From the NCBI GenBank assembly GCA_015493685.1, contig WGCS01000312.1, positions 1 to 43,445 of the forward strand: 43,445 nucleotides of DNA, in the 5' to 3' direction. The number at the start of each line of letters is the position of its first letter. Position 1 is the first letter of the stretch. Positions 1 through 43,445 of this stretch are shown piece by piece. Source of the DNA: Bacteroidales bacterium. Its GTDB lineage: Bacteria > Bacteroidota > Bacteroidia > Bacteroidales > UBA1556. A model generated the notes under the pieces. It did not search any database. It was not told the DNA's origin and saw only the letters and a program-made list of their open reading frames with translations. The translations under genes and the position numbers were made by a program.

Positions 1-6
1 AAATTG

Positions 7-78
7 CAGTCCGTAGGGGAATCGAACCCCTGTTACCAGGATGAAAACCTGGCGTCCTAACCCCTAGACGAACGGACC
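7..78 (-). tRNA. tRNA-Glu (anticodon TTC)
   Basis: Reverse complement folds as a cloverleaf: acceptor GGTCCGT/ACGGACT, anticodon arm CCAGG-TTTTCAT-CCTGG with TTC anticodon, T-arm AGGGGTTCGATTCCCCT. Confidence 0.95.
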
Positions 79-173
79 GTTTTTTTCGAGATACCTTACC
101 CGAAAAATTGGACTGCAAAGATAAATCTTATTTCAAAACCTCCAAATGTTTTTTTAAAAAAAATGAACTTTTT

Positions 174-866
174 TTATTTTATCTCTATATTCCCGGCTTT
201 ATAATTGAAACCCAGTCGTTTACCTGTTCTTAAACTAATATTAGATGTGAGTTGATTCATCTCTTTGACGCTTACAAATTTTACTTCTTCAAATGGAGGC
301 ACCAATAAATCGAAATTAATGGCGTATTGAAGAGCCGCTTCGATGATATCTTTCAACGATTTTTTGTCGATATGCTGGGTGGCAATATTATTAAAAAGAA
401 AGCCCAATTGTTTTTTCCCCTCCACAACAAAATGGTTCTCTCTATTGATAAACAATCTGCCTATTAAATATCCAATATCATTTTCGCGATTAAATTTAAA
501 TGAATCTGATAAAAAATTATAAATATTCACAACTCCGCAGTATGAACGAAGACGATCTTCTTTTATATAGCGCGATTGCATTACTGCGTGGGCCTTAGGA
601 AATTCAAAAATATTGGTATGCATACTAAAAATAAGCAAGTCACCGGCTACCTTAAATTCAGCCTCATACTTTCCTCTTTCTGTATATTCTACGGGAATAT
701 CTTTTTCTTTTTTTCGAAGGTCTGCTTTCACTTCATTGGCAATCTCCTTTAGCAACTCCTTTATTTGGAGAAAACTATCATAGGTATTATCAAAAACTTT
801 GTACTTACATACCGACTTAGTTGTTAGCAACTCAATGATTTTCTCTCTGGATTCTGACGCTTGCAT
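174..866 (-). CDS. conserved hypothetical protein (230 aa)
   Basis: Complete ORF with ATG start; no family recognised from the sequence. Confidence 0.75.
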   Translation of the reverse strand: MQASESREKIIELLTTKSVCKYKVFDNTYDSFLQIKELLKEIANEVKADLRKKEKDIPVEYTERGKYEAEFKVAGDLLIFSMHTNIFEFPKAHAVMQSRYIKEDRLRSYCGVVNIYNFLSDSFKFNRENDIGYLIGRLFINRENHFVVEGKKQLGFLFNNIATQHIDKKSLKDIIEAALQYAINFDLLVPPFEEVKFVSVKEMNQLTSNISLRTGKRLGFNYKAGNIEIK

Positions 867-1127
867 AATTTAATAATTTTGGTGTCCAAAGATAGAAAAT
901 TATATTGTATAAGTATTGACTAAATTATCCTTCTAAATCTGCGAGAAGTTTAAGACAATAAGCCTTGCTATTTAATACTCTTTTAGCATCCATTATTCTA
1001 TCTATATTATTTTTGATCTCTAGCAAAAAGAGTAAACTAAAATTAATCACTATTTTTATCGGACAACAATGAAAAAATATTTATAAAATGCTAGTGTATT
1101 TTAAGAAATATCTCTCTGTTTTTTTTC

Positions 1128-1135
1128 TATTTTTG
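1128..1135 (+). promoter_or_regulatory. possible Bacteroidota-type -7 element (TATTTTTG, fits TAnnTTTG)
   Basis: Motif match in the 460-bp intergenic region upstream of the 1329 ORF; no clear -33 TTG element seen. Confidence 0.3.
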
Positions 1136-1170
1136 GACTTTAGTATTCAATCAGTCTTCAAAATGGCCAA

Positions 1171-1193
1171 ATAGATTGTCACATACAATCTAT
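1171..1193. repeat. perfect 9-bp inverted repeat, ATAGATTGT-CACAT-ACAATCTAT
   Basis: Direct reading; partly extended by GCC (1166-1168) / GGC (1194-1196) across a 2-nt bulge. Confidence 0.8.
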
Positions 1194-1328
1194 GGCATGA
1201 TATAAAGCAAAGAATATAAATAAGTTTATCATCTATACCAAACTTAATATACCATTATCAAACAAGTAAAATTGATATAATAACGTGCTAGCAAACCAAC
1301 GACAATACTAACAGCAGGAAAAGATTTA

Positions 1329-4055
1329 ATGAGCTATTTTTTCCATTTAAACAGACTATTAATGAAATTTATTAAATACCTATTATACATTATTTTAATT
1401 AGCTTAATTGGGGCAGGTTTTTTTTATGGATATCGGTTTTACAGCCAAGTAAAAGAAAAGCCGATGGAAGCCTTGTATATTATTCCCAATAATGCAGCCA
1501 TCATATTTCAATCGAATAATTACGCCAACTTCTTAAACAATTGGGACAAGGCAGGAGAATTAGCTGATTTATTTAAAAAAGATAAAGTTTTTAATACCGA
1601 CTTATTGACCGTTGATAGTTTATACATCAAAATAGCGAGACTTTTCAAGGATCAACATCAATCAATAAAAACGTATTTCTCCATTCATTTTGTTGGCTAT
1701 AATAAATTTGCCGGCATTTTAAGTTTTTCATTCTCCACCCCCCTATCAAGAGAAACAATAGAGTCGGCCTTAAGCAAAAATGGCCATCTCAGCAAACGTA
1801 AGTTTGAGTCGCATACCATTTATCAATTTACAGCAAACAACAGCAAACAGAAATACAATATTGTATTTGAACACAGCACTTTATGCATTAGTAAATACGA
1901 GCCTATCATTGAACGGATTATCCTCGAAGAAGAGAACATTAAAGCCGGCAAAACCGTTGCGGTGAACAAGATGATAAAAATCAGCGGCAATGATGCACCG
2001 GCAACTATCTTTATTAATTATAGATATTTTTATCGTTTGATGCTTTCCCTAACGCAAAAAGACTATGTAGATTTATTAAAACAATTGGGACATTTTAGTC
2101 AGTTTTCAGTTCTAGACTTTAACGCACAAGATAAATTTATGGGTTTTAGCGGCTATAGCTTTAGCACTGATTCGAGCGCTACACTATTGCAATCCTTCAG
2201 CAATTACAAAGCCCCGAAGATTCAACTATTTGACCACATACCTGCCCAAACAGTATTCCTGTATTACCAAGGAGCTGAACAACTAAATAAGTATCTGGTA
2301 CAACGCACAAAAAACAGCTTTAATGTAGAAAATCAACGAGCAATAAAATCATATAAAGCCGATTTGATGGTCGATGTGGAAGATTATTTTTACCCCTGGA
2401 TAAAGAGTGAATTAGCCATGGGAATGCTTAAAATTAATGCCAATACCATGGAGCCTTTTGCCATTGCCAATACGTATGACCCCAAAGAGGCAATGCAAGC
2501 GTTGGGGAAGCTGGAATCTATTGCCAATGAATATAAAGAGGTAACAGCCGACACTATCTATTATCGTTCTTATGCCATTAATACTATTCCGTTGCCCTAT
2601 TTGTTACCCAATATTTTTGGAGCCATTTTCAATCCATTGCAGCATTGCTATTATACCAATGTAGGCGACTATATTATTTTTGCCAATAAGCCGGAAAGCA
2701 TCAAATTATACATTGATAATATACTAATCAACAAAACTCTTTCGTTAAGAGAAGGTTTTGCCTCTTTCAAAGAGAAACTGAGTTCGGAAGCCAATGTAAT
2801 GCTTTATGCTAATATGCATGACTTCAATAATTTAAGCAAGCCATTCCTAAATTCCAAAGCCATCAACTACATCAAAGCCTCCTCCATGAACCTATCTGAA
2901 CTAGGTGATGTTTCTTTACAGTATATTAGTAACGACAACGGAGCCTATACCGCACTAAATATCAGCAAGACCAAATGGGTGGAAACTGAAGACAAGGCAT
3001 CATGGCAAGTGGCCTTAGATTATCCTTTGGCAAAGGGACCATTCGTTATTAAAAACCATAAAACCAATAAAAAAGACATCATAATCTTTGATAAGCACAA
3101 ACAAATGTACCGCATCAATCATTTGGGAGAAATTGTTTGGGCTATACCGGTAGCAGAATTGCCTTTGGGAGGGGTTTCGGTTGTTGATTATTATAAAAAT
3201 GGGAAATATCAATTCCTTTTCAACTCGGCCAATTATATTTATATGTATGATATTAATGGCAACAGGGTAGAAAATTATCCCATTGCCATAAAACCAAAGG
3301 CTACCGCCCCATTAACAGTGGTTGATTATGACCACCGTAGGAACTATCGTATATTGATACCACAAGCTGATAATATCATTCACAACTATACCATTGACGG
3401 GCAAGCAACACAAGGATGGAAAAATCCAAAGATGCCCTCTTTGGTAAGCAATGCGGTTCAATATTTCAGGCTCGGCAGCAAAGACTTTCTTCTTCTGTCC
3501 GACACCATGGGAAATGTGGTTTTCTCCAACAGAAGAGGAGAAGCCCGTATGGAAGCTCGATTAGCTTTCACCAACAATATAAAAACACCTTTCTATAAAT
3601 TAGGGTCAAAATTAGTAACCACCGATTTAATGGGTAGAATAATATTAATTTCGGCTAATGGCCATGTGGATAAATATTTATTACGAGAATTTTCAGAGAA
3701 TCATTATTTTACTCTTCTTGATGTTGATAATGATGGGAAAAAGGATTTCCTATTTCTTGACAATAACGTATTATACGCCTACAACCAGCGACATGATTTA
3801 ATGTGGATGCACGACGAACAAGCACTCTACCCTGATTTTCAAAGTCTTGGTAATGTACAAATTGACAGTTGTAGTATTATCGCTTATGATACTGATAAAA
3901 ACGCTTTTGAATTAATGAACAAAAGAGGGGAGCTTTTTCCCAAAGAAGAATTTGCTGCCGCCAAAAATTTTGTTATTTATAAGGTGAAAAACAGAGGCTC
4001 AAGAAGACTTGTCGATGCTAATAATAGAGTTGTAAGCAACTATTTGATAAAATAA
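1329..4055 (+). CDS. membrane-anchored protein with DUF3352-like N-terminal part and beta-propeller-like C-terminal part (908 aa)
   Basis: Long ORF with N-terminal TM helix (FIKYLLYIILISLIGAGFFYGY). C-terminal half has repeated propeller-like segments (GEIVWAIPVAELPLGGVSVVDYYKNGKYQFLFNSANYIYMYDINGN; DVDNDGKKDFLFLDNNVLYAYN). Start may be the internal Met of MKFIKYLL (1362). Confidence 0.75.
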   Translation: MSYFFHLNRLLMKFIKYLLYIILISLIGAGFFYGYRFYSQVKEKPMEALYIIPNNAAIIFQSNNYANFLNNWDKAGELADLFKKDKVFNTDLLTVDSLYIKIARLFKDQHQSIKTYFSIHFVGYNKFAGILSFSFSTPLSRETIESALSKNGHLSKRKFESHTIYQFTANNSKQKYNIVFEHSTLCISKYEPIIERIILEEENIKAGKTVAVNKMIKISGNDAPATIFINYRYFYRLMLSLTQKDYVDLLKQLGHFSQFSVLDFNAQDKFMGFSGYSFSTDSSATLLQSFSNYKAPKIQLFDHIPAQTVFLYYQGAEQLNKYLVQRTKNSFNVENQRAIKSYKADLMVDVEDYFYPWIKSELAMGMLKINANTMEPFAIANTYDPKEAMQALGKLESIANEYKEVTADTIYYRSYAINTIPLPYLLPNIFGAIFNPLQHCYYTNVGDYIIFANKPESIKLYIDNILINKTLSLREGFASFKEKLSSEANVMLYANMHDFNNLSKPFLNSKAINYIKASSMNLSELGDVSLQYISNDNGAYTALNISKTKWVETEDKASWQVALDYPLAKGPFVIKNHKTNKKDIIIFDKHKQMYRINHLGEIVWAIPVAELPLGGVSVVDYYKNGKYQFLFNSANYIYMYDINGNRVENYPIAIKPKATAPLTVVDYDHRRNYRILIPQADNIIHNYTIDGQATQGWKNPKMPSLVSNAVQYFRLGSKDFLLLSDTMGNVVFSNRRGEARMEARLAFTNNIKTPFYKLGSKLVTTDLMGRIILISANGHVDKYLLREFSENHYFTLLDVDNDGKKDFLFLDNNVLYAYNQRHDLMWMHDEQALYPDFQSLGNVQIDSCSIIAYDTDKNAFELMNKRGELFPKEEFAAAKNFVIYKVKNRGSRRLVDANNRVVSNYLIK

Positions 4056-4142
4056 TTTGTTTGGCATTAGTAAAAAGTGTAGTTTTATGCTCTTTTAATA
4101 AATGAACTTAAAGCTATCATTAAAGCTTAAGATATTAACACT

Positions 4143-5771
4143 ATGAAAATAAATCTAAGAAATAATTATCAATATAACATATTGATAATTATACTTTTGT
4201 CAACACTTTTTCTTCATTCTTGTTATAAAGACAGGCTGGGAATAGATAAGATAAAAGGAGGCGAATGGAATCCAAAGATGGCCGTCCCTCTTATTTATGG
4301 AGACTTGACAATGATGAAATTAGTGAATAATAGTGCTGACAAATGGCGTACAGACCCTGACGGATTGCTTAGTTTAATCTATACCGGTGATACTTTATCT
4401 GATTTTGGCGACCAAATTTTCACCATCCCCGATCAGTCTAGCGACACCACTCTTCCCTTTGTTATCCCACCAAATATGTTTCCCGGCGATAGCACTTCTC
4501 GTATTATTCAAATAAGCAGTGAATTTCATCCCAGCGGTCACGAACGCGTTGATAGCATTCTTATCAAATCAGGCGTACTTACCATTGAAGTAACCTCCAA
4601 TATGAACCATTCAGGATATATTGAAATAACTATCCCTCAGATGAATAAATATGGGAATGGAGCTACTTTTAAAGAAAAAATATTTGTACCCTATACCGGT
4701 GGCACGTCCACCACTGTCAGCAAAAGCTTTCCTCTTTATGACTATTTTCTGCGGATAAATACCAACGGAAGTACGGCTAATAAAATTGATGAATACGTAA
4801 AGATATTTGTTAAAAGAGGTAACGGATCAAATAACTCGCCCTATGCCATTAATATAAAACAACGAATATCTTCGCTTACTTTCCATCAAGCTTTTGGCTA
4901 TTTCTATCAGCATACAATTACTGTTAATCAAACCAAAATTCCCATTAGTATTTTTGATAATTTACATTATTCTCAAGTTTTTATCGAAAATCCCAAACTA
5001 AAACTTAGCTTTAGAAATAACTATGGTATGCCCATGGAAATGACATTTACAGCGCTTTATGTGGATAAAAATGGTGTCAAGAAAGATGTTACCAGCACAT
5101 TATTACCTACAATGAGTCTCAATTACCCTCATTTCGACAGAGTAGGAGAAAGTGATACTACTAATTTTATCTTTGATAAAAACAATTCCAATATTATAGA
5201 TATTATTAATTTTAATCCCAAGAAACTTATTTATAGCGGTAGTATTCTGAGTAATCCAACCAACACCATGGTTCCTAATTTTGTTATGGATTCGAGCCAT
5301 GTTAGTATTAGTGCAGAACTCGAGATTCCGCTTTATGGCAGAGCCCTCGATTTCACCTTAAATGACACTTCTAAAGTTGATATGAGCAAGTTGCTAAATT
5401 GGAATAATTTGGTCAGTGTGGATATTAACTTAAATGCTTTAAACTATTTTCCGATGGAATCGCAATTGCAAGTCTATTTAGCTGACAGCAACAAAGTAGT
5501 TTACGATTCTCTTTTTGATGGTGGAACTCAAATAGTTGCAGCGGCCATTCCCGGTCCTCCACCAGCATACAGGGTAAGCATACCGGCACATAAACTATCC
5601 AGCATTAAATTATCAAATGAAAGATTGAACAATTTTAAAAAGGCACAATATTTAATAGTCTCGTCTGTATCAACCACCTACGACCAAGGAAGTAAAGTGA
5701 TAAAAATCTATAGTGATTATAAAATTTCGATGGAAATATCGGCCAAAGGAGAATATAAAACCAATTATTAA
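4143..5771 (+). CDS. putative lipoprotein, unknown function (542 aa)
   Basis: ORF with lipobox-like N-terminus (IIILLSTLFLHSC-YKDR). Confidence 0.75.
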   Translation: MKINLRNNYQYNILIIILLSTLFLHSCYKDRLGIDKIKGGEWNPKMAVPLIYGDLTMMKLVNNSADKWRTDPDGLLSLIYTGDTLSDFGDQIFTIPDQSSDTTLPFVIPPNMFPGDSTSRIIQISSEFHPSGHERVDSILIKSGVLTIEVTSNMNHSGYIEITIPQMNKYGNGATFKEKIFVPYTGGTSTTVSKSFPLYDYFLRINTNGSTANKIDEYVKIFVKRGNGSNNSPYAINIKQRISSLTFHQAFGYFYQHTITVNQTKIPISIFDNLHYSQVFIENPKLKLSFRNNYGMPMEMTFTALYVDKNGVKKDVTSTLLPTMSLNYPHFDRVGESDTTNFIFDKNNSNIIDIINFNPKKLIYSGSILSNPTNTMVPNFVMDSSHVSISAELEIPLYGRALDFTLNDTSKVDMSKLLNWNNLVSVDINLNALNYFPMESQLQVYLADSNKVVYDSLFDGGTQIVAAAIPGPPPAYRVSIPAHKLSSIKLSNERLNNFKKAQYLIVSSVSTTYDQGSKVIKIYSDYKISMEISAKGEYKTNY

Positions 5772-5794
5772 TCGTTGAAGATATTGAATTTAAT

Positions 5795-7165
5795 ATGAAT
5801 AAAATTCAAAAAATAGTATTTCTGCTTTTCTCTCTATCTTTAATGATGATAGGGAATAAAGTTAAAGCACAATATGATTTGGGGATTTATAGTCTGCGTT
5901 TAGTACCACAAACTAATCTCTCAAATCCTGCCTTTATGCCTGGCTATAAATACCATTTTGGTTTTCCGGCCCTATCGTCGGTATATGCAGGCCTTGGCAA
6001 TAGTGGTGCACGTTACAACCAAATTTTTACTAAAACCGGCGACTCACTAAGTCTTGACACGAAAAGCATTTTGAAAAATATTAAAAATGGAAATAATGTT
6101 AACTTTAGGATAGCTAATCAATGGCTTAATGCAGGCATGCGTTGGCGAAAATTTTATTTCTCACTATCAGCCTCCGACATTATTGATGTTAACTCTTTCT
6201 ACTCTAAAAGTATTGTTTCGTTGGCCATAGAAGGAAATGCCGCTCATGTGGGCGAAACTATAGATGCAAAACCACTAGAACTCAAAGCATTACATTATAG
6301 GGAATATGCCCTTGGTGCTGCCTACGATTTCAATGACAGGTGGAATTTTGGAATAAAAGCCAAATTACTATTTGGTAAAACGGCAATAAACTCCGAAAAA
6401 TCGAACCTTAGCCTCACAACTACCAATGACTATTACTATTTGAATGTAAAATCAGACGTACTTATTAACACTTCCGTTCCCGGTGCTAAAAAAGACTCCA
6501 CCGCCGTTGGCATTGGTGAATATATGTTTTATGGCTCCAACTTTGGTATGGGATTGGACTTGGGAGCTACTTTTAAACTTAACAGCGAGTGGAACTTTTC
6601 CGCCTCGGTTTTGGACTTAGGATACATCTCCTACGATAGATGGCTAAAGAGTTACTCCTCCAAAGCAGACTTTACCTATAAGGGAATAGGCTTCAACCAA
6701 TTTGATGGACTTAACGAAGCCCAGAGCAAGGCTTTATTACAACATATTCGAGACTCAATTGTTGATCTGTTTCAAATTAATGAGTCGGTAAATAAATTTG
6801 TGGTGCCACTAACTGCTAAAATTTATCTCGGCGCCAGTTACCAACTAAGCGATAAGGAAACATTAGGCGCATTGGTACGAGTAGAACTATTTAAAGGAAT
6901 TCTTCGGCCTTCATTTACAGCCTCTTATTACCGTCAGTTGAATACCCATTTTGGAGTTACTGCAAACTATAGCATCATAAATCGGAGCTATCTTAATTTA
7001 GGACTCGGTTTTGTGGCTAATTTTGAACCCCTACAAGTTTATTTTGTTACCGACAATCTCTATGGCATTGCTTTCGCTGATCAAACTCGATATGCAAATT
7101 TCCATTTTGGTATCAACTTTATCATTCCAAATAATACGACTAGAAGGACAATGATTAAACTCTAA
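5795..7165 (+). CDS. DUF5723 family outer-membrane beta-barrel protein
   Basis: Signal peptide ending KAQYDLG; 'QYDLGIYSLRLVPQTNLSNPAFMPGYKYHFGFPALSSVYAGLGNSG' is characteristic of DUF5723; C-terminal barrel-like strands. Confidence 0.8.
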   Translation: MNKIQKIVFLLFSLSLMMIGNKVKAQYDLGIYSLRLVPQTNLSNPAFMPGYKYHFGFPALSSVYAGLGNSGARYNQIFTKTGDSLSLDTKSILKNIKNGNNVNFRIANQWLNAGMRWRKFYFSLSASDIIDVNSFYSKSIVSLAIEGNAAHVGETIDAKPLELKALHYREYALGAAYDFNDRWNFGIKAKLLFGKTAINSEKSNLSLTTTNDYYYLNVKSDVLINTSVPGAKKDSTAVGIGEYMFYGSNFGMGLDLGATFKLNSEWNFSASVLDLGYISYDRWLKSYSSKADFTYKGIGFNQFDGLNEAQSKALLQHIRDSIVDLFQINESVNKFVVPLTAKIYLGASYQLSDKETLGALVRVELFKGILRPSFTASYYRQLNTHFGVTANYSIINRSYLNLGLGFVANFEPLQVYFVTDNLYGIAFADQTRYANFHFGINFIIPNNTTRRTMIKL

Positions 7166-7215
7166 TTATTATTGTTTTTTACTTTCAACTTTAGATTTCC
7201 TTTAGATTTAAAACT

Positions 7216-7223
7216 TATCTTCG
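7216..7223 (+). promoter_or_regulatory. possible -7 element (TATCTTCG), 4 nt before the response-regulator ATG
   Basis: Near match to TAnnTTTG; weak because no -33 element is evident. Confidence 0.25.
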
Positions 7224-7227
7224 CACC

Positions 7228-7905
7228 ATGAAGATTTTGATTGTCGAGGATGAGGTAGAATTACTTATCTTAATAAGTAATTATTTAACAAAGGAAGGTT
7301 ACGTCTGTGAACTTGCTAAAAGCTATCAAAAAGCAGAAGATAAAGTATTGATATATCAATATGATATTATTATGCTTGACATAGGTTTGCCCGACGGAAA
7401 TGGACTGGACCTTCTCAATATTATCAGTAAAACCAATATCCAAGCGGGAATAATCATTGTTTCGGCTAAAAACTCCATCGAGGACAAAATTAAGGGACTA
7501 GATTTGGGTGCTGACGATTATATGACTAAGCCATTTCAGCTTTCGGAACTGAATTCGCGTATCAGAGCTGTATTAAGAAGAAGGAAATTTAAGGGCAATA
7601 GTTTACTTAAATTTAATGAGATAAGTATTGACACAGCCAATAAAGAAGTAAAAATTAATGGTATAGCATTAGTATTTACAAAAAAAGAATATGATATGCT
7701 CTTATATTTTGTTATCAATAAAAATAGAGTACTCACCAAAGAAGCTATTGCCGAACACCTTTGGGATGACAATATTGACATGGCCAACAATTTTGATTTC
7801 ATTTATACTCACCTCAATAATATTCGTAGAAAAATTAAAAAAGCCGGAGGCAATAATTATATTAAGACAATCTACGCAATGGGCTATAAATTTACAGACC
7901 AATGA
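7228..7905 (+). CDS. OmpR/PhoB-family response regulator
   Basis: REC domain (ILIVEDE, DIIMLDIGLPDGNGLDLL, GADDYMTKPF) and winged-helix output domain (NEISIDTANKEVKINGIALVFTKKEYDMLLYF...HLNNIRRKI). Confidence 0.93.
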   Translation: MKILIVEDEVELLILISNYLTKEGYVCELAKSYQKAEDKVLIYQYDIIMLDIGLPDGNGLDLLNIISKTNIQAGIIIVSAKNSIEDKIKGLDLGADDYMTKPFQLSELNSRIRAVLRRRKFKGNSLLKFNEISIDTANKEVKINGIALVFTKKEYDMLLYFVINKNRVLTKEAIAEHLWDDNIDMANNFDFIYTHLNNIRRKIKKAGGNNYIKTIYAMGYKFTDQ

Positions 7906-9167
7906 AATTTATCAGTAAAATAAACAAACAATATTTTTGGACGTTAATACTTCTCCTTATAGGAATAAGTTTTATCGGCTATTTTATACTAAAAGGAATA
8001 CTTGAGAAGGAACTTCGTGAGGATATTTTTGAAAAAGAATTTGCCATTATTAATGAGATTAGGAGTACTGGCAAACTACCTAATCTATATCCTATCATTG
8101 AAACAAGAGAGATAGTAAAGTTAAAGGCTCAGCCTAAATCTTTCAACACTATTTATTTATATGACAATGCCGAAGATGAAAACGAACCTTATATAGAATA
8201 TACAAATACAGTTGCAATCAACCACCATTATTATTTAATTAAACTACGACATTCTTTGGTCGAAAACGATGAGCTCATTATCGCCATAGCAATACCCTTA
8301 TTAATATTACTCATATTAACTTTTGCCATTTCATATATTCTTACTAAAAAAATGAACAAGACAATATGGAAAGATTTTGAACATAATCTATCTGAGATAG
8401 AGAATTTCTCCTTCAATAATAAACAGACATTAGTCCTAAAACAAACCAATATTGAGGAGTTTGATAAGCTGAATGTAGTGATAAAGACTTTAAGCAATAA
8501 ACTACAGAGAGATTATGAAACGTTAAAAGAATTTAGTGAAAATGCCTCTCATGAAATTCAAACTCCATTGTCGATAATATTAATGAATCTTGAGGAATTG
8601 CTTCAAGAAGATATTCCTGAAGAAGCCCTAAAATATGTGGTAAAGTCGATAAATGCAGTAAAACGATTATCTACATTAAACAAAAGTTTGGTATTAATGA
8701 CTAAAATTGAAAATGGGCAATTCAACACCAACGCCAAGACTAGTGTAAATGATGTTACCAAAGAGAAAATAGAGGAATTTACACCTTTATTTAAGAATAA
8801 TAACATCCAACTTAGGCTTGAAGAAAAAGGAGAGTTTATTCTTAATATAGAAAAACAATTGGTCGAAATATTAGTCAATAACCTACTATCAAATGCAATT
8901 AAACATAATCTATCAGACGGCTTTATCCATATTACAATTGAAGACTCTACGCTACAGATTTGCAATAGTGGCGAGAAAAATACATTAACAAACAACACTA
9001 TTTTCAAGCGTTTTATTAAAGAAAACTCACCGTCGTATGGATTGGGACTGGCAATAGTAAAACAACTATGCAATCTGAGTAAATCAACTATAACATATTC
9101 CAACTATGACAATACACACTGTTTCACTTTAACGAAGAAAGAAAACAATAAGAATAAACTCTTATGA
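7902..9167 (+). CDS. sensor histidine kinase
   Basis: Two TM segments; H-box FSENASHEIQTPLSII; N-box LVNNLLSNAIKHN; G-box YGLGLAIVKQL. ATGA overlap with the response regulator. Confidence 0.92.
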   Translation: MKFISKINKQYFWTLILLLIGISFIGYFILKGILEKELREDIFEKEFAIINEIRSTGKLPNLYPIIETREIVKLKAQPKSFNTIYLYDNAEDENEPYIEYTNTVAINHHYYLIKLRHSLVENDELIIAIAIPLLILLILTFAISYILTKKMNKTIWKDFEHNLSEIENFSFNNKQTLVLKQTNIEEFDKLNVVIKTLSNKLQRDYETLKEFSENASHEIQTPLSIILMNLEELLQEDIPEEALKYVVKSINAVKRLSTLNKSLVLMTKIENGQFNTNAKTSVNDVTKEKIEEFTPLFKNNNIQLRLEEKGEFILNIEKQLVEILVNNLLSNAIKHNLSDGFIHITIEDSTLQICNSGEKNTLTNNTIFKRFIKENSPSYGLGLAIVKQLCNLSKSTITYSNYDNTHCFTLTKKENNKNKLL

Positions 9168-9265
9168 TAACAGATGATATTTTTTATAATGATTCTCATT
9201 TCGAATAGCATCAACAAATAGAACAATAACAAAGCGTAAATAACTAACAATCAAAATAATAAATT

Positions 9266-10546
9266 ATGAAGACATTTTTAATAAATATGTTTTTGTTAAT
9301 CAGTATAAATACCTTATTTGCTCAGGCTAAAGAGTTGGATTTCTTTATTCGCAAAGCTCAAGATAATAGTCCATTAATAAACCAAGCTCTCAACAATAAT
9401 AAGATCATCGACTTAGATGTTCAGTTAATAAAAAGCATTTTAACTAAGCCTCAAGTAAACGTGGATGCCAACATCCTTTTTTCGCCAATTATTTCTCATG
9501 ATAATGGCACACAATTTCAATGGATTTCTCCAGGTGCAAACTCTTATCAAGGATATGATTTAGCTTTTACCGATGGAGGAAGATACCAAGCAGCAGTGAG
9601 CATCAGCCAGCCGCTGCTAAAAGCTTCTACACTAAAAACTTACGCCAAGCACGCTGAAATTTCAAATAAAATAAATAACAATAAGATTCAACTTAGCAAG
9701 CATGAATTAACCCAATTGGTAAGCCGTCAATATATTCTTTGTATCAAAGCCAAAAAGCAGAGCGAAATAAGTAATCAGCTTATTCACCAGTTAAAAAATC
9801 AGCTTCAAATAATGCATCAACTTGTCGATAATGCCATTTATAAACAAACCGATTTGTTGATTTTGGAAATTGAGTTAAAAAATTACAAACTGGAATATGA
9901 AAATTACAAAAAAGAGTATCGCAACAATTGTATGGATTTGAACTTACTTTGTGGCATTGAGGATACGACTAGGTTTGATTTGGTTGACAAAGATTTTAAA
10001 ATGACTCTTGATAATAACGCTAGCTCCATGTTTATCATCAAATATCATTTGGACAGCATGAGGATAGTAAGCAATCAACTGCTGCGGGAGGAGAAATACA
10101 AGCCCCAAATAAATCTATTTGCTGATGCAGGGATAAATGCAATCTATCGACCCACCATAAATCGTTTTGGCTTTTCCACGGGAATTACCTTTAGCTGGAA
10201 GCTATATGATGGACATAAAAAAGAAATTCAGCGGAGTAAATCACAAATTGAAATTCAGAATATTAGTTTTAAACAGGCGTTCTTCGAGAAGAAATATCGA
10301 CTCAACAAATTAAAATACAAAAAAGAAATTAGCTTACTAAACAACCAGATTCAATTGGTAAAAAGTCAATTGCAAGACTACAAAAAATTAATGGATTTAT
10401 TTTCATTGGAATTATCACAAGCACAGGTGTCGATAATGGATTACAAAAATATAATTCGTGATATCTCCGGCAAAAAACAAACATTAGTCTTGCTACAAAT
10501 GAAAAAACAGCTATTTATCAATAACTATAATTATTGGAATTATTAA
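9266..10546 (+). CDS. TolC-family outer membrane efflux protein
   Basis: Signal peptide (MKTFLINMFLLISINTLFAQ), TolC-like helical repeats, 'VSISQPLLKASTLKTYAKHAEIS', 'FGFSTGITFSWKLYDGHKKEIQRSKSQIEIQ'. Confidence 0.88.
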   Translation: MKTFLINMFLLISINTLFAQAKELDFFIRKAQDNSPLINQALNNNKIIDLDVQLIKSILTKPQVNVDANILFSPIISHDNGTQFQWISPGANSYQGYDLAFTDGGRYQAAVSISQPLLKASTLKTYAKHAEISNKINNNKIQLSKHELTQLVSRQYILCIKAKKQSEISNQLIHQLKNQLQIMHQLVDNAIYKQTDLLILEIELKNYKLEYENYKKEYRNNCMDLNLLCGIEDTTRFDLVDKDFKMTLDNNASSMFIIKYHLDSMRIVSNQLLREEKYKPQINLFADAGINAIYRPTINRFGFSTGITFSWKLYDGHKKEIQRSKSQIEIQNISFKQAFFEKKYRLNKLKYKKEISLLNNQIQLVKSQLQDYKKLMDLFSLELSQAQVSIMDYKNIIRDISGKKQTLVLLQMKKQLFINNYNYWNY

Positions 10547-10547
10547 T

Positions 10548-11489
10548 ATGGATATATCAATTTATACTATGGCAAAAAATAGAACCCTACTACTGATAAT
10601 ACCTATATTGGCATTAAGTTTATTCTCTTGCAATAATAATCAAAAGGCTAAAAAATCATCAGAACCAAAGGCTCAGGTAAAAACAACTTTAATCAAGCAG
10701 GCCTATTTACCGGATTATTACAGTGCTTTGGGAACAACAATATACCTAAACAAAAATATATTAACGGCTCCCATAAATGGGTATATAAGCAAAGTAAAAG
10801 TACAGCAGGGAGATAAAGTTGAGGATAAATCAATACTATTCGAGATACAAAGCCCCGAGGCATACGTGCTAAATAAGAATACAAACAAAGCAACTAACTA
10901 CGGTACTATTAAAGTTACCGCACCTACTTCAGGGCGCATCGTTGACCTTAAAATTGTTAACCCAACTATTTATGTAAATAAAGGGGACGTACTATGTACT
11001 TTGCTGGCATCTAAAAATCTAAACTTGAAAGTAAAAATACCTTTCAGCGATATTGCTTTTGTTAAAATTGGAGCAAGCTGCAAAGTAATACTTCCCGACA
11101 ATTCTATTTTAAGTGGAACCTTTTCTAAGATTATTCCTCAGCTAAACAAGCAATCTCAAACAGTCAAAGTATTGGCAACTATTAACACCAATAGATTTAT
11201 CCCTGAAAACATGAGAGTAAAAGTACTTGTGGACAAGGGAAACCATCAATTGCAACAAGTTCTCCCAATGACATGTCTGCAAACCGATGCACTGATGAAT
11301 AACTTTTGGGTAATGAAACTAATAAATGACAGTACAGCAATTAGAGTTCCTGTTGAAATTGGGAATCAAACACATACCCAAGTTGAAATAATTAAACCTG
11401 AATTTAACAAGAACGATCAAATAATAATGCAAGGGGCTTATGGCCTCGGAGATACTGCATTAGTTACTAATTTACAATTATTTAAATAA
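10548..11489 (+). CDS. efflux RND transporter periplasmic adaptor (MFP/HlyD-type), lipoprotein
   Basis: Lipobox LALSLFSC; lipoyl/barrel-sandwich halves (APINGYISKVKVQQGDKVEDKSILFEIQSPEA...VTAPTSGRIVDLKIVNPTIYVNKGDVLCTL); beta-barrel segment. Alternate start 10569. Confidence 0.88.
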   Translation: MDISIYTMAKNRTLLLIIPILALSLFSCNNNQKAKKSSEPKAQVKTTLIKQAYLPDYYSALGTTIYLNKNILTAPINGYISKVKVQQGDKVEDKSILFEIQSPEAYVLNKNTNKATNYGTIKVTAPTSGRIVDLKIVNPTIYVNKGDVLCTLLASKNLNLKVKIPFSDIAFVKIGASCKVILPDNSILSGTFSKIIPQLNKQSQTVKVLATINTNRFIPENMRVKVLVDKGNHQLQQVLPMTCLQTDALMNNFWVMKLINDSTAIRVPVEIGNQTHTQVEIIKPEFNKNDQIIMQGAYGLGDTALVTNLQLFK

Positions 11490-11496
11490 ATATCTC

Positions 11497-13671
11497 ATGA
11501 ATAAATTATTTTTAAGTTTTATCTTTTTGTGTAGTGTGGGAACTACTTTTGCACAAAACACCTTTACAGCAATACTAAAAGACGAAGCAAGTAAACAGCC
11601 GTTGGTTTATGCCAATGCAGTAGTAGAAGGAACCAAAATTGGCGGCAGCAGCAATACAGAGGGAAGAGTGGTAATCAAGAATATTCCCAACGGAAAACAT
11701 ACCATTATTTTTTCTTATGTAGGTTATCGAAAAAAGGAAAAGACTTATCGATTTCCATTGAAAGACAATCAAGTGATAACACTTTATCTTGAGAAAAATG
11801 AGCTCTTAAAACTTGTCACCGTAGTATCCACAAGAACAAATAACAGAATTGAAAACATTCCAACAAGAGTAGAAGTATTAGGCAATGAAGAAGTAGTAGA
11901 AGAAACCGGAATAAATCCGGGCAATATCTCTAAACTTCTGAGTGAAACATCGGGAATAAATGTACAACACACCTCAGCGGTATCGGGAAATGTAAACTTT
12001 AGCGTACAAGGCTTACCGGGCAAATATACCCAATTATTAAAGGATGGATTTCCTAGTTATGGTGGTTTTGCCTCAGGGTTAAGTTTACTTCAAATTCCTC
12101 CATTAGATTTAAAACAAGTAGAAATAATTAAAGGTTCTGCATCAACTTTATATGGTGCAGATGCCATTGCAGGTATTGTAAACCTTATTTCTAAGAAACC
12201 CGGTGACGAACCAGAATTTTCTTTTCTTATGAATCAGACGACGCATAATGGTCGAGATATAAGTTCCTTTTTCTCAGGAAAGTCCGGCAAATATGGTTTC
12301 ACTTTGTTAACGGGCTACAACACTCAAAAACCCAAGGACATTAGTAATAATGGATTTGCTGATATACCTAAATATAACAGAGCCGTTTTGAGCCCTACTT
12401 TCTTTGTAGATTTTGATAAAAATAATAAATTAAATATCGGCATAACAACTAGTTATGAAAATCGAATAGGCGGCAATATGAAAGCCTTAAAATACGAATC
12501 CGACACCTCACATTCTTTTTATGAAGAAAACAAAACTAATTATCTGTCAGGGAAAATAAATTACACCCATGATTTTACAAAAAATAAGCGATTTACTTTT
12601 AGATCTAATATTGCCAATTATAGCAGAACCATTAAAACGAATACATCCCTCTTTTCAGGAGAGCAGCTTTCCTTATTCTCAGAAGCTTCATACCTTCTTA
12701 AAAACAAAAAGCACAGCTGGGTTAGCGGTGTAAATTTCTACCTAACTCGTTTTGTGCAGCAAGCTCCATCTACTAAATTATTCTCAATAAATTATTCATA
12801 CAAAACCGTAGGTATTTTTACACAAGACAATTGGAAATTGTCAAAAAAATTATCACTAGAACCCGGCATCCGCTATGACTATAATCTATCTCAAGGAGGA
12901 TTTTTATTGCCGAGGTTGGCAATATTATACCGCTTCTCAAAAAAATTCTCCAGCCGTTTAAGTGGCGGTTTAGGTTATAAGTTACCTACTCCCTTTACCG
13001 ATGAATCAGAAAGAACAAGATATCAATACATCTCATTTAATTCCAATTTAGTAGCTGAAAAATCCATGGGGACAAATCTTGACTTCACCTTTAAAACTCC
13101 ACTATTTGATATGTTTTTTCTGAGTTTTAATCAGTCCTTCTTCATGGTGCAAATATCCAATCCTATTATTGCCAATCAAGATTCATTATTAAACATGAAG
13201 GTATATTTTGAAAATGCCCATGGCAATTTACTCAACAAAGGAATGACAAGTAATTTAAGATTGTCAATGGATGAGTTAGTACTTTATGTTGATTATACTT
13301 TTGTTGATGCACGCAAACAATATGACCAAAATAAGCCATTACAATTAACACCCAATAGTCGGCTGACAACAACATTGGCCTACGAAGACGAAGAAGAGGG
13401 CTGGAAAATGGCCTTAGAAGCATTTTATATTGGAAAACAACATTTAGAACTAAGCAAGCAAAGCCCTGACTATTGGCTGCTTGGCGCATCAATACAAAAA
13501 ACTATTGGGCATTTTACCCTTGCATTAAATGTTGAGAATATTTTAAATATACGTCAGACTAAGTATGGCAATATTGTACATGGAAATCGAAATAATCCTA
13601 TGTTCAGTGAATTGTATGCACCCCTCGATGGTATTGTCGGCAATATCGTATTAAAATTTGACTTGTATTAG
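11497..13671 (+). CDS. TonB-dependent receptor with carboxypeptidase-like regulatory domain
   Basis: N-terminal CarboxypepD_reg-like domain (FTAILKDEASKQPLVYANAVVEGTKIGGSSNTEGRVVIKNIPNGKHTIIFSYVGYRKKEKTYRF), plug domain (KGSASTLYGADAIAGIVNLISKKP), C-terminal barrel. Confidence 0.92.
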   Translation: MNKLFLSFIFLCSVGTTFAQNTFTAILKDEASKQPLVYANAVVEGTKIGGSSNTEGRVVIKNIPNGKHTIIFSYVGYRKKEKTYRFPLKDNQVITLYLEKNELLKLVTVVSTRTNNRIENIPTRVEVLGNEEVVEETGINPGNISKLLSETSGINVQHTSAVSGNVNFSVQGLPGKYTQLLKDGFPSYGGFASGLSLLQIPPLDLKQVEIIKGSASTLYGADAIAGIVNLISKKPGDEPEFSFLMNQTTHNGRDISSFFSGKSGKYGFTLLTGYNTQKPKDISNNGFADIPKYNRAVLSPTFFVDFDKNNKLNIGITTSYENRIGGNMKALKYESDTSHSFYEENKTNYLSGKINYTHDFTKNKRFTFRSNIANYSRTIKTNTSLFSGEQLSLFSEASYLLKNKKHSWVSGVNFYLTRFVQQAPSTKLFSINYSYKTVGIFTQDNWKLSKKLSLEPGIRYDYNLSQGGFLLPRLAILYRFSKKFSSRLSGGLGYKLPTPFTDESERTRYQYISFNSNLVAEKSMGTNLDFTFKTPLFDMFFLSFNQSFFMVQISNPIIANQDSLLNMKVYFENAHGNLLNKGMTSNLRLSMDELVLYVDYTFVDARKQYDQNKPLQLTPNSRLTTTLAYEDEEEGWKMALEAFYIGKQHLELSKQSPDYWLLGASIQKTIGHFTLALNVENILNIRQTKYGNIVHGNRNNPMFSELYAPLDGIVGNIVLKFDLY

Positions 13672-13709
13672 CACCCCTAATTAATCTAATAAATTTACAC
13701 AAGGGCATA

Positions 13710-16700
13710 ATGAAGAATTACTATAAGATACTTACTAAACCTATATTGGCAGCGGGCATAATAATCTTTATGGCCGGGATATTTTCATTTCTAAAAATGA
13801 AGACAAACCTATTTCCTGCCGTTCAGTTTCCTCGTATCTCAATTATTGTTAATGCGGGCCAATTGCCTATTGACCGTATGATGATAACGGTAACTCAGCC
13901 CATTGAGAGTGCGGCAAAAAAAGTAAAAGGAGTACATCTGGTAAAAAGTAATACTTCGCGAGGGAGTGCCACCATAGAGGTTTACTTTGATTGGGGATTA
14001 GATATTTACGCTTTAAAACCACAACTGGAAAGCAGGATTAATGAGATAAAGAACTTTTTACCTCCGGGTGTAACAATCTCAGCCGAAGTAATGAACCAAT
14101 CCTTATTCCCTGTTTATGGTTACACTTTAGAGAATCCCAAATTGACAAACGTGGATTTAAAAGATGTAGCCAATGTAATTGTAAGGCCGGCTTTTTCACA
14201 GGTAAATGGCATTTCTAATGTGGTAATTCGAGGAGGAAGAAACAAAGAGTTTGTTATTGCTCCCGATGCAGCAAAACTGATTTCTTTGGGCCTTCAGCCT
14301 CAAGATATTATTACCGCTTTCGACAATAGCAACTTTGTTGCCTCTGCAGGTCTATTACCCGATCATTATCGCATGTACCTAACATTAATTGACAGCCGTG
14401 TTGACGATATAAATCAACTTAATAATACGGTAATTAAAAATGTTGGAGGACGCATTATTAGGGTTAAAGATATTGCAATTATTAAACTTGAAGAGCAACA
14501 AGAATTTGTAAAAATTAATGCCAATGGGAATAATGCTGTCATCGTTGATTTGGTAAAGCAACCCGGTATCAACTTACTTGATTTTGCCAATAGCGTGGAA
14601 TTAAAGGCGCAAGAGATACGAAAAATACTACCGAAAGGCTTCACCTTAAAACCATATTACAACCAAAGTGCATTTGTAACAGCAAGCGTTGATGGCACGA
14701 TGAAGACCATCTACGAAGGATTATTTTTAGCTTTTCTTGTAATAATATTATTTCTACGATCGTGGCGCTCGAGTTTGGTTGTATTGCTAACGATTCCTGT
14801 TACCGTATCCTTTACTTTTCTGGTTCTTTATCTTGTTGGCATCACGATAAATATAATGTCATTGGGCGCTATAGCCGCCTCAGTAGGACTTATCATTGAC
14901 GATGCCATTGTTATTATCGAGCAGATTTATAAAAATCATGAAGACCATCCCAATAAAAATCGTTTTCAAATAGTGCAATTATCAATTGCCTTTTTACTGC
15001 CCGCAATGATAGCCTCTTCTTTAACAACCATTGTTATCCATTTCCCCTTTAGATTAATGAGTGGTTTAGCAGGAAGTTTTTTTCGTGTTTTATCAAATAC
15101 CATGGAGCTTACAATGGTAGTATCATTCTTGGTAACATGGCTGTTATTGCCTGTATTCCATATACTTATAGGGTATAAACCTCCTAAGAAGAAGAAAATT
15201 AGAAAAGAAACTACAGAGAGCCGATTACGCTGGTTAAGCTGGTTTTATAGCCGGCCTGCTTACTCTATTGTATTTGTGCTGTTACTTTTGCTCAGCAGCT
15301 ATTTTGCAGCGACAAAACTTCAAACCGGATTTTTGCCAAAGTTAGATGAAGGCTCCATTGTATTGGATTATTATTCACCCCCCGGAACTACCATTAACGA
15401 AACCGACCGCTTATGTAAACAAATGGAAACGGTAATCCTTGCCAATGCTAATGTACAAAGCTATTCCCGCCGGACGGGAATAAGAATGTCATTTAGAGCT
15501 CATCCGGCCAACGAGGGGGATTATTCCATTCAACTAAAATCATCGCGCAAAGAAACCACCGATGAAGTAATTGCTGATCTCAGACGCTCTATTTCGGCAA
15601 AAGTTCCTGTTCTAAAAATTGAGTTCGGCCAACGAATAGCAGACCTATTGGGTGATTTGGTTGGTAAAGCTCAGCCCATAGAAGTGAAAATATTTGGAAC
15701 TAATTACCACAAACTCCAAGAGATAGCTAATCAATGCCATAAAGCAATGGATAGCATCCCCGGTATTGTTGATATTGATGACGGGCTAGTACCGGAAGGG
15801 CCCGCCCTAATTATTTCACCTAAGAAAGATAAATTAGCCCTGTATAATTTATCACTCAACGATTTCAACACTCAACTTAAAGCTATAGTAGAAGGCCTTC
15901 CTTTGGGTAAATCAGCAAATATACCCAGCCCTTCTCCTGACCAGGCAGCGATGACTTCCGGTTTGCAAATTGGAGACATTCAAGAAGGACAGGTAATGAG
16001 AAGAGTGATAATGCGTTTCGTAGATTTCAAAGATAATGATTTAGAAACAGTAAAAAAGCAAAGTATTTTCTTACCCAATGGGAATACAAGGCCACTGTCC
16101 TTTTTCTGTGATATTAGTACTCAGTCAGGAGATGTTATTGAAAGCAGAGAGAATCTAAAGCCTGTAATTGTGCTTACGGCAAGGCTGGAAAATTTAGACT
16201 TAGGTTCTGCCATCAATAGCATTAAGAATACTTTTGCCAAAAAAATCCACTTACCATCAAGTTATTATATTGAATATGGAGGAGCCTATGCCGAGCAACA
16301 ACAATCGTTTAAAGAGCTAATGACAATTCTAGCATTAGCCACATTATTTGTTTTTCTGGTATTAATGTTTCTCTTCCGCCACTGGACCACTGCTATTCTT
16401 ATTTTATTTATCTCTCTTATGGGTATCACGGGAAGCCTATTATTATTATATCTTTTTAATATCCCACTCAATGTGAGTAGCTATACCGGATTGATAATGA
16501 TAGTAGGTATTATAGCCGAAAATGCTATTTTCACGGTATTCCAATATAACAAGAACTTACAAGTTTACAAAAAAGAGTATGCCATAAATAATGCTATTGC
16601 CCTTCGAATCCGCCCCAACCTAATGACCGCAATAAGTGCGATATTAGCATTAATTCCATTGGCCATAGGGATAGGTGTCGGTGCTCAAATGCAACAGGCT

Positions 16701-16793
16701 CTGGCAATTGCTGTAATTGGTGGTTTTATTGTTGGCTTACCTTTATTGCTAATTGTATTACCAAGTATTCTTCATCTTATAAAACGAGCCTAA
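13710..16793 (+). CDS. efflux RND transporter permease subunit (AcrB/CusA superfamily)
   Basis: 1027 aa, two RND halves; TM4 motif SVGLIIDDAIVIIEQIYKNHED; 'NLFPAVQFPRISIIVNAGQLPIDRMMITVTQPIESAAKKVKGV'; TM10 motif IMIVGIIAENAIF. Confidence 0.93.
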   Translation: MKNYYKILTKPILAAGIIIFMAGIFSFLKMKTNLFPAVQFPRISIIVNAGQLPIDRMMITVTQPIESAAKKVKGVHLVKSNTSRGSATIEVYFDWGLDIYALKPQLESRINEIKNFLPPGVTISAEVMNQSLFPVYGYTLENPKLTNVDLKDVANVIVRPAFSQVNGISNVVIRGGRNKEFVIAPDAAKLISLGLQPQDIITAFDNSNFVASAGLLPDHYRMYLTLIDSRVDDINQLNNTVIKNVGGRIIRVKDIAIIKLEEQQEFVKINANGNNAVIVDLVKQPGINLLDFANSVELKAQEIRKILPKGFTLKPYYNQSAFVTASVDGTMKTIYEGLFLAFLVIILFLRSWRSSLVVLLTIPVTVSFTFLVLYLVGITINIMSLGAIAASVGLIIDDAIVIIEQIYKNHEDHPNKNRFQIVQLSIAFLLPAMIASSLTTIVIHFPFRLMSGLAGSFFRVLSNTMELTMVVSFLVTWLLLPVFHILIGYKPPKKKKIRKETTESRLRWLSWFYSRPAYSIVFVLLLLLSSYFAATKLQTGFLPKLDEGSIVLDYYSPPGTTINETDRLCKQMETVILANANVQSYSRRTGIRMSFRAHPANEGDYSIQLKSSRKETTDEVIADLRRSISAKVPVLKIEFGQRIADLLGDLVGKAQPIEVKIFGTNYHKLQEIANQCHKAMDSIPGIVDIDDGLVPEGPALIISPKKDKLALYNLSLNDFNTQLKAIVEGLPLGKSANIPSPSPDQAAMTSGLQIGDIQEGQVMRRVIMRFVDFKDNDLETVKKQSIFLPNGNTRPLSFFCDISTQSGDVIESRENLKPVIVLTARLENLDLGSAINSIKNTFAKKIHLPSSYYIEYGGAYAEQQQSFKELMTILALATLFVFLVLMFLFRHWTTAILILFISLMGITGSLLLLYLFNIPLNVSSYTGLIMIVGIIAENAIFTVFQYNKNLQVYKKEYAINNAIALRIRPNLMTAISAILALIPLAIGIGVGAQMQQALAIAVIGGFIVGLPLLLIVLPSILHLIKRA

Positions 16794-16925
16794 CAAAGGT
16801 GATTTTTAACTCATTATAGAATCATTATCTTTATCATGCAAATATAAACAGATGAAAATCAATAGAAAACAGAACAACAAAGGAGTCTAAGCTAGTTTTT
16901 GGAGGCTTTCGATGCTTTGAGAAAA

Positions 16926-19553
16926 TTATTTCTTCAGCAACATTTTAATCTCATTGAGTTTCATCAAAGCCTCAACCGGTGTTAATATGTCAATTTCAAT
17001 ATTAAGAATATCTTCCTTAATTTGCTGCAAAAGAGGATCGTCGAGTTGGATAAAACTAAGTTGATAATTCGCTTCCTCTTCCTTTTTACGCGCCACTTCC
17101 TTAATTCCTTGTTTAAGCTCCTGATTACTATGCGATTTCTCCAGTTGTTTAAGTATTTCCTCCGAACGCTTTAAGACTTTTTTTGGCATTCCGGCCATCC
17201 TCGCCACATGAATACCAAAACTATGTTCTGAACCTCCGGGCACTAGTTTTCTAAGAAAGATAATTCTATTTCTAATTTCTTTAACATCGATATGATAATT
17301 TTTTATTCTGAAGAAACTATGCGCCATTTCGTTAAGTTCGTGATAATGTGTCGCAAACAGGACCTTAGCTCTATAAGACTTATGCTCATGCAAAAATTCA
17401 GAAATAGCCCATGCAATAGAAATCCCATCATAAGTACTTGTTCCTCTACCAATCTCATCGAGGAGAATAAGCGACCTATTGGAAACATTATTTAATATAC
17501 TCGCAGTCTCATTCATCTCCACCATAAAAGTAGATTCACCGGAAGAAATATTATCCGAAGCTCCAACCCTTGAAAACACTTTATCAACAAGACCTATTGC
17601 TGCTGAATCTGCGGGGACAAAGCCTCCCATTTGCGCCATCAATACTATCAATGCTGTTTGGCGCAGCAGAGCTGATTTACCGGACATATTAGGTCCTGTA
17701 AGCATAATCATTTGTTGCTTATCATTATCGAGGTACACATCATTAGCTACGTATATCTCATCATGGGGCAGATTACGTTCAATAACGGGATGGCGTCCAT
17801 TTTTTATATCAATGGCAAAGCCCTCATTTATTTCAGGGCGTATATACTTTGCTGCTCCGGCTATTGCGGCAAACGAACTCAACACATCCAACTTAGCGAT
17901 AAGTCCCGCATCCAACTGTATGGGCTGAATATATTCCAACAAACTAATTACCAACTCAGTATACAACTTAGTCTCCAGTGCCAATATTTTCTCTTGCGCA
18001 CCGAGTATTTTAGACTCCAATTCTTTAAGTTCCGGGGTAATATAACGCTCATAATTAGTTAGCGTCTGTTTTCTTATCCACTCATCAGGAACCTTATGTT
18101 GATGAATCTTAGTTACTTCCAGATAATAACCAAAAACATTATTAAAACCAATCTTAAGGCTTGATATTCCTGTATTTTCCACTTCGCGTTCCTTTATCTG
18201 CTCCAATATATCCTTACTGGCATAGGCAATATGGCGCAATTCATCAAGTTCATCACTAATACCCGCTTTTATTACACCACCCTTATTAACCATCACCGGC
18301 GCCTCCTCTTGAATACTCTTCTCTATCTTTTCGGCCATAGAATAGCACGGATTCAATTGCTCAGCAATGCGAAGCAAAGCCTCTTCCCCACTCTCTTTAA
18401 GCAATTCTTTAATTTGAGGAATAGTAGCCAATGCTCTATTAAGCTGTAACAGCTCGCGTGGGTTTACCTTAGCAATAGAAACCTTTGAGATAAGTCGCTC
18501 CAGATCTCCCACCGATTTTATCAAAGAAGACAGTTGCTCTTGAGACGACTTTTGATCATAAAAATACTGCACAATATCCAAGCGCTCTTCTATCTGATTT
18601 TTGTTCTTCAGTGGCAAAACCAACCAGCGCCGTATCAAACGCGCTCCCATGGGACATTGAGTTTGATCTATCACTTCCAACAATGTTGTTGCCTCATCAT
18701 TAGGTGATTGCAACAACTCCAAATTGCGAATGGTAAAGCGGTCAAGCCAAACATAATGATCTGCTTCAATGCGGCTTAAATTGGTAATATGCTTTATCTT
18801 ATCATGCTTAGTCTCCGATAAATAATGCAATATGGCACCGGCAGCAATTACTGCCAGCTCCAAATGAGCAACACCAAAACCTTTTAATGATTTTGTTCCG
18901 AAATGGTTATTCAATAAATCATAAGCGAAATCGGCTGTAAAAACCCAATCATCGAAAGTTGTTAGATAATGTTTCTCTCCAAAATGCGCTATAAATTTAT
19001 TTCTGTAATCGCGACTAATGACAAGTTCCGAAGGCACAAAACTCTGAATAAGTTTATCAATATATTCCAAATCCCCTTGGGCCACATAGAACTCACCCGT
19101 TGAAACATCCAAAAAAGCAATACCGGCCATCTTACCATCAACAAATAAACTTGCCAAGAAATTATTTTGACTATGATCCAATACTTTATCATTATAGGCA
19201 ATCCCCGGAGTTACCAATTCAGTAACTCCTCTTTTCACAATTTTCTTTGTCAATTTAGGGTCTTCCAGCTGATCACAAACGGCCACCTTCTCTCCTGCCC
19301 TTACCAATTTAGGCAAATAAGTATCCAAGCTATGATGCGGGAATCCTGCCAACTCAATATGCATAGCTTTGCCATTAGCTCTCTTGGTAAGTACTATACC
19401 TAAAATTTTAGAGGCTTTAATAGCATCTTCTCCAAAAGTCTCATAAAAATCACCCACACGGAATAACAATAAGGCAGTGGGATGTTTCGCCTTAATTGCA
19501 TTATATTGTTTCATCAATGGCGTTTCTGCCACCTTCTTATTCGTTTTTGCCAT
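16926..19553 (-). CDS. mutS: DNA mismatch repair protein MutS
   Basis: Mismatch-binding motif [16 protein letters not shown]; Walker [31 protein letters not shown]; Walker [23 protein letters not shown]. Confidence 0.98.
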
Positions 19554-19560
19554 AGGAAAC

Positions 19561-19568
19561 CAAAAATA
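19561..19568 (-). promoter_or_regulatory. possible -7 element (TATTTTTG) 7 nt upstream of mutS
   Basis: TAnnTTTG match on the minus strand. Confidence 0.35.
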
Positions 19569-19659
19569 TATATTTTGTCAGCAAGACGGATACTATTTTA
19601 TTTCTTTTTTTTAACAATCGCAGGCCCCATTCACCCATCGCCAAAGCTGATACTATCAC

Positions 19660-19977
19660 TTAAGCGCTCCAGAATGATTCTTCAAAATCCAACAGCCTGT
19701 CGCCCTCCACCCTATGCCCTTCCTGGCGCAATAGTTCTGCCATAAGATTAGGGTCGCCGAAAGCTTTCTTGCCACTTAGCATTCCTATTCTGTTGAGTAC
19801 TCTATGAGCCGGCACAGAGGGCTCAATGGAGCTGCTTTTATTCAATGCCCAACCAACCATTCTTGCTCCTGATGGTGAGCCAATAGCTCTTGCTACTGCT
19901 CCATAGGTTGTTACTCTGCCATAGGGAATATGCCTACAATATTCATAAACTTTCTGAAAGAAATCCAAATCCGACAT
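19660..19977 (-). CDS. MGMT-family / alkyltransferase-like protein lacking the catalytic Cys
   Basis: IPYGRVTTYGAVARAIGSPSGARMVGWALNKS...VPAHRVLNRIGMLSGKKAFG; the canonical PCHRV motif is PAHRV here. Confidence 0.9.
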   Translation of the reverse strand: MSDLDFFQKVYEYCRHIPYGRVTTYGAVARAIGSPSGARMVGWALNKSSSIEPSVPAHRVLNRIGMLSGKKAFGDPNLMAELLRQEGHRVEGDRLLDFEESFWSA

Positions 19978-19985
19978 TGGCTACT

Positions 19986-20672
19986 TTATTTTGAAAATGC
20001 ATTCGCATTAAGCTGAAATTGCATATAATTTATAGCATAACCTTGCTCCGAAAATAATTTTTCATAATAAGTTCGTATTTCTTTTACCTCTTCAAGTCCA
20101 TCATAATTATACAAATCTTTTACCGATAGAATGAGTTTATGATTATGCTCTTTAATAACATCAAGGGTATAATTAAAAAGGGGTTCATTATCTGTCTTGA
20201 AATTTATAATACCACCGGGTTTTAATATCTGAAAATACCGTTGTAGAAAAACGGGCGAGGTAAGCCTTTTGCTGATTTTAATTTTTTTAGGCTGAGGGTC
20301 AGGAAAAGTAATCCACAGCTCATCAATCTCACCTTGGGCAAAGAGTTGAGGCACCATTTGTACATAATTGCGTACAAAGGCTACATTGGTCATCTTCAAT
20401 TCGTTGGAAGTCTTACAACCGCGCCACATTCGAGCCCCTTTAATATCCATACCGATAAAATTTCTTTGGGGATATTTCTGTGCCAGCCCAACAGTATATT
20501 CTCCTTTACCACAACCAACTTCCAAAGTAATTGGGTTGTTATTCTTAAAAAATTCACTATTCCACTTCCCTTTTAAACTAAAATCTTCCTTTAAGTCTTC
20601 ATACTTAGGCTGAAACATATTGGGGAAGGTCAAGTTTTCTGCAAAATGACGCAATTTATTCTTCGAGGCCAT
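19986..20672 (-). CDS. trmB: tRNA (guanine-N7-)-methyltransferase
   Basis: LEVGCGKGEYTVGLAQKYPQRNFIGMDIKGARMWRGCK and DELWITFPDPQPKKIKISKRLTSPVFLQRYFQILKPGGIINFKTDNEPLF. Confidence 0.95.
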   Translation of the reverse strand: MASKNKLRHFAENLTFPNMFQPKYEDLKEDFSLKGKWNSEFFKNNNPITLEVGCGKGEYTVGLAQKYPQRNFIGMDIKGARMWRGCKTSNELKMTNVAFVRNYVQMVPQLFAQGEIDELWITFPDPQPKKIKISKRLTSPVFLQRYFQILKPGGIINFKTDNEPLFNYTLDVIKEHNHKLILSVKDLYNYDGLEEVKEIRTYYEKLFSEQGYAINYMQFQLNANAFSK

Positions 20673-20686
20673 AATTTTCTTCTCTT

Positions 20687-21706
20687 CTAGTGTACAATTT
20701 TTTGAATCCAGAGACCCTTTAGCTTTTTTTGTTCTGCCTGCTTAATAAATTTCTTAGCTTGATAGCTTTTGGCAAAACCGGCATAGCATACCCTTATCAA
20801 ACCTCCTCTGGTTTTACCTTCAATACTGGCATTTGGGTATCCACTCTGTTGTATTTCTTTAAGAAAATCGGCTGCTTTTTTCGATGACTTAAAACAACCG
20901 GCTATAACATAATACTTCTTTTTTATTTGATAGTCTTGGCCTTCTTCCTTTTCCTGCATCGTAGATACTTCTTTTTTATGCTCTGCCTCAGTATTTCTCT
21001 TTAAAGAGTCTTTCGCTGCAATTGTTTCTGCCGGGGAAACTTTTTCTATTTCAGCAGTAGCTGTATCTGTCATTTTAGCGCTTAAAATCTGTTTTACTGT
21101 ATCTATTTGCTTATTGCCGGTATTATTTCTATTTATAACAGGATTTACTTCTCGCTCTATACCCGATTTATTTTGTTTCATAAATTTGAAAACTCCAACA
21201 ACCAATAAGGAAGCTACAGACAAAATAGCAATCCACAGCCAAGCGCGTGATTTGCGTTCTTCAGGTTCAGGTGCAGCCTTTATTATTGGTTTTGCATCAA
21301 CTTTTTTAATGGGCTCCATTTTAAAAGATTCCAAACCAAAATAAGTCTTCTCATAATTGAAATCTGTTTCCTGCTCAAAAACTATTGCTCCGGAGCTATG
21401 CAAACTGAAAACGCCAAGATGAGGCATTGTATATTTTTTCTGTTGGTTTAACTCATCCTTTAGTTTATCAACAAAAATCTTGATTTGTTGTTCGGCATCA
21501 TTTCCTTGCAATGCTTTTGCCAACATTTTATCCTCTGCCTGATAATTTTTTGTAAAACTTATTTTCTTAAACTTAGGAAAAAACTCATTGCTGACAGGAT
21601 GATGAAATGCTTCCTGCATAGTTGTTTCCAGCACACCAAAGTCCGGTATTACCACACGACTATTTTGAAATAGCAAGCGACTAATAAGTATATTTATATC
21701 CATCAT
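20687..21706 (-). CDS. HU-CCDC81 and SPOR domain-containing protein
   Basis: N-terminal HU-CCDC81-like region (ISRLLFQNSRVVIPDFGVLETTMQEA), central TM (AWLWIAILSVASLLVVGVFKF), C-terminal SPOR-type domain (KKYYVIAGCFKSSKKAADFLKEIQQSGYPNASIEGKTRGGLIRVCYAGFAKSYQAKKFI). Confidence 0.88.
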   Translation of the reverse strand: MMDINILISRLLFQNSRVVIPDFGVLETTMQEAFHHPVSNEFFPKFKKISFTKNYQAEDKMLAKALQGNDAEQQIKIFVDKLKDELNQQKKYTMPHLGVFSLHSSGAIVFEQETDFNYEKTYFGLESFKMEPIKKVDAKPIIKAAPEPEERKSRAWLWIAILSVASLLVVGVFKFMKQNKSGIEREVNPVINRNNTGNKQIDTVKQILSAKMTDTATAEIEKVSPAETIAAKDSLKRNTEAEHKKEVSTMQEKEEGQDYQIKKKYYVIAGCFKSSKKAADFLKEIQQSGYPNASIEGKTRGGLIRVCYAGFAKSYQAKKFIKQAEQKKLKGLWIQKIVH

Positions 21707-22425
21707 AAGTACGTTAAAGCATGCTCTAAATCTTCAGGGGTATCAATTCCCACACTATCAAATTCACTAATTCCCATTCCTATGGAAAAGCCGGCTTCGA
21801 GCCAACGCAACTGCTCCAAAGACTCTGCCTGCTCCAGAGGAGTCATTTCCAGAGCTATCAATTTCTGCAAGGTAGAAGCCTCAAAGGCATACATGCCAAT
21901 ATGCTTATAATAAGCAATTTGAGTATCACCACTTCGATTAAAAGGAATAGCATAACGTGAAAAATACAAGGCTTTTTGTTGTTTTGACATAACAACTTTC
22001 ACCACATTGGGAGAATCAAGTTCTTTCTTTGTGTCAATCTGCTTTGCCAATGAAGCAATCTGAAATTCTTCGCGCTCAATTATATTACACAGCATCTCTA
22101 TTTGTTGCCCCTTAACAAAGGGTTCATCTCCTTGTATATTAAGTACATAATCAAACTTCTGACTTTGCTTACGCATAACTTCAGCTATACGCTCGGTGCC
22201 ATTTCTATGCTTTGGGGAAGTCATCATTACTTCACCACCAAAAGCCTTTACATGATTAAAAATGCGTTCATCGTCCGTTGCCACAATTACTTTTGCAATA
22301 CTATTGGATAAGGATGCTTTCTCCCATACCCTTTGTACCATTGATTTGCCTTTAATCATCACCAAAGGTTTCCCCGGAAAACGGCTTGACTGATAGCGTG
22401 CCGGAATAATTGCAATTACTGACAT
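21703..22425 (-). CDS. kdsB: 3-deoxy-manno-octulosonate cytidylyltransferase
   Basis: IIPARYQSSRFPGKPLVMIKGKSMVQRVWEKA; VLNIQGDEPFV; AESLEQLRWLEAGFSIGM. Overlaps the start of the SPOR gene by 4 nt. Confidence 0.96.
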   Translation of the reverse strand: MSVIAIIPARYQSSRFPGKPLVMIKGKSMVQRVWEKASLSNSIAKVIVATDDERIFNHVKAFGGEVMMTSPKHRNGTERIAEVMRKQSQKFDYVLNIQGDEPFVKGQQIEMLCNIIEREEFQIASLAKQIDTKKELDSPNVVKVVMSKQQKALYFSRYAIPFNRSGDTQIAYYKHIGMYAFEASTLQKLIALEMTPLEQAESLEQLRWLEAGFSIGMGISEFDSVGIDTPEDLEHALTYL

Positions 22426-22486
22426 TTATCTAATTTTATTCTCTCCTAATTAAACTTCTACCTCTTTCTTTCTCTGTTAATGGAAA

Positions 22487-23101
22487 CTAAAAAAGTCCAT
22501 TTATTTCTCCGTTAATTTTCTCTATTATCATTCCCAAATCTTCCGGATTATCCAGAAAATCAAGATTATCAACATCAATAATTAAGAGCTTTCCCTTGGT
22601 ATAACCGCCAATCCATTCTTCATATCGGTCATTAAGACTTTTTAAATAATCCAACCGAATAGAGTTTTCATAATCCCTACCTCTAGACTGGATTTGTTTA
22701 ACCAGATTCGGTACTGAAGAACGTAAATAAATTAATAAATCAGGAGGCTGAATAAAGGTACTCATAAGTTCAAAAAGAGACTGGTAGTTGTCAAAATCTC
22801 GCGAAGGCATCAAACCCATTTCATGTAAATTGGGAGCGAAAATATAGGCATCCTCATAGATAGTACGATCTTGAATCACTGTTTTACCATTGTTCCGAAT
22901 CTCGACCACCTGACGAAATCGGCTATTAAGAAAATATATTTGCAGATTAAAAGACCACCTTTGCATATCCTCATAAAAACTATTAAGATATGGATTTGTT
23001 TCCACGTCCTCGTAATGGGCTTCCCATTTAAAATGCTTTGACAATAACCGTGTTAATGTGGTTTTCCCTGCACCAATATTTCCTGCTATAGCGATATGCA
23101 T
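22487..23101 (-). CDS. deoxynucleoside kinase (dNK family)
   Basis: P-loop MHIAIAGNIGAGKTTLTRLL; DRTIYEDAYIFA; LIYLRSSVPNLVKQIQSRGRDYE. Confidence 0.92.
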   Translation of the reverse strand: MHIAIAGNIGAGKTTLTRLLSKHFKWEAHYEDVETNPYLNSFYEDMQRWSFNLQIYFLNSRFRQVVEIRNNGKTVIQDRTIYEDAYIFAPNLHEMGLMPSRDFDNYQSLFELMSTFIQPPDLLIYLRSSVPNLVKQIQSRGRDYENSIRLDYLKSLNDRYEEWIGGYTKGKLLIIDVDNLDFLDNPEDLGMIIEKINGEINGLF

Positions 23102-23144
23102 ATTCTCTTAAATTTTGTTTGGTTATTACTATGTTTGAGAATTA

Positions 23145-23152
23145 CAAAAATA
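23145..23152 (-). promoter_or_regulatory. possible -7 element (TATTTTTG) upstream of the dNK-kdsB-SPOR-trmB gene run
   Basis: TAnnTTTG match on the minus strand, 43 nt upstream of the dNK start. Confidence 0.35.
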
Positions 23153-23322
23153 AGAAAATACTCGAATAAATGATGTGTTTAATAAATTAATTTCAGCTTT
23201 AATTTATAGCTGCCTATTATAGCTCCTTCCTTTGTGATACTACATATTTAAAACCTTAATTAACAAATACATATTGCCATTCTATCAGATTTGTAATCGC
23301 ACTATACATTTCATCTATAAAT

Positions 23323-26300
23323 TTGATTGGTAAATACAACTTTGGTTACTATTTTCTTCTTATATTTGCACCATTGGCTATTCTGCTCTCTCACATAATC
23401 CTATGGCCAATAAATATTGCTCACTCTGAAAATTATATTGTCATGAAATTAAATTCGCCAAAAGACAAACCCACTAACATTGCTCCCAAACTCTTTGATT
23501 CCATAGAAGAAAAAGAACTTTTTATGGAGACTATATTAGAGAACAATGCCTCTATTATTCTTATCACAGAAGCTAAAAGCAGCAAAATATTATATGCCAA
23601 TCAAGCGGCAATGAAATTCTTTAAGCTATCTCAGACTAATCTCATAGGACTACACATATACGAACTCTTTCAGTTTATTGATACCGATATTTCATCTCAG
23701 AAATTTATTAAGGCGCTTAAAAATAAAAGCACCCATAAGATATTACATACCACTGCAGAGGGGAAAATAATAGAAATAAGCATTTGTAGAAATACCATTC
23801 TATTGAATAACGAAGTATTACACTACTATTTTATTCATGACTTGAGCAAAGATACAGTAGATAATACTCAAAGCATTGCTGTAAGGAAAATTGCAAATAG
23901 TCAATATTTCCAAAAAATAATATTAATATTTGATAGCAACGACAGAGTACAAAAAGCATGGAGTAACTCAGGGGATACTGAAAAACACCAAATCAAGTAC
24001 AAAAACAAGACATTTTCAGAACTATTTAATGCGGATTTACCAAAACAACACACAACTATTCTTAGCAAGGTAAAGAAAGGGAGTATTGAAAGTTTTAATT
24101 ATACCACTAAGGATAAAACAAAAGAAAAAGAATATCACTGCCTTCTCTCCCCAATCTTTAAAGACAAAACTTTTCATGGTTATATTGCTGTTATTCAACA
24201 AATCAACAAACGCTATTTCATTCCCGAAGAAGCAATAAACCTATACAATAGTGTTTTTGAACACATTAGCAGCGGAGTAGCAGCATACAAAGTAATCAAT
24301 AAGGGACAACACTTTATTATTATGGCATTTAATAGGGCTGCGGAACAGATTGAAAATATCGCAAGGGAAGATATTATCGGAAAAGAGGTAACGAAAATAT
24401 TTCCAGGTATTATTGAAATGGGCTTATTGGATGTTTTTAAAAGAGTATGGAAAACCGGAAAACCTGAGAAATACGCTGTTGCCCTGTACAAAGATCATAG
24501 GCGTTGCGGCTGGAGAGAGAATTATGTTTACAAAATCAACGTCAATGAAATAATTGCCATCTATAATGATGTTAGCGAAAAAAAGAATTTAGAGCAACAG
24601 CTCAAAGAGCGCGAAGAAGAATTTACACGAATTAGCGATAACAGCTTGGAAGGAATAATTTTTACCAATAAGGATGTTATCATTCGCATCAATAGTGTAG
24701 CAAAACAGTTATTTGGAATTCCTAATGATGAAAATATACTAGGACAATCAATATACAGTCTAATCGCCACCGACTTTCATAAAATCATTCAGGATGAGAT
24801 CTTTACTAATAATACGCAATTATTTGAAATCGAAGGAATAAAAAGCAATGGTGAAATACTTTATTTAAACATTAAGTCCGAACGCATTAAATATAATGAT
24901 GATAATATAAATGTATTCTACCTCAACGACCTCAGCAAGGAAAAGCATCAGCAACAAATTCTCAATCAGCTCTCTTTTGCTGTTAACCAAAGTGCCAATG
25001 TAATTGTAATAACCGACATTGAAGGCAATATAGAATTTGTAAATCCACGTTTCTGTGAGATAACAGGGTATACCATCGAAGAAGTAATAGGACAGAATCC
25101 CCGTATTTTAAAATCGGGCTATCAAGAGGAACAATTTTATAAAACACTCTGGGAGAGTATCTCATCAGGACAAGTATGGTCAGGGATTTTTCATAATAAG
25201 AAAAAGGATGGAAGCCTTTTTTGGGAGCATGCTACCATTAGCCCTATCAAAGACAAAAGTGGGACTATAATCAACTATCTGGCAATAAAAGAGAATATTA
25301 CAAATCAAAAGAAAGCCGAGTTGGCACTTAAGGAAAGTGAACTCAGGTATAAATTCATGGTAGAGCAATCGCCGGTTCCTATTATTAATATCAATCCCAA
25401 GGGCACTGTATTAAAAGTAAATAAAAGTTTTGTACAGCTTGTTGGTCTTCAACAAAATCCAATAGAACAGCTAAGAAAGATAAATATATTGGATGATACG
25501 CAACTTCAGAGCATTCATTTTGACAACTATATTAAGGAAGCACTTCAAGACAAAATAGTTAACTTACCTGAGATACTGTACGATAGCTCTATTTTATTTC
25601 AGCAGTTAAAAACCCACCAAAAGCACAAAACTCAAGTTTGGTTAACGGGTAAAATGTATCCCATAAAAGACGAAGCCGGAAAAGTAATCGAGATTGTAAT
25701 CCTCTTGGATGATATTACGGAAAAAAAACGGGCGCAGAATTTACAGAAAGCTATTTTTAATATTACGGCAGCATTGTCGCTTACCCATTCTTTAAAGGAA
25801 TATATCAAATTTATAAAAGATGAAGTTGGACAGCTAATTGACACCAGCAATTTTTATGTAGCCCTGTATAATAAGGAGAATGACAGTTTAGACTTTCCCT
25901 ATTTTAGCGGAGAAGAAAGGCAGCCTACAAATAATTATCCTGCAAAAAAGACATTGAGCAAATATATAATTGAAACACAGAAACCTTTGTACGCCAACGA
26001 ACAACACATAAATAAGCTTCTAGAGCGAGGAGAAATCATTCCCACCGGAGTACCTACCAAAGTATGGCTTGGCGTTCCGTTGAAAGTGGACAGGGAAGTA
26101 ATTGGCGTATGTGTAGTGCAAAACTACCATTCCGAAAATGCACTAAGCAAAAGCGACCTTCAATTACTCAAAATCATAGGCGAACAGATAGGAATATCAA
26201 TTCACCAAAAAGAATATGAAGAAAAGCTTAAGATTAGAAACGAAGAGCTGGCCAAAAAAAATATAGAATTACAGAAAGCCAGGGCAAAGGCAGAAGAATC

Positions 26301-27402
26301 AGATCGACTTAAAACAGCTTTTCTTGCCAATATGAGCCATGAAATACGCACCCCCATGAATGGGATTTTAGGTTTTTCAGAATTATTGAAAGATATTGAT
26401 TTAAAAAAAGAAGAGCAACAAGAATATATTGGCATTATTGAAAAAAGTGGAAACCGTTTACTAAATATCATCAATGAGCTAATCGATATTTCAAAAATCG
26501 AAGCCAATCAAATGGAAATCACGAAAAGCACCTATAAAATTAATGATCAGTTGGAAGAACTCTATACCTTCTTTAAGGTGGAAGCCCAAAATAAGGGTAT
26601 CCAGTTAATTTACCATCGCAACAGTTTATGCGACCACATTGAAGTGGAAACCGACAACGATAAAATGCAAGCCATCTTTACCAACCTCATTAAGAACGCC
26701 ATTAAATATACCATGGAAGGAAGAATAGAAATAGGCTATAACATTCATCCCGAAGAGCTTGAGTTTTACATTAAAGATACCGGCATTGGAATTCCCAAAG
26801 AACGACAAGAAGCTATCTTTAACCGCTTTGTACAAGCCGACATTGAAGACCGAAGTGTATTTGAAGGCGCCGGACTAGGCCTCTCCATAAGTAAAGCATA
26901 TATCGAAATGCTTGGAGGCAAAATAACATTAGAATCCAAGGAAAATATTGGCAGCACTTTTAGCTTTACGCTGCCCACTACTATTCCCGATAGTACTTTA
27001 GCCCAATGCAAGTCCTACAGTAAAGCAAAGTCAAGACGAAAAAAATTACTAAAAACACTTGTCGTTGATGACGAAAGAATATCTTTCACCTATCTAAATG
27101 CCGCTTTAAAAAACTATTGTTATCCCATACTTTATGCCCGCAATGGTGAAGAGGCCATACATATTTTCGAGCAAGAACAGGATATACAATTAATCTTTAT
27201 GGATATTAAAATGCCCAATATGAATGGTTATGAGACTACCAAAGCCATAAAGAAAATAAATAATGAAGTTGTTATCATAGCGCAAACTGCCTTTGCCTTG
27301 GAAGGAGACAGAGAAAAAGCCATTGCCGCAGGTTGTGACGAATACATTTCAAAGCCTATTGATTATTACAACTTGAAACAACTAATTAATTTATTATTTT
27401 AG
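23323..27402 (+). CDS. hybrid sensor histidine kinase/response regulator with multiple PAS and one GAF domain (1359 aa)
   Basis: PAS motifs (ITDIEGNIEFVNPRFCEITGYTIEEVIGQNPRILKSG), GAF-like region, H-box FLANMSHEIRTPMNGILGFSELL, N-box FTNLIKNAIKYT, REC (IFMDIKMPNMNGYETT). Listed start is TTG; in-frame ATG at 23443 is an alternative that would drop the hydrophobic N-terminus. Confidence 0.9.
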   Translation: MIGKYNFGYYFLLIFAPLAILLSHIILWPINIAHSENYIVMKLNSPKDKPTNIAPKLFDSIEEKELFMETILENNASIILITEAKSSKILYANQAAMKFFKLSQTNLIGLHIYELFQFIDTDISSQKFIKALKNKSTHKILHTTAEGKIIEISICRNTILLNNEVLHYYFIHDLSKDTVDNTQSIAVRKIANSQYFQKIILIFDSNDRVQKAWSNSGDTEKHQIKYKNKTFSELFNADLPKQHTTILSKVKKGSIESFNYTTKDKTKEKEYHCLLSPIFKDKTFHGYIAVIQQINKRYFIPEEAINLYNSVFEHISSGVAAYKVINKGQHFIIMAFNRAAEQIENIAREDIIGKEVTKIFPGIIEMGLLDVFKRVWKTGKPEKYAVALYKDHRRCGWRENYVYKINVNEIIAIYNDVSEKKNLEQQLKEREEEFTRISDNSLEGIIFTNKDVIIRINSVAKQLFGIPNDENILGQSIYSLIATDFHKIIQDEIFTNNTQLFEIEGIKSNGEILYLNIKSERIKYNDDNINVFYLNDLSKEKHQQQILNQLSFAVNQSANVIVITDIEGNIEFVNPRFCEITGYTIEEVIGQNPRILKSGYQEEQFYKTLWESISSGQVWSGIFHNKKKDGSLFWEHATISPIKDKSGTIINYLAIKENITNQKKAELALKESELRYKFMVEQSPVPIININPKGTVLKVNKSFVQLVGLQQNPIEQLRKINILDDTQLQSIHFDNYIKEALQDKIVNLPEILYDSSILFQQLKTHQKHKTQVWLTGKMYPIKDEAGKVIEIVILLDDITEKKRAQNLQKAIFNITAALSLTHSLKEYIKFIKDEVGQLIDTSNFYVALYNKENDSLDFPYFSGEERQPTNNYPAKKTLSKYIIETQKPLYANEQHINKLLERGEIIPTGVPTKVWLGVPLKVDREVIGVCVVQNYHSENALSKSDLQLLKIIGEQIGISIHQKEYEEKLKIRNEELAKKNIELQKARAKAEESDRLKTAFLANMSHEIRTPMNGILGFSELLKDIDLKKEEQQEYIGIIEKSGNRLLNIINELIDISKIEANQMEITKSTYKINDQLEELYTFFKVEAQNKGIQLIYHRNSLCDHIEVETDNDKMQAIFTNLIKNAIKYTMEGRIEIGYNIHPEELEFYIKDTGIGIPKERQEAIFNRFVQADIEDRSVFEGAGLGLSISKAYIEMLGGKITLESKENIGSTFSFTLPTTIPDSTLAQCKSYSKAKSRRKKLLKTLVVDDERISFTYLNAALKNYCYPILYARNGEEAIHIFEQEQDIQLIFMDIKMPNMNGYETTKAIKKINNEVVIIAQTAFALEGDREKAIAAGCDEYISKPIDYYNLKQLINLLF

Positions 27403-27427
27403 CAATCGAAATAATAACCGATAACCC

Positions 27428-30400
27428 ATGGATAACTACGACAAAAAGGAAAAGAGCGAACTTATAGCCGAAATAAAGCGTTTAAAAGTAAGGTTGGCAA
27501 AAAAAATGGTCCTAGAAGAAAAAGAGATCATATACAATAACCAAAAGTTACAATTGCTCTTTGATAACACACCAATTCCACTGTGGGAAATTGATTTCAC
27601 TCATCTAAGACAGCAATTTAAAGCGCTACCCATAATAAAGCCTGAAGAGATCTACACTTATTTCCAACAAAATCCACAGCTGATACAACAACTTACTGAG
27701 CAAGTACAAATTACCAATATAAATAAGGAAGCCATAAAATTTCAAGAAGCAAGTAATAAAAAAGACTTACTTAAGTCCTTACATAATATTATCACCCATC
27801 AAGATACCACTAATTTCTTTATTAAAGCATTATTCGCCTTAGCCGATGGCCAACAAAGCTACGAAAGCGAATTGGAGGCCTATACTTTAAAAGGAAATCA
27901 CAAACATGTAATTGCCACCATTAGACTCGAAGAAGACACCGAAAGCCGCTCCAAAGCTATTTTGGCCTTCCATGATATTACAGAGCTAAAAAGAAAAGAA
28001 CGAGAGGTTCATAGCACCAAACAAAAGATTAACACCATAGTGCAATCTTCGTTAAATGGGATTATGATGATAAATAGCATGGGTAAAATTATCTTTATCA
28101 ACAATTCTTTCAAAGAAATGTCCGGCTATCAGGATGACATTATCGGAAGAGACTTTATCGACTTCGTTGATATTTCCAGCAAAGAAGCAATAAAAACTAA
28201 TTTTGAGCAACGAATACGGGGGAATAATCCACCCTCTATATATAAATTCAATGGCATTTCCAAAGAGGGGAAGGTATTACATTTAGAGCTAAGCGTTTCA
28301 TTAATTCAAAATGAAGAACATGGCACAATATTAATATGCAATTTAGTTGATTTAAGTGAGAAAGTAGCTGCCAAAGCACAGATAGAAGCGCAGAAAAAAC
28401 AATTTATCAGCCTCATTGAACATGCTGCTGACGGCATTCTCATTGGAGATAAAAATGGAGACATCATATTATATAATAAGTCCGCCTCATTAATCACAGG
28501 CTATAACTCCGATGAACTCAAAGGCATTAATATCAAAAACTTAATTTCTCCCAACGACAACAAGAACAAACCATTAGGTTACAAAGAATTACAACAAGGA
28601 AAACAATTACTTATAGAGCGAGATTTCATTAACAAAAACGGCAAATTATTTCCTGTGGAGATGAATAGTAATCAATTATCCAATGGAAACTATATTTCGA
28701 TTATCAGGGATATAAGCACCCGAAAAATTAATGAGAAAAGATTGCACCTAAGTAAGGAACGCTTTCAAGCCATTGTTGAAAATTCATTTGAAGGTATAGG
28801 CTTAATAAACGACAAGCAAGAATTCACCTATTGCAACGAAAACTTATGCCAACTATTGGGCTATTCAGAGGAAGAAATTATAGGCAGCAATTTCAATTCA
28901 TACATTACTCCCGAATACAGAGAAATCGTTGAAGACCGTTATAGAAGACGATTAAATGGGGAAAAATTAATAAGCCGCTATAAATTTACCATCAAGCGTA
29001 AAGATGGGAAAATACGCAATATAGAAATCTCCCCTGCTGTTTTCAAAACCACTGACGACAAAACATATACCGCCGTTCAGTTGAAAGATATTACCGAGGA
29101 CTTTGCCAAAAAGAAGGCACTTAGAGAAACAAAGGACTATTTAGAAAATATTCTCAACTCCACCTCCGACACTATTATCATCAGCGATCTCCCAACTAAT
29201 CATATAATTGATGTAAACCAACGATTATTTGAAATGTACGGCTATACCAAAGAGGAAGTTATAGGCAAAGGAATAGATTACCTAAGCAGCTGCAAATCAC
29301 CTTATGATAACATCGGATTAAAGAAAAAAGTCAAGATGGCAATAGAAGAAGGCCTTCAGGTTTTCGAATGGCATGCCAAGCATAAAGACGGTAGTTTGTT
29401 TTGGGTAGAAATAGGCTTAAAATCCACCAATATTGGGAACAATCAACGTATTATTGCCACCATACGCGACATTGAAGAGGCCAAACAAAATGCCATTAAG
29501 CTACAACAAAGTGAAGAACGTTTTAAGATACTATCGGATTTAACTTTCGAGGGAATATTGATTCATAAAAATGCCAAAGCCATTGATGGTAACCTTGCCA
29601 TGGAAAAAATCTCGGGCTATAGTTACGATGAAATCATCAATAAAGATCTCATTGAATTATTTATTTTAGATGAATATAAAAAAATTACATATCAGAACTT
29701 ACAAAAGAATGTTGTTGAGCCATATATTGTAAAAGCAAGAAAGAAAAACAAAGAAGTTATCTTTGTGGAAATAGAATCCAGAAACACCCATATTAATGGA
29801 GAGGAGATTCGAGTAACAGCCATACGGGACGTAAGCACCCAACAAAAAGTAAAGCAAGATTTAGAAGAAAGAAACAAACAATTAATCGCCAGTGAATACT
29901 CCTTTAAGTCTATCTTTAATAATTCAGCAGCAGCAATTTATATATTAAACAAGCAAGGAAAATTTATCGATGTTAACGAAGGAGCCTTAAAAATGTATAA
30001 ATGCGAAAGGGACTATCTGATAGGCAAAGGTCCAATGGATGTAAGTGCTGAGGGCAGAAATAACACTAAAGAAGTTCAAGAAGCTGTACCTAATGCATTT
30101 AAGGGAGAAAAACAGCAATTTGAGTTTTGGGGAAAACGTAAGAATGGAGAGATATTTCCTAAAATGGTTTACCTCTCCAGCGGTAATTATTTTGACGAAG
30201 AAGCTGTTTTTGCTTTTGGACTTGATATCAGTGAGCGGAAAAAGAATGAACAAATCAGACAAATTCAATACAAGATATCCCAAGCCATTACCACCACTCG
30301 ATCTACCAACGAACTCATAGATCAAATTAAGAAAGAACTTGCTGCCGTTATTGACACTACCAATTTCTACGTTGCCTTATATGATGAAAAAAGCAATGAA

Positions 30401-31870
30401 TTTACTTTTCCATACTACTTTGACGAAACTGATAATTTTGTAATCGCACCTGCCGCTAATACTTTGGGCAAATATGTACTCGACACAAAAAAACCGCTAC
30501 TTGCCAATTTAGCCGTTAAGAAAAAATTAAGGCAAGAAGGCCTACTGCTTCGACAAGGTTCACTATCAAAAGTATGGCTGGGAGTACCTCTGTATATCAA
30601 TAAAAAAATAAGCGGAGTACTAGCCGTACAAAGTTACGATAACGAGAACGCTTATAATGAGGAAGATATGCATATATTGGAATTTATCTCTGAACAGATA
30701 AGTCTATCAATACAGCGAAAGAAAACTGAAGAAGAGCTCATTGCTGCGTTACGAAAAGCCAAGGAATCAGATCGATTAAAATCTGCCTTTCTTGCCAATA
30801 TGAGTCATGAAATACGCACGCCAATGAATGGCATTATAGGATTTTCTGAGTTACTCCAGGAAACTGATATCAGCCGTGCAGAACAAAAAGAATATCTAAG
30901 TATTATCAATCGCAGTGGAGAACGACTCCTAAATATCATTGATGATTTAATTGATATTTCAAAGATTGAAGCTAATCAGGTAAATATCACCATGAGTACC
31001 TATCCCATTAAAGAACAGTTGGAAGAACAATATAATTTCTTCAAATTAGAAGCCAAGCAAAAAGCATTGAGGCTCAAGCTAATAATGCCAAGTTATGCCG
31101 ATAAATGCATGATCCATACCGACAACAACAAACTACAAGCTATTTTTACTAATTTGATTAAGAATGCCATCAAATACACCGAACAAGGAAGTATTGAAAT
31201 CGGTTTCAACATCATTGACAATGCCTATCGATTTTATGTAAAAGATACGGGCATAGGTATTGAGCAAGACAGGCAAGAAGCCATTTTCAAGCGCTTTGTA
31301 CAAGCCGATATAGAAGACCGTAAAGCCATGGAAGGAGCCGGCCTCGGCCTTGCCATATCCACTGCTTATATCAATATGCTTGGTGGAGAGATTGGAGTAG
31401 AATCAGTCTATGGTAAAGGTTCTGAATTTTATTTTACTATTCCCACCATAGTCTCAAAAGAATTGCAAACATTAATACAGCAAGACTCAGCCATAGTAAA
31501 AGAAGAAGAATCATCGCTGACCATACTTATTGCAGAAGACGATTTAATATCATACCAATATCTTAAGTCGAGTTTAAAGAAACTTCACGCAAAAATAATT
31601 TATGCAAAAAATGGACTAGAAGCCATAAAGATGCTTAATCAGAATCCAAAAATAGATATTATTCTTATGGATATTAAAATGCCTCTTATGGGTGGCATTG
31701 AAGCAACCAAAGAGATTAGGAAAACGAATCCTGATGTGGTAATTATTGCCCAAACGGCCTATGCCATTCTTGGAGATCGTAAAAAAGCCCTTGCTGCCGG
31801 TTGTAACGATTACATCAGCAAACCCATCAACAGGGAACAGCTATTGGAGTTAATAGGCAAATACCATTAA
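27428..31870 (+). CDS. hybrid sensor histidine kinase/response regulator with many PAS and one GAF domain (1480 aa), paralogue of the preceding gene
   Basis: Repeated PAS motifs, GAF region, H-box FLANMSHEIRTPMNGIIGFSELL, N-box FTNLIKNAIKYT, REC (IILMDIKMPLMGGIEATKEI). No TM helix evident. Confidence 0.92.
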   Translation: MDNYDKKEKSELIAEIKRLKVRLAKKMVLEEKEIIYNNQKLQLLFDNTPIPLWEIDFTHLRQQFKALPIIKPEEIYTYFQQNPQLIQQLTEQVQITNINKEAIKFQEASNKKDLLKSLHNIITHQDTTNFFIKALFALADGQQSYESELEAYTLKGNHKHVIATIRLEEDTESRSKAILAFHDITELKRKEREVHSTKQKINTIVQSSLNGIMMINSMGKIIFINNSFKEMSGYQDDIIGRDFIDFVDISSKEAIKTNFEQRIRGNNPPSIYKFNGISKEGKVLHLELSVSLIQNEEHGTILICNLVDLSEKVAAKAQIEAQKKQFISLIEHAADGILIGDKNGDIILYNKSASLITGYNSDELKGINIKNLISPNDNKNKPLGYKELQQGKQLLIERDFINKNGKLFPVEMNSNQLSNGNYISIIRDISTRKINEKRLHLSKERFQAIVENSFEGIGLINDKQEFTYCNENLCQLLGYSEEEIIGSNFNSYITPEYREIVEDRYRRRLNGEKLISRYKFTIKRKDGKIRNIEISPAVFKTTDDKTYTAVQLKDITEDFAKKKALRETKDYLENILNSTSDTIIISDLPTNHIIDVNQRLFEMYGYTKEEVIGKGIDYLSSCKSPYDNIGLKKKVKMAIEEGLQVFEWHAKHKDGSLFWVEIGLKSTNIGNNQRIIATIRDIEEAKQNAIKLQQSEERFKILSDLTFEGILIHKNAKAIDGNLAMEKISGYSYDEIINKDLIELFILDEYKKITYQNLQKNVVEPYIVKARKKNKEVIFVEIESRNTHINGEEIRVTAIRDVSTQQKVKQDLEERNKQLIASEYSFKSIFNNSAAAIYILNKQGKFIDVNEGALKMYKCERDYLIGKGPMDVSAEGRNNTKEVQEAVPNAFKGEKQQFEFWGKRKNGEIFPKMVYLSSGNYFDEEAVFAFGLDISERKKNEQIRQIQYKISQAITTTRSTNELIDQIKKELAAVIDTTNFYVALYDEKSNEFTFPYYFDETDNFVIAPAANTLGKYVLDTKKPLLANLAVKKKLRQEGLLLRQGSLSKVWLGVPLYINKKISGVLAVQSYDNENAYNEEDMHILEFISEQISLSIQRKKTEEELIAALRKAKESDRLKSAFLANMSHEIRTPMNGIIGFSELLQETDISRAEQKEYLSIINRSGERLLNIIDDLIDISKIEANQVNITMSTYPIKEQLEEQYNFFKLEAKQKALRLKLIMPSYADKCMIHTDNNKLQAIFTNLIKNAIKYTEQGSIEIGFNIIDNAYRFYVKDTGIGIEQDRQEAIFKRFVQADIEDRKAMEGAGLGLAISTAYINMLGGEIGVESVYGKGSEFYFTIPTIVSKELQTLIQQDSAIVKEEESSLTILIAEDDLISYQYLKSSLKKLHAKIIYAKNGLEAIKMLNQNPKIDIILMDIKMPLMGGIEATKEIRKTNPDVVIIAQTAYAILGDRKKALAAGCNDYISKPINREQLLELIGKYH

Positions 31871-31910
31871 AGCACGACTAATATTGGCTATAGTAACCAT
31901 TGGCTAGACC

Positions 31911-31935
31911 TTATAACTTTCTAAGTTATATTTTT
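31911..31935 (+). terminator. possible intrinsic terminator after the hybrid kinase pair
   Basis: TATAACTT-TCT-AAGTTATA stem followed by a TTTTT run; stem is AT-rich, so weak. Confidence 0.4.
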
Positions 31936-31951
31936 ATCTTCAACAGAAAGA

Positions 31952-32695
31952 CTAGGACCACTCTACCCTAGCCAGACAAACACTCTTATCGTCAGATTGG
32001 CGCCGAATTTCATGGACAAAACCTAATTCATTATCCCTTGTTCTAATCTCAAGCTGCTCACGATATTTAGCTTCGTTTCTAAATTGGATTTCAATACTTT
32101 TAAGTTTATTCTCTTGATGGAACGACAGAGAATAGCTATCCATAATTTTCTGGAAGTAGCGTGTATTATTCATATGGCCTACCATATCCAAATCGCTATA
32201 ACTAACTGTAAAACTATGCTTTGCTCTAGCATCGAGTACTTCTTTAGAAGTGGCAATTGGCTTATCAACGGCATAGATACCGGCCTGTAGCTTTACGGGA
32301 AAATTCATTGGTTCAATAGATTGGGGACGCTTTTTCTCAAAATTATACAATATCCAAACAGACGTTGCCTTAACGATCACATTGCCCTTGGAATCGAATA
32401 TCTGAAAATCACGCCTCGAGAAAAACCGTCTACTATCAACCACCCATGTTTTAATCCTTATCTCATCATCCCAATGCGGTCGGTGAAGTACTTCAAATTT
32501 AAGTGCATTAAGTACCCAAACCATATTTTTATCAATAACATCATTATAACCAAAACCCGAATAATTGGCATGGGTTCCCGCAACTTCCTGCAAGAGTTCG
32601 GCAATAGCCATGGTGCTAATTTCCTTATTAATATCCAGTTGATAAGACAACACCTTTGTTGTCCAATAAAAAAAACCTTTATCTTCACTATACAT
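31952..32695 (-). CDS. acyl-ACP thioesterase
   Basis: Hotdog-fold acyl-ACP TE motifs: NKNMVWVLNALKFEVLHRPHWDDEIRIKTWV-like region, RRFFSRRDFQIFDSKGNVIVKATSVWILYN, SYSDLDMVGHMNNTRYFQKIMDS. Confidence 0.9.
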   Translation of the reverse strand: MYSEDKGFFYWTTKVLSYQLDINKEISTMAIAELLQEVAGTHANYSGFGYNDVIDKNMVWVLNALKFEVLHRPHWDDEIRIKTWVVDSRRFFSRRDFQIFDSKGNVIVKATSVWILYNFEKKRPQSIEPMNFPVKLQAGIYAVDKPIATSKEVLDARAKHSFTVSYSDLDMVGHMNNTRYFQKIMDSYSLSFHQENKLKSIEIQFRNEAKYREQLEIRTRDNELGFVHEIRRQSDDKSVCLARVEWS

Positions 32696-32749
32696 AAATC
32701 AACTATTAAAATAAATACACATTCAAACAGCAGTAAGCTATTCTATTTC

Positions 32750-34639
32750 TTACTCTTCCATTAGTTCACTCAACTCAAGCCATTGCATTTCTTTGGCATC
32801 AATATCCTGCTGCAATTGCTGAAAATCGTGTGACCAATGCGTAAAGTCATCGGCACTGCCCACCCCTGCATTAAGCTTTTCAGTAATTGCTTGTTTTTTT
32901 ACTTCCAGCTCTTCCAACTCTTTCGATAATAGCTCAAACAGCCTTTTCTCTTTAAAGCCCACTTTCTTTTTCTGTTTGGGTTTGGTAGTATCTTCTACCG
33001 TTGTTTTCTTCTTCAGTTTAGCCTTTTTATTTTCTTTATCCTGCAATTTCTTCAGATTTCTATATTCTGTATAATTGGAGTGATAATCTTTAATTTTAGC
33101 GCCCTCTTCAAAAATAAATAAATGATCTACAGCTCTGTCGAGGAAAGCCCTGTCGTGGGTTGTTACCATTAAACACCCTTGGTATTTACTTAAGAATTCT
33201 TCCAACACATTTAGCGTATCAATGTCTAAATCGTTGGTAGGCTCATCAAGAATCAAGAAATTGGGATTATTAATAAAGGTAAGCATAAGTTGCAAACGGC
33301 GTTTTTCACCTCCACTGAGATTACGGTAATAACTATGTGAAGTACCGTGGTCGAAATTAAAATACTGTAGAAACTGTGCTGCCGATAATGTCGAGCTGGT
33401 GCCAAAGGGAATCTCGTCAGCAACATCTTTTACAATATCGATTAATCTTTTATCTTCTTTAATCTTTATTCCCTCTTGGGAGAAATAGCCAAAAACCATT
33501 GTCTGACCTTTAACAATAGAGCCCATATCCGGTTTTAGTTCCCCCATTATCAATTTAAAAAAAGTAGATTTACCGGACCCATTGGCACCGACTACTCCTA
33601 TGCGTTCCCCTCTTTTAAAAGTATGAGAAAAATCTTCTATTATTTTTTTATTATCGAAAGACTTATGCAGATGATTTACCTCCAGTATCTTCTTACCTAT
33701 ACGTGAAAGTTTAACCTCAAACTCAGGCATCTGTTCCCTATGTATTTTCTTTGCTTTACTCTCCAAATTATAGAAAGCATCAATACGCGCTTTACTTTTT
33801 GTGGTACGCGCTTTAGGCATTCTACGCATCCATTCGAGCTCTTTGCGGTACAAATTTTTAGCACGCTCCTGTTCCCTATCCTGAATTAATAAGCGCTCTG
33901 CCTTTTTCGTAATAAAATACTGATAATTTCCTTTATAATAATAGACATTATCCTGTTCCAGCTCATATATTTCATTACAAACAGCATCGAGAAAATACCT
34001 ATCGTGGGTTACCATTAGCAGAGTCATTTTCTGTGCTGACAAATAGGCTTCAAGCCACTCAATCATATCTATATCGAGGTGATTTGTTGGTTCATCGAGC
34101 AGTAGTAAATCCACCTCTTCAATTAAACTTTTTGCCAAAGCAAGTTTTCTCCTCTGTCCTCCCGACAAGCTATGTACCTTTTGCTCCATTTCCGTAATCT
34201 GTAGTCGAGAAAGCACCTCTTTTATTTTATTTTCATAATCCCATGCATTCTTTAAATCCATGGCAATCATTGATTTTTCTAATACTTGCTGACTCTCTAC
34301 ATCATTATTTCTCTGTAAGGAAGACAAGGCATCCTCATAGTTTTTAATGCTTGCAAAAAAATCATTATTACTATTTAGCACTGTTTCCAGCACGGTCAAT
34401 TCTTCATCAAAAACAGGATTCTGTGCCAAATACGAAATTCGCACATCTTTATTAATAGTCACATTACCTTCGTCAGGAATATCCTTACCCATGATAATAT
34501 TCAACAGGCTGGTTTTCCCCATACCATTCTTAGCTATCAGTGCCACCTTTTGTCCTCTATTAATGCCAAAGCTAATACCTTGGAATAATAATTTTTCACC
34601 ATAGGATTTCGACAGATTCTCTACTTGAAGATAATTCAA
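32750..34639 (-). CDS. ABC-F family ATPase (Uup-like, C-terminal coiled coil)
   Basis: Two ABC domains: ALIAKNGMGKTSLLNIIMG...LSGGQRRKLALAKSLIEEVDLLLLDEPTNHLD and GVVGANGSGKSTFFKLIMG...LSGGEKRRLQLMLTFINNPNFLILDEPTNDLD; lysine-rich linker and coiled-coil tail. Confidence 0.95.
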   Translation of the reverse strand: MNYLQVENLSKSYGEKLLFQGISFGINRGQKVALIAKNGMGKTSLLNIIMGKDIPDEGNVTINKDVRISYLAQNPVFDEELTVLETVLNSNNDFFASIKNYEDALSSLQRNNDVESQQVLEKSMIAMDLKNAWDYENKIKEVLSRLQITEMEQKVHSLSGGQRRKLALAKSLIEEVDLLLLDEPTNHLDIDMIEWLEAYLSAQKMTLLMVTHDRYFLDAVCNEIYELEQDNVYYYKGNYQYFITKKAERLLIQDREQERAKNLYRKELEWMRRMPKARTTKSKARIDAFYNLESKAKKIHREQMPEFEVKLSRIGKKILEVNHLHKSFDNKKIIEDFSHTFKRGERIGVVGANGSGKSTFFKLIMGELKPDMGSIVKGQTMVFGYFSQEGIKIKEDKRLIDIVKDVADEIPFGTSSTLSAAQFLQYFNFDHGTSHSYYRNLSGGEKRRLQLMLTFINNPNFLILDEPTNDLDIDTLNVLEEFLSKYQGCLMVTTHDRAFLDRAVDHLFIFEEGAKIKDYHSNYTEYRNLKKLQDKENKKAKLKKKTTVEDTTKPKQKKKVGFKEKRLFELLSKELEELEVKKQAITEKLNAGVGSADDFTHWSHDFQQLQQDIDAKEMQWLELSELMEE

Positions 34640-34671
34640 TATTGTATAATATTTAGTAATAACAAAATAAT

Positions 34672-34706
34672 ATAATCCTCTATATTATAATAATATAAAG
34701 GATTAT
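34672..34706. repeat. 16-bp AT-rich inverted repeat (one mismatch, 3-nt loop) between ftcD and the ABC-F gene
   Basis: ATAATCCTCTATATTA-TAA-TAATATAAAGGATTAT read directly. Confidence 0.8.
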
Positions 34707-34760
34707 ATACGAATAATTTTCGATTTTCATAAAACGACTACGTCGCCCAAAGTTTAGGTA

Positions 34761-36452
34761 TTATAATTTAGCCTCCACAATATCCAATATTTCCTTTTCA
34801 GCAAAAGCCGCTCTATTGGCAATATCACGAGCTTCGTCCACCAATTTATCGGCAATATCTTTTTTATCGAGTCCGGAGGCATTAATTTTCACATTTAAAA
34901 AAGCCCCTCTCACCCCTGCATTGGCAGCTAAAGCACCCACACCGGCATCACTTACCGAGTTAGGGTTACCCAATTCAGCCATCGCTTTGGCAACCTCCAT
35001 AGATTCATAGCAAAGGCGCATCACTTTAAGAGGAACTCTGGTAGCATACAAAGTAGCCTCTTGGATAGCCTGTTTGCGTATTTTTTTCTCCTCTTCCGTT
35101 TTCTTTGCCAAACCAAAAGCATCCATTATTTTATTAAAAGCGTTGGTATCTTCATCCACTAAGTTAAGAAGTTGATCGTGGTATTGTTTTCCTTTATCTG
35201 CCCAGTCACTAAACTCTTCCCATCGCTCGTCCCAACCTCTTTTATGTGCCGAAAGATTAGCCACCATAGTATCTAAAGCGGCTCCCATTGCGCCCATATA
35301 AGCGGAGATAGAACCGCCACCGGGGGCAGGAGATTCCGAAGCTGTTTCAAATACAAATTCAGATAAATTCATATCGATAAGTTGCTTAGGCCTATCTGCC
35401 TCAAGAATGTATTCCACAATTTTCTTTTTGGGCTCAAAAGGATATAGTTCACTAAGGCCAAGTGATTTAACAGCAATTTTAATTAGTTCGGCATCAGAAA
35501 CACCGGTAGAACGATGCTGCATTTTCAAATAATGACGACCTGCATCCAATATAGCATTTAAAGGCACAACACCCACTAATTCGGAGCCGGTAACACGCAT
35601 GCCTCTTTTTCGTGCTTTATCACTCACTTCATCAAAAGCTTTATGGATGGGAGTTTCAATAATATTAGTCATATTCATTGATATCTGCGCAATACCATAT
35701 TCTTCAATAAACCAACCAATAGCCTTAGTATATTTTAATGTCCCCGGTATCATCACCGGCTTACCATTTTTATCTTTACTGATTTTTCCTGTAAGGCTAT
35801 TTCCTTCTCTTTTGCTTCGTCCTCTTTCGCGCACATCAAAAGCCACAGCATTAGCTCTTCGGGTAGAGGTAGTGTTTAGGTTAAAATTTATAGCCACCAA
35901 GAAATTACGAGCACTTACTGCTGTTGCACCACTTTTGGCAACTTTATCGCTCCACTTATTAGGGCCATAATCGGGTTTCCATTCTTGGGTGGCAATACGG
36001 TCGGGCAAAGCTTCATATTCCCCTGCCCTACAATTTGCTAAATTTCTTCTAGACTCATTAACGGCAGCTTCTTCATAACAATAAACCGGTATTTCAAGTT
36101 CTTCACCAATACGCTTAGCCAACTTATGAGCCAGCTTAGCAACCTCTTCCATACTTATATTAGCAACGGGAACCAAAGGGCAAACATCGGTAGCACCAAA
36201 ACGCGGATGAGCTCCATGATGATTGCGCATATCAATCAACTCCTGCGCTTTCTTTACCGCCTGAAAAGCAGCCTCCAGTACCTGATCGGGAGTACCTACC
36301 ATAGTAACTACAGTACGATTTGTTGCCTGTCCCGGATCTACATCTACTAATTTAACGTCTTCTACTTTGTCAATTTCAGCAGTAATCCGGTTGATAATAT
36401 CCATATTTCGTCCCTCACTAAAATTAGGAACACATTCGATTAATTGTTGCAT
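34761..36452 (-). CDS. ftcD: glutamate formimidoyltransferase / formimidoyltetrahydrofolate cyclodeaminase, bifunctional
   Basis: N-terminal FTCD (QQLIECVPNFSEGRNMDIINRI, HHGAHPRFGATDVCPLVP); C-terminal cyclodeaminase (SPAPGGGSISAYMGAMGAALDTMVANLS). Confidence 0.95.
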   Translation of the reverse strand: MQQLIECVPNFSEGRNMDIINRITAEIDKVEDVKLVDVDPGQATNRTVVTMVGTPDQVLEAAFQAVKKAQELIDMRNHHGAHPRFGATDVCPLVPVANISMEEVAKLAHKLAKRIGEELEIPVYCYEEAAVNESRRNLANCRAGEYEALPDRIATQEWKPDYGPNKWSDKVAKSGATAVSARNFLVAINFNLNTTSTRRANAVAFDVRERGRSKREGNSLTGKISKDKNGKPVMIPGTLKYTKAIGWFIEEYGIAQISMNMTNIIETPIHKAFDEVSDKARKRGMRVTGSELVGVVPLNAILDAGRHYLKMQHRSTGVSDAELIKIAVKSLGLSELYPFEPKKKIVEYILEADRPKQLIDMNLSEFVFETASESPAPGGGSISAYMGAMGAALDTMVANLSAHKRGWDERWEEFSDWADKGKQYHDQLLNLVDEDTNAFNKIMDAFGLAKKTEEEKKIRKQAIQEATLYATRVPLKVMRLCYESMEVAKAMAELGNPNSVSDAGVGALAANAGVRGAFLNVKINASGLDKKDIADKLVDEARDIANRAAFAEKEILDIVEAKL

Positions 36453-36556
36453 AGCTCTATATTGTATAATTTATTTTATATCTATAAGTCTAGTCTAAAA
36501 AAGGGTCTTTGTTGCCAAAGTCTGCGTTGTTAGAAATTTTTGATTTTAACAAAAAT

Positions 36557-37828
36557 CTACCTTTTTAGGCTGCGCTCATCTATTATTTCTCCGTTAAGAA
36601 TCATGGTCTCCACTTTGTTGTCACCGTAAGAATAAGTCCAATAATGATAAGTTGGCATTGGCTTTGTAATAATTATATTAGCTATTTTACCCTTACTGAT
36701 ACTTCCCAACATAGTACTTACACCCATGGCATAAGCTGTATTTATTGTGGTGGCGTGAATAACTTCTTCCGGTAGCATTTTAAACAAAATGGAACCCATT
36801 GCTGCTATTAGTTGCATATTCCCTGAAGGGGAAGAGCCGGGATTAAAATCACTGGCCAAGGCGATAGGCAATCCTGCCGAAATCATTTTACGGGCAGGGG
36901 CATATACCATTCCCAAAAAGAATGCCGCTCCCGGCAATAAGGTAGGCATAGTATTGGAAGCCAGCAAGTTTCTAATCTCTTTTTCTCCTGTATATTCCAG
37001 ATGATCCACCGACAGTGCATTATTAGCCACACCCACTTCTATACCACCACTATAATCCAGCTCGTTGGCATGAATCTTAGGAATCATTCCATAGGCTTTG
37101 GCCGCCGATAAAATACGAGCAGTTTGATCTACCGTAAAAAATCCCTTATCACAAAAAACATCCACATAATCTGCCAGTTTAGCCTCACCAACGGCAGGAA
37201 TCATTTCTTCCACCACCAATTTAACATAATCCTCTTGACGCCCGCGATATTCCAATGGCACAGCATGAGCTCCCAAAAAAGTGGACTTAATGGTTAAAGG
37301 ACTTTCTTCTTTAAGGCGCTGTATTACCTTTAGCATTTTTATTTCACTTTTAAGCGAAAGTCCATAACCACTTTTAATCTCCACAGCTCCTGTACCCATA
37401 GCAATGATATCTTTAAGGCGTTGGAATGATTGATAAAACAATTGCTCCTCAGAAATTTCGGCTATACGTTTGGCCGAATTAAGTATTCCGCCTCCTCTTT
37501 TAGCTATTTCTTCGTAAGAGAGACCTTTGATTTTATCAATATATTCTATTTCGCGACTGGCAGCATATACTAAATGCGTATGCGAGTCTACAAAAGCAGG
37601 AAAAACCATACGATTACTTGCATCAATTATCTGATCATAATCATCAGCATGGGTTTCGGCATTATATTCAACCATGCTGCCATAATTGGCAATTTTATCT
37701 CCATTAATTAGTAGATATGCCTCTGGTATTGTTTTTAACTCCGCCATTGATTTTCCACTGGTTTTCAACCTATTGTCGTCAACAACTTGTATTAGTTCCT
37801 TGATATTTTTAATTAAAATCTTTTTCAT
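36557..37828 (-). CDS. hutI: imidazolonepropionase
   Basis: Amidohydrolase motifs: VFPAFVDSHTHLVYAASREIEYIDKIKGLSYEEIAKRGGGILNSAKR; IKSGYGL; HANELDYSGGIEVGV; LASDFNPGSSPSGNMQLI. Confidence 0.96.
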   Translation of the reverse strand: MKKILIKNIKELIQVVDDNRLKTSGKSMAELKTIPEAYLLINGDKIANYGSMVEYNAETHADDYDQIIDASNRMVFPAFVDSHTHLVYAASREIEYIDKIKGLSYEEIAKRGGGILNSAKRIAEISEEQLFYQSFQRLKDIIAMGTGAVEIKSGYGLSLKSEIKMLKVIQRLKEESPLTIKSTFLGAHAVPLEYRGRQEDYVKLVVEEMIPAVGEAKLADYVDVFCDKGFFTVDQTARILSAAKAYGMIPKIHANELDYSGGIEVGVANNALSVDHLEYTGEKEIRNLLASNTMPTLLPGAAFFLGMVYAPARKMISAGLPIALASDFNPGSSPSGNMQLIAAMGSILFKMLPEEVIHATTINTAYAMGVSTMLGSISKGKIANIIITKPMPTYHYWTYSYGDNKVETMILNGEIIDERSLKR

Positions 37829-37849
37829 AAGCTAAGCTAATATAAGGAG

Positions 37850-37857
37850 CAAATGTA
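37850..37857 (-). promoter_or_regulatory. possible -7 element (TACATTTG) upstream of hutI
   Basis: TAnnTTTG match on the minus strand, 21 nt upstream of the start codon. Confidence 0.4.
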
Positions 37858-37913
37858 AACAAAAAGACAATTGATTTTATGGGAAGGAAAGACAAAATAT
37901 AGTGAATTCTTAT

Positions 37914-38050
37914 TTCCCTTTTTTTTAGAAAAGAGGGAACCCGATGAGGGGGATTAGCTAAGAAAAAGAATTACGCTTTTTCTTTTTACCCCGGCCCCAA
38001 AGGGAGAATGAAAAAATCCCTCTTTGGGTTCTCCCTTTTTCAAAGGGAGA
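37914..38050. repeat. array of consecutive hairpins in the hutI/AbiE intergenic region
   Basis: TTCCCTT...AAGAGGGAA (37914-37939); AAGAAAAAG-AATTACG-CTTTTTCTT (37960-37984); CCCAAAGGGAG...CCCTCTTTGGG (37996-38028, imperfect); TCTCCCTTT-TTC-AAAGGGAGA (38030-38050, perfect). Confidence 0.75.
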
Positions 38051-38083
38051 TAGCTTTGTTTTATTAAGTTCAATATGGCCTTT

Positions 38084-38163
38084 AATTGAATGTATTTTTT
38101 AATATTTATCAAATTTGCAATCACATTAGATTAATTTATATCCCCCTTTTTGTTAAAAGGAGG
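38084..38163. repeat. left copy of an 80-bp direct repeat flanking the AbiE pair
   Basis: AATTGAATGTATTTTTTAATATTTATCAAATTT ... CCCCCTTTTTGTTAAAAGGAGG; co-linear with 40113-40192. Confidence 0.9.
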
Positions 38164-38298
38164 GTAGCAGTGAGTATATAAGGCCTTAAGCATTTTAAAA
38201 CATCTAACTTTCAATTTACCATGCTGTTTATTTATATTCATAAAGTATAAATTTAGCCATCACTTAACCAATGATTTATAGCTATTATTGGGCTTTAG

Positions 38299-39285
38299 TT
38301 ATTTTATTTTCCAATCAATATTTATTAATCTTTCGGATATTGTTTTTAAGGTTTTAAAAATTTCATTTTCTGTTGGTAATTCTCCGTAAACCAATTCTTT
38401 AAAACTACCACTATAAGTATTTTTTAGTTGTCTCCAAGTGGCTTCCGGTTTCCGAAATAGTAATGATGAAACAGGATGCTCTTTTAACCATTCATTGTTA
38501 TTTTTGAAACTTAATACATCATCATTTCCTACTTTTTGTATCATATCATCAAAATCAGTCGAATTGAAAAATTCATTTAATGATTTGTCCGTTAGCAATA
38601 TGTGAATGTCATATATGTGCCTGATTTTATTGTTTAGGTCTTCAATGGGGTTTTCAGAATATGAAAATCTTACCAAGCTCATAATCTTTTCGCAAATTGT
38701 TCTTTGCGGACTTAAAACATTTACTTCAAACGGGTTCATTTCATATTTATCAATAAGTTCTTGCTGTTTCATTTCTTTCATCATCTCATAAATCATTGAC
38801 GAAACAGTTCCTTTTTCATAAGGCTCATAATTACCAAGCCAGCTTGATTCAATGACAATAACGTTCCTTATTTGTCCGAATTTTCCACTAAATTGTTTTT
38901 CATAAGAATGTGCTGTTTTTCGTATCATTCCCTTTTTATTGGTTATTCCTTCAACTACTATTTCAGGAACAATTTTTTCAACACACTTTGAAATTGTTTT
39001 AAGTTTCTTTTTTAATTGATTTCCTGTTTCACTTGGATTCCTAGATACAACAAGATCAATGTCTTCTGAGAATCTTTTTATTAAGTTGTTACATTTCGAT
39101 AATGCTGTTCCCCCTTTAAATATGGTCTCTTTACCAATCTCACTCTCAAATACAGTTTTCAGTATTAGCGTTACCCAGTAATCCTTTTCAATGAAAATTT
39201 CCTTAATATTTTGCTGTTGCGCAGTAGCAATTATGGCTTCCTGAAAGAGTTTATTATTTGTATGAAGTTTCATTTTATTTTCCAA
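38299..39285 (-). CDS. AbiEii/AbiGii-type nucleotidyltransferase toxin
   Basis: Nucleotidyltransferase motif IFKGGTALSKCNNLIKRFSEDIDLVV, preceded by EKDYWVTLILKTVF typical of AbiEii. Confidence 0.92.
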   Translation of the reverse strand: MENKMKLHTNNKLFQEAIIATAQQQNIKEIFIEKDYWVTLILKTVFESEIGKETIFKGGTALSKCNNLIKRFSEDIDLVVSRNPSETGNQLKKKLKTISKCVEKIVPEIVVEGITNKKGMIRKTAHSYEKQFSGKFGQIRNVIVIESSWLGNYEPYEKGTVSSMIYEMMKEMKQQELIDKYEMNPFEVNVLSPQRTICEKIMSLVRFSYSENPIEDLNNKIRHIYDIHILLTDKSLNEFFNSTDFDDMIQKVGNDDVLSFKNNNEWLKEHPVSSLLFRKPEATWRQLKNTYSGSFKELVYGELPTENEIFKTLKTISERLINIDWKIK

Positions 39286-39995
39286 TTTTCAACTGGCTTC
39301 AAGATGTCTGTATTTAATCCAAACGAATATTCGGACAATGGATTTAAACTGTCTTGCAACTTTTTAAGATTACTTTTTTTGTCAATTTCTTCTAACATGG
39401 CACCAAGCAATGCCCGTGTTCTCGGGGGATAACTCAAACTATAATTTACAAGTTTCTCAATATCTTTTTTAGTCATTTTTTTTAGAATGTTCAATAATAC
39501 TTTTATCCCGTTTTCTATGTCCAAGTCTGGTATCTTATTGAAATCTTTTATTGCATCCAATATCTCGAGATATGGAAAATTTCTGTTTGTAACTTCCACA
39601 TAACTTTTTGCGGGTTTTATTTTAAGGTTGGTTTTATTTACTTTTATCTCTTTCTTTTTGCTTGCAATCTTAATTATTTGAGGTATCTGCGTAGTTAATC
39701 CTAATTTATTATACAAGTATATACCTGTTATGTAGGCCACACGCTTTCCATTATTAAACAGATAAGGTTTTAATATCTCTTCATTGTTCGGTAGCAACTC
39801 TCCAAAAACAGTTTTCTTTGGTTTATAAAAAATCCCGGGCGATATTCTTTTTATCAAACCTTTTTTTATTAATCGTTCAATTGCTTTAGCCGCTGTTTGG
39901 TACTCATCTTTCTCAATAGATAATTGCTCATAAGTGAACGTTTCACCCTCTTTAATATCTATTAATTTCTGTTCTATTTTCTTTGCAATACTCAT
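39270..39995 (-). CDS. AbiEi-like / DUF6088-type antitoxin
   Basis: N-terminal winged-helix (GETFTYEQLSIEKDEYQTAAKAIERLIKKGLIKRISPGIFYKPKKTVFG); overlaps the AbiEii start by 16 nt. Confidence 0.82.
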   Translation of the reverse strand: MSIAKKIEQKLIDIKEGETFTYEQLSIEKDEYQTAAKAIERLIKKGLIKRISPGIFYKPKKTVFGELLPNNEEILKPYLFNNGKRVAYITGIYLYNKLGLTTQIPQIIKIASKKKEIKVNKTNLKIKPAKSYVEVTNRNFPYLEILDAIKDFNKIPDLDIENGIKVLLNILKKMTKKDIEKLVNYSLSYPPRTRALLGAMLEEIDKKSNLKKLQDSLNPLSEYSFGLNTDILKPVENWKIK

Positions 39996-39999
39996 AGTA

Positions 40000-40029
40000 C
40001 AAAGATAGTTTATTTTTAAAATATGTCAA
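40000..40029 (-). promoter_or_regulatory. promoter of the AbiE operon, TTGAC-N17-TATCTTTG
   Basis: On the minus strand TTGAC (40029-40025) and TATCTTTG (40007-40000) fit the Bacteroidota TTG / TAnnTTTG promoter; ATG follows 4 nt later. Confidence 0.6.
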
Positions 40030-40112
40030 GTATTTTCTGTATTTTACTTGACATTATTTTTCTCTTCTATTAATGAAGTACAACTTTATTCATTACGTAC
40101 AATAAGGGTTTC

Positions 40113-40192
40113 AATTGAATGTATTTTTTAATATTTATCAAATTTACTATCACTCTAGAACAATTTTCACCCCCCTTTTTGTTAAAAGGAGG
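40113..40192. repeat. right copy of the 80-bp direct repeat flanking the AbiE pair
   Basis: 33 bp identical 5' block, 22 bp identical 3' block, 16/25 identical middle, no indels relative to 38084-38163. Confidence 0.9.
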
Positions 40193-40248
40193 ATAATGAT
40201 TCCAAGAAAAAGGCACTAATCTACTGCAGGGCAAAAGTATATCAAGTC

Positions 40249-40398
40249 ACTGCGGCAGGGATAGTAGCGGCAGCTCCCAAAACAAGGCATACTACTGTAG
40301 TTGGCGAGAAAAAGCTGTTGGGACAGCAGCTCTTTTCTCGCCTTTACGAAAGTATTGAATTGCTTTGGGACTATAGCGAATAGCCCGTCCGTCCGCCC
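40249..40398 (-). ncRNA. candidate structured RNA or dispersed structured repeat downstream of the DUF2279 gene
   Basis: GC-richer segment in an AT-rich intergenic region. Outer pairing (minus strand) GGGCTATTCGCTATAGTCCCAAA ... TTTTGGGAGCTGCCGCTACTATCCC; internal long hairpin GGCGAGAAAAGAGCTG-CTGTCCCAA-CAGCTTTTTCTCGCC (40342-40303). Confidence 0.5.
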
Positions 40399-40418
40399 AA
40401 GAAATCATACAAAAAATA

Positions 40419-41330
40419 CTAATAATAAATGGGGTGCACAATGAGTCCTTTGCTGCCAAACTCCAATGCCGGTGTGGGAAATTTAAGGAAACTAATAATA
40501 TTAAATAGTGATTTAAGAAATTTTGAATGTGTAGGAATACGGTTCCAGTCGACATCGAGGGCAAGATAATACTGGCGGCGGCGTGTAAATTGTGGAATTG
40601 GTTTGGCTCCCGTATAATCATTTGAGAAGCCTCCAATCATGCCATCAACACCATAGCCTACTGCCACATTGAGCCATTTGGGAAATCGGCTCTGCTTATT
40701 GAGAAAGCTGTAAATATTAGCACTCAGCCAGTAAGTCTGACCATTATAATCTTTAAGGATTCGCTCGGCATAATTACTCCCCAACACATTGGGCCGGTAC
40801 TGAGCATAGGAGGTAAGATGAAAACTAAAGCGCATGGATATTCGCTGCTCTTGCCATAGGGCCGCCTGCGACATATATAGCCCTGCACCCATAGCATTGG
40901 CCGTCATATCACCCCAAGAAAAACCCCAATTGCTACTATATGCATCAAGCATTTCGATGGTAGTCAGATACATAAACCCTAAACTGCCCCCAAGCCAGAT
41001 GGACTTTTTGTGGGACACTCCTGACCAGCGAAGCATATCGTACCCCACTTTACCAATAAAATAAGAGGTGGTGGCATGGCCAACTTTATCCATCTGCAGC
41101 CACTCCTTATTATCGTTGAAAGTATGCCATGGACTTTTGGGATAGTTACTATACCAAGCATAATTGAGTCCAACTACTGAAGCAGCCCATAGTCCACCTT
41201 CAATACCGGCGACTGCATATAATCGCTTGTTGTGAATGACAGTATCAGAAGGTAAAATCTGCGCTTTGAGATTCTGAAAGACAAATAACAGCATTATTAC
41301 GGACCACAGATTGAGAATATAATATTTCAT
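40419..41330 (-). CDS. DUF2279 family protein
   Basis: Signal peptide; 'WHTFNDNKEWLQMDKVGHATTSYFIGKVGYDMLRWSGVSHKKSIWLGG' and 'EMLDAYSSNWGFSWGDMTANAMGAGLYMSQ' characteristic of DUF2279. Confidence 0.85.
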   Translation of the reverse strand: MKYYILNLWSVIMLLFVFQNLKAQILPSDTVIHNKRLYAVAGIEGGLWAASVVGLNYAWYSNYPKSPWHTFNDNKEWLQMDKVGHATTSYFIGKVGYDMLRWSGVSHKKSIWLGGSLGFMYLTTIEMLDAYSSNWGFSWGDMTANAMGAGLYMSQAALWQEQRISMRFSFHLTSYAQYRPNVLGSNYAERILKDYNGQTYWLSANIYSFLNKQSRFPKWLNVAVGYGVDGMIGGFSNDYTGAKPIPQFTRRRQYYLALDVDWNRIPTHSKFLKSLFNIISFLKFPTPALEFGSKGLIVHPIYY

Positions 41331-41484
41331 GTATTACTAAATTCATTAATTATGGCAGCATAAGTTACATAGCACAATTTTAATCATGAGCTCGCAAGTC
41401 ACTCTGCGATTAAACATTTAGTATGTTCGTATTCTAATTATGTTACCAATATTTCATATTAAATTGGATTACCAATATAAGGCA

Positions 41485-41492
41485 CAAAGATA
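41485..41492 (-). promoter_or_regulatory. possible -7 element (TATCTTTG) upstream of the DUF2279 gene
   Basis: Exact TAnnTTTG match on the minus strand, about 155 nt before the start codon. Confidence 0.35.
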
Positions 41493-41814
41493 GATATTTA
41501 TGCTAAGGGATATACAGATTGCCTACTTTGTTTATAAGAATAGAGCCGGTTGAGCTCCAAGAGCAGTACTCACAAAATGGCCGGCACTTTGCTGCAATCT
41601 ACCACTTTCCAAAGTATCGGAAGAAAAAAATCACTCAATCTAAGGGCGGCTATAACTTATAAGTGTGGGAATTGGGTTTATATCTATGCCTTCATAGAAA
41701 TTTTTACTATTAATAGCCTCTTTTGCGACTATTCTTATTTAGAATTTATGGCTAAGTTCTAATTATTACAGCATTTTGTTTAAGAAGTTCATAAAGACTG
41801 TAAGCGCTATGCTT

Positions 41815-41848
41815 GTCATCGTTTTTTTGTCATCGTTTTTTTGTCATC
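41815..41848. repeat. short tandem repeat, about 2.4 copies of GTCATCGTTTTTTT (14 bp)
   Basis: Direct reading: gtcatcgttttttt gtcatcgttttttt gtcatc. Confidence 0.85.
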
Positions 41849-41871
41849 TAATTAAACGAATTATTTGTTTT

Positions 41872-41895
41872 CCACCAATGGAAAACTATTGGTGG
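41872..41895. repeat. hairpin CCACCAAT-GGAAAACT-ATTGGTGG
   Basis: Perfect 8-bp inverted repeat, with an outer imperfect pairing TCATCTAATT (41844-41853) / AATTTGATGA (41906-41915). Confidence 0.75.
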
Positions 41896-41953
41896 AATTG
41901 GTGTAATTTGATGATCCGTTTTTTTAATTAAACTGTCTGCTATATATAACAAT

Positions 41954-41991
41954 CCAAAAGTGTACCACCTAACAGCCCAAAAGTGTAGCAC
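41954..41991. repeat. two direct copies of CCAAAAGTGTA(C/G)CAC, 23-bp period; possible degenerate IS terminal region
   Basis: 41954-41968 CCAAAAGTGTACCAC and 41977-41991 CCAAAAGTGTAGCAC. Confidence 0.5.
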
Positions 41992-42239
41992 TAAAAAACA
42001 GATTATTAATTTAGCTTTTGTATTAATGAAGAGCTATAGATGTGATAAATATGCTGGAAAAGAACACAATACTACTTAAAGCCTTCTTAGCCTTTAATTA
42101 TATGGATTCAAGTTTAGATTAAATATCCTTATCGGACAACAATGTAAAGAAATAGATACTTCTTTTTGATTGCAAAGCAATGGTTTACGCTTTTAACAAT
42201 TAATACCATTATTATCTGTTACAAAAGGACAATTAGGCC

Positions 42240-42247
42240 TATCTTTG
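42240..42247 (+). promoter_or_regulatory. possible -7 element (TATCTTTG) upstream of the methyltransferase gene
   Basis: Exact TAnnTTTG match, 31 nt before the ATG at 42279. Confidence 0.5.
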
Positions 42248-42278
42248 CGTTTCAAAAGAGCTAAAAAAGGATATTATT

Positions 42279-42896
42279 ATGAGTATATTTCATTATTTTT
42301 TTGGAAACGACAAGCAAAGGGCAAAATTTGTATTTAACTTTATTGCACCACTTTATGGTAAAATTGATCAGGCAATACAAAACGATTATGCTAAAATATG
42401 TAATCAGCTAAACACTGCTATTCCATTGAAAGGAAATTCTGTTTTGGATATTGGCACAGGCACAGGAGGTTGGCTTGCCAGCATTGGTAAATATACTCAG
42501 GGAGAGCTTGTCGGGGTTGACTTTTCGACCAAGATGATTCATCAGGCAGAGAAAAATCATCCCAGTATAAAATTTATCCATAGTGATGCAGAAAACCTGG
42601 ATTCTTTTGCCGATAATTCGTATGATATTGTTACCGCCTCCTTTGTACTCCATGGGATGAAAGCTCCGGAACGGGCAATAGTAGTGAAAGAGATGAAGCG
42701 AATAGCCCGAAAATATGTAATGATACAAGATTTTCACAAGCATACTGCCCCTGTAATTCAATTTTTAGAATTTATGGAGAGAAGTGATTATAAAAACTTT
42801 AAAAAGAATTTTGTTGCTGAGATGGACACAAATTTTGAAAAAACTAAGCTGGTAGAGTCAGCGAGTGGGAATGCTGTTTATGTTGGTTTATTGTAA
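42279..42896 (+). CDS. class I SAM-dependent methyltransferase
   Basis: Motif I VLDIGTGTGGWLASIG, ELVGVDFSTKMIHQAEK, DAENLDSFADNSYDIVTASFVLHGM. Confidence 0.9.
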   Translation: MSIFHYFFGNDKQRAKFVFNFIAPLYGKIDQAIQNDYAKICNQLNTAIPLKGNSVLDIGTGTGGWLASIGKYTQGELVGVDFSTKMIHQAEKNHPSIKFIHSDAENLDSFADNSYDIVTASFVLHGMKAPERAIVVKEMKRIARKYVMIQDFHKHTAPVIQFLEFMERSDYKNFKKNFVAEMDTNFEKTKLVESASGNAVYVGLL

Positions 42897-43061
42897 ATAG
42901 AACCAAAAACTCTATTGCCAAAAGCACTAAGAGCTTTTGCTCCTTGCCCCCTACACTCCTGCTTAAAATACAAGCTACCACTTCCAGGGTATTAAGAGAG
43001 GCAAACCACTAAGTCCGACAGCTGCTTAAAATACTAAATATTAGGACTATAACCATAGACG

Positions 43062-43274
43062 CTACTCCATTTCCTCATTCATTTCTTTAATAATATTTTC
43101 CACATCCTCCTGAGTACTTTTTAATCGTGATTTACAAAACCTTATTAAATGTGCTGAGCGCTTAATCTTTTCAGAGAGATCATCTACCGATATATCTCCC
43201 GCTTCCATTTCAGCAACCAGCTGCTCCAATTCGGCCATAGCTGCATCATATTTTAGTTTTTCTTTTGCCATCAT
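43062..43274 (-). CDS. xseB: exodeoxyribonuclease VII small subunit
   Basis: 70 aa: KYDAAMAELEQLVAEMEAGDISVDDLSEKIKRSAHLIRFCKSRLKSTQEDVENII. Confidence 0.93.
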   Translation of the reverse strand: MMAKEKLKYDAAMAELEQLVAEMEAGDISVDDLSEKIKRSAHLIRFCKSRLKSTQEDVENIIKEMNEEME

Positions 43275-43445
43275 TTCTTATATTTATAATTTCACTTTCT
43301 ATTTCTCCTTTATACAATTGGGTAACTATTCTATCTCCTATTTGCAAAGAATTTGCTTCCCTCACCGGTTTACCATTAAGCAAAGTTAAGGAATAGCCTT
43401 TCTTTAATAAATTCTCAGGTTTTAACAAATCTATCTTCTCAGCAA
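43246..43445 (-). CDS. xseA: exodeoxyribonuclease VII large subunit, C-terminal end (truncated by the window edge)
   Basis: Frame continues to the window edge (...EKIDLLKPENLLKKGYSLTLLNGKPVREANSLQIGDRIVTQLYKGEIESEI); immediately precedes and overlaps xseB. Confidence 0.9.
   Translation of the reverse strand, partial: AEKIDLLKPENLLKKGYSLTLLNGKPVREANSLQIGDRIVTQLYKGEIESEIINIRNDGKRKTKI

Follow-up and report, generated by a model that had tools for sequence, protein, structure and literature searches.

What is the non-coding block that follows the DUF2279 gene at this locus? The window, i.e., the whole stretch of 43,445 nucleotides analyzed here, carries this gene at positions 40419-41330 on the minus strand (Pfam E 2.8e-11). 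A first-pass annotation had described, immediately behind its stop codon, minus-strand arms enclosing a long hairpin and had proposed the block as a candidate structured RNA or dispersed structured repeat. The block was confirmed at 40252-40398 (+), about 20 nt from the stop codon, and reading of the sequence as well as the predicted fold agreed with the described architecture. Read on the minus strand from the DUF2279 side, it shows TTGGGCGGACGGACGGGCTATTCGCTATAGTCCC, the long hairpin and then GGGAGCTGCCGCTACTATCCCTGCCGC at its end. The folding energy of the plus strand was -61.3 kcal/mol as compared to -44.4 (sd 4.6) for shuffled sequences (z -3.7; 0 of 200 shuffles as good), and the minus strand reached z -3.6. 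Folding as DNA was likewise far better than that of shuffles for both strands. The 21-nt arm TGCCGCTACTATCCCTGCCGC occurs once within the window, with a chance expectation of 0. On its other side, the element is flanked by an AbiEi-like/AbiEii gene pair; these DUF6088/AbiEi-like and AbiEii genes (38299-39995, minus strand), located about 250 nt from the element, possibly constitute a toxin-antitoxin pair.

Comparison of the element with its own genome by BLAST revealed many partial matches, with conserved arms but a non-conserved middle. A scan with the arm pattern identified 27 places in the genome (13 on the plus and 14 on the minus strand) and none with the reversed control pattern; a covariance model scan found 26 copies, among them the window copy. 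The middles of 18 inspected copies ranged from 28 to 258 nt, the latter being the longest in this genome, and were mostly unrelated in sequence, yet paired beside the arms. Among the copies viewed, no extended version with a gene in its interior was seen. The repeat part of the initial description is thereby substantiated.

The first-pass annotation had also given an arm consensus, GGGCTNTNCGCT / GCCGCTNCNATCCC, which proved correct, and had guessed at the Flavo-1 family (RF01705). This guess holds in substance, with the reservation that the window copy itself is not matched by the Rfam model (76 positions; gathering cut-off 42 bits) even at E 10. Four other, shorter copies of the genome exceeded the cut-off (C122, 50.3 bits; C309, 46.0 bits; C271, 43.3 bits; C232, 43.2 bits) and aligned across the entire model; arm-pattern matches from a wider sequence collection also exceeded the threshold. 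The missing match is probably due to the length of the variable stem; the middle of the window copy measures about 99 nt, and the 76-position model misses it. A covariance model, R1, built from 16 copies of other genomes and excluding the source genome, matched window positions 40252-40398 (+) with 35.2 bits and E 2.8e-6 and also yielded the 26 genomic copies; arms and pairing are thus common to the window copy and to copies from other genomes. The next best match, at 42654-42710 (+; 14.5 bits, E 0.35), lies inside a methyltransferase gene and is probably due to chance. Both arms, their order, the strand and the pairing core are those of Flavo-1, whereas the Rfam structure lacks the closing stem P1 and the side hairpin P2 found here. 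These results support the assignment of the window block as a long-stem member of the Flavo-1 family.

The fold of the collected copies has three parts, P1, P2 and a long arm, P3, whose internal loops are conserved and whose tip is free to vary. On the Flavo-1 strand, the window element reads 5' GCGGCAGGGATAGTAGCGGCA ... CTATAGCGAATAGCCCG ... CCGCCC 3' over its entire length (40252..40398, +), as indicated by the R1 match and the fold z of -3.7. The first conserved arm, GCGGCAGGGATAGTAGCGGCAGCTC (40252..40278, +), recurs about 27 times in the genome. It is followed by the variable stem-loop (40279..40365, +), which was delimited by the folds of the 18 copies and by BLAST and has one related copy elsewhere, on contig C187 (71% identity). 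The second conserved arm, GGGACTATAGCGAATAGCCCGT (40366..40388, +), pairs with the first by AGCCC/GGGAT including the covarying X-Y pair, and the 3' side of P1 (CCGCCC) occupies 40389..40398 (+), judging from P1 covariation and from comparison with the copies of G042, G056 and plasmids. As compared to these full-length relatives, P2 is shrunk to a short linker in the window copy.

Covariation was determined in the collected copies. Two positions of P1 (GCGxx/yyCGC) were Watson-Crick paired in 109/119 and 101/119 cases, respectively, with 42 and 34 in shuffles. The X-Y pair of the arms (CGGGCTx/yATCCC) was Watson-Crick in 145/147 copies, with all four types present (shuffles: mean 50, maximum 70) and a wobble in only 1/147. 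An alignment of 16 sequences agreed on the covariation of P1 and of the arm pair, slid controls being far lower; on the Flavo-1 strand, GnA-type internal loops can be read from it between P1 and the arm pair. Furthermore, mismatches in the variable stem outside the conserved collar were biased, with 24 A.C versus 9 G.T (20 versus 4 when counted by element) and 30 C.T versus 7 A.G. An A.C mismatch on one strand corresponds to G.U on the Flavo-1 strand; this bias fits one strand only, so a single strand seems to fold. Inclusion of the conserved inner collar reversed the count (93 G.T versus 25 A.C), which we attribute to an inherited T.G in the collar. From the count outside the collar, the Flavo-1 strand, i.e., the window plus strand, is likely, though not proven, to be the folding strand. 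Shortened copies lacking the inner hairpin were observed at L069-L071, L135 and L484 (about 1455-1500), as if deleted between short GGGCTTTCCGCT repeats of both arms.

A pattern scan of species genomes gave, among the matches listed, mostly Bacteroidota and Spirochaetota. Copy number was patchy and ranged from 0 to 541 per genome, with 541 copies in Foetidibacter luteolus, 330 in a Treponema MAG, 158 in Weeksellaceae MIP2422 and 1-3 in several other species; the reversed control gave 0. In a phylum sample, an exact match was present in 12/148 genomes, namely the source genome, 11/36 others of the same class and 0/111 of other classes. Plasmids of Bacteroides, Phocaeicola, Parabacteroides and Moraxella harbor the element, and so do viral contigs (phages). 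The 2010 description had named Bacteroidetes; Spirochaetota, Moraxella plasmids and phages extend this range. Up to hundreds of copies together with the presence in plasmids and phages argue for a spreading mobile element more than for an ordinary sRNA gene. Several viral contigs (L204, L213, L232, L269, L278 and others) have a related GC-rich layout, GGGCG..CGGGCTTTCG..CGAGCC..CCGCTTCAATCCCTCGCGC, which in several cases comes just past a stop codon or is translated as the last part of an open frame; the three of these loci scanned had no Rfam match. In a Treponema MAG (L147, 577-737), the beginning of a Flavo-1 match is overlapped by a match to TD-2 RNA.

Rfam classifies Flavo-1 as 'Gene; sRNA', and the strand-biased fold and its covariation would suit a true sRNA or cis-regulatory RNA transcribed from the plus strand. 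The original description (Weinberg et al. 2010; PMC2864571) presents Flavo-1 as a likely RNA that occurs in Bacteroidetes and shows no signs of cis-regulation. A study of the F. psychrophilum transcriptome places some Flavo-1 matches within 5' transcribed regions, but reports matches in sense and antisense alike and many outside transcribed regions (PMC9723704). None of the published passages found to name Flavo-1 or RF01705 proposes a function, and a literature search with sequence strings of the element returned nothing relevant. In a diverse set of copies, the orientations of neighboring genes showed no preference (++ 18, -- 21, +- 17, -+ 13), as expected if the element is independent of transcripts. 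The swing in copy number between species and the near absence of wobbles at the X-Y pair also speak against such an RNA. The transcriptome data and the neighbor orientations count against an ordinary sRNA or cis-regulatory RNA, which we regard as unlikely; support for the initial description does not extend to its structured RNA part.

In Weeksellaceae MIP2422 (G056), the arm1 side pointed toward a gene 3' end in 29/37 copies, and 18/37 copies were located between convergent genes as compared to 25/124 background gaps. Of the roughly 26 elements on viral contigs, 12 were found 12-54 nt behind a same-strand gene that encodes a protein of 530-580 aa, two of the twelve being from near-identical phages. 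In PDB, a profile of this protein matched only terminase large subunits of phages (E 0.004), and one member matched the terL PHROG (E 8e-4); the protein is probably, not firmly, terminase large subunit-like. Viral contigs with the element directly behind such a divergent gene include L228, L195, L202, L227, L251, L270, L280, L284, L285, L288 and L229. At several of these loci (L228 etc.), the element is followed by a long non-coding region in which CATATATCC and GAGCGGGTCGGT-like motifs recur. The terL-like proteins are 20-64% identical to the first of the set, which suggests that the site has long been kept. A 3'-end or transcription-termination element of the upstream gene would account for the setting in Weeksellaceae MIP2422 and in phages; however, the T-tract on that strand precedes the hairpin instead of following it, and this bias is absent from the diverse set. 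Either role is very improbable.

On Bacteroides plasmids, the element is retained at one site; on pBF9343, p5482 and relatives, it is located upstream of ArdC-like genes, and on pBF9343 it follows a recombinase gene. An Acinetobacter indicus plasmid (L487, 2500-2690) carries, amid antirestriction genes, a distantly related element that shares the GGGCGTTCCCCTTCGGGTCGGGC start and the CCCTAACGC end. Such positions, together with one-strand folding in which the folded strand is the ArdC template strand, would be consistent with a single-stranded DNA site of mobile elements, either a primer start or a ssDNA promoter in the leading region of conjugative plasmids, with the chromosomal copies as offshoots. 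In this respect the element resembles the STAXI motif (RF01728), found near ssDNA-binding and antirestriction genes, as a possible single-strand DNA structure close to antirestriction genes; no Rfam match to STAXI was obtained in any plasmid locus scanned. Yet the element had no ArdC-like neighbors on the H26 and H40 plasmids or at the inspected chromosomal loci, and phages carry it in a different setting. We give this explanation little credence. The fixed site on Bacteroides plasmids and the phage site behind terL-like genes nevertheless look like a retained function there, which counts against mobility.

Flanking T content and target-site duplication were analyzed in three genomes. On the minus-like strand, the element starts with GGGCG and finishes with CGC, and its 5' side is T-rich, with T up to 93% in the source genome. 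The duplication that marks DDE-type MITEs was not found: no clear enrichment was detected in 93 copies, the best z being 2.6 among many tries. Many Foetidibacter copies (L463-L482) have a further common 3' tail, GGTGGTGACACAG, and the copies of Weeksellaceae MIP2422 (L443-L462) a weaker one; the sequences suggest that these tails may be carried-along flank. Some single-strand transposons favor one replication strand; no such preference was observed here (18:19 and 19:21). Empty sites were not obtained; flanking synteny is not conserved within the genus, and related Bacteroides plasmids keep the element, one of them in a version without the inner hairpin. Conserved ends, a variable paired tip and one-strand folding are also properties of a site for a tyrosine recombinase reading folded single strands. 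Integron attC sites of this kind carry RYYYAAC/GTTRRRY (R'/R'') boxes. Reading of the sequence found no such boxes at the ends of the element; moreover, the element ends in a three-way junction, and its copies are dispersed, with no cassette arrays seen. An attC-like site is thus extremely improbable.

Three candidates for a mobilizing enzyme were inspected in carrier genomes, and none was linked to the element. The Flavo-1 element shares with REP/REPIN sequences and their transposase TnpA-REP (RAYT) that it is short, intergenic, structured, of high copy number and patchy between species, and that it has a variable middle. Y1 (RAYT) transposase genes were present in 18/18 genomes searched, but those REP-type genes that were inspected were not bounded by the element, in contrast to REP/RAYT systems. 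For RAYT subclass 2.6 of Bacteroidetes, 'atypical secondary structures' have been reported (PMC6006769). The Treponema MAG of L147 contains a multi-copy unit with a Y1 transposase (L357-L366), which is about 0.9 kb long and has ends of its own. Genes of 23S-IVP (four-helix) proteins are multi-copy in many carriers and not flanked by the element. Reverse transcriptases were of different kinds and not flanked, and one carrier genome that has 26 copies lacks them.

Weighing these data, we consider it probable that the Flavo-1 family is a non-autonomous, gene-less mobile structured repeat, REP- or MITE-like and moved in trans, rather than an sRNA gene. Counted in favor are dispersal with conserved arms, bursts in some lineages, copies on plasmids and phages, conserved pairing, the mismatch bias toward one strand, even orientations and boundaries without duplication; counted against are the lack of a linked mover, of an empty site and of a replication-strand preference, and the reversed mismatch count with the collar included. 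A trans-acting enzyme would recognize the conserved arms in single-stranded form, either as ssDNA or as an RNA copy, and would join the element without target duplication beside T-rich tracts, often behind gene 3' ends. The tip would vary because only its pairing ability matters. Mobility itself, the single-stranded intermediate and the T-tract as target are each what we infer. As a more tentative and rather doubtful extension, Flavo-1 and its relatives might form a single superfamily of mobile repeats which fold as single strands and cross phyla on phages and conjugative plasmids, with a mover from an enzyme class not yet tied to any such repeat.

Flavo-1 has been listed for years as an sRNA without function and has been puzzling in transcriptome work. 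P1 and P2 in the fold, the covariation, the likely folding strand and the wider host range go beyond the Rfam entry. Should Flavo-1 prove to be a mobile structured repeat, many 'sRNAs' annotated in Bacteroidota would be misfiled, and the enzyme that mobilizes them would await discovery.
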